DNA from: Hyphomicrobiales bacterium
GTDB lineage: Bacteria > Pseudomonadota > Alphaproteobacteria > Rhizobiales > Rhizobiaceae
Length of the DNA stretch: 64,000 bases
Direction: 5' to 3'
Assembly (NCBI GenBank): GCA_900467685.1
Contig: UBQX01000012.1
Location: 77,028-141,027, forward strand
Shown here: in pieces, positions 1 to 64,000 of the stretch
How the letters are laid out: every line of letters begins with the position of its first letter
How positions within the stretch are numbered: the first letter of the stretch is position 1
The notes under the pieces: generated by a model
Told to the model about the DNA's origin: nothing
Databases searched by the model: none
Seen by the model: only the letters and a program-made list of their open reading frames with translations
Made by a program: the position numbers and the translations under genes

Positions 1-96
1 GCCGGCGCCGGCCCGGATGTGGTGCGCCTGTCGATCGGCATCGAGGATGTCGCCGATATCGTGGCCGACCTCGAACAGTCGCTCGCGGCTGTGTGA
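1..96 (+). CDS. C-terminal end of a Cys/Met-metabolism PLP-dependent enzyme (partial)
   Basis: Only the last 31 codons are in the window; the gene begins upstream. The frame reads through VVRLSIGIEDVADIVADLEQ and ends with a stop at 94-96. The pattern VRLSIGIED...DLEQSL is the usual C-terminus of the trans-sulfuration family (cystathionine gamma-synthase, O-acetyl- or O-succinylhomoserine sulfhydrylase). Those enzymes act in the cytoplasm on activated homoserine in methionine/cysteine synthesis. The tail looks most like the homoserine sulfhydrylases, but the exact substrate cannot be told from this fragment. The cupin gene starts 25 bases downstream. Confidence 0.75.
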   Translation, partial: AGAGPDVVRLSIGIEDVADIVADLEQSLAAV

Positions 97-121
97 AACC
101 AGCTGGTCGCCGAGGAGTGAC

Positions 122-466
122 ATGACGAAGGCTTGTAAATTCGACCTCTCAACCATCGAGCCGGAAGAGGGCGCGCCCGCGCCCGACCGGCTCATCTCCG
201 GCGACCCGCACTTCACCACCTGGAATTTCGAAGAGACAGACGGCGGCATTTATGCCGGCGTCTGGCAGGCCACGCCCGGCAAATGGCGCGTCGTCTATGA
301 CGAATGGGAGTATTTCCATATTCTCGAAGGCCACTCGATCCTGACAGAAGAGGGTGGCAAACCCGTTCACCTCAAGGCCGGCGATAGCATGATCGTCCGC
401 CCCGGCTTTTCAGGCACCTGGGAAGTCGTAGAGACCACCCGCAAGGACTACGTGATCCGTCTTTAG
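122..466 (+). CDS. Cupin-domain protein (DUF861/cupin_3 type)
   Basis: The product is 114 residues and forms a single small beta-barrel cupin. I chose the ATG at 122 because GAGGAG lies at 112-117; a longer frame from position 17 would overlap the upstream gene. The core runs from about residue 45 to the end: GVW..TPGKWRV..DEWEYFHILEGHS, then LKAGDS..VRPGFSGTWEV. This is the pattern of the cupin_3 family, which includes ureidoglycine aminohydrolase-like proteins, but most members have no known substrate. It follows the PLP enzyme closely and may be co-transcribed with it. I infer a small cytoplasmic metal-binding cupin and assign no reaction. Confidence 0.85.
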   Translation: MTKACKFDLSTIEPEEGAPAPDRLISGDPHFTTWNFEETDGGIYAGVWQATPGKWRVVYDEWEYFHILEGHSILTEEGGKPVHLKAGDSMIVRPGFSGTWEVVETTRKDYVIRL

Positions 467-509
467 TCTCTGAGCCAGTCGAACGCATCGACCTTGCATT
501 CGTCAATTT

Positions 510-526
510 ACAGGTATATACCCGCA
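510..526 (+). promoter_or_regulatory. Degenerate MarR-type operator half-pair before the MarR gene
   Basis: The right arm CCCGCA (521-526) is preceded by the six-base spacer TATATA and a weak left arm TACAGG (4 of 6 bases match TGCGGG). It has the same geometry as the perfect palindrome before the MFS gene at 943-960. It lies directly against the MarR start codon, where it would fit autorepression. Confidence 0.45.
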
Positions 527-528
527 TC

Positions 529-930
529 ATGACTCATCCCTGCTATTGCATCGCTCTGCGCAAGGTTTCCCGTCGACTGACTGCGGTCTACGACGAGGCG
601 TTTGCGCCGCTGGGCATCACGGTCTCGCAGTTCAGTCAGTTGCGCAACATCAAGCATAAGCAGCCGGTATCGCTGACGGAACTGGCCGATATTCTGGAAC
701 TCGACCGCTCAACGGTCGGGCGCAATACCAAGGTTCTGCATCGCATGAACCTTGTCGCCATGACGCCATCGCCGGAGGATCAGCGCGAGACGATGCTGAC
801 GCTGACGGACGAGGCGATAACGCTCCTGAAGCGCGCTACGCCGATCTGGAATGACGTTCAGCAGCGCATCGAAGCCAAGCTCGAAGCCGCAGAATTCGAT
901 CGCCTCATCGGCGCACTTGGGGACTTGTAA
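529..930 (+). CDS. MarR-family transcriptional regulator
   Basis: The product is 133 residues, typical of MarR repressors. The winged helix-turn-helix spans roughly residues 45-95, with VSLTELADILELDRSTVGRN as the recognition unit and SPEDQRETMLTLTD as the wing. Such proteins dimerise and usually repress a neighbouring efflux or catabolic gene until a small aromatic or phenolic ligand binds; the ligand here is unknown. The next gene, an MFS transporter 45 bases downstream, is the obvious target. The start ATG at 529 has no good ribosome-binding site; the closest purine run is AGG at 512-514. The start could lie slightly elsewhere or the message could be leaderless. Confidence 0.92.
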   Translation: MTHPCYCIALRKVSRRLTAVYDEAFAPLGITVSQFSQLRNIKHKQPVSLTELADILELDRSTVGRNTKVLHRMNLVAMTPSPEDQRETMLTLTDEAITLLKRATPIWNDVQQRIEAKLEAAEFDRLIGALGDL

Positions 931-942
931 TTTTCACGCAAA

Positions 943-960
943 TGCGGGCACATACCCGCA
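943..960 (+). promoter_or_regulatory. Perfect inverted repeat, candidate MarR operator
   Basis: TGCGGGCACATACCCGCA has two perfect 6-bp arms (943-948 and 955-960) around six bases. It sits between the MarR gene and the MFS gene, just before the AGGAGAG ribosome-binding site. A weaker copy precedes the MarR gene itself. Similar sites in both promoters are what autoregulation plus control of the transporter would give. Confidence 0.6.
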
Positions 961-975
961 AATAGGAGAGACGTG

Positions 976-2271
976 ATGTCAAAGCGAGCGGCAGCCTTTC
1001 TGGCTGCAAGAGGCATACACTACGGTTGGCTGGTCATCGGCATCACCTTCCTGACCATGCTGGCCACGGCCGGCGCGATGGGCTCGGCTGGCGTTTTGAT
1101 CCGCCCGTTGAGCGCCGAATTCGGCTGGACGACAGAGCAAATCTCCACCGCCATGGCGATCCGCCTCGTGCTTTTCGGCCTGCTCGGGCCGTTTGCTGCG
1201 GTCTTCATGAACCAGTTCGGGATTCGCGCCGTGGTGGCCACAGCCGCCGGGCTGATCTCGATCGGCATTCTCTGCTCGCTGTTCATGACTGAGCTCTGGC
1301 AGCTCATGCTCTTCTGGGGCCTCTTTGTCGGCATCGGCACGGGTCTGACGGCGCTGGTTCTCGGCGCAACGGTCGCCACCCGCTGGTTCGAGGCACGCCG
1401 GGGCCTTGTTGTCGGCCTGATGACGGTCAGCAATGCGACCGGTCAGCTGATCTTTCTGCCGATCCTGGCAAGCCTCACCGAGCACTACGGCTGGCGCACC
1501 GCGCTCTCCCTCATGGTCGTCATTCTCGGCGCAGCCCTTGTGCTGATGCTGACCTTCATGCGCAACTACCCGGCAGATGTCGGTCTGGCTCCCTTCGGCG
1601 GCAAGTCGATCGAGCCGCCGCCGGCGCGCGCCGCCTCGTTTGGCGAAATGATCACCACGCCGCTGATTGTTCTGCGCGGCGCGGTCGGCAAGCCAGTCTT
1701 CTGGGCGCTGTTCTTCTCCTTCTTCGTCTGTGGGCTCAGCACCAACGGGCTTGTCCAGACGCACTGGATCTCGATCTGCGGCGATTTCGGTATCCTGCCC
1801 GTCGCCGCTGCCGGGCTGCTCGCAACGATCGGCATCTTCGACTTCATCGGCACACTCGGCGCCGGTTGGCTCTCCGACCGCTTCGACAATCGCTGGCTTC
1901 TTTTCTGGTTCTACGGCCTGCGCGGACTGTCGCTGATCGCGCTCTCCATGTCCGGCTTCGACTACCTGACGCTGTCGCTCTTCGCCGTCTTCTACGGCCT
2001 TGACTGGGTGGCCACTGTGCCGCCGACCGTCAAGCTGACGGTTGCCAACTTCGGCCGGGACAAGGCCAATATCGTCTTCGGCTGGGTCTTCGCCGCCCAC
2101 CAGCTGGGCGCGGCAACGGCAACTTTCGGCGCAGGCTATATTCGGACCGACTACGAGACCTTCATGCCGGCCGTCTACATCGCGGGCTTCGCCTGCCTCA
2201 TCGCTGCCGTCGTCGTTCTTGGCATCAATCGTGGACGGAAGGCAGGGGTGCTCTCCGGTCAGCCTGCCTGA
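976..2271 (+). CDS. MFS transporter
   Basis: The product is 431 residues, rich in hydrophobic stretches consistent with 12 transmembrane helices. It begins with an N-terminal HYGWLVIGITFLTML segment of the kind seen in oxalate/formate and monocarboxylate-type MFS carriers. The cytoplasmic loops between helices 2-3 and 8-9 are recognisable (AVFMNQFGIR; TLGAGWLSDRFDNR). I prefer ATG 976 to the GTG at 973, since both share the AGGAGAG site at 964-970. It is an inner-membrane secondary transporter, but the substrate cannot be read from sequence. Gene order and the palindrome at 943-960 suggest control by the upstream MarR regulator, so drug, aromatic acid or small organic acid transport is plausible. 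Confidence 0.9.
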   Translation: MSKRAAAFLAARGIHYGWLVIGITFLTMLATAGAMGSAGVLIRPLSAEFGWTTEQISTAMAIRLVLFGLLGPFAAVFMNQFGIRAVVATAAGLISIGILCSLFMTELWQLMLFWGLFVGIGTGLTALVLGATVATRWFEARRGLVVGLMTVSNATGQLIFLPILASLTEHYGWRTALSLMVVILGAALVLMLTFMRNYPADVGLAPFGGKSIEPPPARAASFGEMITTPLIVLRGAVGKPVFWALFFSFFVCGLSTNGLVQTHWISICGDFGILPVAAAGLLATIGIFDFIGTLGAGWLSDRFDNRWLLFWFYGLRGLSLIALSMSGFDYLTLSLFAVFYGLDWVATVPPTVKLTVANFGRDKANIVFGWVFAAHQLGAATATFGAGYIRTDYETFMPAVYIAGFACLIAAVVVLGINRGRKAGVLSGQPA

Positions 2272-2310
2272 TGCGCCAGTCCATTGGAACAAGCTAATAA
2301 ATACAACGTT

Positions 2311-2347
2311 TCTCCCCGGCATCATTTCCGGGGAGAGACATGAAATG
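2311..2347 (+). promoter_or_regulatory. Hairpin that sequesters the ribosome-binding site of the iron permease gene
   Basis: TCTCCCCGG (2311-2319) and CCGGGGAGA (2328-2336) form a perfect 9-bp stem with an 8-base loop. The right arm is itself the GGGGAGA ribosome-binding site of the gene starting at 2345. The structure follows the MFS stop by about 40 bases and lacks a downstream T-run, so a translational gate is more likely than an intrinsic terminator. Confidence 0.6.
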
Positions 2348-2752
2348 GCGAACGTTACCAAGCTTTTTTCAAAATTCGCAACCAAGACGTCGAAGCTCGC
2401 CGGAAAGCCGGCGACTTTCGTGCTGGCGGTGACGCTGGTCGTCGCATGGGCGGCCACTGGACCGCTCTTCGGCTTCTCCGATGTCTGGCAGCTCGTCATC
2501 AACACCTCGACGACGATCATCACCTTCCTCATGATCTTCGTCCTGCAGAACTCACAGAACCGCGACAGCGAAGCCATCCAGGCGAAGCTTGACGAACTGA
2601 TTCTCGTCGGCGCCGCCCATAACCGACTTGTCGGCGTCGAAAAGCTGGATGAGCATGAGCTCGACAAGCTCAAGAAGGAGCTCGAGGCGAGGGCCGAAGA
2701 GATTGGAGAAGAGCCGGAGGAACTGGCCGAGAAAATCGGCCTGAGACGCTAG
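2345..2752 (+). CDS. Low-affinity iron permease family membrane protein
   Basis: The product is 135 residues. Two membrane segments lie at about residues 22-42 and 48-68 (FVLAVTLVVAWAATGPLFGF; LVINTSTTIITFLMIFVLQN). They are followed by NSQNRDSEAIQAKLDELI and a charged, coiled-coil-like C-terminus. The short TM pair plus QNSQNRD..A...KLDELI is the signature of the bacterial low-affinity iron permease family. Iron transport for these short proteins is named by homology rather than well demonstrated. I chose ATG 2345; a much longer upstream frame is a shadow of the MFS gene. The ribosome-binding site is locked in a hairpin. Confidence 0.85.
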   Translation: MANVTKLFSKFATKTSKLAGKPATFVLAVTLVVAWAATGPLFGFSDVWQLVINTSTTIITFLMIFVLQNSQNRDSEAIQAKLDELILVGAAHNRLVGVEKLDEHELDKLKKELEARAEEIGEEPEELAEKIGLRR

Positions 2753-2773
2753 AAGCCTTCGAAGTCGGAAAGG

Positions 2774-3475
2774 TCAGCGCAGCAGAATGCTGAGCAGCGG
2801 CGCGAAGAGCACGTTGACCAGCCCGACGAGTACCATCACAAGGCTGGCGATCGAGCCTTCCTCGCGGCCGATTTCATTGGCGCGGGCCACACCGGCCCCG
2901 TGCGCGCCCATGCCGAAGAGGGCGCCACGAGCCATCGCCGATTTCAGCGGCAGGAAACCCATCAGAAGATCGCCGAGCGCGGCTCCGAGCACACCGGTGA
3001 CGACCACGAAAATGGCCGTCAGATCCGGCACGCCACCGATATCTTTCGAGACCGTCATGGCAAACGGTGTGCTGAACGAGCGCGCCATGAGGCTGAGGCG
3101 TAGCGTGCCATCGATGCTCAACAGGCTGGCAAGTCCCCAGGCGGAGACCATGGCAGTCGCACTGCCGACGACGACGCCGAAGGCCAGCGCCGGCCAGTAG
3201 CGGCGGATCGTGGCGCGCTGCTCGTAGATCGGCACGGCAAAGGCGACTGTCGCCGGACCCAGCATCGCAACGAGCCAGTGCGTGACGTGAATGTACTGGG
3301 CATAGCTCTGCTTCAGCAACAGCGCCAGCGCGATGAGGACGACCGGCGCGACCAGCAGCGGCGACAGCCACGGGCTCGGCCAGCGCCGGTAGACCTGCCT
3401 GGCGGCCAAATAGACGCCGATGGTTGCGGCGGGCCAGAAGATGCTGGCAAGAAGGGTTTCAATGGCCGCGGGCAT
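2774..3475 (-). CDS. lrgB: LrgB/CidB-family membrane protein
   Basis: The product is 233 residues, almost wholly hydrophobic with about 7-8 helices. It carries the LrgB core: SFSTPFAMTVSKDIGGVPDL, then TGVLGAALGD and GAHGAGVARANEIG. LrgB/CidB proteins work with a CidA/LrgA partner as a holin-like or small-metabolite export pair implicated in murein hydrolase control and in pyruvate or glycolate flux. The partner gene lies immediately upstream and overlaps it by 17 bases, so the two are translationally coupled on the minus strand. A LysR regulator diverges from the pair. Confidence 0.93.
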   Translation of the reverse strand: MPAAIETLLASIFWPAATIGVYLAARQVYRRWPSPWLSPLLVAPVVLIALALLLKQSYAQYIHVTHWLVAMLGPATVAFAVPIYEQRATIRRYWPALAFGVVVGSATAMVSAWGLASLLSIDGTLRLSLMARSFSTPFAMTVSKDIGGVPDLTAIFVVVTGVLGAALGDLLMGFLPLKSAMARGALFGMGAHGAGVARANEIGREEGSIASLVMVLVGLVNVLFAPLLSILLR

Positions 3476-3881
3476 GGCTTTCTCCGAACCGCATCATCAG
3501 GCGGTAGCTGATATCGACTGCAAGCGCGGTCACGATCATGACCGTGGTCGCGCCAAACAGAATCACGGCGAAGATCTTGAGGCCGAGCAGGCCCAGGAAT
3601 TCGCGATGATCAAGCACGGCCAGAACCGCCGGGATGAAGAAGAGCAGCATTTCGGCAAGCAGAAACTTCGCGCCGCTGCGCAGGCTGACAATGTTGATCC
3701 GGCCCGTGCCGAGCAGAACCAGCACGAAGAACAGGCCGATCACGCTGCCGGGGACCGGAAGATCGAGGAGATGGACGATGGCTTCACCGGCCTGCCAGAT
3801 GAGAATGAGCAGCGCGATCTGCATCACGGCGCTGACATGCATCATCCGGCGGACCGAGAGTGTGATCTGGCGCGTGGACAT
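3459..3881 (-). CDS. CidA/LrgA-family holin-like protein
   Basis: The product is 140 residues with four predicted membrane helices. The family pattern is LILIWQAGEAIVHLLDLPVPGSVIG near residues 25-50, followed by LLAEMLLFFIPAVLAVLDH. CidA/LrgA proteins oligomerise in the inner membrane in a holin-like manner. The gene heads a two-gene operon with the LrgB partner, which it overlaps by 17 bases. CidA and LrgA cannot be separated by sequence alone in alphaproteobacteria, so I give no symbol. Confidence 0.9.
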   Translation of the reverse strand: MSTRQITLSVRRMMHVSAVMQIALLILIWQAGEAIVHLLDLPVPGSVIGLFFVLVLLGTGRINIVSLRSGAKFLLAEMLLFFIPAVLAVLDHREFLGLLGLKIFAVILFGATTVMIVTALAVDISYRLMMRFGESHARGH

Positions 3882-3940
3882 GGGTGCGGCTCCTTGTTTT
3901 CTGCTGGAAATATAGGACGCGGAGCGTTATGAGTGAAATG

Positions 3941-3963
3941 AATTGATATCATAAATAATAGTC
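3941..3963. promoter_or_regulatory. AT-rich dyad, candidate LysR operator
   Basis: The 94-base gap between the divergent cidA/lrgB and LysR genes is markedly AT-rich. It contains the palindrome TGATATCA at 3944-3951 flanked by AAT and AAAT. LysR regulators commonly bind such T-N11-A dyads in divergent promoters. No other inverted repeat stands out in this gap. Confidence 0.35.
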
Positions 3964-3978
3964 CAGATTGGAATAGTG

Positions 3979-4899
3979 ATGGATCTGCGGTCGCTGCGCA
4001 TCTTCACCGAAGTCATCCGGCAAGGCGGGTTCTCGCAGGCAGGGAAGACCGTCTTCCTGACACAGTCGGCGGTCAGCAAGGCCGTGCGGCAACTGGAGGA
4101 GGAGATCGGCTTTGCGCTCGTCGACCGCTCTGGTCACAAGCCGGCGCTGACCGATGCGGGACGCGTGGCGTTCCGTCATGCGCAGACGATGCTGACCCAG
4201 CGCGAAGACCTGCTGACGGAGCTTTCGGAGCTGAAGGGACTGAAGCGAGGCGCACTACGCCTTGGCCTGCCGCCGATTGGCAGCGATATCCTATTCGCGC
4301 CGCTTTTTGCGGAATATCGCAATCGTCATCCGGACATTGAAATCCAGTTGGTCGAGCACGGCAGCCGGCGACTGGAGGAAATGGTGCTGGCCGGCGAGGT
4401 CGATCTCGGCGCATCGCTGCTGCCGGTTCCCGACGCGCTCGACTGGCAGGAGGTGACGCGGGAGCCGCTTCATGTCCTCATTGCGCAGGATCATCCATTG
4501 GCCCAGCGGCAGGAGATCGCGCTTGCCGAACTGAAGGACATGCCGCTCATCTTCTTCGACAGCGGCTTCGCGCTCAATCCCATCATCCTTGAGGGCTGCC
4601 GCGAGGCGGGCTTCGAGCCGACCATTGCGGCGCGCAGCGGCCAGATCAATTTCATCGTCGAACTGGTCGGCGCGGGCCTTGGCGTCGGCTTCCTGCCGCG
4701 CCTGATCGCGGACCTGCGCGTGCGTCCGGGCGTGGTTCACATCCCCGTCCATTCGCCGGCGATGAACTGGCACATGGCCTGGGTCTGGCGTCGTGGCGGC
4801 TATCTCTCATTCGCCGCCAAGGCGTGGCTGGATCTCGCCCGTGAGGTCACCAGGAAAGCGTCAGGCTCTCAAGGCCGTGGAAGTGATAGACATCCTTGA
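3979..4899 (+). CDS. LysR-family regulator (CidR-like by position)
   Basis: The product is about 306 residues. The N-terminal helix-turn-helix covers residues 2-60 (LRSLRIFTEVIRQGGFSQAG, then LTQSAVSKAVRQLEEEIGFALVDRS). A periplasmic-binding-protein-like effector domain runs from about residue 90 (KRGALRLGLPPIGSDILFAP). GTG 3976 and ATG 3979 are equally placed; I take ATG. The divergent orientation with the CidA/LrgB pair matches the cidR arrangement known in Bacillus and Staphylococcus, where the regulator responds to acetate or pyruvate. That assignment is inference. The 3' end overlaps the convergent P450 gene by 53 bases. Confidence 0.9.
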   Translation: MDLRSLRIFTEVIRQGGFSQAGKTVFLTQSAVSKAVRQLEEEIGFALVDRSGHKPALTDAGRVAFRHAQTMLTQREDLLTELSELKGLKRGALRLGLPPIGSDILFAPLFAEYRNRHPDIEIQLVEHGSRRLEEMVLAGEVDLGASLLPVPDALDWQEVTREPLHVLIAQDHPLAQRQEIALAELKDMPLIFFDSGFALNPIILEGCREAGFEPTIAARSGQINFIVELVGAGLGVGFLPRLIADLRVRPGVVHIPVHSPAMNWHMAWVWRRGGYLSFAAKAWLDLAREVTRKASGSQGRGSDRHP

Positions 4900-6094
4900 C
4901 CTGCGGTTCTTCGGCAAGGCGAATCCCCGGAAGGCGGTCGAACAGAATGGGCAGAACCGTATTCATCTCCAGCCGCGCCAGCGGTGCGCCGATGCAAAAG
5001 TGAATACCGGCCCCGAAGGACAGGTTCTGGCCTTCGTCACGCTGCGGCTTGAAGGCAAGCGGATCGGGAAACTTCGCCGGGTCGAGATTGGCGGCCGCGA
5101 GGATGAGCCCGACCTTCTCGCCTTTCTTGAACGAAAGCCCCTGAACCTCGACATCTTCCAGCGCCCAGCGCTCAAAAATGTGCACAGGCGCAGAAATACG
5201 GAAACATTCCTCGACCAGCCGCTCGGTTATCGCGTCGTCACTTGTCAGTGACTTCGGGTCGAGCCCGCTCTGGAGAATGATGTTCACCGCGTTGCCGATC
5301 TGGTGAACGGTCGCCTCGTGGCCGGCATTGAGGAGCACGATGGTCGTGGAAACCAGTTCTTCTTCGCTGAGATATTGCCCGTCGCGTGCCGGCTGCACCA
5401 TCAGGCTCAGGAGATCGTCCTGCGGGTTGGCGCGCTTCTCGGCGGCGAGCTTCACGACATAGTCGGCAAACTCCTTCGCCGCCTGGTTTGCCCGCGCTTC
5501 GTCCTCCGCCGTGCGGCCGAACTGGTACATGCGGACATAATCGTGCGACCAGTCAAGCAACTGCCGGCACATGTCATCCGGCACGCCGATCATCCGGGCA
5601 ATCACCGTCACCGGCAGGATTTCGGCAAAGGCGGAAAGCAGCTCGACTTCGCCTTTCGGCCCGAACCCGTCGATCAGCTGATGCGCAAGCGCTGCGATCT
5701 CGGGGCGCAGCTTCTCGATATGACGGGACACGAAGGCCCGGTTGACCAGCGTGCGCAGCCGCGTGTGCTCCGGCGGCTCCAGCTCCAGCAGCGACTTCGA
5801 CTCCGCCCGGTCGAAATCTGCTAGCCGGGGATCGGCGGCCCCCAGTCCCGCTTCCTCGTGGCTCATGACATGCGTGATCTGCCGTCCAAAACGCCGGTCG
5901 CGCAGAAGCGCGTTCACGGCTTCATAGCGGGTGAAATACCATTGCTTCTGTTCGCGCCAGTAAAAGGCCGGGCCGATATCGATCAGCGCGGCATATGTCG
6001 CATTGGGGTTCCGGTAGAAGCCGGGATTTCGGGCATCGAGCGAGACTTCGGCGCTGGCCGTATCGATTTTCAGAAACTCTTGCACGGCTCTCAC
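4847..6094 (-). CDS. Cytochrome P450
   Basis: The product is 415 residues, the normal size of soluble bacterial P450s. The I-helix oxygen-binding motif is A257-G258-H259-E260-A261-T262. The K-helix ExxR is E296...R299. The heme loop FGAGIHFCIGAPLARLE places the thiolate ligand at Cys367. It is a cytoplasmic monooxygenase that needs a ferredoxin or flavodoxin partner, and no such partner is encoded nearby. It starts at the base next to the thioesterase stop, so the two genes form a tight operon. The I-helix has His-Glu-Ala-Thr where many family members have Gly-x-Asp/Glu-Thr-Thr. Substrate unknown; fatty-acid or terpenoid-like compounds are common for this class. Confidence 0.95.
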   Translation of the reverse strand: MRAVQEFLKIDTASAEVSLDARNPGFYRNPNATYAALIDIGPAFYWREQKQWYFTRYEAVNALLRDRRFGRQITHVMSHEEAGLGAADPRLADFDRAESKSLLELEPPEHTRLRTLVNRAFVSRHIEKLRPEIAALAHQLIDGFGPKGEVELLSAFAEILPVTVIARMIGVPDDMCRQLLDWSHDYVRMYQFGRTAEDEARANQAAKEFADYVVKLAAEKRANPQDDLLSLMVQPARDGQYLSEEELVSTTIVLLNAGHEATVHQIGNAVNIILQSGLDPKSLTSDDAITERLVEECFRISAPVHIFERWALEDVEVQGLSFKKGEKVGLILAAANLDPAKFPDPLAFKPQRDEGQNLSFGAGIHFCIGAPLARLEMNTVLPILFDRLPGIRLAEEPQVKDVYHFHGLESLTLSW

Positions 6095-6484
6095 TCACGC
6101 TTCCGGCGGCACGGGCGTCGGCTTGCCGTCCTGGTCCAGCGCCACCATGATGAAGATGGCGTTGGTGACCTTTTCCATCCGGTCGCTGAGATAACGCTGC
6201 GCCCAGACCTCGATGTTGAGCGTGATCGAGGTGCGGCCGACCGCCTGGATGTCGGAATAGATGCAGAGCGTGTCGCCGATCTTCACCGGCATGGCGAAGG
6301 CCATCTCCTTGACGGCCGCGGTGACGACGCGACCCTTGGCCCGCTCGGCGGCGCGGATGCCGCAGGCAAGGTCCATCTGAGCCATGACCCAGCCACCGAA
6401 AATGTCACCGGCAGCATTCGCATCGCCCGGCATGGCCAGCGTTCTCAGCGTCAATTCGCCCTTCGGTGCAACGGTCTCCGGCAT
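6095..6484 (-). CDS. Acyl-CoA thioesterase, YciA/hotdog family
   Basis: The product is 129 residues with a single hotdog fold. The motif GDANAAGDIFGGWVMAQMDL is the YciA/BACH thioesterase core, followed by KEMAFAMPVKIGDTLCIYS. These enzymes hydrolyse short- to long-chain acyl-CoAs in the cytoplasm. I chose ATG 6484 because GGAG lies about six bases before it; a GTG at 6496 would give four more residues. It is directly followed by the P450 gene with no gap, so the pair may act on the same acyl substrate pool, which is inference. The 181-base gap upstream, shared with the divergent beta-glucosidase gene, holds two palindromes. Confidence 0.93.
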   Translation of the reverse strand: MPETVAPKGELTLRTLAMPGDANAAGDIFGGWVMAQMDLACGIRAAERAKGRVVTAAVKEMAFAMPVKIGDTLCIYSDIQAVGRTSITLNIEVWAQRYLSDRMEKVTNAIFIMVALDQDGKPTPVPPEA

Positions 6485-6521
6485 CTCATTCTCCACGATT
6501 CTTCAAGGGTTTGAGCATTGC

Positions 6522-6542
6522 TTGACATGGCGTCCAAGTCAA
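6522..6542. promoter_or_regulatory. Imperfect 21-bp palindrome between the divergent thioesterase and GH3 genes
   Basis: The arms TTGACATGG (6522-6530) and CCAAGTCAA (6534-6542) pair at 8 of 9 positions around CGT. It is a typical size for a dimeric repressor site and lies 38 bases upstream of the thioesterase start. It also includes a TTGACA-like -35 element on the plus strand. The binding protein is unknown. Confidence 0.45.
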
Positions 6543-6608
6543 TTTCGAGGCAGCGATAGGCCCCACAAGATTGAAATGGCAGGTCGATACGGTTAAAGAG
6601 GGCGTCCC

Positions 6609-6620
6609 TGAAACGTTTTA
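6609..6620. promoter_or_regulatory. LacI-type operator candidate before the GH3 gene
   Basis: TGAAACGTTTTA is one base away from the perfect palindrome TGAAACGTTTCA with the central CG typical of LacI/GalR operators. It is 46 bases upstream of the likely beta-glucosidase start. Sugar-responsive LacI control would suit a glycosidase, but no LacI gene is present in the window. Confidence 0.4.
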
Positions 6621-6665
6621 GCTCATAACTGAAACTGCATGCCGCATAAGTGGCAGGAGGTAGCA

Positions 6666-9131
6666 TTGGCCGTTGATAACCTGCTGGCGAAGATGACACT
6701 CGAAGAGCAGGTCGCCCTGCTGTCGGGTGCCGATTTCTGGACGACAGTGCCGGTTCCGCGGCTGAAAATACCGAAGATCAAGGTGACGGACGGCCCGAAC
6801 GGGGCGCGCGGCGCCGGTTCTCTGGTCGGCGGCGTCAAGTCGGCCTGCTTCCCCTGCGCCATCTCGATCGGTTCGAGCTTCGATCCTGCGCTCGCGCGTG
6901 CCATCGGCAAGGCGCTGGCCGAAGAGGCGAAGTCGAAGTCTGCCCGTGTACTGCTCGCTCCGACCGTCAACATCCATCGCTCCGGCCTCAACGGCCGCAA
7001 TTTCGAATGCTATTCGGAAGACCCGCATCTGACGTCTGAAATGGCCGTTGGCTATATTGAGGGCGTTCAGGGCGAGGGCATTGCCGCCACGATCAAGCAT
7101 TTCGTCGGCAACGAATCGGAAATCGAGCGTTTCACCATGTCCTCGGATATTGGCGAGCGGGCATTGCGCGAACTCTATCTTCCGCCCTTCGAAGCTGCCG
7201 TGAAGCGCGCCGGCGTGCGCGCCATCATGTCCTCCTACAATCGCCTCAACGGCACCTTCACCAGTGAACACCATTGGCTGCTGACGCAGGTCCTGCGCGT
7301 CGAATGGGGCTTTGAAGGCATCGTGATGTCCGACTGGTTCGGTTCGCATTCCACGGTTGCCTCGGTTACCGCCGGTCTCGATCTCGAAATGCCCGGCCCG
7401 ACGCGCGACCGCGGCGAAAAGCTGGTGGCGGCCGTGAAGAATGGCGAGATCGATGCGTCCAAGGTCAAGGAATCGGCAGGTCGCATGCTCGATCTGCTCA
7501 GATGGACGGGTGCTTTCATCGATTCCGAAATGCATGAGGAGATTGCGGAAGACCGTCCGGAGCATCGAGCACTCATTCGCCGCGCTGGCGCCGAGGGCAC
7601 GGTGCTTCTCAAGAACAATGGCGCGCTGCCGCTCAACAAGAACGACACCGGGACGATCGCTGTTCTGGGTCCCAATGCCGCCGAGGCCCGCATCATGGGC
7701 GGCGGGTCTGCGCAGATCAACGCGCACTATTCGGTGACGCCGCTGGAAGGTATCAAGAAGGCGCTGGCCGGCTCCAACGCGATCTTCCATGTGAAGGGCG
7801 TTTCCAACAACCGGCTGGTCAAGCTGCATCGCGGCCCGGTTCATATCGATTACTTCAATTCGACCGATCTTTCGGGTGCGCCGGTTCATGCCGAAGACAT
7901 CGAGATGTCAGAGCGCTTCTGGATGGATCCCATCAGCAAGACGTTCAACATCAACGCCTTCTCCGCTCGCGTCGTCTTCACCTTTACGCCGGAAGCCGAG
8001 GGCGAACATGTCTTCGGTCTCGTCTCCGCAGGCCGCTCGCGTCTCAAGGTGGGAAGCCAGCAGGTCATCGAGAACTGGGATAGCTGGAAGCGCGGCGCGA
8101 ACTACTTCACCGCCGGCAATGACGAGGTCCGCAGCAGCGTCACGCTGGAAGCGGGCGTGCCGGTGCAGGTTGTCGCCGAGTTCCGTTCGCCGATCGAAGG
8201 CGACGGCGGCCTCCACCTCAATGCGATCCGTATCGGCGTCGAACTGCCGCTGGGCGAGGCGGAGTTTGAAGAGGCACTGAAAAAGGCTGAAGCTTGCGAC
8301 GTCGCCATCATCTTCGCTGGTCGCGAGGGCGAATGGGACACCGAAGGCAACGACCTTCCGGACATGCGCCTGCCGGGGCGACAGGATGAACTGATCGCGC
8401 GCGTGGCTGCCGTCAACTCCAAGACCATCGTCGTCCTGCAGACTGGTGGGCCGGTCGAGATGCCGTGGATCGATAATGTCGCGGCTGTCCTGCAGAGCTG
8501 GTATCCGGGCCAGGAGGCCGGCAATGCGATTGCCGACGTGCTCTTCGGCTTTGCCGAACCGGGCGGGCGCCTGCCGCAGACCTTCCCGCTGAAGCTGGAA
8601 GACAATTCCGCCATCACGGGCGATCCGCTTGTCTATCCGGGCAAGGATGGTCATGTCGAATATCGCGAGGGCGTCTTCGTCGGCTATCGTCATCACGATA
8701 CCCGCAACATCAAGACGCTCTTCCCCTTCGGTCACGGCCTGTCCTACACGACCTTCGCCTGGGGCCGCCCGAAGATCAGCGCCGAGGCGATCGGCAAGGA
8801 TGGTGTCAAGGTCACGCTGAATGTCACCAATACCGGCAAGCGGGCAGGGGCCGATGTCGTGCAGCTCTATGTCCGTCCCGTCGCACCCAAGGTGGAACGC
8901 CCGGACAAGGAACTGCGCGCCTTCCGTAAGGTGAGGCTCGGAGCGGGCGAGGCGAAGCAGATCGATCTCTGCATTACGTTACGGGACCTCTGCCGCTTCG
9001 ATGAGGAAGCGCGCTGCTTCATCGCCGATGCCGGCGAATACGAGGCCGTGATTGCCGCCAGCGCCGAGGACATCCGCCACACCTGCCGCTTCCGCCTCGA
9101 TGAGGAGTGGAGACTTTCGGTCAGCGGCTGA
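6666..9131 (+). CDS. GH3 beta-glucosidase with PA14 insert
   Basis: The product is 821 residues from TTG 6666, which has AGGAGG at 6655-6660. An ATG at 6639 lacks such a site and would add nine residues. The GH3 N-domain begins KMTLEEQVALLSG. The substrate-binding KHFVGNESE is near residue 144-152. The nucleophile is Asp223 in GIVMSDWFGS. A PA14-like domain sits at about 390-530, then the alpha/beta sandwich, then a fibronectin-III-like end (NVTNTGKRAGADVVQLYVRP). Size and order match the Agrobacterium-type coniferin/cellobiose beta-glucosidases. No signal peptide is visible, so it is probably cytoplasmic. It releases glucose from plant glucosides or oligosaccharides; the exact aglycone is unknown. 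Confidence 0.95.
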   Translation: MAVDNLLAKMTLEEQVALLSGADFWTTVPVPRLKIPKIKVTDGPNGARGAGSLVGGVKSACFPCAISIGSSFDPALARAIGKALAEEAKSKSARVLLAPTVNIHRSGLNGRNFECYSEDPHLTSEMAVGYIEGVQGEGIAATIKHFVGNESEIERFTMSSDIGERALRELYLPPFEAAVKRAGVRAIMSSYNRLNGTFTSEHHWLLTQVLRVEWGFEGIVMSDWFGSHSTVASVTAGLDLEMPGPTRDRGEKLVAAVKNGEIDASKVKESAGRMLDLLRWTGAFIDSEMHEEIAEDRPEHRALIRRAGAEGTVLLKNNGALPLNKNDTGTIAVLGPNAAEARIMGGGSAQINAHYSVTPLEGIKKALAGSNAIFHVKGVSNNRLVKLHRGPVHIDYFNSTDLSGAPVHAEDIEMSERFWMDPISKTFNINAFSARVVFTFTPEAEGEHVFGLVSAGRSRLKVGSQQVIENWDSWKRGANYFTAGNDEVRSSVTLEAGVPVQVVAEFRSPIEGDGGLHLNAIRIGVELPLGEAEFEEALKKAEACDVAIIFAGREGEWDTEGNDLPDMRLPGRQDELIARVAAVNSKTIVVLQTGGPVEMPWIDNVAAVLQSWYPGQEAGNAIADVLFGFAEPGGRLPQTFPLKLEDNSAITGDPLVYPGKDGHVEYREGVFVGYRHHDTRNIKTLFPFGHGLSYTTFAWGRPKISAEAIGKDGVKVTLNVTNTGKRAGADVVQLYVRPVAPKVERPDKELRAFRKVRLGAGEAKQIDLCITLRDLCRFDEEARCFIADAGEYEAVIAASAEDIRHTCRFRLDEEWRLSVSG

Positions 9132-9142
9132 GGGGTCGACGA

Positions 9143-9622
9143 CTAGCCCCGCCGACAGCTCGCCTTGAGTTTCTTCAGGGCGGCTGCCGCGCCGTTCAGC
9201 GGGAAACTGGAGTCCGCAATGCCCGCCTTGGATGAGGCGAAGGAAATGGCGCCGCCATCGGCTTTGCCGAGCGCCAGCGCCAGCTTTTCCTTGAAGGCGA
9301 CATCCGCACCCATGAGACCATCCATGGCCCAATACGTCATGTCGCGGTCGAAGCTTTCGGAACCGATCTTGATCGAGAACGATCCCACCAAGTCGGGATT
9401 GTCACCGGGTGGTGCAAAGTCGCCCTTCGGCGCAAAGGCCATCAATAACGTACCGGGTGCTCCGCATTCCACGGTCAGCTCGCCGCCGACCGCGTTGCAT
9501 ATGCGCGCCACCATGCGGCTGCCGCCTTCGCCTTCCTCCATCGAGGCCTTCCATTTGCTGCAGTCTGCTGCCTGTGCGCCTCCTGCGAGGATGAGGAGCA
9601 TGCCTGCCAGAATCAGTCTCAT
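9143..9622 (-). CDS. Secreted protein of unknown function
   Basis: The product is 159 residues. A signal peptide is clear (MRLILAGMLLILAGGAQA, then ADCSKW). I chose ATG 9622 because GGAG sits just before it; an ATG four codons upstream overlaps that site. The mature part holds Cys residues at ADCSKW, ARICNAVGG, TVECGAPG and near the end KASCRRG, which could form two periplasmic disulfides. No family is recognised. It converges on the GH3 gene with an 11-base gap and stands alone on its strand. I assign no function. Confidence 0.8.
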   Translation of the reverse strand: MRLILAGMLLILAGGAQAADCSKWKASMEEGEGGSRMVARICNAVGGELTVECGAPGTLLMAFAPKGDFAPPGDNPDLVGSFSIKIGSESFDRDMTYWAMDGLMGADVAFKEKLALALGKADGGAISFASSKAGIADSSFPLNGAAAALKKLKASCRRG

Positions 9623-9787
9623 CGCTATCTCCATCCGGTGACCGAAAGGTATCGTTTACCATTCGTTGCTAGCCTTCTTTTCATGGCGGCAGCACATGCG
9701 CGTGAGCTTATGCGCCGTATTTTATGCTCGCAATAACCTCGGTAACAGACATCGGCGGCGTGTTGCGATCCCGCGTCTGGAAGAGAG

Positions 9788-10954
9788 ATGAGTATGGTGT
9801 TCTCGACTTCTATCGCGCGGAGTGCGTCCTCGGTGGCGCTTGCCTGCCTGATCCTCTCCGGATGCTATGATTCCGACCCGATGTCGGTCGCCGATATCGG
9901 CCCGCGCGGGAAGACTCATGCCGTCCCGCTGGCGCCGGTCAAATCAGCTTCGCGCGACGTGGCCTATCCCGTTCTGGAAGGCCCGGTCGGCCAGATCGAG
10001 CGCAACCAGCAGGCCACAAGCTCAAATCAAGACCTCTTCGAGACGCCTGATGCAATGGCCTCCGCGTCACCGCAGACGGACAACATGAACGAGCCCGCTG
10101 CGGATGCCGCCCCCGCGCAGGCCTCCGCGGAAACGAAGAGCAACGAAGTCGATATGGACAAGCTCTTCGGCTTCTCCGGCCAGCCGGCTCAACAGGGGCA
10201 GACGCCGCAGATCGCGGAAGGCGATGTCGACGCCCCCGTTGTGGATGGCATCGGCACGGACAATCTGCGCGAGGTCTCCAGGAGCCGCAGCCTGCCGGTG
10301 GACAATGCCGTTGCGAAACCCGCCGAAGTTCAGGAACAGAAGGTCGCCTATATTCCGCGCTTCAACAACCCGATGTCGGTTCCCGAAAGCCAGGGCGGGA
10401 TGCCGGCTTCGGAAAAGAGCTGCCGCGTGCTGCTCCAGAAGCTGGGCGTCTCCTATACCGACATTCCGTCCATCCACGACGGGCCGAGTTGCGGCATCGA
10501 CTATCCGGTGCAGGTTCAGGCGATCAATGGCGTGCGCATCCTGCCGGCCGCCAAGCTGAACTGCGGCATGGCGGTCACCTTCGCGCGCTGGGTGAAAGAC
10601 GACCTCGTTCCGACCGCCCGCATCCGCTACTTCTCCGGCGTCAACACGATCCGCCAGATGTCGTCCTATTCCTGCCGCCCGATGAATTCCAAGCGCGGCA
10701 ATCCGTGGTCGGAACATGCCAAGGGCAACGCCATCGATATCGGTCAGATTATCCTGAACAACGGCGAGGGGATCGATGTGCGCAAGCCCGGCTTCTTCTC
10801 CTTCCGGCAGAAGGGCCTGCTCAATTCCGTCCGCGCCGACTCCTGCAAATATTTCAACACGGTCCTCGGCCCTGGCGATCCCTATCACGGCGACCATTTC
10901 CACTTCGACCTGCGCAGCCGCAAATCCGGCCGCCGCTATTGCAGCCTGGATTGA
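9788..10954 (+). CDS. Extensin-family lipoprotein with LAS-metallopeptidase-like motifs
   Basis: The product is 388 residues. A lipoprotein signal with lipobox LSGC lies at about residue 26. A low-complexity Ala/Pro/Glu region follows to about 200, then the extensin-like C-terminal domain (from SCRVLLQKLGV to the end). That domain holds SEHAKGNAIDI (H-x6-D) and HGDHFHFD (H-x-H), the zinc-ligand arrangement of LAS peptidoglycan peptidases such as MepA and VanY. Conserved Cys residues (PSCGID, LNCGMA, YSCRP, DSCKY) suggest disulfides. I infer a cell-envelope hydrolase or peptidoglycan-binding lipoprotein; the family has no firm biochemical assignment that I know. ATG 9794 is an alternative start. 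Confidence 0.85.
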   Translation: MSMVFSTSIARSASSVALACLILSGCYDSDPMSVADIGPRGKTHAVPLAPVKSASRDVAYPVLEGPVGQIERNQQATSSNQDLFETPDAMASASPQTDNMNEPAADAAPAQASAETKSNEVDMDKLFGFSGQPAQQGQTPQIAEGDVDAPVVDGIGTDNLREVSRSRSLPVDNAVAKPAEVQEQKVAYIPRFNNPMSVPESQGGMPASEKSCRVLLQKLGVSYTDIPSIHDGPSCGIDYPVQVQAINGVRILPAAKLNCGMAVTFARWVKDDLVPTARIRYFSGVNTIRQMSSYSCRPMNSKRGNPWSEHAKGNAIDIGQIILNNGEGIDVRKPGFFSFRQKGLLNSVRADSCKYFNTVLGPGDPYHGDHFHFDLRSRKSGRRYCSLD

Positions 10955-10959
10955 CCTGG

Positions 10960-11012
10960 AGCATTTCCAGGTAAAGTGGGAAACGGTTTTCCGGTCGGAA
11001 ATGCGTAAAAAC
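10960..11012. repeat. Rhizobial REP-like palindromic element, copy A
   Basis: The arms GCATTTCC (10961-10968) and GGAAATGC (10997-11004) flank a core AAAGTGGGAAACGGTTTTCCGG-like stretch. Related elements occur at 21457-21510, 28513-28583 and 30715-30763. It lies six bases after the extensin-gene stop. Confidence 0.7.
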
Positions 11013-11031
11013 AAAGATAAAGGCAAAAAAA

Positions 11032-11051
11032 GAGGCCGGAAAACCGGCCTC
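11032..11051 (-). terminator. Rho-independent terminator on the minus strand
   Basis: GAGGCCGG (11032-11039) pairs with CCGGCCTC (11044-11051) around an AAAA loop. On the minus strand the stem is followed by a run of T (the plus-strand A run at 11024-11030). It would end a transcript coming from the protease gene or from a small RNA in the gap. Confidence 0.8.
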
Positions 11052-11085
11052 GAAAGGGTGCTGTGACGATGGGGACGTCAAAGCT

Positions 11086-11137
11086 TGCAGGCGCCATTCC
11101 GGAGCGGGGGCCGGAAGCAAAATCGACAGCGCCTGCA
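11086..11137 (-). ncRNA. Structured element, candidate small RNA or 3' UTR
   Basis: A 9-bp stem TGCAGGCGC (11086-11094) with GCGCCTGCA (11129-11137) encloses a second stem TTCCGG (11097-11102) with CCGGAA (11111-11116). On the minus strand this sits between the protease stop and the strong terminator at 11032-11051, the layout of a roughly 130-base small RNA or a structured 3' end. No promoter matching the rhizobial sigma-70 consensus is evident. Confidence 0.35.
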
Positions 11138-11247
11138 GGGGAGAGATAGACTCCCAATGCTTCAGTTGGATGACAGGGACCTGGCGAAATCGTCGAGGCG
11201 GATCATTTGCCTTTGTGGAAAGAGGCACCTGTGGAAAACGCTTGAGG

Positions 11248-11949
11248 TCAATCCATCAGCCGCATTTCATTTGGCTGGATCCGCACGGCGGAAAGCGATG
11301 ACAGGAAATTCATGCCGAGAAGGCTCGTATCGAGTCGGCCTTCCTGCGCGACAGCGGCCTGCACATTCTTTCGAACGATCGGCCCGATCGAAAGCTCGGG
11401 GATTGTCACAGCGGCGGCCTGCGCGCCGCCGTTCGCGGTGGTCACCGGCATGGAGAATTTCAGCTGCTCCGGCTTGAGCCCGGCCTTCTTCGCGTCCTCG
11501 TAAGTGAGGGTCACCTGACTGGCGCCGGTGTCGATCAGCATGCCGACCCGCTGCCCGTCGACATGCGCATTCACCGCAAAGTGACCGCCCTGCGTCCGGC
11601 GAATGACGACTTCGCTTTCACCGTTCAGCCCTGTCAGCACCACGGAGTGACCCGGCATCAGTTCGGCCAGCACCCGCCGGCCGACATGCTTGGCCTCATC
11701 CTGATAGACATAAACGACCATGAAGAGCAGGGCGATCACGGCCCAGATGCCGAGATAGGTCAGGTTGCGACCGAGGCGAACGCGTGAACCGATCACGCCC
11801 GCGCCGATCATCAGGGCGATTGGCAGCAGGTAGATGAAATTCCCGAAATCGTCGTTTGTCATTCCGAGTGTCTGGCCGCTGTCATGATTGAACAGAAGCA
11901 GCGCAAGACCGATCCCCAGAATGGCGAGAACGACGGCGAGCGATTTCAT
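11248..11949 (-). CDS. TIGR02281-type retropepsin-like aspartic protease, membrane anchored
   Basis: The product is 233 residues. Three hydrophobic segments occur in the first 80 residues (about 1-18, 30-52 and 60-80). A clan AA aspartic protease domain follows from about 110: GHFAVNAHVDGQRVGMLIDT, then GASQVTL, with the catalytic Asp in the DTGAS motif. It ends with ...LGMNFLSSLSAVRI, the usual second half (LLGMNFL). These single-lobe proteases must dimerise. The active site is probably periplasmic. The start overlaps the DUF1289 stop by 4 bases, so the two genes are an operon. The natural substrate is unknown. Confidence 0.9.
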   Translation of the reverse strand: MKSLAVVLAILGIGLALLLFNHDSGQTLGMTNDDFGNFIYLLPIALMIGAGVIGSRVRLGRNLTYLGIWAVIALLFMVVYVYQDEAKHVGRRVLAELMPGHSVVLTGLNGESEVVIRRTQGGHFAVNAHVDGQRVGMLIDTGASQVTLTYEDAKKAGLKPEQLKFSMPVTTANGGAQAAAVTIPELSIGPIVRKNVQAAVAQEGRLDTSLLGMNFLSSLSAVRIQPNEMRLMD

Positions 11950-12167
11950 GAGAGAGAACCGCCCTCTGCAAGGGCTCTTCGGCGCGTGACGCGACGCGGC
12001 TTGCGCTCGACCGTCTCCAGCCGGGCAGGCAGCAGGGCCATGACATTCCGCCGCTCAGCATCCGTCATCTCGATCCAGCCGCCGATTTCCTCGCGCGTGC
12101 GGCCGCAGCCGAAGCAATAGCCGGTCTTGTCATCGATCGAACAGACGAGAATGCAGGGGGATTCCAT
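11946..12167 (-). CDS. DUF1289 small cysteine-rich protein
   Basis: The product is 73 residues. The N-terminus MESPCILVCSIDDKTGYCFG then CGRTREEIGGW gives four Cys (C5, C9, C18, C21) arranged for one metal site or Fe-S cluster, the hallmark of DUF1289. The C-terminus is basic. I chose ATG 12167 since the family begins with this motif; a longer frame extends into the cobS 3' region. It overlaps the protease gene by 4 bases and heads that operon. Function is not established for this family; zinc binding is an inference. Confidence 0.9.
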   Translation of the reverse strand: MESPCILVCSIDDKTGYCFGCGRTREEIGGWIEMTDAERRNVMALLPARLETVERKPRRVTRRRALAEGGSLS

Positions 12168-12210
12168 GAGGGGACTTCTTGTAAATTGTTCTTTGTCTAA
12201 TATCGGCAGC

Positions 12211-12993
12211 TCAGGCGGCGATCGCAAGAGCGACATAAAGCGCAATCTCGCAGACCTGCTCGGTCGCGCCCAATGTATCTCCCGTATGCCCCTGAATTTT
12301 GCCGCGAACAAGGCGGGTAAACATGGCAATTGCCACTGCTGCGACGAGGGCGGCTGCAATCGCATCTGCTAGGCCGAAGCCCCAGATCGCGCCGACAGCA
12401 AAGATCACGCCACCGCTGATCAGGGCCGTCTTGAGGGCGGCGTCATCCGGCTGGCCCACCGCAGCCGCAACGCCATCCATCCGCGCCGGCGGCAGGGCAG
12501 ACCAGTGCCAGACGAGGGCAGCGCGCGATGCGGCATTGACCGCAACCATGGCCAGACCCGCTGCAAGCGGCCCCGCATCCGCAATGCTGGCCAGCGCTGC
12601 CGTGCGCAGTCCCAGCGACAGGATCAGTGCAAGCCCGCCATAGGCACCCAGACGACTGTCCTTCATGATCTCCAGCATGCGCTCGCGCGTGCGCCCGCCA
12701 CCGAGCCCATCCGCGCAATCGGCCAGCCCGTCCTCATGCAGGCCGCCCGTCAGCAGGATTTGCAGGGATAGGGCCAACAGAGCTGCAAGTTCCGGCTTCA
12801 CATCGAAATGCAGCATAAGCGCCAGCAGCAGCGCCGGGGGCAGGGCGATGACTGTACCTGCGACGGCAAAGGCGCCGCTTGTCTGCCGCATCGAGCCGTC
12901 ATGACCGGCAAAGAAACGGGCCGGGATCGGCAGGCGGCTCAGGAAGCCGAGCGCCCGGCCGATCTCCTTCAGAAACTCTTGCCACTCTAGCAT
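12211..12993 (-). CDS. cobS: Adenosylcobinamide-GDP ribazoletransferase (cobalamin synthase)
   Basis: The product is 260 residues and highly hydrophobic. It starts MLEWQEFLKEIGRALGFLSR with the family motif FLSRLPIPARFF and the metal-binding segment GGLHEDGLADCADGLGGG, then RMLEIMKDSRLGAYG. It joins adenosylcobinamide-GDP and alpha-ribazole at the inner membrane, the final assembly step of vitamin B12. I chose ATG 12993 over a longer frame to 13089. The gene diverges from cobT, which supplies alpha-ribazole phosphate, so the pair encodes the lower-ligand end of the pathway. No cobalamin riboswitch is visible in the 134-base gap between them. Confidence 0.95.
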   Translation of the reverse strand: MLEWQEFLKEIGRALGFLSRLPIPARFFAGHDGSMRQTSGAFAVAGTVIALPPALLLALMLHFDVKPELAALLALSLQILLTGGLHEDGLADCADGLGGGRTRERMLEIMKDSRLGAYGGLALILSLGLRTAALASIADAGPLAAGLAMVAVNAASRAALVWHWSALPPARMDGVAAAVGQPDDAALKTALISGGVIFAVGAIWGFGLADAIAAALVAAVAIAMFTRLVRGKIQGHTGDTLGATEQVCEIALYVALAIAA

Positions 12994-13127
12994 GGCCACT
13001 TGCTCCCCAAAAACCCGTATGTCAGCGACGGCCTGCGTCGCATTTGCCGTTGCCTCGCGGCATGCGGACCAATAAGAAAGCGGCATCAATGCCTGCCTCC
13101 AACTGAAATGACAAGGATACTGGGTCC

Positions 13128-14144
13128 ATGAGCGTGAGTGGATTGCCGTTCGACGATTTTCGCGAACTTCTCAACAACCTTCCGGGCCCCGATGTCCGCG
13201 CGCTGGAAGCGGCGCGCAAGCGTGACGCTCAGTTGACCAAGCCGCCGGGCGCGCTCGGCCGTCTGGAGGAAATCGCCTTCTGGCTCGCCGCCTGGTCCGG
13301 CCGTTCGCCGCAGGTGACGCGCCCGCTGGTCGCCATCTTCGCCGGCAACCATGGTGTCACGCGTCAGGGCGTCTCGCCCTATCCGTCGGAAGTGACCGAG
13401 CAGATGGTCGCGAACTTCACCGCCGGTGGCGCTGCGATCAACCAGATCTGCGTGACCCACGATCTCGGCCTCAAGGTCTTCGATCTCGCGCTGCAGATCC
13501 CGACGGGTGACATCACGCAGGAAGCAGCGCTTTCTGAGCGCGACTGCGCCGCCACCATGGCCTTCGGCATGGAAGCGATTGCCGGTGGCACCGACCTGCT
13601 CTGCATCGGCGAAATGGGCATCGGCAACACGACGATTGCTGCCGCGATCTTCTACGCCCTTTACGGTGGCAAGGCAGAAGACTGGGTCGGTCCGGGCACC
13701 GGTGCCGCCGGCGAAGGCCTGCAGCGCAAGATCGATGCCGTCGAGCGCGCGATCGCGCTTCACAAGGACCATCTCGACGATCCGCTGGAAGTCCTGCGCC
13801 GCGTCGGCGGCCGCGAGATTGCCGCCATGGCCGGCGCGATCCTCGCCTGCCGTGTCCAGAAGATCCCCGTCCTGATCGACGGCTATGTCGCGACGTCTGC
13901 CGCTGCGATCCTGAAGGCCGCCAATCCGACAGCTTTGGACCATTGCCTCATCGGCCACGTCTCGGCGGAACCCGGTCACATGCGCGCCATCGAGCGTCTC
14001 GGCAAGACGCCGCTTCTGGCGCTCGGCATGAGGCTCGGCGAGGGCACCGGTGCGGCTCTTGCGGCGGGTATTGTCAAGGCAGCGGCAGCCTGCCACTCTG
14101 GCATGGCGACCTTCGACGGCGCGGGCGTTACCAACAAGGCGTGA
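13128..14144 (+). CDS. cobT: Nicotinate-nucleotide--dimethylbenzimidazole phosphoribosyltransferase
   Basis: The product is 338 residues, the usual length. The landmarks are RDAQLTKPPGALGRLEEIA, FAGNHGV, the long IGEMGIGNTTIAAA motif, and the C-terminal LGMRLGEGTGAALA, whose Glu is the catalytic base. It transfers ribose phosphate from nicotinate mononucleotide to 5,6-dimethylbenzimidazole to give alpha-ribazole 5'-phosphate for cobalamin. It is cytoplasmic. It is divergent from cobS and followed after three bases by dgkA. The symbol cobU is used for the same protein in some older alphaproteobacterial nomenclature. Confidence 0.97.
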   Translation: MSVSGLPFDDFRELLNNLPGPDVRALEAARKRDAQLTKPPGALGRLEEIAFWLAAWSGRSPQVTRPLVAIFAGNHGVTRQGVSPYPSEVTEQMVANFTAGGAAINQICVTHDLGLKVFDLALQIPTGDITQEAALSERDCAATMAFGMEAIAGGTDLLCIGEMGIGNTTIAAAIFYALYGGKAEDWVGPGTGAAGEGLQRKIDAVERAIALHKDHLDDPLEVLRRVGGREIAAMAGAILACRVQKIPVLIDGYVATSAAAILKAANPTALDHCLIGHVSAEPGHMRAIERLGKTPLLALGMRLGEGTGAALAAGIVKAAAACHSGMATFDGAGVTNKA

Positions 14145-14147
14145 TGC

Positions 14148-14537
14148 ATGCATGGGACTGGCAAGCCGCCATTTGTGAAAGAGACTGGCTTTCGCCATTT
14201 TCTCTCGGCGGCACGCTATTCCTGGCAAGGCTTCCTGCGCCTGCTTCATGAGGCTGCGTTTCGGCAGCAATTGGGCGGTCTCGTGCTCGGGACCGTTCTG
14301 CTGCTCGTTATCGGCGCGGAATTTCAGCGGATCTTCATCTTCGTAGGCTTGATGGTCGTGCTCTTCGCCTTCGAGGCGGTTAACACGGCGATCGAGGAAC
14401 TGGTTGACCACCTGTCGCCGGAGTTCTCGATGTTCGGCAGGCATGCCAAGGATCTCGGATCGCTCGCCTGCGCCTGCCTGATCGGCCTGAACGCAGTCTA
14501 TCTCGCCTACGCGGTCGCCGAAATCTATCTCCGCTGA
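14148..14537 (+). CDS. dgkA: Diacylglycerol kinase, prokaryotic type
   Basis: The product is 129 residues with three membrane helices. The active-site motif is FEAVNTAIEELVD, with its catalytic Glu pair, and is preceded by a GFRHFLSAARYSWQG amphipathic N-terminus. It phosphorylates diacylglycerol to phosphatidate in the inner membrane. This recycles the diacylglycerol released when head groups are moved to periplasmic glucans, which is relevant in rhizobia. The gene starts three bases after the cobT stop and is probably read through from it. It ends 13 bases before the convergent kinase gene. Confidence 0.95.
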   Translation: MHGTGKPPFVKETGFRHFLSAARYSWQGFLRLLHEAAFRQQLGGLVLGTVLLLVIGAEFQRIFIFVGLMVVLFAFEAVNTAIEELVDHLSPEFSMFGRHAKDLGSLACACLIGLNAVYLAYAVAEIYLR

Positions 14538-14550
14538 GACAAGGATGGAT

Positions 14551-16089
14551 TTAAGCGAAGGAGCGGCGACGCTTCTCGTTGGAATGCGCTTCCTTCACCG
14601 GCGGCACCGTCTGAAGAACCCGCTTCGGTGGCAGGATGGCGATCACTTCCGTTCCCTCGCGCAGCTTCGAGCGCAGAACGAATTCGCCATTATGCTTGTT
14701 CAGGATCGCCTGGACGATCGGGAGACCGAGACCCGTGCCCTGTTCGGCGCTCTTGATGGCGATGGAGCCCTGGCCGAAGGCCGAGAGCACGACCGGAATT
14801 TCGTCCTCGGGAATGCCCGGTCCATTGTCGCGGATCGCCACATACTGTCCGCCGCCTGCCGTCCAGCCGAGCTTGACGGCGACTTCGCCGCCCTGCGGTG
14901 TGAACTTGACGGCGTTGGACAGCAGATTGAGGACAACCTGGCGCATCGATTTCTCGTCGGCCCAGACTGGCGGCAGACCGGGCTCGAACTGTTCGGTGAT
15001 GCGGATATTCTTGGAGCGCGCGCGCAGCTGCACCATGCCGATGCAATCCTCGGTGATCTCCGAGAGCTTTACCGCCTCTTCGTGCAGCTCATAGCGGCCG
15101 GCCTCGATACGCGACAGGTCGAGGATTTCGTTGATGAGGTTCAGAAGATGCTGTCCGGACCGATGGATGTCGCCCACATATTCCTTGTAGGTCGCGTTGG
15201 TCATGGGTCCGAGAACCTCATTGTCCATCACTTCGGAAAAACCGAGGATCGCGTTGAGCGGGGTTCTGAGTTCATGCGACATGGACGCGAGGAAACGTGA
15301 TTTCGCCAGGTTTGCCTCTTCGGCGCGGCGGCGCGCTTCGTCGGAGATGGCATTCGCGACCTCGAGTTCGGCAATCAGGTTGTCCTTCTCCGACTGGTAG
15401 GACAGAATCTGCACGCTCGTCCGTCGCAACCGTCCGGCAAAGAAGTGGAAGAAAACCATCGCTGCGGTGAACATCGCAATCAGGCCGATTTCCATCGGCT
15501 GCCGGTCGCGCCAGTAGAGATAGACGATGGCCGCTACGGTCGGCATGAAGGTGACGAGAATGGCACCATTCAGCATCGATGTCGTGAGGGCCGTAGCGCT
15601 CAGCACGATCAGGAGCGCTGCTCCCTTGAAGGTCAGGTAGGACCCGAGATCGCAGCTTGCGCAGCTTTGACTGGCAAAGAACGCCCAGCAAAGCCCGATG
15701 GCTAGCTGCAGGCCGAGCAGCCGGCGCGTCCAGCTTGCTCCATTCTCATCCTTGATGAGTTCGCGCCGCCTGACTTGCTGAAGCGCGAAGACATGCATGG
15801 CATGGATGATCAGCGTCGTCAGCGCCCAGATGAGCGTATATTGACCCATGTTGAAGGCGAGGCTGAAGGCACCGATGCCGCATACGAGAATGGGAACGCC
15901 GGCAGCGCTATCGAGGCTTGCATCGATGAAGAGGATCAGCGTCTCGGGTCGGAACTGCGAACTTCCCGCGTCACCGTTCTGCAGCTTGGCGCGCGTTTCC
16001 CTGAGCGTGCGGTTGAGGCCAGCATTACGGCTCGCCTTGGACAAGTCCACGACGTTTTTGTCCGGAGATGTGCTGACGCGCTCGGGCAT
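14551..16089 (-). CDS. Membrane sensor histidine kinase, DivJ/PleC (PdhS) class
   Basis: The product is 512 residues. Six hydrophobic helices lie between about residues 62 and 220, followed by a coiled coil. The HisKA box has FLASMSHELRTPLNAILGFS with the phosphorylatable His at about 272, then an HATPase with NLLSNAVKFTP, DNGPGIP and GTGLGLPIV. The sequence around FGQGSIAIKSAEQGTG is typical of kinases that act on DivK in alphaproteobacteria. The many-TM, PAS-less layout resembles DivJ more than PleC. I infer a role in the DivK-CckA-CtrA cell-cycle circuit, and cckA is in this same window. ATG 16089 is preferred; a TTG at 16101 is in frame. Confidence 0.85.
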   Translation of the reverse strand: MPERVSTSPDKNVVDLSKASRNAGLNRTLRETRAKLQNGDAGSSQFRPETLILFIDASLDSAAGVPILVCGIGAFSLAFNMGQYTLIWALTTLIIHAMHVFALQQVRRRELIKDENGASWTRRLLGLQLAIGLCWAFFASQSCASCDLGSYLTFKGAALLIVLSATALTTSMLNGAILVTFMPTVAAIVYLYWRDRQPMEIGLIAMFTAAMVFFHFFAGRLRRTSVQILSYQSEKDNLIAELEVANAISDEARRRAEEANLAKSRFLASMSHELRTPLNAILGFSEVMDNEVLGPMTNATYKEYVGDIHRSGQHLLNLINEILDLSRIEAGRYELHEEAVKLSEITEDCIGMVQLRARSKNIRITEQFEPGLPPVWADEKSMRQVVLNLLSNAVKFTPQGGEVAVKLGWTAGGGQYVAIRDNGPGIPEDEIPVVLSAFGQGSIAIKSAEQGTGLGLPIVQAILNKHNGEFVLRSKLREGTEVIAILPPKRVLQTVPPVKEAHSNEKRRRSFA

Positions 16090-16271
16090 GGACTGATACA
16101 ACTTCAGACGCAGAAACTATGACCAAATTCTAACTGGAAAGAGTTAAGAAGTTGCTGCTGGAAAGGATTCATTTGCCATTTCGCGCTGCGGGCGGAACCG
16201 GCCCGATAAGCGCCGCATTTTGCGTGATGGCAGGGAGTTGAGGATGTTTTCACCAATGGGAGAGGGTGTAC

Positions 16272-16883
16272 ATGAGACTGTTTGACGGGGGCAAGGCGCC
16301 TAATCCGCGCCGGGTGAGAATGTATCTGGCCGAAAAGGGCATATCGGTTGAGCTCGTGCCCGTGGATATGGGGGCGCTGGGTCACAAGTCGGAGGAGATC
16401 ACGGCCCGCAATCCGCTGCAGCGCCTGCCGGTTCTGGAGCTTGACGATGGCTCGAACCTGTCTGAATCGATCGCCATCTGCCGCTATTTCGAGGAACTCT
16501 ATCCCGATCCGCCGCTCTTCGGTCGCGATGCGCGGGAAAAGGCGTTCGTGGAGATGTGGAACCGCCGGGTCGAACTCGGCTATCTCATGTCCGTCGCCGC
16601 GGCCTTCCGGCATATCCATCCGGCCATGAAGGAATGGGAGCTCCCGCAGCTACCCGAATGGGGCGAGATCAACAAGCCCAAGGCGATCGAGTTCCTGCGC
16701 CTCATGGATCGGGAACTGGCAGGTCGTGCGTTCGTTGTCGGAGATGAGTTTACCGTTGCCGACATCACCATGTTCATTGCCTTCCAGTTCATGAAGCCTG
16801 CCCGTATCCAGTGTCCACCGGAACTCGCGAACGTGCTTGCCTGGTATGATCGCGTGGCGGCCCGGCCTTCGGCAGATGCATGA
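16272..16883 (+). CDS. Glutathione S-transferase family protein
   Basis: The product is 203 residues. The thioredoxin-like N-domain (MRLFDGGKAPNPRRVRMYLA) ends with the glutathione-binding NPLQRLPVLELDDGSNLSES, including the cis-Pro and Glu-Ser pair. An all-helical C-domain with VADITMFIAFQF follows. I chose ATG 16272 because GGGAGAGGG is just upstream; a GTG at 16266 lies inside that site. The N-terminal catalytic Ser/Tyr position is occupied by a KAPNP stretch, common in bacterial GSTs of unknown substrate. It is a cytoplasmic enzyme; the 3' end is 9 bases before the next gene, suggesting co-transcription. Confidence 0.92.
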   Translation: MRLFDGGKAPNPRRVRMYLAEKGISVELVPVDMGALGHKSEEITARNPLQRLPVLELDDGSNLSESIAICRYFEELYPDPPLFGRDAREKAFVEMWNRRVELGYLMSVAAAFRHIHPAMKEWELPQLPEWGEINKPKAIEFLRLMDRELAGRAFVVGDEFTVADITMFIAFQFMKPARIQCPPELANVLAWYDRVAARPSADA

Positions 16884-16892
16884 GGACTCTCG

Positions 16893-17522
16893 TTGAGCGA
16901 AAGTGACATTCAGAAGCTTCTGGACCAGATCGCGGTATGCCGGATCTGTCGCGATGCCCCGTTGCGCGGGGAGGCGTTTCGCTTGCCACACGAGCCCAGA
17001 CCCGTGGCGGTGCTTTCGTCTCGGGCGAAGATCCTGATCGCCGGGCAGGCGCCGGGCCTGCGCGTGCACGAAACAGGGCTCACCTTCAACGACGCATCTG
17101 GAAACCGGCTGCGCGACTGGCTGGGTGTCACGCGCGACGAGTTCTACGACACCGACAAATTCTCGATCGTGCCAATGGGCTTCTGTTTCCCGGGCTATGA
17201 CGCGAACGGGGGCGATCTGCCACCACGCAAGGAATGCGCGCCGCACTGGCGTGCAACCGTCATGGCCGCCATGCCGCAGGTCGAGCTGATCCTGGCCGTG
17301 GGCCACCATGCGCAGAGCTGGCATCTGGGCGCGCATGTCCGGGAAAACATGACGGAGACGGTTCGTCACTGGCGCGACTATCTCGAGCCCACCATGGGCG
17401 TTCCCGTTCTGCCGCTGCCGCATCCGAGTTGGCGCAACACAGGCTGGATCAAAAGAAACCCGTGGTTCGAGAAAGAGCTGTTGCCAGTCCTGAAAGAGCT
17501 TGTGCACCGCAAGATAGACTGA
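16893..17522 (+). CDS. Uracil-DNA glycosylase family protein
   Basis: The product is 209 residues from TTG 16893. The superfamily motif 1 is ILIAGQAPGLRVHETGLTFN and motif 2 is LPLPHPSWRN, near residue 172. A CxxC (VCRICRD) near residue 16 resembles the first half of the Fe-S ligands in family 4 enzymes. Two further Cys (GFCFPGY, KECAPHW) are present, but the spacing is not classical. It probably removes uracil or a related base from DNA, but the closest UDG family cannot be fixed from sequence alone. It shares a transcription unit with the GST gene. Confidence 0.85.
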   Translation: MSESDIQKLLDQIAVCRICRDAPLRGEAFRLPHEPRPVAVLSSRAKILIAGQAPGLRVHETGLTFNDASGNRLRDWLGVTRDEFYDTDKFSIVPMGFCFPGYDANGGDLPPRKECAPHWRATVMAAMPQVELILAVGHHAQSWHLGAHVRENMTETVRHWRDYLEPTMGVPVLPLPHPSWRNTGWIKRNPWFEKELLPVLKELVHRKID

Positions 17523-17668
17523 AACAATTGGCCCTTCATTGCCGGATTCGATCCTTGAGATGATCCCGGTGCAAGATGCAGTGCGGCATACCGCGCGCGA
17601 AGCATAATCCTTTTTTTAGCCGGCCGTGCTAGCGTCGAATGGATTGTGCATGTTGAAAGGAAAGACCA

Positions 17669-18157
17669 TTGGACCGTCTGGACCGCAAAATCCTGCGCCT
17701 GCTGCAGGAGGATTCCACACTTGCCGTCGCGGATATCGCCAAGAAGGTAGGCCTCTCGACGACGCCCTGCTGGCGCCGTATCCAGAAGATGGAAGAAGAC
17801 GGCGTCATCCAGCGCCAGGTCGCCGTTCTTGACCCGGTCAAGGTCAATGCCAAAGTCAATGTCTTCGTGTCGATCCGCACCAATGCGCATTCGATCGAAT
17901 GGCTGAAGCGGTTCTCCGAAGTGATTGCCGAGTTTCCGGAAGTCGTCGAGTTCTACCGCATGAGCGGCGATGTGGACTACCTGCTGCGCGTCGTCGTGCC
18001 GGACATCGCTGCCTATGATGCCTTCTACAAGCGCATGATTGCCAGGATCGAGATCCGCGACGTCTCCTCGGCCTTCGCCATGGAGCAGATCAAGTACACG
18101 ACCCAGCTTCCGCTCGACTACATGTCGCTGGAATCCTCGAAGTCCAACGAAGACTGA
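17669..18157 (+). CDS. Lrp/AsnC-family transcriptional regulator
   Basis: The product is 162 residues from TTG 17669 with AGGAAAG just before it. The helix-turn-helix occupies residues 1-55 (DRLDRKILRLLQEDSTLAVA, then KKVGLSTTPCWRRIQKMEED). A RAM ligand-binding domain follows (VEFYRMSGDVDYLLRVVVPD). Proteins of this class sense amino acids and often control a neighbouring amino-acid transport or catabolic gene. No such gene adjoins, so the target is unknown. The STTPCWRRI recognition helix is the widespread AsnC version. A strong terminator follows at 18171. Confidence 0.94.
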   Translation: MDRLDRKILRLLQEDSTLAVADIAKKVGLSTTPCWRRIQKMEEDGVIQRQVAVLDPVKVNAKVNVFVSIRTNAHSIEWLKRFSEVIAEFPEVVEFYRMSGDVDYLLRVVVPDIAAYDAFYKRMIARIEIRDVSSAFAMEQIKYTTQLPLDYMSLESSKSNED

Positions 18158-18170
18158 CGGTTCGCGAAAA

Positions 18171-18196
18171 GGACGCGGAAACAGTGCTCCGCGTCC
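18171..18196. terminator. Bidirectional terminator between Lrp and CobW genes
   Basis: GGACGCGGA (18171-18179) pairs with TCCGCGTCC (18188-18196). On the plus strand CTTATT follows; on the minus strand TTTTCG follows. It serves both convergent genes. Confidence 0.75.
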
Positions 18197-18212
18197 CTTA
18201 TTCAGCTGTAGA

Positions 18213-19412
18213 TCAGCGCGTGTACCAGTCTGCAAACGGGTCGGGCAGCTTCTTCCAGCGCTCCGGCTGGTAGGACGCATCGGGCATGAGGCAGGCATCG
18301 AGCATGCCGGTGATCTCTTCTTCGTCCATCGGATCGGTGCCGATGAAGACGATTTCCTGCCGGCGGTCGCCCCAGACCGGGTCCATGTAAGGCGCCATAC
18401 GCTCTTCGAAGCGCGGATCGCGCGGCCACTGATCCTTCGGCACGGCTGACCACCAAAGTCCCATCTTGCCAGTTCGAACGAGGGCGCCCGCCTGGCTCAA
18501 CTCACCGACATAATGCGGTTTTGTCGCCAGCCAGAAGAAGCCCTTCGCCCGCACGATGCCCGGCCATGAGCGGTCGAGGAAAGCCATGAACTTTTCCGGA
18601 TGGAACGGCCGCCGGGCGCGGTAGACGAAGGAACGCACGCCATATTCCTCGGTTTCGGGGATATGATCTTTGAATCCGTGCATCTCCTTGAACCAGAGCG
18701 GGTTCTGTTCCGCCCGCGTGAGATCGAAGCGACCAGTTCCCATGACCTCCGAGAGATCGACTTTGGCGAAATCCGTTTCGATGATACGGGCATCGGCATT
18801 CAATGAGCGGATGATGGTACGCGCGGCGGCTCGTTCATCCGCGGTCGCGGCACCCACCTTGTTGAGGATGATAACGTCGGCGAACTCGATCTGCTCGACC
18901 AGCAGGCCGACCAGCGTCCGGTCGTCACCTTCGCCGGCCGTCTCGCCGCGATCGGCCAGAAAATCCGCCGAACCGTAATCCTTCAGGAGGTTCGCGGCAT
19001 CAACGACGGTGACCATCGTGTCGAGTTGCGCGACATCCGCCAGACTGGCGCCGTCCTCATCGCGAAATTCGAATGTGGTGGCGACGGGCAGGGGCTCCGA
19101 GATGCCGGAGGATTCGATCAGCAGGTAGTCGAACCGCCCCTGTTCCGCGAGGCTGCGCACCTCCTTCAGGAGATCGTCCCGCAATGTGCAACAGATGCAG
19201 CCATTGCTCATTTCCACCAGTTGCTCATCCGTCCGCGAAAGGTTTGCGCCGCCATCGCGCACAAGCGCCGCGTCGATATTGACCTCGCTCATGTCATTCA
19301 CAATGACCGCGACCTTTCTGCCTTCGCGATTGTTCAGGATGTGGTTGAGCAATGTTGTCTTGCCCGCGCCGAGGAAGCCGGACAGGACCGTGACGGGGAG
19401 TTTGCGTGACAT
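18213..19412 (-). CDS. CobW/COG0523 GTP-binding metallochaperone, zinc-responsive
   Basis: The product is 399 residues. Walker A is GFLGAGKTT (residues 12-20). The metal-binding GCICC is at 71-75, followed by [11 protein letters not shown] and NKVG for guanine. The C-terminal CobW domain runs from about 240. COG0523 proteins deliver metals, and the zinc-related branch (ZigA/YciC/ZagA) is made under zinc starvation. A Zur-box-like palindrome lies 22-41 bases upstream, which supports the zinc branch over the cobalamin CobW. It is a cytoplasmic GTPase whose client is unknown. It stands alone between a terminator and the divergent membrane-protein gene. Confidence 0.93.
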
Positions 19413-19433
19413 TCGAACCTCGCTGAATGCAAT

Positions 19434-19453
19434 TGTAATGTTATAAAGTTACA
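19434..19453 (-). promoter_or_regulatory. Zur-box-like palindrome
   Basis: TGTAATGTTATAAAGTTACA matches its own reverse complement at 16 of 20 positions and contains the GTAATGTTATAA half seen in alphaproteobacterial Zur sites. It lies 22 bases upstream of the CobW-family start, where repressor binding would block transcription when zinc is sufficient. Confidence 0.7.
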
Positions 19454-19625
19454 TACAAAATCGTGGAATAGGATGCAACCCCGCGGTTCGTGACCGCAAT
19501 CGGTTATTAACGCTTATGCGCCAAGTTGAGCCGACATCATCCCGATTTGCAGAAGACGATTGTGGCGAAAGGCTCGCCGCGCCTGAAGCGCGCCAAGATC
19601 GTCATTTCGAACCCCGCGGTGGATC

Positions 19626-21455
19626 ATGAGCTTGAGCTTTCAGGAAACCACGGATGCGACGGAGGGAGGTGCGGAGCAGGGCGCAGCGCTGACCTGGAAA
19701 GCTTTTGGAATTGTTGCGGCACTCGTTCTGGCCGTTGTCCTGCTCGACGCCAGTGACGGCGTGCCCAACCTGCAGGACATTGATGACCTCCTGAGAGCCG
19801 TCCAGATTCGTCAGCTGTTTGGCGGCAAGGCGTGGTACGACCTGGTTATTGACGGCATTGCGATGCCGGAGCCTTATGTGACGCCGTGGTCACGAATTAT
19901 CGATGGGCCCTATATCGCGATTGCGCATCTGCTTTCACCGTTCATGCCGCAGTCAGAGGCTCTGCACGTCGCCTATCTCGTGTGGCCTCCGGTCATGGGA
20001 CTGGGGTTTGCAGTCTTCTCGACCATCGTCATGGCAAGGCTGCTTCCTGCGGGCGGCAAGCTGACTTTCATCGCTCTGTTCACCACGGTCCTGTTGATGA
20101 CCTTTGCGGTGCTGGAATTCGTGCCGCTTCGGATCGACCATCATAACATGCAGATTCTGGCACTTTCCGCCAGTCTGGCCGGCATAGCGTTATGGACGCC
20201 GGCCGGAGGCCTGCTTGCGGGATTTGCCGTGGCGGTTTCGTTCCGGATTGGGCTCGAGACGCTGCCCTTGATAGCAGCCTTCTGGGCAGCACTCACGCTA
20301 CTTTTCATTGCAAGGGCGCCCGGAACCGCGCCTGTGTTTCGGGCCTATTCGCTGTCGGTCGCAGTCTTCTCGCCCTTACTCACACTTATCTTCGCCGGAC
20401 CAGACGTGCTTTGGCACGTTGAGAACGATGTTTTCTCGTTGCCGTATAACGCTCTGGTCGTGGGTTTCGGTTTGATCTCGGCGGTGGCCACCTGGACATT
20501 CCGGGAAGACCATAGCCCGATACTTCGGTTTATGGGTCTTGCCGTCCCGGGCCTGGTTCTCCTCGGCGTCATTCTCTACCTTGCTCCGGGTCTGCTCAAC
20601 GGCCCCTATGCCGTGATCGATCCGCTGACCCGCGCGCTTTGGCTTTCGCATGAAACACAGGAGCAGAGCATCCTCTTTGTCGTGCGCAACGGCGATATCA
20701 CCATTCTCACGACGATTGTCGAGCAGACCTGCATCGCGCTGTTTGCCAGCCTCTATACGATCCGCATCGTCCGTTCGGGCAAGGTATTTCCGCTGGTCGT
20801 CCTGGCGGTCGCTCTCGCCAGCTTTTTCGCGAACTTCTATGCGCTGCGCTTCATCCGCTTTCCAGCCGGCACGCTGACACTCTTTGTCCCAACCCTGATT
20901 GCCGAACTTTTGGCCGGGGATTCCGCGATGCGGAAGCGTTATCTGGCAATCTTCGTGGTCTGTTTTGCCTGCAGCCTAGGCGGGTATTACGTCTTGGCGA
21001 AAGCGTTGCCGTTCAAGACGGAGCCCGATGCCATCACGCCGGCGCAGTATCTGATGTATGACAAATGTCCGTTGAGCGACTATCAGTTGTTCCCCCATCT
21101 GCCGCCCGGGCGATACATGACATCCTCCCGCATCGGTCTGGCCGCGCTGGAACAGGATGCCCGGTCCATGGTTGTGTCCAACATCAGTTATCATCGCGCC
21201 GCGCCGGGCATAAAGCGAATGTTTGAGGCATTCTACGGAACCGATCCCGCTACCAGGAAAGAGGCGCTGGCACCCTTCGATTACATTGCCTTCTGCGATT
21301 ACTCTCCGGACATGCGCAAAGATTTTACGCCGCCTCCGGGCACACTCTTTGAAGCCATGGCCAATGATCAGCCCTGGCCGGGGCTTCAGCCGGTCGCGGT
21401 TGCAGGCGCAACGAAGCTGCATGTCTACAAGCTGGATCACGCATCGCTGCGCTAG
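19626..21455 (+). CDS. Large polytopic membrane protein, STT3-like GT-C candidate
   Basis: The product is 609 residues. About 11-12 hydrophobic helices fill residues 25-470, followed by a soluble C-terminal domain of about 140 residues. The first loop holds an acidic DIDDLLRA motif at 51-58 and PWSRIIDGP at 87-95. A second loop carries RIDHHNMQ at 169-176. Acidic loop residues followed by a DHH motif resemble the GT-C oligosaccharyltransferase class (STT3/AglB). No family is recognised with certainty; I infer a lipid-linked sugar transferase of the inner membrane. No other glycan gene is nearby. I chose the ATG at 19626. Confidence 0.7.
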   Translation: MSLSFQETTDATEGGAEQGAALTWKAFGIVAALVLAVVLLDASDGVPNLQDIDDLLRAVQIRQLFGGKAWYDLVIDGIAMPEPYVTPWSRIIDGPYIAIAHLLSPFMPQSEALHVAYLVWPPVMGLGFAVFSTIVMARLLPAGGKLTFIALFTTVLLMTFAVLEFVPLRIDHHNMQILALSASLAGIALWTPAGGLLAGFAVAVSFRIGLETLPLIAAFWAALTLLFIARAPGTAPVFRAYSLSVAVFSPLLTLIFAGPDVLWHVENDVFSLPYNALVVGFGLISAVATWTFREDHSPILRFMGLAVPGLVLLGVILYLAPGLLNGPYAVIDPLTRALWLSHETQEQSILFVVRNGDITILTTIVEQTCIALFASLYTIRIVRSGKVFPLVVLAVALASFFANFYALRFIRFPAGTLTLFVPTLIAELLAGDSAMRKRYLAIFVVCFACSLGGYYVLAKALPFKTEPDAITPAQYLMYDKCPLSDYQLFPHLPPGRYMTSSRIGLAALEQDARSMVVSNISYHRAAPGIKRMFEAFYGTDPATRKEALAPFDYIAFCDYSPDMRKDFTPPPGTLFEAMANDQPWPGLQPVAVAGATKLHVYKLDHASLR

Positions 21456-21456
21456 G

Positions 21457-21510
21457 GCAATTCCAGCGAAAGCGGAAACCGGTTCGCGTCCGGATTGCAG
21501 TCAAACAAAT
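21457..21510. repeat. Rhizobial REP-like palindromic element, copy B
   Basis: GCAATTCC (21457-21464) and a degenerate CGGATTGC (21491-21498) flank AGCGGAAACCGGTT. It immediately follows the stop of the STT3-like gene. It shares the CAATTCCAGC and CGGTT..CGTCCG core with copy C. Confidence 0.65.
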
Positions 21511-21595
21511 AGAAAGAACATCTCAGGTGATCCGGCTCTCACCGGAAATGCGGCAGGCATTTAGCTCGATAGCGGATGCGCGGATTGGTTGGAGT

Positions 21596-22288
21596 TCAGT
21601 CGATCGCGCGCGCCCCGAATTTCTTCTCGAACTCACGCAGCGCATCCTTGCCGATCCATCGTTCGGTCCGGTCGCTACTGCGGCCAAGCTTTTCCGCCAG
21701 CACCCATGCGGGGTTGCGGCAGACTGCGTTCCGCTTGCCGATCTGCCTAAGCGCCCAGTTGACCGCCTTCTTCACGAAGTTGCGCGGGTCGCTGGCGTAG
21801 CGCTCTATGAGTTGCAGGAAGGCGAGGATATGCGCGTCCGGCTCCTTCTTGAGGTGAACCGCAGCCCACGCCATCATCGAAAAGGCTGTCCGGCGCACGA
21901 ACTCCCGCTCGTCCGCAGCAAATTCCGGGATGAGGACCGGCCAGAGCCCGCTATTCACGAAGAGATCCGCAACGCTGTCGACAATCTCCCAGGAGTTGAA
22001 ATCCGCAGCCCAGCGGCGGGCCTCCTCTAGCGACAATTTCTTCGGCTCGGCGGTGAAGGCCGCAAGCAGCCGCGCTTCACGAACGCCGGTCTGCCAGAGC
22101 TCAAGCGCGCGGGCGTGATCTTTCTTGATCAGCCGGGCAATCTTGCGCACATCATCCGTGGAAATGCCAAGGGCTGTGTCAGTCAAAATGCCGAAGCGCG
22201 CCATGCCCGCGATATTCGTCTCGTTGCGGAGCGTCTTGAGGCAGGCGAGAACCTCGGATGCGTTTGACTGCGGACCGAGCGACTCCAT
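21596..22288 (-). CDS. DNA alkylation repair protein (AlkD-like HEAT repeat)
   Basis: The product is 230 residues, all helical and composed of HEAT-like repeats. Segments such as RFGILTDTALGISTDDVRKI, ELWQTGVREARLLAAF and EFVRRTAFSMMAWAAVHLK match the AlkD/PF08713 family. Family enzymes excise N3- or N7-alkylated purines by sliding along the DNA backbone. The gene is the third of an apparent operon: its start is 2 bases after the stop of the TonB-like gene. Whether this member keeps glycosylase activity cannot be judged without aligning the catalytic Trp/Asp positions. Confidence 0.88.
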   Translation of the reverse strand: MESLGPQSNASEVLACLKTLRNETNIAGMARFGILTDTALGISTDDVRKIARLIKKDHARALELWQTGVREARLLAAFTAEPKKLSLEEARRWAADFNSWEIVDSVADLFVNSGLWPVLIPEFAADEREFVRRTAFSMMAWAAVHLKKEPDAHILAFLQLIERYASDPRNFVKKAVNWALRQIGKRNAVCRNPAWVLAEKLGRSSDRTERWIGKDALREFEKKFGARAID

Positions 22289-22289
22289 A

Positions 22290-22679
22290 TCACCGCACTC
22301 CGGGGTGAAAGGTCAGGCGCAGCGATTTCCAGGCCGGATATACGTCACGAAAACGCGCGGCGTTCTCCACCTTGGCGCATTCGCCGGCGGCGGCCAGAAC
22401 GGCGGCAGTGGTCGCGGAATGCTTCGGGTCGCCGCCGGGTGGGTCGCCAAGCTGCGGCGGTCCATCGAGATTACCATCCGGGCGGAAGTTCAGGAGCAGC
22501 GCAATTGAGGGGTAGGGCGCCGAAAAACCTTCCGGCGCTTCAAAGCAGCGCGCAATCGCGGCCGACACGACCTGGCCGATTGCTGCGGGCGCTTCCTGCT
22601 GCGCGACTGCATGCGTCACGACGCCGATATGAAGCACCGTGACGAGAGGGCTGAGCCGCGCCGCAGTTCGCATGGTCAT
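22290..22679 (-). CDS. Small secreted TonB/TolA-C-terminal-like protein
   Basis: The product is 129 residues. A hydrophobic N-terminus ending VTHAVAQQ looks like a signal peptide. The rest contains ALLLNFRPDGNLDGPPQLGD and AAAGECAKVENAARFRDVYP, close to the last domain of TolA/TonB-type proteins in rhizobia. The start overlaps the upstream dehydrogenase stop by 3 bases and the gene ends 2 bases before alkD, so the three are likely one operon. I infer a periplasmic protein without its own membrane-spanning linker. Function unknown. Confidence 0.72.
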   Translation of the reverse strand: MTMRTAARLSPLVTVLHIGVVTHAVAQQEAPAAIGQVVSAAIARCFEAPEGFSAPYPSIALLLNFRPDGNLDGPPQLGDPPGGDPKHSATTAAVLAAAGECAKVENAARFRDVYPAWKSLRLTFHPGVR

Positions 22680-23545
22680 TTTTCAAGCCGCGCCAGCAGC
22701 GACGACGTATCCCACCGATTGCCACCCATGGCCTGCACATCGCCATAGAATTGATCGACCAGAGCGGTCACCGGCAGCTTTGCGCCATTGCGGCGAGCCT
22801 CGGAGAGCACGATGTCGAGATCCTTGCGCATCCAGTCGATCGCGAATCCGAAGTCGTAGCGCCCTTCGTTCATCGTCTTGTGGCGGTTCTCCATCTGCCA
22901 GGAGCCAGCCGCTCCCTTCGAGATGACCTCGATGACCTTCTCGATATCGAGGCCTGCACGCTTGCCGAAATGGATGCCTTCGGCAAGGCCCTGCACGAGC
23001 CCGGCAATGCAGATCTGGTTGACCATCTTCGTCAGCTGGCCTGCACCCGCCGGGCCCATCAGGCCGACCATGCGAGCGAACGCAGAAATGACGGGCTTCG
23101 CCGTCTCGAAGGTCGCCTCGTCACCGCCGCACATGACGGTGAGCACGCCATTTTCGGCACCGGCCTGCCCGCCGGAAACGGGCGCATCCACGAAGCCTAG
23201 ACCCTTAGCCTTGCAGGCGGCCTCGAGTTCGCGCGCCACTTCCGCAGATGCCGTCGTGTTGTCGATCAGGATTGCGCCCGGCTTCATGCCGGATATGCAG
23301 CCGGCTTCACCCAAAGTCACCGAGCGGAGATCGTCATCATTGCCGACGCAGGTGAAGACAAAATCCGCCTCCCGCGCCGCCTCGGCAGGCGTGTGGAAAG
23401 CCGGGCCACCGAACTGCGCCGCCCATTTTTCCGCCTTGGCAAACGTGCGATTATAGACGGCGACATCATGCCCGCCCTTGGTCTTGAGATGCCCTGCCAT
23501 GGGATAACCCATGACGCCGAGACCGATAAAGGCGACTTTGGCCAT
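22676..23545 (-). CDS. NAD(P)-dependent beta-hydroxyacid dehydrogenase (3-hydroxyisobutyrate dehydrogenase family)
   Basis: The product is 289 residues. The Rossmann motif GLGVMGYPMAGHL is at residues 7-19. The substrate loop is DAPVSGGQAGAENG and the catalytic Lys lies in GAGQLTKMVNQI. These features place it in the 3-hydroxyisobutyrate/tartronate-semialdehyde/glyoxylate reductase family; the precise substrate is open. I chose ATG 23545, which has CGGAG about 10 bases upstream, over a TTG at 23575. It is the first gene of a three-gene minus-strand operon with the TonB-like and AlkD-like genes, with which it has no obvious metabolic link. Confidence 0.92.
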   Translation of the reverse strand: MAKVAFIGLGVMGYPMAGHLKTKGGHDVAVYNRTFAKAEKWAAQFGGPAFHTPAEAAREADFVFTCVGNDDDLRSVTLGEAGCISGMKPGAILIDNTTASAEVARELEAACKAKGLGFVDAPVSGGQAGAENGVLTVMCGGDEATFETAKPVISAFARMVGLMGPAGAGQLTKMVNQICIAGLVQGLAEGIHFGKRAGLDIEKVIEVISKGAAGSWQMENRHKTMNEGRYDFGFAIDWMRKDLDIVLSEARRNGAKLPVTALVDQFYGDVQAMGGNRWDTSSLLARLEK

Positions 23546-23621
23546 GCGATGCGACTCCGATGCTTGTGTTGACAAGGACGTTCTAGAGCATCGTGGGCAG
23601 AAAACAAATCGGCTTCAGGCT

Positions 23622-25415
23622 TCAGCGTGCCGTTGACCGAGCCATTCTCCTCTCTTCCTCGCGCCTCCGGGAATCGGAGAAATAGGCCGAGTCAGGCTTC
23701 AGGGCCTTCTCGATGTCGATCCAGAGCCTTCGCAGGCGACGGACATGTAGGTCATCGCTGATCCAGAACATCATGTGTTCCACTGCATGCGACATGCCTG
23801 ACACGGGATACGGCGGCTGGGCTGGCAACGGCCCGATGAAGTCTTCGATCCGAGGTGGCGCCTCAACGATCTTGCCATACGCCCAGGACGTGAACTCCTC
23901 GAGGCCGACATGTTTGACGGACTTGCCATCGTGAACGAGGAATTTGATACCCGTTGTTTCAGCTGCGGATTTCATGGCCTCGGTCGGAGAGAGCAGGATC
24001 GAGCCATAGATGACATCGAATGTCTCTGGCGAGTTCTTGCTGTCGATCGCCCGTTCCAGGTCGAAGATCGTGCGGACGTTGTATTCTCTCAGCAGCATGT
24101 ATCGCTCGACCCCGACAATGTGGCAGAGCTGGGCTTGTCCGATCCAGTCGATAAGCTCGTTGATGTTAAACGGGCTCTCCACCGCGAGCATGATCGGGTT
24201 TGCGCAGGCGAGGTTCTGGACGTCACGCAGTCCACATTCCTCCAGTCGGTAACGCGTTTCGAAATCTATGCCATCGAGGATATCGAGTGGAGTGATGCGT
24301 GTAATTTCCGCAAAACGCTCATCAGTGGTCTTGTTCCAGCGGAAGACATCCTGTGCCTTCTTAAGAAGATATCGGGTCGAACTGGTGGGGACGAGACCGA
24401 ATACGACGGCAAGCACAAACCAGTACCACGGGATTGTCTTCTTGGGGCTGCCATTGATCTGCTCCTGAAGACGTTCGCAGTTCAAGTTTGCTTGGCCGCC
24501 GCCCTGCTGATCGTCCTTGCTCTTGCACCCGGTATCGTAGAGCTCCTGGGCCTTCGTACGCTTCTCTCTTTCAGCCAGGGCGAGATCCGCAATTGCGTCA
24601 TTCGTGAGCATGACCTTTCCGAAACTTTGCATCGGGTCCGGGAATGCGGTGAAAATCAACATGCCAAGCAGAACGGAGAACAACACTTCGCCGCCCTGAC
24701 GCACGAACGTGTAGCCCGTCAGGTCAAAGGAAGTCACCGCCTGGATGATCAATCGCATCGCGGCGATATAACCGCCTATAAACACAATCGAGCCGATCAC
24801 GAGGATCTGGTGTCCTGATCCGATTTCGTTGCAAAGTGCAATGCAGGAGGGAAAGACGGTCTGGAAGTTCGACAGAAGTGCGTTCAGGAATCCGTAAAAA
24901 CCGAGGGATGACGACACGCCGAACAGAAGAACACCCAAAAAAATGGAGCCATTCCAGAATGCTCTCCAACTGTTCGCATTCCGTATATGCCCCTCCAGTT
25001 CCTTGCGGGGATTGCTTTTGGGAGGCGTCTTTCCGCGGAGAGTATTATCTCTTTGCGATGCAGCACCGTCGTCCTCCTCCGTTTGATCGCGCAGTGTCGG
25101 TAGGTCGGCGGTATATTTGGATCTGACATACTCGATGAGCGGATTAAGATAGCTCTCATCTTCGCGATCATTGGAAGCGTTCGACCTCCCTTGAGTTTGA
25201 GCGCCCTCAACTGGGGTCGTTTGTGTGCCCGCCGAGCCGTCTAAAGCCAGTGCCACCGAAGCATCCTGACTTCCTTCTTGTCCTTCGAACTGTCGGTAAA
25301 CCTCCAGCAGGCTTTTGAGCCGACGTAAGCGCAATTCGCGGCGTACAAGAAGAGCGAACAGGCAGGGCACCAGTCCCAGGCCCACCGCCGCAATTGGCAC
25401 AAACCAAAACGTCAT
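23622..25415 (-). CDS. Unrecognised 597-residue membrane protein with helix-hairpin-helix-like region
   Basis: I chose ATG 25415 because AGGAGGGGAG is nine bases upstream. Membrane segments lie at about residues 4-24, 150-180, 205-227, 243-262 and 330-348. A Ser/Thr/Asp/Glu-rich stretch (about 45-135) separates the first two. After the last helix, residues of about 370-440 (ITPLDILDGIDFETRYRLEE, CGLRDVQNLACANP, INELIDWIGQAQLCHIVG) look like paired helix-hairpin-helix units. The soluble tail ends in an arginine-rich helix (SRRREEERRMARS). Cys pairs in SCIALCNE and NLNCERL could form an external disulfide. The region looks less GC-rich than its neighbours. No family is recognised; I assign no function. 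Confidence 0.8.
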   Translation of the reverse strand: MTFWFVPIAAVGLGLVPCLFALLVRRELRLRRLKSLLEVYRQFEGQEGSQDASVALALDGSAGTQTTPVEGAQTQGRSNASNDREDESYLNPLIEYVRSKYTADLPTLRDQTEEDDGAASQRDNTLRGKTPPKSNPRKELEGHIRNANSWRAFWNGSIFLGVLLFGVSSSLGFYGFLNALLSNFQTVFPSCIALCNEIGSGHQILVIGSIVFIGGYIAAMRLIIQAVTSFDLTGYTFVRQGGEVLFSVLLGMLIFTAFPDPMQSFGKVMLTNDAIADLALAEREKRTKAQELYDTGCKSKDDQQGGGQANLNCERLQEQINGSPKKTIPWYWFVLAVVFGLVPTSSTRYLLKKAQDVFRWNKTTDERFAEITRITPLDILDGIDFETRYRLEECGLRDVQNLACANPIMLAVESPFNINELIDWIGQAQLCHIVGVERYMLLREYNVRTIFDLERAIDSKNSPETFDVIYGSILLSPTEAMKSAAETTGIKFLVHDGKSVKHVGLEEFTSWAYGKIVEAPPRIEDFIGPLPAQPPYPVSGMSHAVEHMMFWISDDLHVRRLRRLWIDIEKALKPDSAYFSDSRRREEERRMARSTAR

Positions 25416-25547
25416 TTGAAATACTCCCCTCCTGGCGGACAAAAAACGTCGCAGGCAGGGGATGATGCCGAAAAATCAGATTTATGTAAATCAAAAGTTG
25501 TATTGTATTGATAGGCTATTTTAGATTGAATTTTGCCACTCGGTACA

Positions 25548-25793
25548 TCATGTCTGTACCAGCGCCAGGCGGCCATCCCACTCCACAAGCCGCAATCCGC
25601 CATCCTCGAGCGCCTTGCGCAGAAGCGCCGGGGTCGAGCGGTGCACGGCATGCGCATTTGCCTCATAATCCCTCACGGTGCCGCGCGACACCGCCGCGCG
25701 CTCCGCCAGATCCGCCTGCGTCCAGTCGAGATAGGCGCGGCCGGCGCGGCACATTTCCGGTGTTAAAACCGATTGTTTTTCGTCATCATTCAC
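25548..25793 (-). CDS. XRE-family helix-turn-helix regulator
   Basis: The product is 81 residues from GTG 25793, which has GGAG upstream; an ATG at 25823 would give 91 residues but has no ribosome-binding site. The HTH is RAGRAYLDWTQADLAERAAV then SRGTVRDYEANAHAV, followed by LRKALEDGGLRLVEWDGRLA. This single-domain type usually represses its own promoter. A near-perfect 20-bp palindrome overlaps the alternative start and is a good operator candidate. The gene lies 132 bases upstream of the unrecognised membrane-protein gene on the same strand, so it may control it, and it diverges from the Kef-type antiporter. Confidence 0.88.
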   Translation of the reverse strand: MNDDEKQSVLTPEMCRAGRAYLDWTQADLAERAAVSRGTVRDYEANAHAVHRSTPALLRKALEDGGLRLVEWDGRLALVQT

Positions 25794-25823
25794 GTGGTTG
25801 AACTCCGCCGAAAAAATACCCAT

Positions 25824-25843
25824 ATTGGTCGATATCGATCAAT
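25824..25843. promoter_or_regulatory. Near-perfect 20-bp palindrome at the XRE gene
   Basis: ATTGGTCGATATCGATCAAT equals its reverse complement at 18 of 20 positions and is centred on CGATATCG. It lies between the XRE start and the divergent antiporter start at 25883, so bound regulator could affect both. Confidence 0.6.
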
Positions 25844-25882
25844 TATATCATTTTAGACAGTCTGCGCCAAGAGGAGACGCCC

Positions 25883-27664
25883 ATGCCCCACGCAACGCCC
25901 CTCATTTCAACCTTGGTCGGGGGCTTCGTGCTGGCATTCATTCTCGGTGCGATAGCCCATCGGTTCCGCCTGCCGCCGCTGGTTGGCTACCTTGTCGCCG
26001 GCATTCTTGTCGGGCCGTATACGCCCGGTTTCGTCGCTGACCAAAATTTGGCGCCCGAGCTTGCCGAAATCGGCGTGATCCTGCTCATGTTCGGCGTCGG
26101 CCTGCATTTCTCGTTGAAGGATCTTCTGTCGGTTCGTGTCATTGCCGTGCCTGGAGCGATCGTACAGATCGCGTTTGCGACCCTGCTCGGATGGGGAATG
26201 GGTTACCTGATGGGGTGGCCGACAGGAGGCAGCCTTGTCTTCGGCCTCGCGCTTTCCGTCGCCTCCACCGTAGTGCTTCTCAAGGCTCTGCAAGAGCGGC
26301 GCCTGGTCGAGACCGGCAAGGGGCGCATCGCGGTCGGCTGGTTGATCGTCGAGGACCTTGCCATGGTCCTCGCGCTGGTTCTCATTCCCGCCGTCGCCTC
26401 GGTCGGAAATGGGGAAGGTCTGAGCGATCCGCTGGCCGTGGCGCTCGTCCAGATGAGCGGCTGGGACATTGGCATCGGCGGTCTCATAGGCCTGACGCTT
26501 TTGAAGGTTGCGCTGTTCGTTGCCGTGATGCTGGTCTTCGGCCGCAAGGTCATCCCAGCCATCCTGCATCGCATTGCGCATACAGGCTCCCGCGAACTCT
26601 TCCGCCTCGGCGTCCTCGCGATCGCGCTTGGCGTCGCCTTCGGCGCGTCGCAACTGTTCGGCGTTTCGCTGGCGCTGGGCGCCTTCTTTGCCGGCATGGT
26701 TCTGGCGGAAAGCGAGCTGTCACATAGTGCTGCCCGCGAAAGCCTGCCGCTGCGGGATGCCTTTTCGGTACTCTTCTTCGTTTCGGTCGGCATGCTGTTT
26801 GATCCGCATATCCTGATCGAACAACCGCTCGCCATCCTCGCAACCGTCTTCATCATCGTCATAGGCAAGTCGGTTGCGGCTTTCCTGATCGTCATCCTCT
26901 TCCGCAAGGGTGTCTCGACGGCGTTGACCATTTCGGCAAGCCTTGCGCAGATCGGCGAATTCTCCTTCATCCTGGCAGAGCTCGGTGTCGGCCTGAAGCT
27001 GCTGCCGGAGGAGGGGCGTGACTTCATCCTTGCCGGTGCGATCATCTCCATCGTGCTGAACCCGCTGATGTTCTACATGACGGAGCGGGTTCGCCCACGC
27101 TTTGAGGATGCTGCCGCGCGTCGGGAGGCACGCAAGTCGCCGAAGGCGGAGGTTGCTGCTCCCACTGTCGTGGCAGAGGAGATCGACAATGATGAGGAGG
27201 ACACGAGAACGCCCGTGTCGCATGACGGTCACTGCGTTCTCGTCGGTTACGGCCGCGTCGGCCGCATCGTTGCCGCCAACCTCAAGACGGCGAAAATCCC
27301 GTTCGTGGTCATCGAGGAGTCCGATCGGCTGGTCAGCGACCTTCATGCGGAGGGTATAGACGCCATCGCCGGCCATGCTGCGTCTGCAGGCTTGCTTTCA
27401 CTGGCCAATATTGCCCGCGCCCGAAGCCTGGTCGTTGCGATCCCCGATGCTTTCGAGGCTGGCAATATCGTGGAGAGCGCCAAGAAAATGAACGGGCGAC
27501 TGCTGGTCATCGCCCGCGCCCATTCGGACGCGGAAGTCGATCACCTGACCGATCTCGGGGCCGATACCGTCATCATGGGCGAGCGCGAAGTGGCCAACGG
27601 CATGCTGAAGCGGCTCGACCAGATCCTGCACTCGGAAATGGCAGAACCCGGTCCAGTGGTCTAG
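25883..27664 (+). CDS. Kef-type cation/proton antiporter (CPA2, YbaL-like)
   Basis: The product is 593 residues. About 12-13 helices span residues 8-400: HRFRLPPLVGYLVAGILVGP is the CPA2 N-terminal signature, then LLMFGVGLHFSLKDLL and ALGAFFAGMVLAESELSH. A cytoplasmic RCK/TrkA-N domain starts near residue 445 (HCVLVGYGRVGRIVAANL) and binds NAD(H) or a related nucleotide. It exchanges K+ or Na+ for H+ across the inner membrane. The domain order matches YbaL rather than glutathione-gated KefB/C, and no ancillary kefG-like gene adjoins. It diverges from the XRE gene, and its end is 2 bases from the convergent methyltransferase gene. Confidence 0.94.
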   Translation: MPHATPLISTLVGGFVLAFILGAIAHRFRLPPLVGYLVAGILVGPYTPGFVADQNLAPELAEIGVILLMFGVGLHFSLKDLLSVRVIAVPGAIVQIAFATLLGWGMGYLMGWPTGGSLVFGLALSVASTVVLLKALQERRLVETGKGRIAVGWLIVEDLAMVLALVLIPAVASVGNGEGLSDPLAVALVQMSGWDIGIGGLIGLTLLKVALFVAVMLVFGRKVIPAILHRIAHTGSRELFRLGVLAIALGVAFGASQLFGVSLALGAFFAGMVLAESELSHSAARESLPLRDAFSVLFFVSVGMLFDPHILIEQPLAILATVFIIVIGKSVAAFLIVILFRKGVSTALTISASLAQIGEFSFILAELGVGLKLLPEEGRDFILAGAIISIVLNPLMFYMTERVRPRFEDAAARREARKSPKAEVAAPTVVAEEIDNDEEDTRTPVSHDGHCVLVGYGRVGRIVAANLKTAKIPFVVIEESDRLVSDLHAEGIDAIAGHAASAGLLSLANIARARSLVVAIPDAFEAGNIVESAKKMNGRLLVIARAHSDAEVDHLTDLGADTVIMGEREVANGMLKRLDQILHSEMAEPGPVV

Positions 27665-27665
27665 G

Positions 27666-28499
27666 CTATTCGCCCTTCAATCTGGCGACGACGAGGTGGC
27701 CGGGCGAGGGCTCGCCGTTTTCCATGCGGACATTGATGTCCGTCATCGAAACGACTTCGAAGCCGGTTGCGGCAAGCCGGTCGGTCACATAGGCCTGGGA
27801 ATGCACGAAACGCTGGCTTGGGCCTACCTTGTAGCCGAGCGGGCCGATTTCGGTTTCCGACCGGGTTTCTGACGAGAAGACGAAGAGACCACCGTCTTCG
27901 AGATTTTCCGCCACGCCGAAGAACAGCGGCTCCAGCGCGCCGATATAGGGCAGCACGTCGGCAGCCGTCACGAGCGCAAACGGGCCATCCTCGTTGTCGT
28001 CGAGATAATCCACGCCTTCAGCAACATAGAGGGTCTCGTAGAGATCCTTCTCATGGGCGATCTCGACCATGTTTTCCGAGAGGTCGAGTCCCACCATCTC
28101 GCCATTGACCATGTCGCGCAGCGCCCCGCCGGTCAGTCCCGTGCCGCAGCCGAGGTCCAGGAGACTGTCGAACGGGCCGAGCTTCAGTTCCTGAAGCTTC
28201 TGCCGGATCATCACGGGCACGCAATAGCCGAGCTGTTCGACAAGAATGTCCTCGAACGCCTCGGCGTGCTGATCGAACAGCGTTTCGACATAGGCGTCGG
28301 GCGCCTTGATCGGCGTTTCGCCGCGTCCAAGCGCCGCCAGACGGACGGCCGCGCCGCCGTGGTCTTCCGGGTCGAGTGCGAGGACCTGCGCGTAAGCCTT
28401 TTCGGCTGCGTCCAGGTCGCCGGACTTTTCGAGCGCGAGCGCGCGGTTATAGGCCTCTGCGAGGGCCTCTTCGTCGATCTTTACGGGTGCTTTTGCCAT
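27666..28499 (-). CDS. TPR-containing SAM-dependent methyltransferase
   Basis: The product is 277 residues. One to two tetratricopeptide repeats sit at residues 10-65 (ALAEAYNRALALEKSGDLDA, AYAQVLALDPED). A class I methyltransferase domain from about 110 has motif I LLDLGCGTGLTGGAL and acidic GLDLSENM. A linker with YVETLFDQHAEAFEDILVEQ is typical of the TPR-methyltransferases common in rhizobia. The substrate is unknown; the TPR may bind a protein. A REP-like element lies just upstream (28513-28583). Confidence 0.9.
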   Translation of the reverse strand: MAKAPVKIDEEALAEAYNRALALEKSGDLDAAEKAYAQVLALDPEDHGGAAVRLAALGRGETPIKAPDAYVETLFDQHAEAFEDILVEQLGYCVPVMIRQKLQELKLGPFDSLLDLGCGTGLTGGALRDMVNGEMVGLDLSENMVEIAHEKDLYETLYVAEGVDYLDDNEDGPFALVTAADVLPYIGALEPLFFGVAENLEDGGLFVFSSETRSETEIGPLGYKVGPSQRFVHSQAYVTDRLAATGFEVVSMTDINVRMENGEPSPGHLVVARLKGE

Positions 28500-28512
28500 G
28501 TGGGGCTTCTAA

Positions 28513-28583
28513 AGCAATTCCAGCAAAAGTGTCCATAGCAATTGCAGCAAAAGTGCGAAGCGGTTTTGCGTCCGCAATTGCGG
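28513..28583. repeat. Rhizobial REP-like palindromic element, copy C with duplicated left arm
   Basis: GCAATTCCAGCAAAAGTG (28514-28531) is followed by GCAATTGCAGCAAAAGTG (28538-28555), a near-exact repeat of the left half. The right part CGGTTTTGCGTCC and GCAATTGC then follows. The doubling suggests slippage or insertion of one element into another. Confidence 0.65.
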
Positions 28584-28645
28584 CAGACTAAGACCCGTCT
28601 GCGCGTTCGGATCTCCTTCAACCTAATGTAGCCGTTCAGTCGATC

Positions 28646-28912
28646 TCAATTGATGATGAATTCGCCGGACAGCGCTCTCCATTCGGTCGCAGAGATCAGC
28701 TTGCGGTGGACATAGCGGACGGAATGCAGCGGACCGTCCAGTTTCTCTCGCCAGAATTTCAGGAAGTTCTTCATTTCCGGAAAGTCCGGGGCGAGATCGT
28801 AGTGTTGCCAGAGATAGCTCTGCAGCACGCTCGGGTGATCGGGCATCCGGTAGAGGATCTCCGCCGTGGTCAGTCCATAGCCCTTCAGTTGCAGCTTCAT
28901 TTCTTCGTTCAT
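28646..28912 (-). CDS. Usg family protein
   Basis: The product is 88 residues. It matches the alphaproteobacterial Usg family: LKGYGLTTAEILYRMPDHPS, LQSYLWQHYDLAPDFPEMKN and KLDGPLHSVRYVHRKLIS. Usg was first noted upstream of tryptophan genes and its function is unknown; no trp gene lies here. I chose ATG 28912, with GGAG about nine bases upstream, over a longer frame to 28951. A perfect CtrA-type box is 59 bases upstream of the start, so expression may be cell-cycle controlled. The 146 bases downstream hold REP copy C and nothing else I can identify. Confidence 0.92.
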   Translation of the reverse strand: MNEEMKLQLKGYGLTTAEILYRMPDHPSVLQSYLWQHYDLAPDFPEMKNFLKFWREKLDGPLHSVRYVHRKLISATEWRALSGEFIIN

Positions 28913-28970
28913 GACAACTCCATTTGCCGTTATGACGAAACGATGACGCATCCAGTCTGCGCCTGGATGG

Positions 28971-28985
28971 TTAACTGCTCCTTAA
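28971..28985 (-). promoter_or_regulatory. CtrA-type binding site upstream of usg
   Basis: TTAA (28971-28974), seven bases, TTAA (28982-28985) is the full CtrA consensus. The left half extends to ATGGTTAA, the reverse complement of the TTAACCAT half-site described in Caulobacter. It lies 59 bases upstream of the usg start. Confidence 0.65.
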
Positions 28986-29029
28986 ATGCCTGCTCCCTGT
29001 CAAGTTTTATCGTTAGAAATCATGATACT

Positions 29030-29052
29030 AGCAGCCTGATGGGGAGGCTGCT
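29030..29052 (-). terminator. Hairpin after the ABC permease operon
   Basis: AGCAGCCT (29030-29037) pairs with AGGCTGCT (29045-29052). It begins 10 bases past the permease stop on the minus strand. The T-run is weak, so termination may be inefficient. Confidence 0.5.
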
Positions 29053-29061
29053 GCCAATGTC

Positions 29062-29892
29062 TTACCGCTTCAGATGCCGCGTCAGCCGGGCTTCAAGCAC
29101 ATTCCAGAGATTGCGCAGGATCTCGACAATGACGAGATAGAAGATCGCCGCCCAGAGGTAGGTCTGATAGTCGAACGTGCGCGAGAAGGCGTATTTCGTT
29201 TCGCCCATCAGGTCGTAGACGGTGACGATGGCGACGATGGCGGAAGCCTTCACCATCAGGATGATCTCGTTGCCGTAAGGGCGCAGCGCGACGATAAGCG
29301 CCTGCGGCATGATGATCTTCCAGAAGGAAATGCGGGTATTGATGCCCAGCGACGCTGCCGCCTCGCGCTGGCCGCGCGGAACGCTTTCGATGGCGCCGCG
29401 CAGGATTTCAGCCTGATAGGCGGCCGTGTTGAGCGCGAAGGAGAAGAAGGCGCAGTTCCATGCGTCCTTAAAGAACCACCAGAGACCGGCCGCCTCGAGC
29501 TGTGGTCGGAAGCTCCCCAGCCCGTAATAGATCAGGAAAACCTGCGCGAGCAGCGGCGTGCCGCGGAAGAGATAGACATAGACATAGGCGATGCCGGAAA
29601 GAATGCGGTTCTTCGACATGCGCGCAAAGGCAAGCGGAAACGACAGGATTGCACCGCCGACGATGGAGGCGGCGACAAGTCCGAGCGTCACCTGCAGACC
29701 GCTGATATAGCGTGGCCCGTATTTCGTGAATTTCTCCCAGTCCCAGTTGTTGAACATCATCAGGACCATGCCGCCGAGGAGCAGGATCCAGAGCAGGAGA
29801 AACACCATGCCGGCGATGCGCGAACCCGTGATGGGCTTGGCGGCGGCGGGCGGCGCAGGCTGTGGCGGGACGAGGGTGTCGATATGGCTCAT
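29062..29892 (-). CDS. Polar amino-acid ABC transporter permease (HisM-like)
   Basis: The product is 276 residues from ATG 29892. After a Pro/Ala-rich N-terminus a first helix (IAGMVFLLLWILLLGGMVLM) is followed by the permease domain with YLFRGTPLLAQVFLIYYGLG and EILRGAIESVPRGQREAAAS, which contains the EAA loop that docks the ATPase. It forms the membrane channel with the other permease gene, which it overlaps by 4 bases. Transport is of a basic or polar amino acid, judged from the binding protein upstream. No ATPase gene follows; the next gene downstream is usg. Confidence 0.93.
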   Translation of the reverse strand: MSHIDTLVPPQPAPPAAAKPITGSRIAGMVFLLLWILLLGGMVLMMFNNWDWEKFTKYGPRYISGLQVTLGLVAASIVGGAILSFPLAFARMSKNRILSGIAYVYVYLFRGTPLLAQVFLIYYGLGSFRPQLEAAGLWWFFKDAWNCAFFSFALNTAAYQAEILRGAIESVPRGQREAAASLGINTRISFWKIIMPQALIVALRPYGNEIILMVKASAIVAIVTVYDLMGETKYAFSRTFDYQTYLWAAIFYLVIVEILRNLWNVLEARLTRHLKR

Positions 29893-30671
29893 CGTGCGGC
29901 CTCCGAACGGCGCGCCCAGATTTCGATGCGCGAGAAGAAGACAGACGAGATGATGGCGAGGATCAGGAAGAGCAGGCAGGCGATGCCGTAAAACAGAAAG
30001 GCCTCCTTCGTCGATTTCGCCGCAACACCGGTTTCCCGAAGTATATCGTTGAGGCCGACGACGGAAACCAGGGCGGTGTCCTTGAGTAGTGACATCCAGA
30101 GGTTCCCGAGGCCGGGCAGGGCGATGCGGATGAGCTGAGGGATCACCACAAGAAACATGGTCTTGGCCGGTCGGATGCCAAGCGCCGCGCCCGCCTCGTA
30201 TTGTCCGCGCGGAATTGCCTGGAACGCGGAAAGCAGCACTTCCGAACAATAGGCGGAAAAGACGACGCTGAGCGCGATCATGCCGGCGAAAAAGGCGTTG
30301 ATCTCGATCCTTCCATCAAACCCCACGGCGGAAAGTATGGCCTGGATGAGGATCTGAAGACCGTAATAGACGATGAAGAGGGTCAGCAGTTCCGGCAGGC
30401 CCCGGAAGATCGTCGTGTAGATATTCGCCGCCATGCGGGCATAGGCATCTTCGGATCGTTTGCCCAGCGCCACGAGGAAGCCGAGCAGCAGACCAACGGG
30501 CAGCGTGACGATGGCGAGGCTTGCGGTGACGAACACGCCTGAAGCGATCTCGTCGCCCCAGCCGGTATCCCCGCAGGAAAGAAGCCCGTTGCCGGCAAAC
30601 AGTGTGAAGACCCCTATGGGGCCGCAAAATGGATCGATGGCATGCCCGAGCACGGACAACAGATCGTTCAT
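29889..30671 (-). CDS. Polar amino-acid ABC transporter permease (HisQ-like)
   Basis: The product is 260 residues from ATG 30671 with AGGGG upstream; the longer frame to 30731 is not supported. The permease core includes TIFRGLPELLTLFIVYYGLQ and LSAFQAIPRGQYEAGAALGI. The latter is the EAA motif, with GI rather than the usual ASLG. The stop overlaps the start of the second permease. A strong hairpin (30785-30811) separates it from the binding-protein gene, which would let the binding protein be made in excess. Confidence 0.93.
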   Translation of the reverse strand: MNDLLSVLGHAIDPFCGPIGVFTLFAGNGLLSCGDTGWGDEIASGVFVTASLAIVTLPVGLLLGFLVALGKRSEDAYARMAANIYTTIFRGLPELLTLFIVYYGLQILIQAILSAVGFDGRIEINAFFAGMIALSVVFSAYCSEVLLSAFQAIPRGQYEAGAALGIRPAKTMFLVVIPQLIRIALPGLGNLWMSLLKDTALVSVVGLNDILRETGVAAKSTKEAFLFYGIACLLFLILAIISSVFFSRIEIWARRSEAAR

Positions 30672-30714
30672 CCGGAATTTTCCCCTGCCGCTGCTTTGCA
30701 GCGATCTTGTTATT

Positions 30715-30763
30715 GAGCATGTCCGAGGCAAAAGGCGAAACCGGCTTCACGTTCGGAGATGCG
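30715..30763. repeat. Rhizobial REP-like palindromic element, copy D
   Basis: AGCATGTCCGA (30716-30726) and TCGGAGATGC (30753-30762) are inverted arms pairing at 9 of 10 positions. They flank AAAAGGCGAAACCGGC. It lies between the binding-protein gene and the first permease gene. Confidence 0.6.
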
Positions 30764-30784
30764 TACCAGGATACTCAAACAAAA

Positions 30785-30811
30785 CGGGCGGAAGGACAAG
30801 CCTTCCGCCCG
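30785..30811 (-). terminator. Intercistronic terminator/attenuator in the ABC operon
   Basis: GGGCGGAAGG pairs with CCTTCCGCCC around five bases. On the minus strand it follows the binding-protein stop by about 22 bases and is followed by a T-rich run (TTTTGTTT). Partial termination here would lower permease expression. Confidence 0.75.
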
Positions 30812-30833
30812 CTGAATTTCAGGCTGTCAACGA

Positions 30834-31604
30834 TCACTGACCGTAGACGTCGAAATCGAAATACTTGTCCTGGATCTTCTTGTATGTGCCATCGGCGCGA
30901 ATGGCTGCAATGGCCTTGTTGATCTTTTCGCGCAGCGCGTCGTCACCCTTGCGCACGGCAATACCGGCGCCTTCGCCGTTGATTTCCTTGTCGACGGGAA
31001 GCGTCACGAGGATCTTGCAGCAATCGCCATCCTTGCTCTTCACCCACTGCGACAGAACGACGATGTCGTCGATGACGGCATCGACGCGGCCGGCGGCGAT
31101 GTCGAGCTTGTATTCATCCGAGGTCGGATAGAGCTTCAGCTGCGTATCGGGCAGGTGCTTTTCGGCATAGTTTGCGTGCGTGGTCGAGGTCTGCGCGCCG
31201 ATCGTCTTGCCCTTGAGATCTGCCGGCGTCTTGGCCGTGCTGTCCTTCGGAACGGCGATGGCTGGCGGCGTGTTGTAGATCTTGTCGGTGAAGTCGACGA
31301 GCTTCTTGCGCTCCGGCGTGATCGACATGGACGACAGGATCATGTCGAACTTCTTGGCCTGCAGGGCCGGGATGATGCCGTCCCATTCCTGGCTGACGAA
31401 GGTGCATTCAACCTTCATCTGGGCGCAGAGCGCGCGGCCGATATCCATGTCGAAGCCGAGGAACTGGCCGCTGGCATCGAGATATTCGAAGGGCGGATAG
31501 GTCGAATCCGTGCCGATGACGAGCTTGTCGGCAGCCTGCGATGCGCCGGCGAAAAGCGTCAGCGCCAGTGCTGCGGCGGTTGCGATCTTGCGGGAAAGAG
31601 CCAT
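30834..31604 (-). CDS. Periplasmic amino-acid binding protein of an ABC transporter
   Basis: The product is 256 residues with a signal peptide ending GASQA before ADKLVIGT. The SBP_bac_3 fold shows TDSTYPPFEYLDASGQFLGF, DMDIGRALCAQM and SMSITPERKKLVDFTDKIY. This is the lysine/arginine/ornithine or histidine-binding type (ArgT/HisJ-like). It captures ligand in the periplasm and delivers it to the two permeases downstream. A Cys pair (DGDCCKI) is unusual for the family. The upstream gap runs to the divergent ompA-like gene. Confidence 0.93.
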   Translation of the reverse strand: MALSRKIATAAALALTLFAGASQAADKLVIGTDSTYPPFEYLDASGQFLGFDMDIGRALCAQMKVECTFVSQEWDGIIPALQAKKFDMILSSMSITPERKKLVDFTDKIYNTPPAIAVPKDSTAKTPADLKGKTIGAQTSTTHANYAEKHLPDTQLKLYPTSDEYKLDIAAGRVDAVIDDIVVLSQWVKSKDGDCCKILVTLPVDKEINGEGAGIAVRKGDDALREKINKAIAAIRADGTYKKIQDKYFDFDVYGQ

Positions 31605-31977
31605 GTTGTCCTCTCTGTTGGTGGGCGCCGTTTGTTATCTCTTTGGACGCCGGATATCTGCGATGCCGGGTTGTAGATGCCGCGCGCGGGGCTGTTCAGC
31701 CCTGACCGCGGCAATGCCGGCCGGATGAAAACATCATTTCACCTTGAACGCGATATTCGGACTTTTTCTGAAAAAAATGCAACAGGAATATGCGCTCCGG
31801 CCGTAAAATGCCCGTGCTTTCTCTCCCGTCCTCAGCCGTTCGATGCACGTCAAGATGAACGTCGCGTTCAGCGCGGGTTCATGGCGCGGGCCTAGCCTTC
31901 AACATCATCTGGAACGAAAAACGCCCCATTCACGTTCCAGCTTCCGATTCCAACGACCGGCGAACAAAGGAACACCG
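31605..31977. other. 373-base divergent intergenic region
   Basis: It separates the amino-acid binding-protein gene (minus) from the OmpA-family gene (plus). It should contain both promoters, but no clear -35/-10 pair, operator or repeat stands out. A GC-rich inverted stretch near 31680-31715 could form a hairpin. Confidence 0.5.
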
Positions 31978-34080
31978 ATGAAAGCCAGGAAACACCTACT
32001 CACCCATGTCTTCGTGTCGCTTGCGGCGCTGCCTGTGGCGCTGCCGCCGGCCTTTGCGGCAAACGCGCCCGCAATCGGCCAGCCCGCACAGCTCCTGCCG
32101 CATGCAGGTTTCAATCTGCCGACCCGGATGAGCCAGACGGAAGCCGGCGTTCGCGTTGCCCAGGCGGAAGAACCGCCGCCGGAACCCGGCGAGGAAGGCA
32201 AGCCGAGGAAGAAGAAGCCGGAAGCTCCGGCTGAAAAGCCGCCGGCGGAGCCTCCGAAGGCTGAAGCGCCCCCGGCTGAACCACCCAAGGCTGAACCACC
32301 CAAGCCTGAGCCCCCGAAGCCGGAGCCTCCCAAGCCCGCACCGGAGCCGAAGGCCGAGGCGCCGGTACAGCCAAAGCCCGAACCGAAGGCAGAGGCTCCA
32401 AAGCCTGAGCCGAAGGCCGAGGCCCCGAAGGCTGCCGCGCCCAAGGCTGAACCCCCGGCCGAAGAAGCTCCGAAGCCGGAGAAGAAGCGCCCGGCTGAGC
32501 CTGCCGCAGAAGCCAAGCCGCCGGCCGAAAAGCCCGCGCCCCCGGCTCCCAAGCCCGCCGCTGAAGCTCCGAAACCTGCCGCAGAGCCCAAACCTGCCGC
32601 AGAGCCGAAGGCGTCTCAGAAACCGGCTGCAGAAGCTCCGAAGCCGGCTGAAGAGAAACCTGCCGCCGAGGCTCCCAAGCCCGCCGAGCAGCCTGCGAAG
32701 CCGGAGGCCCCGAAAGCCGAGGCTCCGAAGGCACCTGCCGAACTGGCTCCTGAGCCGAAGCCTGCTCCGGGAGCAGAAAAGCCGGTGAAGCCAGGCGAGG
32801 CCCCCAAGCCGGCCCCCGCTGGCGAAGCTCCCGCACCGGCAGGCGCATCCAAGGAAGCACCGGCTGCCGCCGCGCCGACCGGCCAGCAGGCTCCTGTGCT
32901 CGATAGCGCGAAACCGGCCCCCGTGCTCGACAGCGCCAAGCCGGCGCCTGGCACTGCGCCTACAGCCGAGCCGAATGCGGCGCAGCCTGCCGCGCCCGGA
33001 CAGCCGCCTGCGGCCATAGCGCCGGCAGCACCTGCCGGTCAGCCTGCTCCTGCGGGCGAGCGTCGTGCGCCGCCGCCACCGCCGAAGACGGATGCCGATG
33101 CACAGGCGCCGATGCGCAATGTTGCCCCGCCGCCACCGCCGCCGCCGCTTGCGCCCAATGCAGCCGGCTGGGATCGTGGCCAGCGCATGCAGGCCCGGCC
33201 ACGCTATGACGCGCCGGCGGATGCCCGCGTGGAGGGTCGTGTCGATGGCCGTGACGTCCTGAACATTCTCGGTCAGATGATCGTGCGTGGTGGTGACAGC
33301 GATCGCTTCAACCGCGGCGCGGAGGACAGCTATTACGACCAGCTGCCCGGCGGACGCACCCGTGAGACGATCGAGCGTCCCAATGGCGTGATGATTGTCA
33401 CGATCCGCAACCGCTATGGCGACGTCATCCAGCGCTCGCGCATCGGTCGCGATGGCCGTGAGACGGTGCTGTTCTACGATCCCGATCTGCAGCAGCGGCC
33501 CGACCGCGAACGGGTCTTCCGCGATCCGTCGCTCGACCTGCCGCCCATGCAGCTCGACATCCCGGTCGATGAGTACATCATCGACACCTCGAACGCCCGC
33601 AACCCCGATTACTACGACTTCCTGCGCGAGCCGCCGGTGGAACGGGTTGAACGCGTCTACTCGCTCGATGAGGTCCGCTATTCGGCCCGCATCCGCGACA
33701 AGATGCGCCGCATCGACCTCGACACGATCCACTTTGCCACCGGCAGCGCGGATATCTCGATGAACGAGGCGGGGGCAATGAAGCGGGTTGCCCAGGCGAT
33801 GAAGAAGATCATCGACAAGAACCCGGGCGAAACCTTCCTTATCGAAGGTCATACGGATGCCGTCGGCTCGGATCAGTCCAACCTGGTCCTCTCCGACAAG
33901 CGTGCCGAGTCGGTCGCCGTGACCCTGTCGGAACTCTATGACATCCCGCCGGAAAACCTGGTGACCCAGGGTTACGGCGAGCGGTTCCTAAAGGTCCAGA
34001 CCGCTGGTCCTTCGGAAGAAAACCGCCGGGTAACGATCCGACGCATCACGCCGCTCGTCCGGCCCGTCGCCAGCAAGTAA
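31978..34080 (+). CDS. OmpA-family protein with very long Pro/Ala/Lys/Glu linker
   Basis: The product is 700 residues. A signal peptide covers 1-27 (ending ALPPAFA). Residues of about 60-390 are almost entirely Pro, Ala, Lys and Glu in repeats such as KPEPPKPEPPKP and AEAPKPAA. The middle part has VEGRVDGRDVLNILGQMIVR and RIGRDGRETVLFYD. The C-terminal OmpA domain (about 580-690) binds peptidoglycan: IHFATGSADISMNEAGAM and IEGHTDAVGSDQSNLVLSDK. The linker is long enough to span the periplasm. I chose ATG 31978, which has AAAGGAAC upstream. No beta-barrel is evident. A terminator follows at 34109. Confidence 0.92.
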   Translation: MKARKHLLTHVFVSLAALPVALPPAFAANAPAIGQPAQLLPHAGFNLPTRMSQTEAGVRVAQAEEPPPEPGEEGKPRKKKPEAPAEKPPAEPPKAEAPPAEPPKAEPPKPEPPKPEPPKPAPEPKAEAPVQPKPEPKAEAPKPEPKAEAPKAAAPKAEPPAEEAPKPEKKRPAEPAAEAKPPAEKPAPPAPKPAAEAPKPAAEPKPAAEPKASQKPAAEAPKPAEEKPAAEAPKPAEQPAKPEAPKAEAPKAPAELAPEPKPAPGAEKPVKPGEAPKPAPAGEAPAPAGASKEAPAAAAPTGQQAPVLDSAKPAPVLDSAKPAPGTAPTAEPNAAQPAAPGQPPAAIAPAAPAGQPAPAGERRAPPPPPKTDADAQAPMRNVAPPPPPPPLAPNAAGWDRGQRMQARPRYDAPADARVEGRVDGRDVLNILGQMIVRGGDSDRFNRGAEDSYYDQLPGGRTRETIERPNGVMIVTIRNRYGDVIQRSRIGRDGRETVLFYDPDLQQRPDRERVFRDPSLDLPPMQLDIPVDEYIIDTSNARNPDYYDFLREPPVERVERVYSLDEVRYSARIRDKMRRIDLDTIHFATGSADISMNEAGAMKRVAQAMKKIIDKNPGETFLIEGHTDAVGSDQSNLVLSDKRAESVAVTLSELYDIPPENLVTQGYGERFLKVQTAGPSEENRRVTIRRITPLVRPVASK

Positions 34081-34108
34081 GCGACCGGTCTACCGCAAGA
34101 CATTTGGC

Positions 34109-34143
34109 CCCGGCAGCCCCGCGCTGCCGGGTACTGATTTTAT
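34109..34143 (+). terminator. Rho-independent terminator of the OmpA-family gene
   Basis: CCCGGCAGC (34109-34117) and GCTGCCGGG (34123-34131) form a perfect 9-bp stem with a CCCGC loop, followed by TACTGATTTTATTT. Confidence 0.85.
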
Positions 34144-34265
34144 TTCAGCTTGGAGTTTCCTTGCCCGGTTCCTTGCATAAGGCACGCCACGTCAGGCGAC
34201 GCAACGCATCGGCAAGGTGACAACCTGGAGTATGCCGCCCTCTCGTTTTTGAAGTCGCCTTGATG

Positions 34266-34685
34266 TCATTCCCCAATGGGATATCGCGTATAATGGTCTT
34301 CGATAAACAAAAGCGCGGCTTTCTGAGACGCAGACAACTTAATGCTATCGTCGTCACGATGACCTAGCCGGTATTGCCGGTCCATTTCCAGAAATGTGGT
34401 GAGAATTTCAGGGGGAAGTGGCTCGACTGACCTTATCATTCCTTGCGAAAATACGTCGCCGACCGCTTTTCCGGTCCGTCGGTCAAACTTGCAGCATTCC
34501 TGTGTTGTGATCCGGCGTGACGTCACCACATCTTCATCAAGGCTCCGGACAAGACATATTGCCTGTGCGCCGTTGCCTTCGCTTACAGCATAAAAGACAT
34601 CGCCAATCTCGAGGCGGCTCAGAAGCTCTTCTCGCGACATGTTGCTGAAGGTGTGTTGGTGCGCGCAATGTTCCACCTGGGGCAC
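34266..34685 (-). CDS. Hypothetical protein, 139 residues
   Basis: The frame starts at GTG 34685 (139 residues) or ATG 34640 (124 residues, MSREELLSRLEIGDVFYAVS). Neither has a convincing ribosome-binding site. The visible features are EIGDVFYAVSEGNGAQAICL, a region that looks like a small beta-barrel, and a helical end (QKAALLFIEDHYTRYPIGE). No family is recognised. Codon use looks less GC-biased than in neighbouring genes. It is isolated between the ompA-like terminator and the giant GPR gene, with 206 non-coding bases above it that contain nothing besides the terminator at 34832. Confidence 0.6.
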   Translation of the reverse strand: MPQVEHCAHQHTFSNMSREELLSRLEIGDVFYAVSEGNGAQAICLVRSLDEDVVTSRRITTQECCKFDRRTGKAVGDVFSQGMIRSVEPLPPEILTTFLEMDRQYRLGHRDDDSIKLSASQKAALLFIEDHYTRYPIGE

Positions 34686-34831
34686 CTTTGACGTTCAAAG
34701 CGGCTTGAATTCAGACAATCAAAAGTAATCGAAAGGACATGTTGGCGCAACTCTTCCGTTTCGCCAACGATCCCTATCCGCCCAGACCGACATAGACAAT
34801 CGTCCAATTGCACCAGAACCCTCCAACGGAA

Positions 34832-34861
34832 AACCCCTGCAGCGAGGCCGCTGCCGGGGTT
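34832..34861. terminator. Bidirectional terminator after the GPR gene
   Basis: AACCCC-T-GCAGC pairs with GCTGC-C-GGGGTT. On the minus strand it lies about 30 bases past the stop of the GPR gene and is followed by TTTTCC. On the plus strand TTCGTGTTTTT follows. Confidence 0.75.
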
Positions 34862-34891
34862 TCGTGTTTTTGCGATGATCGCTCGCTCTGC

Positions 34892-37800
34892 TTACCGCAG
34901 ACGGCCTGCAGCGTGGGCCAGCATCGTATAGACCTTGCCGGTATCGGAGGTCAGGTAGGACTGCGTGATCGTCTTGTCGGGATCGTTGCGGGCGACGTCG
35001 GACAGCAGGTTTTCGAAATCGGCGATGTAGCGATCGACGGCGGCGCGGAACTCGCCTTCGCGTTCGTACTTGTGCTTGATCTCGTCAAACGTTTCTTGGC
35101 CCTTCAGCGTGTAGAGGCGACGGGTGAAGATGTCGCGCTCGCCGCGCTGGTAGCGGCGCCACAGGTCGACCGAGGCATCGTGGTCGATGGCGCGGGCGAT
35201 ATCGACGGAAAGCGAGTTCAGGCTTTCGACGACATGGCGCGGGTTGCGGGCAGCCGCGGCCGGCTGGGCGGCACGACGCTCGAACTGCGCTTCTTCGCGC
35301 GCTGCACCCTTCAACAGGTCGCTGATCCAGCCACCTTGCTGTGGAGCCTGCTGCGGTTGTGCAGCGGCACGCGGAGCCGGCGCATCCATCACGGCGGCAG
35401 CCTGACGGGCCACCGGCGCTTCCTGGCGGACCGGCTGAACCGGTGCCGGCTGGTATGCCGGCTGCGGCTGGAAGGCGGGTGCGGCGGCCGTGGCAGCAGC
35501 AGCGACGGGACGCGATACGGTCGACAGTTCCTGGCCGCGCGAGATGATGCGCGAGAGGTCCTGCAGCGCCTTGATCTGCTCGGACACAGCCTTGCGCATG
35601 TTGGCAGCGCTTTCCTTGGCTTCTTCCGGCAGGTCGAATGCGCCGCGCTTCACTTCCGCGCGGGTCATGTCGAGTTCGCGGCGAATGTCGGTGGCAGCCT
35701 TGCGGACTTCGTCCGTAGCGCCCGAGAAGCGGCCGACGGCCTCTTCGACAGCCGACTTCATGGCATCGCGCATGCGCTGGCTGGTCGCTTCCGACTTCAT
35801 GCCGGTTTCGGCGAGCAGGCGGTCGATATCGGACACGGTGCCGGTGATGCCGCCGCGCAGGCTTGCGGCAATCTCGTTGGCACGGCGCTCGGCCTGGCCA
35901 AGCGCGCCTTCCAGTGCGCGGCCAGCCTCTGCGGTCGCCTCGGTGAGCGACTGACGCAACGTCTGTGCGGCTTCCTGCGAGCGCAGCTCGGCGGCAGAAA
36001 GCACGCGGTCAGCGTCTGCATAGGAGCTTGCAAGGCTGGAGCGCAGGTTTGTCGCGATGTGACCGGTCCGCTCTTCGACTTCCGCCATGGCATCGCCGAC
36101 GAGGGCGCCGAGCGAGCGCATGGTGCGTTCGATCTCTTCCGAGCGGCCGATGAGGCCAATCGAGAGATCGCGCAGCGCCTGCTGGCGTTCTTCGAGCGTC
36201 GAAGCAAGGTTGGACTGTGCGGCGGAAACGAGTTCCGAAGCCTGGCTAAGCACGCGGGCGTGATCGTCGAAGCGGCCCGAGATGCCGGCAATCTGGCCGA
36301 GCGTGTTGTTCGACAGATCGACCAGCTTTTCGGACTTGCCTTCGAGAAGACGAGTTGCGGCCGTCATGACATCCGCAGCCTTGGCCGCTTCGGTGCCGAT
36401 GCGGCTTGCCGTCTGATCGAGGCGGCTGTCGGCGGCCGAAAGCGTCGTTGCCGAGACGTCCAGAACCTCCGCAAGATTGCGGTTCGACGCCTGCAGCTGG
36501 TTGATGAGGGTCGATACGTTCTCGCGCAGGCTCGACTCGGTTGCGTTCAGCGCTTCGGTCGTTTCCGTCGTGCGCTGGCTGATCGCATCCATTGCTTCGC
36601 CGGTGCGCGAGGTGAGGGCGGCAATCAGGGCATCGTTTTCCTTGCGGATCTGCGCCGCGCTGTTTTCCGCAGCGCTCGAGATGCGGGCCGCCGCTGTCGC
36701 GCTGGCGTTAGCAAGCAGGTCGGCTGCGGGTTGAGCGCGCGTCTCGATCAGCTTCGACATCTCTTCGGCGCGGCCTGCGAGCATCGAATTCAGTTCGCGG
36801 GTGCGCTCGTCGAGCGTCGTGCGGATCGTCTCGTGGCGAGCGGCCAGTGCACGCTCGGCATCGGTCAGACCGCGAGTGATCGACTCGCCGCGCTGCGCCA
36901 GTTCCTGGTCGGCCTGAACGACCCGGCCCGTCAGTTCCTCGGCGCGCTGCGCTGCCTGGCTTGCAAGCTCTTCGGCACGCGCTGCTGCCAGCTGCGCCAG
37001 TTCCTCGGCGCGGGCGGCCGTTTCGCTGGTGAAGCGGTTTGTTGTCTCGGCGAGGTTGGACGTGACCTTGTAGGCTTCCTGGCCGATGATGTTCGTGACT
37101 TCAGCTGCAGCCGCAGAGAGCGAAGAGACGAGCCCGGAGGTCTTCTGGTCGATGGTCGATGCAAGGCGTTCGCCAGCTTCGTTCGCGAGGTTGGCGACGT
37201 TTTCGCTGGTGGTGCGGACGCGGCCTTCGAGAGCCGTGAGCGAAGTCTCGATCTTGCTGCCCGATTCTTCCAGATGCGACGAGATGTTTCCGAGCGCCGA
37301 ATCCATGCGGCCGCTGACCGTCGACGCCAGCTGATCGATTTCGCGGGCAGCGTCGGTGAAGCGGCCGGCAACGGTGCCGGTCGTGCTCAGGACGCTGTCG
37401 TTGAGGCGCGCAGCACTCTGCTCGACGGCATCACGCAGAGCCGATTCGCGTTCTTCGAGCGACATTTCGAGCATGCCGGTCGCTGCAGCGATCGAGGCAC
37501 CGATGGCAGTCGCCTGTTCGTTCAGCGTGTCGCCCAGCTGGCCAATCCCGTTGGAGATCGTGTCGGCGATATTGCCATGGCTGGCCGAGAACATGCGGCT
37601 CATCTCGTTGATGCCGGAGTTCACGGTGATGTCGAACTGAGCGTGGCCGCCCTGCAGCATGGCGGCAAAGCGATCTTGGCCGCCGGTGATCGTGCCCGCC
37701 AGCGCATCCTCGTGATTGCGCAGGACGCCTTCGAGGTTCTCGATATTGGCGGACATGGTCTGTGCGGAGACGGCAACTGTCTGCGAGAGCAGGTCTTCCG

Positions 37801-40252
37801 CCTTCTCGTGGCCGGCCCTGAAGATCGTGGCGGTCTTCTCGAGGTTGTCCGAGAAAATCGCTTCCGCGCGGTCGATACTGTTCTGGATCGCGCCCACGGT
37901 CTGGTCGAGGCCGGAGGTGAAGAGTGTTTCGGTGCGCGTCATCGTCGATTCGAAGCGTGTGACGGCCTCGCTCGAACCTTCGGCAAATGCCGAGTTGACG
38001 CGTTCCAGGCCCGCCTCGATGGCGCCGGCAGCACGGCCCGTGCTTTCGGCGAACGTGGTTTCCATGCTGGCGATGCGGTCGTCCAGCGTGCTACGCAGCG
38101 TGTCGGACGCAATGCCGATCGAAAGCTGGAGGCTGGCTTCGCCTTCGTCCAGTGCGCCGGCGATGCTGTCTGCACCGCGCGTAATGACGGTTTCGATGGA
38201 GTTGCGGCGCTCTTCGAAAGCGCGGTCGAAGGCTTCCTCATGGGCGATCAGCGAGTTGGAGAGCTGAGCTGTGCCTTCGGTCATGATGGTCGAGATGCGT
38301 TCTTCGCCGCCAACGAGCGCTTCTTCCAGGGTTGCCGCACGCGTGTTGAACTCGGAGCTGAAGTTGTTGCGCGCCTGATCCAGACCGCTGAAGATGCGCT
38401 GCTGGCCTTCCGACAGCGCCGTTTCGAGCGTTGCCGCGCGGGTGCTGAATTCCGAGGTGAACTGGTCGCGTGCCTGCTCGAGACCGCCGAAGAGGGCGGA
38501 AGAGCGCTCTGCAAGCACGTTGTCGATGCGGACATGCACCTCGTTGACCGACTGACTGAGCGACTGGCTGTGCTGGCTGATCGTGCTGTCGATCATTTCC
38601 TGGCCGGTGCTCAGCGTCGTAGCCAGCGCGAAGGTCTGGTCTGAGAGAGCGGAACTCAGGCGCTCGATGCTGGTGCCGAGCAGGCCCTGCATCGCGTCCT
38701 GATGCGTGCCCACGGTCGACTCGACGCGGTCCAGGCTGTCGTTGAGCTTCGAGCCCAGCTCGCCGGCGCGGCGGTCGAACGCCTCGCTGAAGGCCGAGAA
38801 CCTGTCGTCGAAGGCCGCGCTGACGCTGCCGATCGTCGACTCGAGCTTCTCTTCGAAGAAGCCGGTCCGCAGGTCCATATCCATGACCGCTTCGTCGGCC
38901 GCAGACTTGAGGTTCTGGCGGAAGGAGGCGCCCTTTTCATCCAGCGCCGTATTGAGAGAGGAGATGAGGTCGTCGAGGCCGGTCACGATCGCGCTCTGGC
39001 CGACGGCCAAACTGTCGTTGATTTCCTGCGTGCGTGCAATCAGCGTTTCATTGAGCTGTCGCGTGCGCTCGGCGAGAGCGGCATTCAGCTTCGAGGTATT
39101 CTGATCGAGCGTGGAGGCGCGGGTTTCGAACTGCGACAGAAGCTCGTTACCGCGGTTAGAGAGCGCGAAGCTCAACTCTTCCAAACGCGTGTCGAATTCG
39201 TTGGCGAGCGCAAAGCCAGCGGAATTCAGCGTCGAAAGGAGCGTGTCGGACTGGGTCGCGAGCATCGTGCCGATCGTGCTGGCAGCCGTCTCCGACTTTT
39301 CCATCAGCAACGCAGCGCGCGTGTCGATCATCGAAGCGAAGGCTTCGCCGGTGATCGCCATCTGCGCCGTCAGCGATTCGGCGGCACCGCGCATGTCGGA
39401 GGCGAGGCTGTCATGAGCACCGGATATCGACGAACGCAGGCGCTCGGAATGATTGATGATCGCTTCACGTTCGGCGCTGAGTTCGTTGACCAGCGTGCGC
39501 ACGCGCACTTCGTTTTCGGAATAGCTGCGCTCCAGCGCATTCACTTCCGAATGCACGAGCGTTTCGAGCTCGGTAGCGCGCGCAATCGTGCGCTCGATGC
39601 CTTCGCTCATGGCCGAGACTTCGCGGCGAACGGCCTGGCCGATCGTCATGATGCGCTGCGAGGCCATGGTTTCCGGCTCGCTGAGGCGCAGAGCGACCTC
39701 CGCCATGGAGCGCGCCGCCGAGCGCATTTCCTGCGCGCGGGCCAGAATGAGACCGAAGCCGATGATCAGCAGAACCGGAACGATGACGATACCAGCGAGC
39801 GTCAGGAAGCCGGGGCTCGTCAGCGTGCTCGCGACATTTTCCGTGCCGGCCTTTGGCGTGGAGAGTGCAAGATAGCCAAGCGCGATCGAGATCACGATCC
39901 AGATGAAGGCGAAGAGAACAGCGCTGCGGATGACAGTCCGACCGGCGCGCGAGTCGAGCGACCGCAGCAGGGACGACGACGTCCGTCCGGATGGATCGTT
40001 GGCGGGCGCCAGGTAAGGCGATTTTGGAGCGGGTTCTGGACCGAGTTCACGGGCGAAATCGGGACGTGCTTCGGATGCTGACTCGGCACTCATGGCTCTT
40101 GCAGGTCTCCCTTCACCCGAGCGTGCATAATTGCTCGCCGGCTGCGAAGCGGCCTTCGGCTTGGCGGTATCGTCAAAGTCGATCTGGAGGGCTTTCTCCA
40201 AAGCGTCAAACGCAGCCTGTTCAACAGGTTCGTTGCCCTTTTTTGTCGCCAT
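34892..40252 (-). CDS. gpr: Growth-pole-ring (GPR/RgsE-like) giant coiled-coil membrane protein
   Basis: The product is 1786 residues. An Ala/Pro-rich cytoplasmic N-terminus is followed by two membrane helices (about 107-131 and 148-171). About 1,300 residues of coiled coil built from degenerate apolipoprotein-like repeats follow; for example F-SEF-TRAATLE-AL recurs in successive units. A Gln/Pro/Ala-rich linker comes next, then a folded end (HVVESLNSLSVDIARAIDHD ... LWRRYQRGERDIFTRRLY). This architecture matches Agrobacterium GPR and Sinorhizobium RgsE, which form a ring at the growing pole and are needed for unipolar elongation. It is shorter than the Agrobacterium protein as I remember it (over 2,000). 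It is divergent from an HPt gene. Confidence 0.88.
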   Translation of the reverse strand: MATKKGNEPVEQAAFDALEKALQIDFDDTAKPKAASQPASNYARSGEGRPARAMSAESASEARPDFARELGPEPAPKSPYLAPANDPSGRTSSSLLRSLDSRAGRTVIRSAVLFAFIWIVISIALGYLALSTPKAGTENVASTLTSPGFLTLAGIVIVPVLLIIGFGLILARAQEMRSAARSMAEVALRLSEPETMASQRIMTIGQAVRREVSAMSEGIERTIARATELETLVHSEVNALERSYSENEVRVRTLVNELSAEREAIINHSERLRSSISGAHDSLASDMRGAAESLTAQMAITGEAFASMIDTRAALLMEKSETAASTIGTMLATQSDTLLSTLNSAGFALANEFDTRLEELSFALSNRGNELLSQFETRASTLDQNTSKLNAALAERTRQLNETLIARTQEINDSLAVGQSAIVTGLDDLISSLNTALDEKGASFRQNLKSAADEAVMDMDLRTGFFEEKLESTIGSVSAAFDDRFSAFSEAFDRRAGELGSKLNDSLDRVESTVGTHQDAMQGLLGTSIERLSSALSDQTFALATTLSTGQEMIDSTISQHSQSLSQSVNEVHVRIDNVLAERSSALFGGLEQARDQFTSEFSTRAATLETALSEGQQRIFSGLDQARNNFSSEFNTRAATLEEALVGGEERISTIMTEGTAQLSNSLIAHEEAFDRAFEERRNSIETVITRGADSIAGALDEGEASLQLSIGIASDTLRSTLDDRIASMETTFAESTGRAAGAIEAGLERVNSAFAEGSSEAVTRFESTMTRTETLFTSGLDQTVGAIQNSIDRAEAIFSDNLEKTATIFRAGHEKAEDLLSQTVAVSAQTMSANIENLEGVLRNHEDALAGTITGGQDRFAAMLQGGHAQFDITVNSGINEMSRMFSASHGNIADTISNGIGQLGDTLNEQATAIGASIAAATGMLEMSLEERESALRDAVEQSAARLNDSVLSTTGTVAGRFTDAAREIDQLASTVSGRMDSALGNISSHLEESGSKIETSLTALEGRVRTTSENVANLANEAGERLASTIDQKTSGLVSSLSAAAAEVTNIIGQEAYKVTSNLAETTNRFTSETAARAEELAQLAAARAEELASQAAQRAEELTGRVVQADQELAQRGESITRGLTDAERALAARHETIRTTLDERTRELNSMLAGRAEEMSKLIETRAQPAADLLANASATAAARISSAAENSAAQIRKENDALIAALTSRTGEAMDAISQRTTETTEALNATESSLRENVSTLINQLQASNRNLAEVLDVSATTLSAADSRLDQTASRIGTEAAKAADVMTAATRLLEGKSEKLVDLSNNTLGQIAGISGRFDDHARVLSQASELVSAAQSNLASTLEERQQALRDLSIGLIGRSEEIERTMRSLGALVGDAMAEVEERTGHIATNLRSSLASSYADADRVLSAAELRSQEAAQTLRQSLTEATAEAGRALEGALGQAERRANEIAASLRGGITGTVSDIDRLLAETGMKSEATSQRMRDAMKSAVEEAVGRFSGATDEVRKAATDIRRELDMTRAEVKRGAFDLPEEAKESAANMRKAVSEQIKALQDLSRIISRGQELSTVSRPVAAAATAAAPAFQPQPAYQPAPVQPVRQEAPVARQAAAVMDAPAPRAAAQPQQAPQQGGWISDLLKGAAREEAQFERRAAQPAAAARNPRHVVESLNSLSVDIARAIDHDASVDLWRRYQRGERDIFTRRLYTLKGQETFDEIKHKYEREGEFRAAVDRYIADFENLLSDVARNDPDKTITQSYLTSDTGKVYTMLAHAAGRLR

Positions 40253-40814
40253 GCTTTTTACGCCTCGTTACGCACTCTACTCGATGACGGGAGGAACGCT
40301 GCCGCACCCCAAACCGTCAAGCCTTGCACAAGCTGCGATGAATAGACCGTTCTTGTCTTCGGGTTAACCCGCCAGACCATCTATCCACCGTAACCTGACC
40401 TCGCAGTCAGGGCCGTCGCGCATCTTATCATGCGCGCCTTGCGCTTGGCCACCTGTCATCATTCGGGACAGGGCAACAAGTGCCTCATCCACGCCATTAC
40501 GACCCTGTCTTCATGCGGGACGCAGCACCCGCACAATGTCTGACCGTATCGTTCCGGCACAATAGCTTAAATGCCGGTCAAGAGAGGAGTCCTTATTAAT
40601 GCGGGGCTTCTGCGGCACGCGCGCTTCGTCGAAGCCCGAGCGGATTTTCTCTACCGATTTCGGACGTTTAGAGGATGTTAACCATGAATTAAGTTTTTCG
40701 TCCAGTTTCCGCCTGCTTTTAATCGGATGGCGATTTTCCGCTGCTTTCATGCGGTTGTTCCCGAGCACCCTCACGGGCCGGGTTCAAACTATAACGATAA
40801 AAGGAAAACAGGTT
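40253..40814. other. 562-base divergent intergenic region between gpr and the HPt gene
   Basis: It contains a full CtrA-type site at 40678-40692, 122 bases from the HPt start and 425 bases from the gpr start. It also contains a TGCGGG...CCCGCA inverted repeat (40514-40533) and GGGTTAACCC near 40361. No coding frame with a ribosome-binding site is convincing here. Confidence 0.6.
40678..40692. promoter_or_regulatory. CtrA-type binding site upstream of the HPt gene
   Basis: TTAA (40678-40681), CCATGAA, TTAA (40689-40692) is an exact TTAA-N7-TTAA CtrA site, and the left half reads TTAACCAT. It lies in the divergent region between gpr and the HPt gene, closer to the latter. Confidence 0.7.
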
Positions 40815-41183
40815 ATGGCATCCTATAACATCGCGTTCGCCGCCCCTGAAGCGCCGAAGGGCTATGGCCCGTCCGCTTCCAAGCCGATCGATCTCGTTCA
40901 CCTCGCGCGCCAGACCATGGGCGATCGCACGGTTGAGCTGGAGGTCCTCAAGATTTTCGCACGCCAGGCGCGCCAGTGCCTCGCCGAACTCTCGATCGCC
41001 GATCGGGACGGCAAGATCGCCACGGCGCATCGCCTAAAGGGTGCCGCCCAGGCCGTTGGCGCTTTCCCGCTGTCCAAATTCGCTGAAGAAATGGAAGCCG
41101 GCGCCTTCGACGCTGCGCACATGGCGAAGATGACGGCGGCGATTACCGAAACCGAGAACTTCATCAATCGTCTCTGCCGCTGA
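40815..41183 (+). CDS. Single-domain HPt phosphotransfer protein
   Basis: The product is 122 residues from ATG 40815 (AAGGAAAACAGG upstream). The helical HPt domain covers about residues 25-120: EVLKIFARQARQCLAELSIA, then TAHRLKGAAQAVGAFPLSKF, where the His of HRLKG is the phosphorylation site. It is cytoplasmic. It shuttles phosphate between a hybrid kinase receiver and a response regulator. It is not ChpT, which is larger and kinase-like. Its position between gpr and cckA, plus the CtrA box upstream, suggests a cell-cycle or polarity role; the partner is unknown. A strong terminator follows. Confidence 0.9.
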   Translation: MASYNIAFAAPEAPKGYGPSASKPIDLVHLARQTMGDRTVELEVLKIFARQARQCLAELSIADRDGKIATAHRLKGAAQAVGAFPLSKFAEEMEAGAFDAAHMAKMTAAITETENFINRLCR

Positions 41184-41214
41184 ACAAGGCGTCGGATCGA
41201 CCGATCAAAACAAA

Positions 41215-41245
41215 GGGCGCGCTGCCCGAGCAGCGCGCCCATTTT
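41215..41245. terminator. Bidirectional terminator
   Basis: GGGCGCGCTG (41215-41224) pairs perfectly with CAGCGCGCCC (41231-41240). ATTTTCG follows on the plus strand and TTTGTTTTG on the minus strand, so it ends both the HPt and the FliO-like transcripts. Confidence 0.85.
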
Positions 41246-41266
41246 CGTTGAATAGCTCTCGTAACC

Positions 41267-42283
41267 TTAAAGGTTCTGCTTCTGCTTTCGGCGGGTCTGC
41301 AGCTCTTCCAGTATCCGCGCGACCTCCATCTCGAGCGCCACTTCGCTTCGCGGCTTCTCGGGCGCGATTTCGCGCGAAACAGGCAATGGCTGGGTTGCGG
41401 CCGCGGAGGCGCGCGCCGTTGCCGGACCGACGCCCGGCATCGCAGGCGAGGCGGTCCGCTGCGCGGCACGCGGCGTTGCGGCGGGCTGGCGATCGTTTGC
41501 CTGCATGCGCTCGCTCAGCAGGCGCTCGAAGGTGGAAACCTGTCTGCGCGATGCGTCTGCCTGGCGTGCGGCCTGCATGGAAGCCGTTGCAGCGGCATCA
41601 TTGAGGATGCGCGAACGCAGCATCTCGATGATGGATTCCGCATTGGCTTCTGCGACAGCCGCGGCCGAAGGCTTGGCAACTTCCGGCGCGGGCGCGGCTG
41701 CGGCCGGCTCCGGACGATAGGTCTGCGCCTGCGGCTGAACCGGATAGTCCTTTGCGTCGAAGGCCGCATTCGGGCCGTAATCGTAGGTATCGTCCTCTGC
41801 TTCGCCGGATGCCTGCTCGCCTTCCCAGTTGTTGGCTGGCGGTGGAACCGGTTGCGGGCGAGGGGACTGCGCAGCTGCGGGTGCCTGGCGCGGCGATGCC
41901 TGACGTCGAGGCGCTTCGGCCACGGCGTCCTGCGCTTCGGTGCGGCGCTGGAGCGCTGCAACAGCAAGGCTTGCAGCCTGCGAAGCCGACGGCTCTTCGA
42001 GGCCGATGCGGCTCTCGATCACGACATCCGTCGGCCCGCCGATCAGGACGAGGTGTTCAACATTGTCACGGCGGATGAGGACGACGCGGCGCCGCGTGTC
42101 GACCACTGCAGCATCGATAACGGAAAGGCGCTTGGCGCGTTCGCGCCCCGTGATCGCCATCAGGGGAGAGACAGGGCGCTCACGCAGATATTTCAGCACG
42201 CCCGCATAGGCGATCAGGGCGAGCCCGACAACCGCGACCGCTATGACGAAATTCGTCGCCGTCTGCCCGTTCAAGAAGTCCAT
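41267..42283 (-). CDS. FliO-like membrane protein with long disordered tail
   Basis: The product is 338 residues from ATG 42283 (GGGG upstream). One membrane helix is at about 10-30 (TNFVIAVAVVGLALIAYAGV). A FliO-type domain follows: RLSVIDAAVVDTRRRVVLIR, then VEHLVLIGGPTDVVIES. From about residue 110 the protein is Pro/Ala/Gln-rich and disordered, with a helical stretch near 230-270 and again at the end (VALEMEVARILEELQTRRKQ). FliO assists assembly of the flagellar export gate, but no flagellar gene is nearby and the tail is far longer than in classical FliO. An envelope role outside flagella is possible. Confidence 0.8.
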   Translation of the reverse strand: MDFLNGQTATNFVIAVAVVGLALIAYAGVLKYLRERPVSPLMAITGRERAKRLSVIDAAVVDTRRRVVLIRRDNVEHLVLIGGPTDVVIESRIGLEEPSASQAASLAVAALQRRTEAQDAVAEAPRRQASPRQAPAAAQSPRPQPVPPPANNWEGEQASGEAEDDTYDYGPNAAFDAKDYPVQPQAQTYRPEPAAAAPAPEVAKPSAAAVAEANAESIIEMLRSRILNDAAATASMQAARQADASRRQVSTFERLLSERMQANDRQPAATPRAAQRTASPAMPGVGPATARASAAATQPLPVSREIAPEKPRSEVALEMEVARILEELQTRRKQKQNL

Positions 42284-42721
42284 TTGTCCCCAACCCCTAA
42301 CCGCACGCCAATGGGACCCGTACCGTTGACGCCGCAACCGGCCTGCCACACGATACGATACTCAATACCCCGATAGAACCGGCATGGTTGCCGGCTGACC
42401 CCGCCAATCGTGCTAACGTGCCGCCATCCATTTCATTTGAAACGTAACGATGCGTGCCGCCGCCTGCACGAGACTACACAAGACCTTCGAAACCATCGAT
42501 TCCTGCGCTAAAACAATTTGAAAAGCTTTTGTTTTAAAAGCAAGCGCCCGTCCCAAAAAGAGCGGTGGAGAACCGGCCCGCGTTTCCCAAAAGCGCGACC
42601 GTCTCTTCGCAAGCGTCTTGAACTTGGCAGGCAATCCTAGTGAATTGAAACGAGCGCTGCGTTGATTCCTTATAGAGTGGCCCGGGGTAAGCCCGGTGGC
42701 GGCGCAGACAAGAGGGCATCG
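42284..42721. other. 438-base divergent intergenic region upstream of cckA
   Basis: It contains a short hairpin CCGGCA/TGCCGG near 42379-42394 and an AT-rich patch with AAAAGCTTTT near 42520. I see no CtrA box, no clear -35/-10 pair and no supported gene. Confidence 0.5.
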
Positions 42722-45331
42722 ATGACGCAATACAAGCAGGCGGACGATTATCATCCGCCGATCGTGAACAGACCCGCCGGCGCGGGAACCTGGCTGCGCA
42801 TCGTTGTGCTTGCAGCCGCGCTGATTTTATCCGCGCTTGCCTTCGTCGTGTTCAAGGATCAGCTTGAAAACGAGATCGTGCTCGGCATTCTCGGCGTTCT
42901 GGCGATGTGCGGCATCTTCTTCCTCGTTTCGGCAATCATCGGCTTTATAGAGGTCATGCCGGCGCCACGCACGGAAGCCTATGCGAATGCCTTCCTCGAT
43001 TCCCATCCGGATGGCGCGATCGTCACGGACCGCAAGGGCCGGGTCATCTATGCCAACCGTGCTTATGGTGAGCTTACCGGTTCACGGGCAGTTGCCGCCA
43101 CGCAGACGCTGGAAGCTTTGCTTTCGCGCGATCCCGATTCCAATCAGGCGCTGTTCCGGCTCGCCAATTCGCTGCGCGAAGGCAAGGCGGGCTTCGAAGA
43201 GTTCCGGCTTCGCAAGCCGCTCGGACTGACATCCTCCGCAAAGGCCGAAGCGCACTGGTATCGCCTCAAGGCGCGCGTTCTGCCGGTCGTGGATGGCGAC
43301 AAGCATCCGCTTTACATCTGGCAGATCAGCGACATCACCGCCGAGCGCGAGAAGCAGGAGCGCTTCTTCCGGGAACTGCAGAACGCGATCGACTATCTCG
43401 ACCATGCCCCTGCGGGCTTTCTTTCCGCAGGTCGACGTGGGGAAATCTTTTATATTAATGCGACGCTCGCCGGCTGGCTCGGCGTGGACCTCACGACCTT
43501 CCAGCCGGGCAGCCTCAGCCTGTCACAACTATTGGCCGGACAGGGGCTGGCAATCCTTCAGTCGGTGCAGGCCGAGCCGGGCCGCGAGCGCACCGAAACG
43601 ATCGATCTCGACATGCGCAAGACGAACGGGCAGGGCCTGCCTGTGCGCCTCGTGCATCGCGTATCGGCGACGACGGACGGCGCGCCCGGCGACAGCCGGA
43701 CCATTGTTCTTGAGCGGACCGGTCTGGGCGACAGCCAGCAGTCCGGCTCCATCGCGTCCGCCCGCTTCAACCGCTTCTTCAACAATACGCCTATGGCGAT
43801 TGCCTCGGTGGATGGTGCGGGCAAGATCCTGCGCACCAACGCACCGTTCATGACGCTGTTCTCCGACATCGTCTCGCGCGATGAGGTCGAAAAGGGCGCA
43901 CCATTGGAGCGTATCGTGCACGAAGGCGACCGGCAGATGCTTGCCGATGCGCTGGCCGCCGCGCGCGATCGCCAGGGCAATATCGCGCCCTTCGATTCGC
44001 GCCACCCCGTCCAGGAGGGGCGCCACTTCCGCTTCTATGTGAACGCCGTCATCGACCAGAGCGATGAAGCGCCGGAAGAAGCAGCCATCGTCTACGCCGT
44101 GGAAAACACGGCGCAGAAGGAACTCGAACAGCAGATGGCCCAGACGCAGAAGATGAACGCGGTGGGTACGCTGGCCGGCGGCATCGCGCACGACTTCAAC
44201 AACGTGCTGACGGCGATCCTGCTCTCCGCCGACCATCTGCTGCTACAGGCGCGGCAGTCGGATGCGAGCTTCGCGGACCTCATGGAAATCAAGCGCAACG
44301 CCAATCGCGCTGCGGTGCTGGTGCGCCAGCTGCTTGCCTTCTCGCGCAAGCAGACCATGCGTCCGACGGTTCTGAACCTGACGGACGTCGTGGGCGACCT
44401 GCGCATGCTGGTCGATCGCCTGACATCCTCGAACGTCAAGCTGGAGATCGACTACGGCCGCGACCTCTGGCCGGTAAAGACGGACCTGTCGCAGTTCGAA
44501 CAGGTGCTGATCAACCTCTGTGTCAACGCCCGCGACGCCATGCCGAATGGCGGTACGATCACGATACGCACCCGCAACATCAACGGCACGGACGTGCCGG
44601 CGATGAACCTGCTGGGCATGCCGGCCGAAGATTTCGTCATGGTCGAGGTCGAGGATACCGGCACCGGCATCGCGCCCGAAATCATGGACAAGATTTTCGA
44701 GCCTTTCTTCACCACCAAGGACGTCGGCAAGGGGACGGGTCTTGGCCTCGCCATGGTCTATGGCATCGTGCGCCAGTCCGGCGGCTATATCTATCCGGAA
44801 TCGGAAGTGGGCAAGGGCACCAAGTTCAGGCTCTTCCTGCCCCGCCATATTCAGGAAACGCCCGCCCAGGTCCCGGCTCCCGCAGAGAACCAGACTGGTA
44901 CGCAGCCCTCAATCGAGCAGAGACTGCTGGCTGTCGCCGAGCAGGACATGGACCTCACCGGCAACTCGGCCGTCGTTCTTCTGGTCGAGGACGAAGAGGC
45001 CGTCCGTCGTGGCGGCAAGCGCATGCTGGAAACGCGCGGCTATACAGTCCACGAGGCCGGCTCCGGCGTAGAGGCGCTGGACATCATGGATGAGCTTGAT
45101 GGCAAGGTGGATATTGTCGTCTCCGACGTCGTCATGCCGGAAATGGATGGGCCGTCCTTGCTTCGCGAGCTGCGCAAGAAATATCCGGACATGAAGTTCA
45201 TCTTCGTCTCCGGCTATGCCGAGGACGCGTTTGCCCGCAACCTGCCGCAGGACGCCAAGTTCGGTTTCCTGCCCAAGCCCTTCTCGCTCAAGCAATTGGC
45301 ACAGGCCGTGCGCGAAATGCTGGATGGTTGA
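42722..45331 (+). CDS. cckA: Hybrid histidine kinase CckA
   Basis: The product is 869 residues from ATG 42722. Two membrane helices (about 24-42 and 48-72) are followed by PAS domains ([20 protein letters not shown]; another near 365-460). HisKA has [20 protein letters not shown] with its phospho-His, and HATPase has [20 protein letters not shown] and [11 protein letters not shown]-terminal receiver has [15 protein letters not shown], phospho-Asp in [11 protein letters not shown] and FLPKPFS. The order and the GGIAHDFNN box identify CckA, which phosphorylates ChpT and thereby CtrA and CpdR. It localises to the poles in relatives. A hairpin (45330-45348) overlaps the stop. Confidence 0.96.
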
Positions 45332-45361
45332 GACGCCGTTGGCGTCTCAAAACAACCTGTC

Positions 45362-46147
45362 TCAGAAGTCGAAATAGCCCGCGACCGGCACATGGTCGGA
45401 GGGCTTTTCCCAGGCGCGGACGTGCTTTTCGACTGCGACCGACTTGAGCCGGTTGGCAGCCTCCGGCGAGAGCATCAGATGGTCGATGCGGATGCCGTTG
45501 TTCTTCTGCCAGGCACCTGCCTGATAGTCCCAGAACGTATAGACCGGCACGCCGTCGCTTGAGGCGCGCAGCGCGTCGGTGAAGCCGAGATTTTCGATGC
45601 GGCGAAAGGCCTGCCGCGTCTTTGGGAGGAAGAGTGCATCGCCCGCCCAGACGTTCGGGTCGTAGCAGTCATGCGGCTCGGGAATGACGTTATAGTCGCC
45701 GGCGAGCACCAGCGGTTCCTCGAGAGCAAGACGCGATTTCGCGAACGCTTCCAGCCGCGCCATCCAGGCAAGCTTGTAGGGGTATTTTACCGGATCGTCC
45801 GGCGGGTTTCCGTTGGGCAGATAGATCGAGCAGACGCGCAGCGCGCCCTTCTCGGTTGAGAAGACGGCCTCCATGAAACGCGACTGTTCGTCCGCGTCGT
45901 CGCCCGGCAGGCCGCGCGTTACCTCGTCGGGCGAGACCTTGGAGAGGATCGCGACGCCGTTGAAACCCTTCTGCCCATGCGTCTCGACATGATAGCCGAG
46001 CGCTTCGATCTCAAGCCGCGGGAAGTTCTCGTCCACCGACTTGATTTCCTGCAGGCAGACGATGTCCGGATCGCTTTCCTTCAGCCAGGCGCAGAGATTT
46101 TCGATACGGGCGCGGACGCCGTTGATGTTCCAGGTGACAATCTTCAT
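45362..46147 (-). CDS. xthA: Exodeoxyribonuclease III
   Basis: The product is 261 residues. Endonuclease/exonuclease/phosphatase motifs are present in order: MKIVTWNINGVRARIENL, the metal-binding Glu in VCLQEIKSVD, GDYNVIPEPHDCYDP and the end motif KPSDHVPVAGYFDF. It cuts DNA 5' to abasic sites and removes 3' blocking groups in base-excision repair. It is cytoplasmic. It lies 26 bases downstream of erpA on the same strand and is probably co-transcribed with it. Confidence 0.95.
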   Translation of the reverse strand: MKIVTWNINGVRARIENLCAWLKESDPDIVCLQEIKSVDENFPRLEIEALGYHVETHGQKGFNGVAILSKVSPDEVTRGLPGDDADEQSRFMEAVFSTEKGALRVCSIYLPNGNPPDDPVKYPYKLAWMARLEAFAKSRLALEEPLVLAGDYNVIPEPHDCYDPNVWAGDALFLPKTRQAFRRIENLGFTDALRASSDGVPVYTFWDYQAGAWQKNNGIRIDHLMLSPEAANRLKSVAVEKHVRAWEKPSDHVPVAGYFDF

Positions 46148-46173
46148 GGCGTCCGCTTGTATGCGAGGGGGTG

Positions 46174-46506
46174 TCAGATGGCGAAGCTGGTGCCGCAGCC
46201 GCAGCTTGCCACCGCATTGGGGTTCTTGATCTGGAAGGACTGGCCGAGCAGGTTGTCGACGAAGTCGATCTCCGAGCCTTCCATATAGACGAGCGACATC
46301 TGGTCGATCAGCACGCGCGCATTGTCGCGCTCGATGACGATATCGTCATCCTGCCGTTCGCCGGTCAGGTCGAACTTGTAGGAAAAGCCGGAACAGCCGC
46401 CGCCCTCGACGGAGATGCGCAGCGCGTTCTTGTCGGTCTCGGACGCGATGATCTTGGCGATTCGCTTCGCCGCGCTTTCGGTCATTGTTACGTTTACATC
46501 GGTCAT
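46174..46506 (-). CDS. erpA: Iron-sulfur cluster insertion protein ErpA
   Basis: The product is 110 residues. The A-type carrier fold has the three ligand Cys in [17 protein letters not shown] and ASCGCGTSF at the C-terminus. It accepts an Fe-S cluster from the assembly scaffold and hands it to apo-proteins. The ErpA assignment over IscA rests on overall length and the [11 protein letters not shown] start, and is typical for rhizobia, where the gene neighbours xthA and dgt. It diverges from dgt with a 203-base gap in which I see no clear operator. Confidence 0.93.
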
Positions 46507-46709
46507 GTCTTCATCCTCCGGCCGGGTTCAAGGTCCGGCGGTTGGTTGGAATCCCGCATAAAATGGGGGCAATTTCGATCCCGATCAATCTCTTCCTGTG
46601 CGTTCGGTCAAGTTTTTCGCGGGGGCCCTCGCAAATTCGGCGCGAACTTCTTTCATGCCGGGCTTCGGAAGGCTATGTAGGCCGAAGATTGAACAGTTGC
46701 AGAGCGAAA

Positions 46710-47927
46710 ATGACTTTCGACAGGAACAGGCTTGGTTTCGGCTATGGCGAGCGCGCCATCTATGCGGCGGACCCGTGGACGACGCGCGGACGGCTCTATC
46801 CCGAAACGGCAAGCCCGACGCGCAGCGATTTCCAGCGCGACCGCGACCGCATCGTCCACACGACCGCCTTTCGCCGCCTGAAGCACAAGACGCAGGTCTT
46901 CATCGCCAACGACGGCGACCACTACCGCACGCGGCTGACCCATACGATCGAGGTTGCCCAGATTGCCCGCGCGCTCGCCCGCGCCATGAAGCTCGATGAG
47001 GATCTGGCCGAAGGCGTGGCGCTGGTCCACGATTTCGGTCACACGCCCTTCGGTCACACCGGCGAGGACGCGCTGGACGAATGCCTGAAGCCCTACGGCG
47101 GGTTCGACCATAACGCCCAGTCGCTGCGCCTCGTCACCAAGCTGGAGCGCCGCTACGCCGAGTTTGACGGCATCAATCTGACCTGGGAAAGCCTCGAAGG
47201 CCTCGTGAAGCACAACGGGCCTCTGATGGACAAGGACGGCAACGGCAAGCGCGGCCCGGTCCCGCAGCCGATCCTCGACTATTGCGCGCTGCACGATCTG
47301 GAGATTTCGAGCTTTGCGAGCCTGGAGGCACAGGCCGCCGCGATCGCCGACGACATTGCCTATAACACACATGACATCGACGACGGCCTGCGCTCCGGCT
47401 ACCTGACCTTCGAAATGCTGGAGGATATCCCGTTCCTTGCCAGCCTCATGGCCGAGGTGAGGGGGCTTTATCCCTCGCTCGACCCGTCGCGCTTTACGCA
47501 TGAGATCATGCGACGGCAGATCACCCGGATGATCGAGGACGTGATTTCGGTGGCGCAGCAGCGTCTGTCGGACTTGCAGCCGCAATCCGCACAGGACATC
47601 CGCAACGCGGACCGCATGGTCATCGAATTCTCCGACGCGATGCGCGAGACGGATAAAGCGATCAAGGGGATGCTCTTCAAGCGCATCTATCGCCATCCCG
47701 AAATCATGCGCATTCGCAAGGGCGCCGCCGATATTGTTACGGACCTCTACAAGGCCTTCATGGCCGACCCGAAGCTGATGCGGAAGCATCACTGGTACGA
47801 CCATATTTCGGAACTCCCGGAGGCCGCCAAGGCCCGTCAGGTTGGCGATTATCTGGCCGGCATGACGGACACCTATGCCATTGCCACGCACCGGCAATTG
47901 TTTGACCACACCCCGGATTTGCGATAG
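46710..47927 (+). CDS. dgt: Deoxyguanosinetriphosphate triphosphohydrolase-like protein
   Basis: The product is 405 residues from ATG 46710; a longer frame upstream is not supported. HD-domain metal ligands are visible: [39 protein letters not shown] and later [19 protein letters not shown]. The N-terminus has [20 protein letters not shown]. The family cleaves dNTPs to deoxynucleosides and tripolyphosphate, controlling pools. It is cytoplasmic. It is followed 68 bases later by argS on the same strand, a conserved pairing in rhizobia. Confidence 0.95.
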
Positions 47928-47995
47928 CGACGGCCCAAAATCAAGCGACGCCGCGCCGAACGCGCGCAGCGGTTTTGCCGCAGGAAACGAGACCC

Positions 47996-49756
47996 ATGAA
48001 TATCTTTCACGATTTCGCCAACAAGATCAAAGCTGTCCTGAACGACATCGACGTCTTCAGGGAAAAGGGCGCCGGTGCCGATCTTTCGCGCATCACCGTT
48101 GAGGCCCCGCGCGATCCGGCCCATGGTGATGTTTCGACCAATGTGGCCATGCTGCTCGGCAAGCCGCTGGGCATGAACCCGCGCGATTTCGCCAACCTCG
48201 TTGTCGAGAAGCTGCAGGCCGATGCCGATATTGCAGAGGTCAGCGTGGCGGGACCGGGCTTCATCAATATCCGCCTTGCGCCGATCTATTGGCAGAAGCT
48301 GCTCGCCGCCATGGTTTCGGCCGGCGAGAAGTTCGGCAGTTCCGATCTCGGCAAGGGCCGCAAGGTCAACGTCGAATATGTGTCGGCCAACCCGACCGGT
48401 CCGATGCATGTCGGCCATTGCCGCGGCGCCGTCGTTGGCGACACGCTGGCAAACCTGTTGGCCTTTACAGGCCATGACGTCACCAAGGAATATTACATCA
48501 ACGACGCCGGCTCGCAGATCGATGTGCTCGCGAAGTCCGTCTATCTGCGTTACCGCGAGGCGCTGGGCGACAAGGTCGGCGAAATCCCGGCGGGCCTCTA
48601 TCCGGGCGACTATCTCGTGCCGGTCGGCAAGGCGCTGGCAGACGAATATGGAACCAAGCTGCGTGCAATGCCGGAAGACCAGTGGATGCCGATCGTCAAG
48701 AACACGGCGATCGATGCGATGATGGCGATGATCCGCGAGGATCTGGCGGCGCTCAACGTGCATCACGACGTCTTCTTCTCCGAGCGCACGCTGCATGCCA
48801 GCAATGGCGACCTGATCCTCTCCGCCATCAACGACCTGACCTACAAGGGCCATGTGTATAAAGGCAAGCTACCGCCACCGAAGGGCCAGCTGCCCGAGGA
48901 TTGGGAAGATCGTGAGCAGACGCTGTTCCGCTCCACCGATGTGGGTGACGACATCGACCGTCCGCTGATGAAGTCGGACGGCAGCTTCACCTACTTCGCC
49001 GCCGACGTGGCCTATTTCAAGAACAAGTACGATCGCGGCTTCAACGACATGATCTATGTCCTGGGCCAGGACCATGGCGGTTACGTCAAGCGGCTGGAAG
49101 CTGTCGCCAAGGCGGTGTCCGGTGGTGCGGTCCATCTGACGGTTCTGCTGTGCCAGCTGGTCAAGCTTTATCGCGATGGCGAGCCGGTGAAGATGTCGAA
49201 GCGCTCCGGCGATTTCGTCACGCTGCGCGACGTGGTGGATGAGGTCGGCCGCGATCCTGTTCGCTTCATGATGATCTATCGCAAGAATTCCGAGCCGCTC
49301 GACTTCGACTTCGCCAAGGTGACTGAGCACTCCAAGGACAATCCTGTCTTTTACGTGCAGTATGCACATGCGCGTTGCGAATCGATTTATCGTCAGGCGC
49401 ATGAAGTCTATCCGGACCTCGACCTTGCAAATCTTCCGTTTGATGCCAAGATCGCGGCACAGATCGAAGATCCGGCAGAGTTGCAGCTTGTGGCTAAACT
49501 TGCGGAATACCCCCGGATTATCGAGGCTGCAGCGGTTTCGCAGGAGCCTCACCGGGTTGCATACTATCTCTATGACCTTGCGGGCGTGTTCCACGGACAC
49601 TGGAATAAGGGCAAGGAAAATGTTGGCTTACGGTTTATTAACGATAAAAACAGAGAATTGACCGTGGCCAGGCTGGGATTGGTGAGGGCAGTGGCATCCG
49701 TTTTGAAGTCGGGACTCGGGATCACCGGGACGGCAGCGCCAGACGAGATGCGGTGA
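47996..49756 (+). CDS. argS: Arginyl-tRNA synthetase
   Basis: The product is 586 residues from ATG 47996 with AGGAAACGAG upstream. An N-terminal Add-1 domain ([15 protein letters not shown]) is followed by the class I HIGH motif as [20 protein letters not shown], and the KMSKS equivalent is [16 protein letters not shown]. The anticodon-binding helical domain is at the end ([20 protein letters not shown]). It charges tRNA-Arg in the cytoplasm. It is followed 59 bases later by the SPOR gene. Confidence 0.97.
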
Positions 49757-49815
49757 CCGTCGCCATTTGCCCATAATGTCCTGGCAGGTAACGCAAGCTT
49801 TTGCGAGTGGACAAT

Positions 49816-52800
49816 ATGGCAGATAACAGACGCGCCGGTGAACGGACAATCTTTCGCGGGGACGTAGAAGGAAACGATACTCTCGCGGAGATTTCCAGGG
49901 CGCTGGAGACGGAGCGCCGCACGCCGATCGCGGTCGGTGCGGGGTTCGCCCCGCCCGCCGGAGGGCAGGCGTCGAATATTCCTGCCATGGCCGACCTTGA
50001 AGACGAGTTGCTGCGCGAGTTCGCCCTGTACGAAGGGCCGCGCGAGACATCTTCGCGCGAGCCCGCCAGAAGGGTAGAGCCGAGTTTTGAGCCCGTGATG
50101 CTTCCCTCGGTGCCTGTTGCTGCGGCGCCTGTCGCGCCGCCTGCGGCCCTGGAAGACGATGATGATACGATGCCGCCCATGGATGCCGGCAGCATGTTTC
50201 GCGCCGCGAAGGCCGCGCCCATCGTCCGCACGCCGTCTTCTCCCGTGCGTCCGGTTGAGGCGTCGCGAGTCGAACCCGAACCGCCTGTCGTCTTCTCTCC
50301 GGAGCCCGCCGCCGATATCGATGTCGCTCCGTCTGCCGAACTGGCGGACGTGTCGGAAGATGCCGTCGAGCAAGTTGTGGAATTTTCGGGCCCCGTGCCT
50401 GATCTCGCCGAATGGGATATTCAGGACGAAGAGGTTTCAGTTGAGGCTTCGTCTGAGCCAGTCGTTGAGGCTGACGCCGAGCCGCTTCCCGACTTTTCCG
50501 AAGAATTGATCTCTGAAGAGATTGAACCGGTCTTTGCTGGGCCGGTGCCGGATATCGATCTGGATTTGGATGAAGAGCCTGTCTTTGCCGGCCCGGTTCC
50601 GGAACTCGAGATTGACGACGAGCCGGCGGCGCTGGCCGACGAGCCTGTCTTTGCCGGGCCGGTTCCGGACTTTGATTTCTCTGACAACGAGACGGATATC
50701 TCGGCGGCCCCTGTCGGGCCCGCAATGAGCGAAGAGCTTGAGGGCGAACTGGAACAATCGCTGGGCGCGCTTGATCTGGCGCCTGAAGCGGCAACTGAGC
50801 CTGCATCGCCCTTCGCCGCATGGAAGAACGATCGTCTGACGGCCGTCGAGAGCACCACGCCCTCCTGGCTTTCATCTTCGGCGCTGGCACCCAAATGGTC
50901 TCCGTCTGTCGCGGAAGCCGCGCCGGCCGTCGCTGTCGAGTCGATGGCAAAGACCGCGCCGGAGAAGGCCGAGCCTGAACTCGCCGCCGCCGCAGAGGAT
51001 GCAGGCGTGCCGGCAGCAGACGAGCCCGACGTGGATTTTGCGGGTGAGTTCGAGTTCAAGCTGGACGAGGAAGATCTGATTTCGCCGGATCTCGTGGCGG
51101 ATCATCAGGTTCCGGCCCCGTCGGTTGATGCCGCTCCCGCGCTTCATGAGCCGGTCACGCGTGCCACGCAGGATAATCGCAACGATACGTCCTCCGATCT
51201 TTTCGTTGTGCCGGACCTGCCGTCTTTCGCAATCAAGCCGGCCGCGGTTGCTGAACCCGTCGCTGCCGCTGCCGGATCCGTGGCTGCCGCTGTTGATCCG
51301 TCTTTCGATATGCCGGATTGGCTCCACTCGGCGCGCAATCTCCAGATACCCATCGAGCCGGTCGCGGAAAAGAATGCCGATTTCGATCTGCAGGATTTCG
51401 AGTTCGACTTCGACGAGGACGCGATCGAGGCGGAAGTCTCGCGCGCTGTCATGTCCGAACTGCAGACCAATGCGGCACCGCCGGTGACAGACGAGCTTCC
51501 CTTCGACCCGAGTGCCATCACGGAAATCGAAGACCGGATGCCGGCCTCGTTCGGCAATATGGACGTTCCCCAGGTTCCGGATCAGGATGGCGAAACGGTC
51601 CCCAAGCCGGTTTCCGATTTCGATTATGATATCGAAGCCGAGATGGCGGAGCTTTTTGCTCTCACCAACAAGCCCAAGACGCAGGCTGTAGAGGCCCAGG
51701 GCTCCAGCGAGCAGGCGCCAGCGGAAACCGGCGATGCCGACGGTCTTGCAAACGAGATCATCCGCTCCATCCATGAGGCTCCGGCGATCCCTGCGGGCCG
51801 CGCCTTCGACATGGCCGAAATCGATGCCGCGTCAACGAGCTTCGTCTCGCGTTATGCACGCGTTGCTGCCTTTGCCGCTCTTGTCGCCTTTGCCGGCGTC
51901 GGTGCGGCGATGCTGTGGCGTTCGGGCGAGGTCAAGAACCTTGCCGGGGATGGCGCGCCGCGCGTCATCATGGCGGACAAGTCACCGATCAAGGAAGTGC
52001 CTGATGAACCGGGCGGCAAGACAGTCCCCAACCAGGATAAGGCTGTCTACGATCGCGTCGCGGGTAAGTCGCCCGAGGTGGTCAAGCAGGGTAGCCTCAT
52101 TGCCAATGCGGAAGAGCCCGTGAATGTGGCCGAGAAGACGCTGGGCGACGAAGGCGGCATGCCGGCTGATGAGCAGGTTCCGGGGGTCTCCACGGCACAG
52201 AGCGATGCAGATGCCCGCCTGCCGGCCACGCCGTCCGAGCCGGGAGCCGGCGCCCAGAATCCGAACGACTCGATTGCGCCGCGCAAGGTGAAGACCATGA
52301 TCGTCCTGCCGAACGGCACGCTGGTCGCTCGCGAAACCAACGCTCCGGCTGATCCTGCGCCCCAACAGAAGCCAGCTGCCGCAGACGCCGCAATGACTGC
52401 GCCTGCCGGCACCGCGCAGGCGGAAGCCTCGCAGCCGGCCGCCACGATCGCACCCGCCAACGGCACACCCGCAGCGCAAGGAACACAGCAGGCGGCGGCA
52501 GACAAGACGGCTGCTCCCAAGCCTGCCTCTGCCCCCATCCCGACCGCCCGCCCGGCGGACCAGCCGGTCAACGTCGTTGGCACGGTCACCCAGCGGGGCA
52601 ATGTCGTCGGACAGCAGACTGCAGTGGCGGAGAAACCCGCGGCGCAGCAGACGCAGGCAGCACCGGCAGCCAAACCCCAGGCGACCGCACCGGTTGCCTC
52701 GAATGTGCCCGCCGGCGCTTATGTGATCCAGATCGCGTCGCTTCCCTCCGAGGCGGAGGCGCAGAAGTCCTTCGCGAACCTGTCAGCCAAGTTCTCGTCC

Positions 52801-52956
52801 GTCATCGGTGGCAAGAGCCCTGACATCAAACCGGCCGAAATTCCCGGCAAGGGCACCTATTACCGCCTGCGCATCGTTGCCGGCAGCAAGGACGACGCGA
52901 TCGCCCTGTGCACCCGCTACAAGGCCGCCGGTGGCAGCTGCCTCGTTTCCCGCTGA
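49816..52956 (+). CDS. Large SPOR-domain inner-membrane protein
   Basis: The product is 1046 residues from ATG 49816 (TTG 49801 is an alternative). A long acidic cytoplasmic region of about 680 residues includes four units of the form xVFAGPVPDxDxD between about 188 and 292. A single membrane helix follows (RVAAFAALVAFAGVGAAMLW), then a Pro/Ala-rich periplasmic linker. A C-terminal SPOR domain begins GAYVIQIASLPSEAEAQKSF and ends GTYYRLRIVAGSKDDAIAL. SPOR domains bind denuded glycan strands at the division site. The domain order suggests a divisome or polar peptidoglycan sensor. It is followed by nagZ, another peptidoglycan gene. Confidence 0.9.
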   Translation: MADNRRAGERTIFRGDVEGNDTLAEISRALETERRTPIAVGAGFAPPAGGQASNIPAMADLEDELLREFALYEGPRETSSREPARRVEPSFEPVMLPSVPVAAAPVAPPAALEDDDDTMPPMDAGSMFRAAKAAPIVRTPSSPVRPVEASRVEPEPPVVFSPEPAADIDVAPSAELADVSEDAVEQVVEFSGPVPDLAEWDIQDEEVSVEASSEPVVEADAEPLPDFSEELISEEIEPVFAGPVPDIDLDLDEEPVFAGPVPELEIDDEPAALADEPVFAGPVPDFDFSDNETDISAAPVGPAMSEELEGELEQSLGALDLAPEAATEPASPFAAWKNDRLTAVESTTPSWLSSSALAPKWSPSVAEAAPAVAVESMAKTAPEKAEPELAAAAEDAGVPAADEPDVDFAGEFEFKLDEEDLISPDLVADHQVPAPSVDAAPALHEPVTRATQDNRNDTSSDLFVVPDLPSFAIKPAAVAEPVAAAAGSVAAAVDPSFDMPDWLHSARNLQIPIEPVAEKNADFDLQDFEFDFDEDAIEAEVSRAVMSELQTNAAPPVTDELPFDPSAITEIEDRMPASFGNMDVPQVPDQDGETVPKPVSDFDYDIEAEMAELFALTNKPKTQAVEAQGSSEQAPAETGDADGLANEIIRSIHEAPAIPAGRAFDMAEIDAASTSFVSRYARVAAFAALVAFAGVGAAMLWRSGEVKNLAGDGAPRVIMADKSPIKEVPDEPGGKTVPNQDKAVYDRVAGKSPEVVKQGSLIANAEEPVNVAEKTLGDEGGMPADEQVPGVSTAQSDADARLPATPSEPGAGAQNPNDSIAPRKVKTMIVLPNGTLVARETNAPADPAPQQKPAAADAAMTAPAGTAQAEASQPAATIAPANGTPAAQGTQQAAADKTAAPKPASAPIPTARPADQPVNVVGTVTQRGNVVGQQTAVAEKPAAQQTQAAPAAKPQATAPVASNVPAGAYVIQIASLPSEAEAQKSFANLSAKFSSVIGGKSPDIKPAEIPGKGTYYRLRIVAGSKDDAIALCTRYKAAGGSCLVSR

Positions 52957-52980
52957 AACGCAGCGTTTGAACAGTTGAAC

Positions 52981-53012
52981 ATCGCCGCCTTAATGGGCGG
53001 CGATTCTTTCTT
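52981..53012 (+). terminator. Terminator between the SPOR gene and nagZ
   Basis: ATCGCCGCC (52981-52989) pairs with GGCGGCGAT (52996-53004), followed by TCTTTCTT. It is 12 bases before the nagZ start, so it may also shape nagZ translation. Confidence 0.7.
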
Positions 53013-53023
53013 GACGGTGGATC

Positions 53024-54040
53024 ATGACAGACACACGCGCGCTCATCCTCGGCTGTTCCGGCCCGGTTCTGACTGACGAGGAAAAGGCCTTCTATCGCGA
53101 GGTCCAGCCTTGGGGCTTCATTCTCTTCGGCCGCAACATCGAGAGTCTCGAACAGATCAGGCGTTTGACGGACGATCTTCGTGAAACCGTCTCTGGCCGT
53201 CACGCGCCGGTGCTGATCGACCAGGAAGGCGGTCGCGTCCAGCGTATCAAGCCGCCGCTGGCCGGCAAGTATCCGTCCGGTGCCGACCTCGGCGCAATTT
53301 ACGCAAGGGACCAGGAGAAGGGGCTGCGCGCCGCTTGGCTGATGTCGCGCCTCCACGCGTTCGACTTGCTGAAACTCGGAATCGATATCGATTGCCTGCC
53401 TGTTCTGGACGTTCCCGTTGCCGGCGCCCACGACGTCATCGGCAGCCGCGCCTACGGGCATGACCCTGACACCGTCACCGCGATGGGCCGTGCTGCTGCA
53501 CAGGGGCTCAAGGACGGCGGCATGCTGCCGGTGATGAAGCACATGCCGGGCCATGGCCGTGCCGGCGCCGATTCGCATCACAATCTGCCGGTGGTCGATG
53601 CCACGCGCGCGACGCTGGAAGCCCATGACTTCGCGCCCTTCAAGGCGATGCGCGATGAACTCATGGCGATGAGCGCGCATGTCGTTTACACGGCCATTGA
53701 CCCGGAACGCCCCGGAACAACCTCGAAGACCGTCATCGACGAGATCGTGCGTGGCTATATCGGCTTCGACGGCCTGCTGATGTCCGACGACACGTCGATG
53801 AACGCGCTGGCAGGAACAATTGGGGAGCGCGCGCGTGACATTGTTGCGGCGGGCTGCGATATCGTGCTTCACTGCAACGGCGTGATGGCGGAAATGCAGG
53901 CCGTCGTCGCCGAAGCGCCGATCCTGAGCGGCAAGGCCAAGGCGCGCGCCGATGCGGCGATTGCAGGCTTCGCCAAGCCTGATGCTTCGGACGAAGCCGC
54001 CCTGCGGGCCGAGTTCTTCGCAATGGTCCCCTCTGCCTGA
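53024..54040 (+). CDS. nagZ: Beta-N-acetylhexosaminidase NagZ
   Basis: The product is 338 residues, a GH3 single-domain enzyme. PVLIDQEGGRVQRIKPP and the catalytic loop KHMPGHGRAGADSHHNLPVV with its Asp/His dyad identify NagZ. FDGLLMSDDTSMNALAG carries the nucleophile Asp. It removes GlcNAc from anhydro-muropeptides in the cytoplasm during peptidoglycan recycling, which generates signals for beta-lactamase control in some species. It is followed after 23 bases by scpA, so nagZ, scpA and scpB form one unit. Confidence 0.95.
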   Translation: MTDTRALILGCSGPVLTDEEKAFYREVQPWGFILFGRNIESLEQIRRLTDDLRETVSGRHAPVLIDQEGGRVQRIKPPLAGKYPSGADLGAIYARDQEKGLRAAWLMSRLHAFDLLKLGIDIDCLPVLDVPVAGAHDVIGSRAYGHDPDTVTAMGRAAAQGLKDGGMLPVMKHMPGHGRAGADSHHNLPVVDATRATLEAHDFAPFKAMRDELMAMSAHVVYTAIDPERPGTTSKTVIDEIVRGYIGFDGLLMSDDTSMNALAGTIGERARDIVAAGCDIVLHCNGVMAEMQAVVAEAPILSGKAKARADAAIAGFAKPDASDEAALRAEFFAMVPSA

Positions 54041-54063
54041 GGGGCAGAGGAGTATGACTGAAA

Positions 54064-54900
54064 ATGGCCGAAGGGCAGAAGCAGGCCGCCGCGCCGCTTG
54101 AGAAGCTGTGGGATGCGGATGCGGAGCGCGGGGTCACCGAGCCCGCACTGCTGATCGACGTTGCCGGTTTCGAAGGCCCGCTCGATCTTCTGCTTCATCT
54201 CGCCCGCACGCAGAAGGTCGATCTGTCGCGCATCTCTGTTCTGGCACTTGCCGAGCAATATCTGGTGTTTGTCGAGCAGGCCCGCGCCATCCGTATCGAA
54301 CTCGCCGCCGATTATCTCGTCATGGCCGCATGGCTGGCATATCTGAAATCGCGTCTCCTGATCCCGCAGCAGCCCAAGGATGGCGAGCCGTCGGGCGAGG
54401 AAATGGCCGCAAGCCTGGCTTTCCGCCTGAAGCGGCTGGAGGCGATGCGAAACGCGGCCGAAAGGCTCGTCAACCGCGACCGCTTGGGACGCGACGTTTT
54501 TCCGCGAGGCGCTCCGGAATTGATCCCCGTTGAGCGCCGCTCCGCTTTCGAGGCAAGCCTCTACGATCTGCTGACCGCCTATGCGGCGCTGCGCCAGCGG
54601 CAGGCGGTGACGAATGTCGTGATCGCGCGGCGCAAGGTCTGGTCCCTGGTGGAGGCCCGCACGCTGCTTTCGCGCATGGTCGGGGAGGTGACCGATTGGG
54701 TCTCGCTCGATATCTATCTCGCCCGCTACGCCGCCGATCCGCAGGAGCGCCGAACCATGATTGCCAGCGCCTTTGCCGCTTCGCTGGAAATGGCGCGGGA
54801 GCGCAAGATCGAAATCCGCCAGGACGGCGCCTTCAAGCCGATCTTCATGCGGCCCGGCGACAAGGCTGGCGAGTTGGGTGAGGGGAGTGCCGGCGCATGA
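54064..54900 (+). CDS. scpA: Segregation and condensation protein A
   Basis: The product is 278 residues. The kleisin N-terminus has VAGFEGPLDLLLHLARTQKV, then LAADYLVMAAWLAYLKSRLL. The C-terminal winged helix is near residues 195-240. ScpA bridges the SMC heads and binds ScpB to build the condensin complex that organises the chromosome. The stop overlaps scpB by 4 bases. It lies in the usual rhizobial order nagZ-scpA-scpB-tat. Confidence 0.95.
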   Translation: MAEGQKQAAAPLEKLWDADAERGVTEPALLIDVAGFEGPLDLLLHLARTQKVDLSRISVLALAEQYLVFVEQARAIRIELAADYLVMAAWLAYLKSRLLIPQQPKDGEPSGEEMAASLAFRLKRLEAMRNAAERLVNRDRLGRDVFPRGAPELIPVERRSAFEASLYDLLTAYAALRQRQAVTNVVIARRKVWSLVEARTLLSRMVGEVTDWVSLDIYLARYAADPQERRTMIASAFAASLEMARERKIEIRQDGAFKPIFMRPGDKAGELGEGSAGA

Positions 54901-55607
54901 CCATGGCGGAGACCTCCGATCTGATCGACGTGACGGATAGCAGTGCCGACGATCCGCGCTTCGTCGAGGCCTGCCGCATGGCCGAGGCGCTCGTTTTTGC
55001 CTCTGCGCAGCCCGTGTCCGAAGCATTCCTGACCGAGCGCCTGCCGCGCGGCGTCGATGTTGCCCTCGTCATGGCGACGCTGAAGAACGACTATGTCGCC
55101 CGCGGTATCCATCTTGTACGGATCGAGGGGCACTGGGCCTTCCGCACCGCGCCGGATCTGTCCTTTGCTCTACGGTCGGATGAGCGGGAGCCGAAGAAAC
55201 TCTCCCGCGCCGCCCTCGAGGTGCTGGCCATCATTGCCTATCACCAGCCGGTGACGCGCGCCGAGATCGAGGATATCCGGGGCGTCCAGACATCGCGCGG
55301 CACTTTGGATGTGCTCATGGAAGCCGGCTGGGTGCGGTTACGCGGTCGCCGCCGCACGCCCGGCCGACCCGTGACATTCGGCACGACCCGCGATTTCCTC
55401 GACCATTTCGGTCTTGAAGAGATCCGGGATTTGCCGGGTCTTGAGGAACTGCGGGGGGCAGGGCTGCTGACCGGGCGCATGCCGCCGAATTTCAACATTC
55501 CGTCTCCCATGTCCGATGATGAACTCACCGAGGAAGAAGACCCGCTGACCCAGCTGGATCTTGAGGAACTCGGCCTCTTGACACCAGGCGGTAAAGAAGA
55601 GGAATAA
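54897..55607 (+). CDS. scpB: Segregation and condensation protein B
   Basis: The product is 236 residues. Two winged-helix domains are visible: EALVFASAQPVSEAFLTERL in the first, and LEVLAIIAYHQPVTRAEIED, then RGVQTSRGTLDVLMEAGWV-like sequence, in the second. ScpB dimers bind ScpA in the SMC complex. The start overlaps scpA by 4 bases (ATG 54897; ATG 54903 is also possible). The C-terminus is acidic (DELTEEEDPLTQLDLEELG). It is separated by 49 bases from the ABC ATPase gene. Confidence 0.95.
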   Translation: MTMAETSDLIDVTDSSADDPRFVEACRMAEALVFASAQPVSEAFLTERLPRGVDVALVMATLKNDYVARGIHLVRIEGHWAFRTAPDLSFALRSDEREPKKLSRAALEVLAIIAYHQPVTRAEIEDIRGVQTSRGTLDVLMEAGWVRLRGRRRTPGRPVTFGTTRDFLDHFGLEEIRDLPGLEELRGAGLLTGRMPPNFNIPSPMSDDELTEEEDPLTQLDLEELGLLTPGGKEEE

Positions 55608-55656
55608 GGTCCGCTTTTACCGGCCTGCCTTCAGGCCTCCAATCCGGACGGTCTCT

Positions 55657-56769
55657 TTGTCGAAGTCGCTCCAAAATCAGCAGTCCGCACCCGAAGCCCG
55701 CAGTCGGCGCACTGCCGGCGTTACATTTGCCGCCCGTCTGGCTTTCGACGACATTCGCCACAGCTATCACGGCAAGGAAACGATCCGCGGCATTTCGCTC
55801 ACGGCGGAGCCTAGCGAAGTTCTCTGCCTCCTCGGTCCCTCCGGTTCGGGAAAGACGACGCTGCTCAGGATCGCCGCCGGCATCGAGGTACAGTCGAGCG
55901 GACGCGTTCTCCTGAACGACCGCGAGATTGCCGGCCCGTCGAATTTCCTGCCGCCCGAGCGGCGCGGCATCGGCCTGATGTTCCAGGACTTCGCCCTCTT
56001 TCCGCATCTGACCATCCTGGACAACGTGCGCTTTGGCCTCACGGCCCTGCCAAAGAAGGCAGCGATCGAGGAGGCCATGGCCGCGCTCGCCCGCGTCGGG
56101 CTCGATCATGCGGCGGAGAAGTACCCGCATGCTCTGTCTGGCGGCGAACAGCAGCGCGTGGCGCTGGCGCGTGCGCTGGCGCCCCGTCCGGCGGTGTTTC
56201 TCATGGATGAGCCATTCTCGGGGCTCGATTCGCGGCTGAAGGATAGCGTGCGCTCCGAGACGCTGGCGATCCTGCGCGAAACGCGCGCAACGGCCATCGT
56301 CGTCACCCACGATGCCGAGGAAGCGATGCTGATGGCCGATCGGATCGCCCTGCTGCGCGACGGGCGCCTGGTGCAATCCGGTCCCTCCGAAGAGCTTTAT
56401 CGTCGCCCGGCGAGCCTGTTTGCTGCGGGCTTCTTCTCCGACATCAACATCTTTGCCTCGGTCGTGCGAAACGGCGCCGTCGAGACCCCGCTCGGCCGCA
56501 CGACTGCTGCGGGATTCGCGGACGGTACGCTCGTCAAGGCTGCTGTGCGATTGTCGGACGTCAAGGCAAGCGGCGAGGGCGGTCGCATCCCCGCAAGAAT
56601 TTTATCTCGTCGTTTTCTGGGCGTCGTCGAGGTGCTGCGGCTGGCGGTTCCGGGCGTCGAAGAACCCGTACGTGCGCGAATTCGTGCCGACCAGTTGCCA
56701 CAGGGCTTGCGCGACATATCGCTAGACGTTAACGAACGCGACATAATGGTGTTTGAAAAAGACGCTTGA
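55657..56769 (+). CDS. Orphan ABC transporter ATP-binding protein (PotA/FbpC type)
   Basis: The product is 370 residues from TTG 55657. Walker A is LLGPSGSGKTTLLRIAAGIE. The signature is ALSGGEQQRVALARAL. Walker B is VFLMDEPFSGLDSRL, with the switch His in VVTHDAEEAM. A TOBE-like domain occupies about 250-370. This type usually energises importers of ferric iron, polyamine, sulfate or sugar, with permease and binding-protein genes alongside, but none are present here. Its partners must be encoded elsewhere. The start codon is uncertain because no clear ribosome-binding site precedes it. Confidence 0.88.
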   Translation: MSKSLQNQQSAPEARSRRTAGVTFAARLAFDDIRHSYHGKETIRGISLTAEPSEVLCLLGPSGSGKTTLLRIAAGIEVQSSGRVLLNDREIAGPSNFLPPERRGIGLMFQDFALFPHLTILDNVRFGLTALPKKAAIEEAMAALARVGLDHAAEKYPHALSGGEQQRVALARALAPRPAVFLMDEPFSGLDSRLKDSVRSETLAILRETRATAIVVTHDAEEAMLMADRIALLRDGRLVQSGPSEELYRRPASLFAAGFFSDINIFASVVRNGAVETPLGRTTAAGFADGTLVKAAVRLSDVKASGEGGRIPARILSRRFLGVVEVLRLAVPGVEEPVRARIRADQLPQGLRDISLDVNERDIMVFEKDA

Positions 56770-56835
56770 ACGTCTTACATCGTTTGGGGAACAAATAAGC
56801 CTCCGGTGTTCGGAGGCGGCAGGAAGGAGATTCCG

Positions 56836-57027
56836 ATGGGTTCTTTTAGCATGGTGCATTGGCTGATCGTTCTGGTCGTCGTGCTTCTGTTCTTCGGTCG
56901 CGGCAAGATCCCGGAATTGATGGGTGACCTCGCAAAGGGCATCCAGAACTTCAAGAAGGGCATGTCCGAGGAAGATCCGGCGGACAAGGCCAAGACGGTC
57001 GATCACAAAGCCGACGAAGCCAAGTAA
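56836..57027 (+). CDS. tatA: Sec-independent translocase subunit TatA
   Basis: The product is 63 residues from ATG 56836 (AGGAAGGAGA upstream). The N-terminal helix [20 protein letters not shown] is followed by the amphipathic [19 protein letters not shown], the TatA signature. The FGRGK hinge is intact. TatA polymerises to form the pore for folded, twin-arginine-tagged proteins. tatB and tatC follow in the same direction. Confidence 0.97.
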
Positions 57028-57062
57028 TATCGGCGCGTCTCGCGCTTCTCTGAGGTAGTTCA

Positions 57063-57812
57063 ATGCTGGATATCGGCTGGACCGAGCTCTTGGTCATCGC
57101 CATCGTTTTGATCGTGGTGGTCGGGCCGAAGGACCTGCCGCCCATGTTGCGCGCTTTCGGGAAGATGACGAAGCGCCTTCGTTCCATGGCTGGCGAGTTT
57201 CGCCAGCAGTTCGACGAGGCGCTTCGCGAGGCGGAGCTTGATGATGTTCGGCAGACCTTCTCCGATGCGCAGAAGCTCAACCCGGTCAATTCTCTGAAGG
57301 ACGCGCTCAACCCGCTGCGCCAGATGGGTAACGACATCCGCAGCGACCTCCAGAACGCGGCAAAGCCTGCGGAGCCGGCGACGATTGCCGAGCCCTGGAA
57401 GCCAGAACCGGACGTGAAATTGCCGGGCGAGCCCCCGACATTCCCGGTCGCTTCATCCGCGCCCCCGGCGACACCCGCATCCGCCGAGACGCCCGCCTCG
57501 CGCGATCAGGTGGCCGAGCCGCCAAAGACTGCCCGCAAGCCGCGTGCGCCCAAGGCATCGGCCACGCCGGAGGCCGCATCCACCCAAGCTTTGTCTGACG
57601 CAGAGACCTTGCCAAAGGCAAAGCCCGTGTCGCGCAAAAAGGCGGTGGACGTGGCGGAACCGACGGCGACCGCGCCTGCAACAGTTTCTGCACCGGTGAA
57701 GAAGACGCCCGCCCGCAAGACGGCTGCGGTTCCAAATGCCGAGGCTCCGGCTGCGAAAGCCGCCAGGGCGAAGAAGCCCGCCGCAAAGGCCAAGAAGACG
57801 GGTGATGCATGA
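57063..57812 (+). CDS. tatB: Sec-independent translocase subunit TatB
   Basis: The product is 249 residues. The N-terminus MLDIGWTELLVIAIVLIVVV and the hinge VGPKDLPPMLRAFGKMTKRL define TatB. After about residue 100 the protein is a Pro/Ala/Lys-rich tail much longer than in enterobacteria, common in rhizobia. With TatC it forms the receptor for twin-arginine signal peptides. The stop overlaps tatC by 4 bases. Confidence 0.96.
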   Translation: MLDIGWTELLVIAIVLIVVVGPKDLPPMLRAFGKMTKRLRSMAGEFRQQFDEALREAELDDVRQTFSDAQKLNPVNSLKDALNPLRQMGNDIRSDLQNAAKPAEPATIAEPWKPEPDVKLPGEPPTFPVASSAPPATPASAETPASRDQVAEPPKTARKPRAPKASATPEAASTQALSDAETLPKAKPVSRKKAVDVAEPTATAPATVSAPVKKTPARKTAAVPNAEAPAAKAARAKKPAAKAKKTGDA

Positions 57813-58657
57813 CTGACGACATCGACGACAAGCCGCAGCCGCTGCTCGACCATCTCATCGAGCTCCGCTCGCGCCTGATCAAATCGCTGGCCGCCTTCTT
57901 TGTCGCCTTCCTGGTCTGCTTTTTCTTTGCGCGGGAACTCTTCAACCTTCTCGTCATCCCCTATAAGTGGGCCGTCCTCTGGGCCCATCTGGACATGAAG
58001 AAGGCCGAGTTCATCTACACCGCGCCGCAGGAGTTCTTCTTCACGCAGTTGAAGGTTGCGATGTTCGGTGCAATGGTTCTGGCGTTTCCCGTCATTGCCT
58101 CGCAGCTTTATCGTTTCGTTGCGCCCGGCCTCTACAAGAACGAGCGCGCGGCCTTTCTGCCGTTCCTGATTGCCTCGCCTGTGCTCTTCCTGCTGGGCGC
58201 GGCCCTGGTCTATTTCTTCTTCACGCCGATGGTCATGTGGTTCTTCCTGCGCATGGAAGTCTCCGGATCTGAAAGCCAGGTGGCGATCCAGCTCATGCCG
58301 AAGGTCTCGGAATATCTGAGCCTGATCATGACGCTGGTCTTCTCGTTCGGCCTCGTCTTCCAGCTGCCCGTCGTGACCTCGCTGCTGATCCGCGCTGATA
58401 TCCTGAGCACCCAGACGCTGGTGGAGAAGCGGAAATATGCTGTCGTGCTGGCCTTCGTGGTCGCCGCCGTGTTGACGCCGCCGGATCCGATGTCCCAGAT
58501 CGGTCTTGCGCTGCCGACGATCCTTCTCTACGAAATCGCTATCTATGCCGGACGACTCATTGAAAAGGGACGCGGCAAGGAGAAGGCTGCGGAAGATGAA
58601 CAGGCGACCGGAACAGAGGTCGCATCCTCCTCCGCGTCTCAAGACGGCGGGGCGTGA
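57809..58657 (+). CDS. tatC: Sec-independent translocase subunit TatC
   Basis: The product is 282 residues with six membrane helices. The signature LLDHLIELRSRLIKSLAAFF is at the start, the loop FIYTAPQEFFFTQLKVAMF follows, and DPMSQIGLALPTILLYEIAI is near the end. TatC recognises the twin-arginine signal. It is translationally coupled to tatB and followed 92 bases later by serS, a frequent alphaproteobacterial arrangement. Confidence 0.97.
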   Translation: MTDDIDDKPQPLLDHLIELRSRLIKSLAAFFVAFLVCFFFARELFNLLVIPYKWAVLWAHLDMKKAEFIYTAPQEFFFTQLKVAMFGAMVLAFPVIASQLYRFVAPGLYKNERAAFLPFLIASPVLFLLGAALVYFFFTPMVMWFFLRMEVSGSESQVAIQLMPKVSEYLSLIMTLVFSFGLVFQLPVVTSLLIRADILSTQTLVEKRKYAVVLAFVVAAVLTPPDPMSQIGLALPTILLYEIAIYAGRLIEKGRGKEKAAEDEQATGTEVASSSASQDGGA

Positions 58658-58749
58658 CGACCGGCCCTGCCACGATATCGGGGCGGGGCTTTCTGAAGAC
58701 GAAGCTGCCACCCTTCGAAAACTGACCTGTCTTCGAAGGCTATAGTGCA

Positions 58750-60033
58750 ATGCTCGACATCAAATGGATCAGGGACAATCCGGCAGCGCTTGACGCTGCT
58801 TTGGCGAAACGTGGCGCTGAGGCCTTGTCGGCTTCCGTCATCGCGCTCGATGAGAAGCGCCGCTCCCTCGTCCAGTCCGTTCAGGACATGCAGTCGCGCC
58901 GCAACTCTGCCTCCAAGGAAATCGGCGCCGCCATGGCGCAGAAGAACACCGAGCTTGCCGAGAAGCTGAAGGCCGAAATGGCCACGCTGAAGGAAACGCT
59001 TCCCGGTGCCGAAGAGGAAGAGCGCAAGGTCAGCGCCGAACTCACCGACATGCTTTCGCGCATCCCGAATATTCCGCTGGACGACGTGCCTGTGGGCAAG
59101 GATGAGCATGACAACGAGGTCAAGCGCGTCGTCGGCGACAAGCCCGGCTGGAACCATGCCGCGCAGGAGCATTACGAAATCGGTGAGGCGCTCGGCTACA
59201 TGGATTTCGAGCGTGCCGCCAAGCTTTCCGGCGCGCGCTTCACGGTCCTGACATCGCAGCTTGCCCGCATGGAACGCGCGCTTGGGCAGTTCATGCTCGA
59301 CCTGCACACGCGCGAGCACGGCTACACGGAAGTTTCCTCGCCGCTGATGGTGCGCGATGAGGCCATGTATGGCACCGGCCAGCTCCCGAAGTTCGCCGAA
59401 GACCTGTTCCGCACGACCGATGGCCGCTGGCTGATCCCGACCGCGGAAGTGACGCTGACCAACCTCGTCGCCGGCGAAATCCTCGACCAGGACAAGCTGC
59501 CGCTGCGCTTCACGGCGCTGACGCCGTCTTTCCGTTCGGAGGCAGGCTCCGCCGGCCGCGACACGCGCGGCATGTTGCGCCAGCACCAGTTCTGGAAATG
59601 CGAACTCGTCTCCATCACCGATGCCGAAAGCTCGATTGCCGAACACGAGCGCATGACGGCCTGTGCGGAAGAAGTGCTGAAGCGTCTCGGCCTGCATTTC
59701 CGGACCATGACGCTCTGCTCGGGCGACATGGGCTTCGGCGCGCGCAAGACCTATGACCTCGAGGTTTGGCTGCCCGGTCAGAACACCTATCGCGAAATCT
59801 CCTCCTGCTCGGTCTGTGGGGATTTCCAGGGCCGCCGCATGAACGCGCGCTACCGCAACGCTTCCGACAAGACGCTGAACTTCGTTCACACGCTCAACGG
59901 TTCCGGCACGGCTGTCGGTCGCTGCCTGATCGCCGTGATGGAAAACTACCTGAACGAAGACGGCTCGATCACCGTGCCGGATGTGCTTCTGCCTTACATG
60001 GGCGGTATTACGCGGATCGAGAAGGCTGCCTGA
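58750..60033 (+). CDS. serS: Seryl-tRNA synthetase
   Basis: The product is 427 residues. The N-terminal long coiled-coil arm (about 30-105) binds the tRNA variable loop. Class II motifs follow: motif 2 with [20 protein letters not shown] and motif 3 with [20 protein letters not shown]. It charges tRNA-Ser and tRNA-Sec in the cytoplasm. It is followed after 4 bases by surE. Confidence 0.97.
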
Positions 60034-60037
60034 CCCG

Positions 60038-60799
60038 ATGCGCATTCTGCTGACCAATGATGATGGCATTCACGCTCCGGGGTTAGCTGCCCTGGAGCGC
60101 ATTGCCCGCATGCTGACGGACGACGTCTGGATCGTGGCACCGGAAACGGACCAGAGCGGTCTGGCACATTCGCTGACGCTCAACGATCCGCTGCGCCTCC
60201 GCAAGGTTTCGGACCGGCATTTCGCGCTTCGCGGTACGCCGACCGATTGCGTCATCATGGGCATCCAGGAAGTCTTGAAGGGCAAGCCTGACCTCGTTCT
60301 GTCCGGCGTCAATTCCGGCTCCAACATGGCCGATGACGTGACCTATTCCGGCACGGTTGCGGGCGCCATGGAAGGCGCGCTGCAGGGTGTTCGCTCTATT
60401 GCTCTGTCGCAGGCCTACATCTTCGATGGCGAACGCAGGGTTCCGTGGGAGGTCGCCGAGACGCATGCGCCGGCGCTGCTTGAGAAGCTGATCGGCGTAG
60501 AATTGCCCAGGTTCAGTTTCCTCAACGTCAACTTCCCCAACTGCCGGCCGGAAGAGGTCAAGGGCGTGGAGGTGACGAACCAGGGCAAGGTGACGTTCGG
60601 GCTTCTCGCCGAGCAGCGCCGCGACGGCCGGGGCTTCCCCTATTACTGGCTGAAGTTCGACGGACGAAAGTCCGATCTAAAGGCCGGCACCGATGTGAAC
60701 GCCCTTGCTGAAGGCCGCATTTCCATCACGCCGCTGAAGCTCGACCTGACCGACTATGCGGCACAACAGGCGCTGAAGTCGGCGCTTTCGCTGGAGTAG
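60038..60799 (+). CDS. surE: 5'-nucleotidase SurE
   Basis: The product is 253 residues from ATG 60038. The metal site is [20 protein letters not shown] with paired Asp. The Ser/Asn loop is [20 protein letters not shown], and [10 protein letters not shown] precedes it. It hydrolyses nucleoside monophosphates and short polyphosphate. It is followed 4 bases later by pcm, the usual stationary-phase pairing. Confidence 0.96.
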
Positions 60800-60803
60800 C
60801 GCT

Positions 60804-61457
60804 TTGGAACCGGGGCTGGGCGACAGGGAAGAATTTGCGGCGCTCGTCATGCGGCTGCGCGCCGAAGGCATTTCCAATGCCGGCCTCTTCAATGCGATCG
60901 AACAGGTTCCGCGCGGACTCTTCGTGCCGCCGACCTTCGCCCGCGAGGCCTGGTCGCGTCATTCGATCCCGATCGAATGCGGGGCATTCTCGGAGGGCGT
61001 GGACCTCGCCGCCAAGGTCGTGCATTTCCTCAATCTTCATCCTGATCATCGCGTCCTGGAGATCGGCACCGGCAGCGGCTATACGGCGAGCCTGATGGGC
61101 AAGCTCTGCCAGCGCGTCCTGACGGTCGATCGCTACCGGACGCTCGTGGAAAACGCCCATGGCCGCTTCGGCAAGATCGGTGGCGGCAACATCTTTTCCC
61201 GTCAGGCTGACGGGATGAACGGGTTGCCGGGCGAGGGGACCTTCGATCGCATTCTCGTCACCGCGGCCTTTACGACGATGCCCCGAATCTTTGCCGAGCA
61301 GGTCGTGCCCGGAGGCGAGATGCTCGCCCCCATGATCCTCGAAGACGGCCGATGCGTGATGATCCGCTTCACCAAGGTTGGCGTTCGTTTCGAACGAACC
61401 GAACTCTTTGAAGTGCCTTATCTGCCGCTCGAACCGCATATGGCCAGCGCTCTCTGA
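60804..61457 (+). CDS. pcm: Protein-L-isoaspartate O-methyltransferase
   Basis: The product is 217 residues from TTG 60804. Landmarks are VPRGLFVPPTFAREAWSRHS, motif I VLEIGTGSGYTASLMGKLCQ and FDRILVTAAFTTMPRIFAEQ. It repairs isoaspartyl residues with S-adenosylmethionine. The order surE-pcm-nlpD-like is conserved in many proteobacteria. No ribosome-binding site is strong; translation is probably coupled to surE. Confidence 0.95.
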   Translation: MEPGLGDREEFAALVMRLRAEGISNAGLFNAIEQVPRGLFVPPTFAREAWSRHSIPIECGAFSEGVDLAAKVVHFLNLHPDHRVLEIGTGSGYTASLMGKLCQRVLTVDRYRTLVENAHGRFGKIGGGNIFSRQADGMNGLPGEGTFDRILVTAAFTTMPRIFAEQVVPGGEMLAPMILEDGRCVMIRFTKVGVRFERTELFEVPYLPLEPHMASAL

Positions 61458-61534
61458 TACGGTCGCGGCTTCGCGTCCAACCGGTGGGGCGAATTAGCAA
61501 ATCACGAAAAATAATGACTGCTTCCAATGCCGCC

Positions 61535-61549
61535 TTAACCCCGCGGTAA
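61535..61549 (+). promoter_or_regulatory. Probable CtrA-type site upstream of the NlpD-like gene
   Basis: TTAA (61535-61538), seven bases, GTAA (61546-61549) has one mismatch to TTAA-N7-TTAA, and the left half reads TTAACC. It lies 55 bases upstream of the likely start codon. Confidence 0.45.
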
Positions 61550-61603
61550 CCCTAACGCGCTTTAATGGCATCACGAAAGTTTCTTGTAGAGACGGGGCCA
61601 GTA

Positions 61604-63028
61604 ATGCGTAACAGAATTGCGTCAGCGTACAAAAATCCGGCTGTTCGGTTCATCGTGATCGCGTTGTTGGCCGGTACTGCGGCCGGTTGCAGTTCCGATG
61701 CTACCCGGTTTGACAGCTTCTATAACTCCGCCGACAATCTGAGCACGGGGTCTATCCGAGGTTCCGGTGTCAATGGTCAGGTGCCGACCCCGAGCGCAAA
61801 TGTTGCGTCCGCCGGCAATCTGCCTCCGCGCTCCGATCTTTCGGACCCGATGAGCCAGCCTATGCCTCCGGTACAGGCAAATGCGCAGTACGGTTCTCCT
61901 CTTCCTGTTTCTTCGAATGCGCGTGTCGTGTCGAGCTCGCCTGTGCAGTCAGCCGCTCTTGGTGCGCCTCTGCCGCCGGCGGCCCCGGCGCAAGCTGCGC
62001 CGGTTCATCAGGCGCAGGCTGCAACGGCTCCGGCTAAGGGTCATACCAATATCCGTATGGTAAAGGGTGCAGACCCGATTTCGACTGGAACGGTTGCCGC
62101 ATCGCAGCCGGCACAGGGCAAGCAGGTTGCATCTGTTGAGCCTAAGGCCGGTGAGCAGGTCAAGACCGCCCAGGCGCCGGGCAAGGTTCCGGTGCCGACG
62201 AAGGGCCCGAAGCAGGAGGCGGTTCTGCCGTCTACGCCGCAGGCTGAAAAGAAGAAGGTTGCCACCGCTGAAGCCAAGGACGGCGCGAAGGGCAATACGC
62301 ATAAGGTAGCCTCGGGCGAGAGCCTGATCGCCATCGCCAAGAAGAACGGCGTGTCCGTCGAAGCGCTGCGCGCCGCCAACGGGTTGACGAGCAACGCTGT
62401 CCGCGCCGGTCAGGAACTCAAGATCCCGGCAACTTCAGCTACCAAGGTCGCCGAAAAGCCTGCGACCGAAAAGGTCACCGCCGACGACATGACGACGGCG
62501 TCCGTATCCGGCAAGCCTGAGGCGCCCCTGAAGCCCAAGGCGACGCAGCCGGCTGCTGCCGCCGCAGCTCCCGCGGCCTCTGCAGACTCGAAGGAAAGCG
62601 TATCTGCCGCCGCTGGCACGCAGGTCGCGTCCACCGCTCCGGCTGAAACCGGCATCGGCAAATATCGCTGGCCCGCAACGGGTGCCGTCATTGCTGCCTA
62701 TGGCGCCAATGTCGATGGTCAGCGCAACGACGGGATCGACATCTCGGTGCCTGAAGGCACGCCGGTCAAGGCTGCCGAAAATGGCGTCGTCATCTATGCC
62801 GGCAACGGTCTCGAAAAGCTCGGCAATACGGTTCTGATCCGTCACGCCGACGGCAAGGTCACGGTCTACGCGCACCTCAAGAGCATCGACGTCAATCGTG
62901 GCGACAAGGTCAACCGTGGTCAGGTCGTTGCCGACTCAGGGATGTCCGGTAGCGCATCGCGTCCGAAGCTGCACTTCGAAGTGCGCAAGAACTCGGCGCC
63001 GATCAACCCGATGTCCTTCCTCGAATAG
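61604..63028 (+). CDS. NlpD-like lipoprotein with LysM and degenerate M23 domain
   Basis: The product is 474 residues from ATG 61604; ATG 61565 is in frame. The lipoprotein signal ends at Cys29 (LLAGTAAGCS). A LysM domain lies at about 230-275 (HKVASGESLIAIAKKNGVSV). An M23 domain occupies the last 120 residues, with VTVYAHLK and RPKLHFEVRKN. The first zinc ligand, normally His in HxGxD, is Asn here (NDGIDIS), as in E. coli NlpD, which has no hydrolase activity and activates the amidase AmiC. I infer an amidase activator for daughter-cell separation. It follows pcm by 146 bases. Confidence 0.9.
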   Translation: MRNRIASAYKNPAVRFIVIALLAGTAAGCSSDATRFDSFYNSADNLSTGSIRGSGVNGQVPTPSANVASAGNLPPRSDLSDPMSQPMPPVQANAQYGSPLPVSSNARVVSSSPVQSAALGAPLPPAAPAQAAPVHQAQAATAPAKGHTNIRMVKGADPISTGTVAASQPAQGKQVASVEPKAGEQVKTAQAPGKVPVPTKGPKQEAVLPSTPQAEKKKVATAEAKDGAKGNTHKVASGESLIAIAKKNGVSVEALRAANGLTSNAVRAGQELKIPATSATKVAEKPATEKVTADDMTTASVSGKPEAPLKPKATQPAAAAAAPAASADSKESVSAAAGTQVASTAPAETGIGKYRWPATGAVIAAYGANVDGQRNDGIDISVPEGTPVKAAENGVVIYAGNGLEKLGNTVLIRHADGKVTVYAHLKSIDVNRGDKVNRGQVVADSGMSGSASRPKLHFEVRKNSAPINPMSFLE

Positions 63029-63071
63029 TTCAGTCTTTCCCCGAATTGTATTGCGTCTCGGGGACTGCGTG

Positions 63072-63107
63072 AAGGGTCCGGCGGCAACGTCGGACCCTTT
63101 GCCGTTT
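63072..63107 (+). terminator. Rho-independent terminator of the NlpD-like gene
   Basis: AAGGGTCCG (63072-63080) pairs with CGGACCCTT (63091-63099), followed by TGCCGTTTT. Confidence 0.85.
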
Positions 63108-63142
63108 TGATACAGCCCTGGCTCTCGAACTCTAGCGCCAAA
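63108..63142 (+). promoter_or_regulatory. Possible sigma-70 promoter upstream of the hairpin cluster
   Basis: TTGATA near 63107 is followed after 17 bases by CTCTAG. The -35 is good and the -10 is weak. A transcript from here would include the four hairpins and could run into eno. Confidence 0.3.
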
Positions 63143-63172
63143 GGGATTGAGTTTTTCGCCCTGAAACGAATG

Positions 63173-63283
63173 AAGCCGCCAGGTTGGGGGACCTGGCGGC
63201 TTGTCAGATGGGGCGCTGTTGGGGGCTGCGCCCTGAGGCTTGCGCCTCTCACGGCAGCGGTTTCGGTTGGGGGCATCCGCTGC
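63173..63283. ncRNA. Cluster of four hairpins, candidate small RNA or eno leader
   Basis: Four adjacent stems are visible. Stem 1 is AAGCCGCCAGGT/ACCTGGCGGCTT (63173-63202, 12 bp perfect). Stem 2 is GGGCGC/GCGCCC (63211-63233). Stem 3 is GAGGC/GCCTC (63235-63248). Stem 4 is GCAGCGG/CCGCTGC (63254-63283). Loops 1, 2 and 4 each contain TTGGGGG (CCCCCAA on the other strand). If transcribed on the minus strand, stem 1 would act as the terminator; on the plus strand the element would be an eno leader. The remaining bases between 63029 and 63464 hold nothing else I recognise. Confidence 0.45.
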
Positions 63284-63425
63284 ACAGGGAGCATCATGGC
63301 GACAAATGCATGAATTTGAGTAAACCGAATGTGCGAATTCTCGCATAGGTCGAATATTATGTATTCCGGCTCCTGGCATTTCATCGTGTCCGGCAGCTTC
63401 CCTCTCTGGCGGCGATGTTCTATGA

Positions 63426-64000
<575 letters not shown>

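Follow-up and report, generated by a model that had tools for sequence, protein, structure and literature searches.

A four-hairpin element with repeated C-rich loops upstream of eno, conserved within one rhizobial genus and very probably a small regulatory RNA gene

In other soil bacteria, the same C-rich loop displayed on three hairpins is known as a means of silencing mRNAs. As far as the cited accounts extend, the alpha-r14 RNAs (RF02344, including NfeR1 and the models SmelA075 and SmelA099) and the CcsR or cuckoo RNAs (RF02791) repeat one C-rich loop word in three (or four) hairpins, with stems that vary, loops that are constant and redundant seeds directed against ribosome-binding sites (PMC10746234, PMC3927594). 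The three CCUCCUCCC motifs of NfeR1 from Sinorhizobium meliloti are described as acting redundantly against translation starts (PMC10746234), and the motif occupies three loops in SmelA075 and four in SmelA099 (PMC3927594). The likeness to two further RNAs is one of working principle only. According to the part of the report cited here, LhrC of Listeria possesses redundant C-rich loop motifs, including one in its terminator loop, which pair with mRNA 5' regions, and three of its CU-rich sites are able to bind lapB mRNA (PMC4132741). For GsrN of Caulobacter, the cited text describes a C-rich loop whose pairing partner is the katG leader and which increases KatG expression (PMC5869019).

The locus described here lies between an nlpD-like gene and eno, near the end of the window (the whole 64,000-nt stretch of DNA that was analysed), and very probably encodes a small regulatory RNA. 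Its features are as follows.

61565..63028, plus strand: nlpD-like LysM/M23 peptidase gene (Pfam LysM and Peptidase_M23)
63069..63102, plus strand: terminator-like hairpin of the nlpD-like gene, 15 pairs
63161..63286, minus strand: putative small RNA gene of about 120 nt (common fold in five genomes, conserved unit between unconserved spacers), with a predicted start near 63285 and a predicted end at or just past H1
63173..63202, minus strand: hairpin H1, 12-bp stem, loop CCCCCA, terminator-like, with the tail CATTCGTTTC (97% mean pairwise identity in five genomes)
63211..63233, minus strand: hairpin H2, 6-bp stem, loop with CCCCCAA (sequence and fold)
63235..63248, minus strand: hairpin H3, 5-bp stem, loop GCAA, lacking a C run (sequence and fold)
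63254..63283, minus strand: hairpin H4, the putative 5' end of the RNA, 7-bp stem, loop with CCCCCAA (sequence and fold; other pairs rebuild the stem in G005 and G004)
63293..63298, minus strand: candidate -10 element CATGAT (CATTAT in G002)
63294..63345, no strand assigned: conserved upstream block, a putative promoter/operator (of its 52 positions, 37 do not vary among the five genomes)
63397..63425, plus strand: candidate eno promoter CTTCCC-N17-CTATGA (same position in 5/5 genomes; 8 of 12 matches to the rhizobial sigma-70 consensus)
63465..64000, plus strand: 5' part of eno (Pfam Enolase_N and Enolase_C)

The initial annotation placed four consecutive hairpins before eno, and the sequence together with the minus-strand fold bears this out, with stems of 12, 6, 5 and 7 bp at 63173-63202, 63211-63233, 63235-63248 and 63254-63283, respectively. 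On the plus strand of the window, TTGGGGG occurs in three copies only (63184, 63219 and 63267), which lie in the loops of stems 1, 2 and 4; its complement CCCCCAA has a single copy there, at 32801. In 500 shuffled versions of the window with dinucleotides preserved, three TTGGGGG never fell within a span of 111 nt. The segment 63165-63300 folds at -59.3 kcal/mol on the minus strand (z -4.4) and at -68.7 kcal/mol on the plus strand (z -2.8). The structured element is real, conserved and limited to one genus, as detailed below.

The strand was assessed in the five genomes that carry the element. On the minus strand, the order of the hairpins is identical in all five and the three loop C runs are unpaired at 0.90-1.00, whereas the G runs of the plus strand are unpaired at 0.20-1.00; the fold z-scores are -3.8 to -5.0 and -2.3 to -2.8, respectively. 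When the minus strand was subjected to mononucleotide shuffling with the C runs held fixed, none of 200 shuffles reached the observed minimum in four of the genomes. In G004, 101 of 200 did so, owing to an additional, fourth C run that sits in a stem and is half paired (0.38). For the plus strand, 0 to 30 of 200 shuffles reached the observed minimum; this strand is also structured because it is a near mirror image of the minus strand. Four one-sided pair changes (columns 66/80, 114/143, 125/132 and 72/77) yield pairs of the G-U type when read on the minus strand. A number of A-C cells in H3 point to the opposite strand, and those of G004 are due to misaligned columns, since H3 of that genome pairs fully.

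The run CCCCC is retained in all 15 loops (three loops in each of five genomes). The proposal of a multi-site regulatory RNA with repeated, exposed loops is supported. The expectation that relatives would retain the entire TTGGGGG holds for the C runs and for the heptamer CCCCCAA in loops H2 and H4 (10/10), but not for loop H1, where the full word is found in the window genome alone (1/5); in the other four genomes the base that follows the C run closes the stem. The H2 and H4 hairpins shift by one or two bases among the genomes, with equivalent stems rebuilt around the fixed loops. The covariation of the stems, the absence of which the initial annotation had named among its refuting conditions, proved weak when scored by column in the five-genome alignment and did not rise above shuffles (44 to 106 of 500 match the observed values).

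Open frames of 68 aa (plus strand) and 154 aa (minus strand) span the region, and both are open in the window genome, as a small protein gene would require. Among the five genomes, however, the loops contain indels that are not multiples of three, and what is kept is loops and pairs, so that we consider a coding function a very remote prospect.

A profile of mean pairwise identity in the five-genome alignment separates the element from its surroundings. The 3' region of nlpD with its terminator is 83% identical, the spacer 63111-63164 38%, H1 97%, H2-H4 70%, positions 63287-63293 57%, the block 63294-63345 84%, the spacer 63346-63398 58%, and the eno promoter and leader 86%. The element and its 52-nt upstream block thus form a conserved unit of their own, as they are flanked by unconserved spacers and stand apart from the conserved region upstream of eno. 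This profile bears on a plus-strand reading, in which the hairpins would belong to a long 5' UTR of eno and their G-rich loops would bind a protein or act as an attenuator in cis. In all five genomes the element does precede eno on the strand that encodes it, and the plus strand, too, folds better than its shuffles. Nevertheless, the 58% spacer and a separate conserved region with its own candidate promoter intervene between the element and eno, and the sequence upstream of the element on the plus strand is unconserved (38%) and comes after the nlpD terminator. The lesser exposure of the G runs, their weaker z-scores and the G-U pairs, which suit the minus strand, likewise speak against G-rich loops as the functional form. 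RNAs that bind CsrA/RsmA carry repeated GGA in hairpin loops. On the plus strand, loops 2 and 4 read TTGGGGGC, without GGA, and loop 1 has GGA only at the edge of its stem; the suggested binding of RsmA/CsrA-like proteins is therefore not supported. Altogether, a cis-acting eno leader seems improbable to us.

A minus-strand RNA would be divergent from eno, with its promoter within the conserved sequence 63293-63345, its start near 63285 and its end at the 12-bp hairpin H1. The sequence seven bases 3' of the candidate -10 element, where H4 starts, is GTGCAGCGG in four genomes and GCACAGCGG in the fifth, G004. No convincing -35 element was recognized on the minus strand upstream of it by comparison with promoter consensus sequences, which suggests an activator-dependent promoter that uses the conserved block. 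Within this block, at 63332-63345, lies the palindrome-like TGCGAATTCTCGCA (TGCGAAATTTCGCA in G001 and G004). It has the element on one side and the eno promoter region on the other, and may serve as an operator common to the divergent promoters.

At the other end, H1 is terminator-like on the minus strand, in agreement with the earlier suggestion that stem 1 could terminate a minus-strand small RNA, and it would do so together with the tail CATTCGTTTC, in which the U runs are interrupted. The strength of this GC-rich hairpin, and the occurrence of single, terminator-like hairpins with GCCGCC stems at other loci, would also suit a region between nlpD and the divergent side that is no more than an elaborate or bidirectional terminator, devoid of regulatory function. 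However, nlpD already has a conserved terminator of its own, and termination needs neither four hairpins with three identical loops nor a conserved upstream block; we accordingly hold this simpler explanation to be quite unlikely, and retain that of a regulatory RNA gene.

A DNA search of 101 genomes recovered the intergenic region in five, all of which belong to the genus of the window, six members of which were searched. A covariance model built from the elements of the five genomes was then applied to 297 genomes of the family. The five scored 122.7-169 bits, and no match above 25.8 bits was found in the other 292 under stricter filters, which can lose weak matches. Of these 292, 20 contained weak matches at E 0.01 or better. 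The window genome itself has one strong match, the second best being 19.5 bits. By this search of the family, the element is not widespread in Rhizobiales, strong matches being confined to five genomes of a single genus. By eye, the weak matches in other genera (R1) are mostly single GC-rich, terminator-like hairpins; among them, L014 is ar7, L026 and L034 are ar14, and L036 is ar14-like and below the cut-off. Of 24 loci that were read 3' of nlpD, five carry the element; for the remaining 19, inspection of the first 420 bases by eye did not reveal it. A plasmid collection yielded no match to it.

The five genomes with the element, out of six in the genus, are those in which the nlpD-like gene adjoins eno. 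In G003, of the same genus, eno follows another gene (kdsA, named by eye; L007 3480-5740), and the sequence after the nlpD-like gene differs from that of the five. On these grounds, the nlpD-eno neighbourhood represents a lineage-specific change in gene order.

With regard to function, we consider it probable, if not assured, that the locus encodes a trans-acting small RNA of about 120 nt on the minus strand, in which C-rich seeds, three in number and redundant, are directed at G-rich ribosome-binding sites. The hairpins would present three redundant single-stranded seeds, CCCCC(AA), in the loops of H4, H2 and H1, each of which would be expected to base-pair with (UU)GGGGG, a G-rich sequence in or close to the ribosome-binding sites of mRNAs. 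Such pairing would mainly repress translation of the targets, and activation, as reported for GsrN, is a possible outcome as well. Given this anatomy of repeated C-rich loops, the RNA is expected to work like those of the NfeR1 and LhrC type, with CCCCC(AA) as its seed. The earlier suggestion of C-rich loops that could pair with ribosome-binding sites is consistent with this predicted mode of action.

In the window genome, TTGGGGG occurs just 5' of the start codon of mscL, a GGDEF gene, two chemoreceptors, an OmpA-like gene, ccoN, a hydroxyacyl-CoA dehydrogenase and others. These assignments have Pfam support for mscL, the GGDEF gene, the OmpA-like gene and the chemoreceptors (one of them by its sensor domain only); ccoN and the dehydrogenase were named by eye. 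In the five element-bearing genomes, UUGGGGG precedes the start codon of mscL in all five (L234-L238) and that of the GGDEF gene in all five (L214-L218). It is found in four of the five for the chemoreceptor MQFKSIKS (TCGGGGG in G002) and in four of the five for the gene of a 134-aa protein (CTGGGGG in G004). For the chemoreceptor MSILTQMKK, the motif is present in each of four genomes that were read, namely G000, G001, G002 and G005. In genomes without the RNA, the motif is found in none of 14 mscL orthologues read (the start in G016 was not placed), none of five GGDEF orthologues read (TAGGGGG in G049; the count leaves out matches without a locus) and neither of two MQFKSIKS orthologues read (AAGGGGG in G008). 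This distribution is a lead rather than a test, because the genes were picked for the motif in the window genome.

The pattern TTGGGGGN{3,13}ATG has 40, 44, 46, 28 and 45 matches in G000, G001, G002, G004 and G005, respectively, and 1, 3, 3, 5 and 2 when read backwards. The same pattern has 5 to 69 matches in each of 61 family genomes; the excess is no sign of a regulon, since a similar excess is general in the family. Among 743 genes called in G000, 28 have GGGGG at the ribosome-binding site and none of these has TT before it, by a simple gene caller that overlooked one or more known TT cases on the contigs of this genome; the corresponding numbers of TT cases are two in 362 genes of G001 and one in 316 of G003. 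A comparison of G000 with G001 shows 76 of 106 orthologues in which the ribosome-binding word is unchanged together with the two bases before it (the 106 being those with the word found, out of 130 with the same start among 163 pairs), and the candidate sites are conserved no more highly than ribosome-binding words in general. Hybrid energies as strong as those of eight candidates are reached by 14 to 108 of the 743 sampled genes. The sites of mscL, the GGDEF gene and the chemoreceptors are therefore not set apart as targets by motif count, word conservation or hybrid energy.

A more ambitious proposal is that the RNA arose, specific to this lineage, where the nlpD-like gene came to lie beside eno, and that, through its CCCCCAA loops, it governs MscL, the diguanylate cyclase and the chemoreceptors as a regulon recognizable by its unusual ribosome-binding site, UUGGGGG. 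If this were true, osmotic shock, c-di-GMP and taxis would all depend on one RNA switch; we regard it as doubtful. The RNA could also act through protein binding or as a sponge, rather than by pairing of its loops with mRNAs. Identical repeated loops suit protein binding equally well, and no target set stood out in the controls; on the other side, in related bacteria, within the compass of the reports cited above, C-rich loops are known mRNA seeds. Action of this kind is in our opinion unlikely, and loop-mRNA pairing is retained as the preferred mechanism.

The element matches none of the described families with which it was compared (Rfam ar7, ar14 and CcsR1) and apparently represents an undescribed family. 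No Rfam family reached its gathering score anywhere in the window, and ar7, ar14 and CcsR1 are absent from the matches to 62950-63550 up to E 10; the suggested comparison with the alpha-r small RNAs thus gave no Rfam alpha-r family that matches the element. In the same segment, ftsZ-DE attained 18.9 bits against a cut-off of 72.2. Separately, a sub-threshold likeness to BjrC68 (25.8 bits, cut-off 39, E 0.00017) covers 63022-63107, where the nlpD-like gene ends and its terminator lies, and not the element. Literature searches by loop word, locus or related terms, in which subscription papers were mostly not covered, returned no description of it.

Like alpha-r14, the element comprises several hairpins that expose one repeated C-rich word (three C5 loops, at least 0.90 unpaired, in five genomes). 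The word itself differs: alpha-r14 and CcsR1 bear CCUCCUCCC, in alpha-r14 in each of three loops, whereas the loops of the five genomes read CCCCCAA or CCCCC. Neither an Rfam score nor the CCUCCUCCC motif links the element to CcsR1 and the cuckoo RNAs (RF02791), and its single copy in the window genome is a further difference from alpha-r14 and CcsR. The LhrC motif, CUCCC/UCCC, is also unlike that of the element, and GsrN activates katG through a single 5' loop, as opposed to three loops.

Alpha-r7 (RF02342) resembles the element in having three hairpins whose loops are C-rich, and in the GCCGCCA stem of its last hairpin. In the window genome, ar7 is a separate gene (C34:14549-14697, 118.9 bits). 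Among 41 relatives, the ar7 model finds a locus different from the element, once in G000; ar7 is present in all six genus members searched, and G004 shows a second, weak match (E 0.008). Descent of the element from ar7 was considered and rejected: for the whole element 1 of 500 shuffles was as good, and without the last hairpin 464 of 500 were. The resemblance is thus restricted to the last hairpin, as the remaining likeness is not above shuffles.

With this element, the multi-seed small RNAs with C-rich loops in rhizobia would gain what appears to be an undescribed family, and the design would be shown to exist with a seed word other than CCUCCUCCC, such that CCCCCAA would select different ribosome-binding sites. 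The occurrence of the element in one genus only, at a change in gene order, makes it a tractable case for the origin of such RNAs and their target sites. In the course of the searches, tandem triplets of alpha-r14 were observed in G045 and G243 (L034 1248-1619 and L026 1503-1871), in each of which two of the three copies are above the Rfam threshold.
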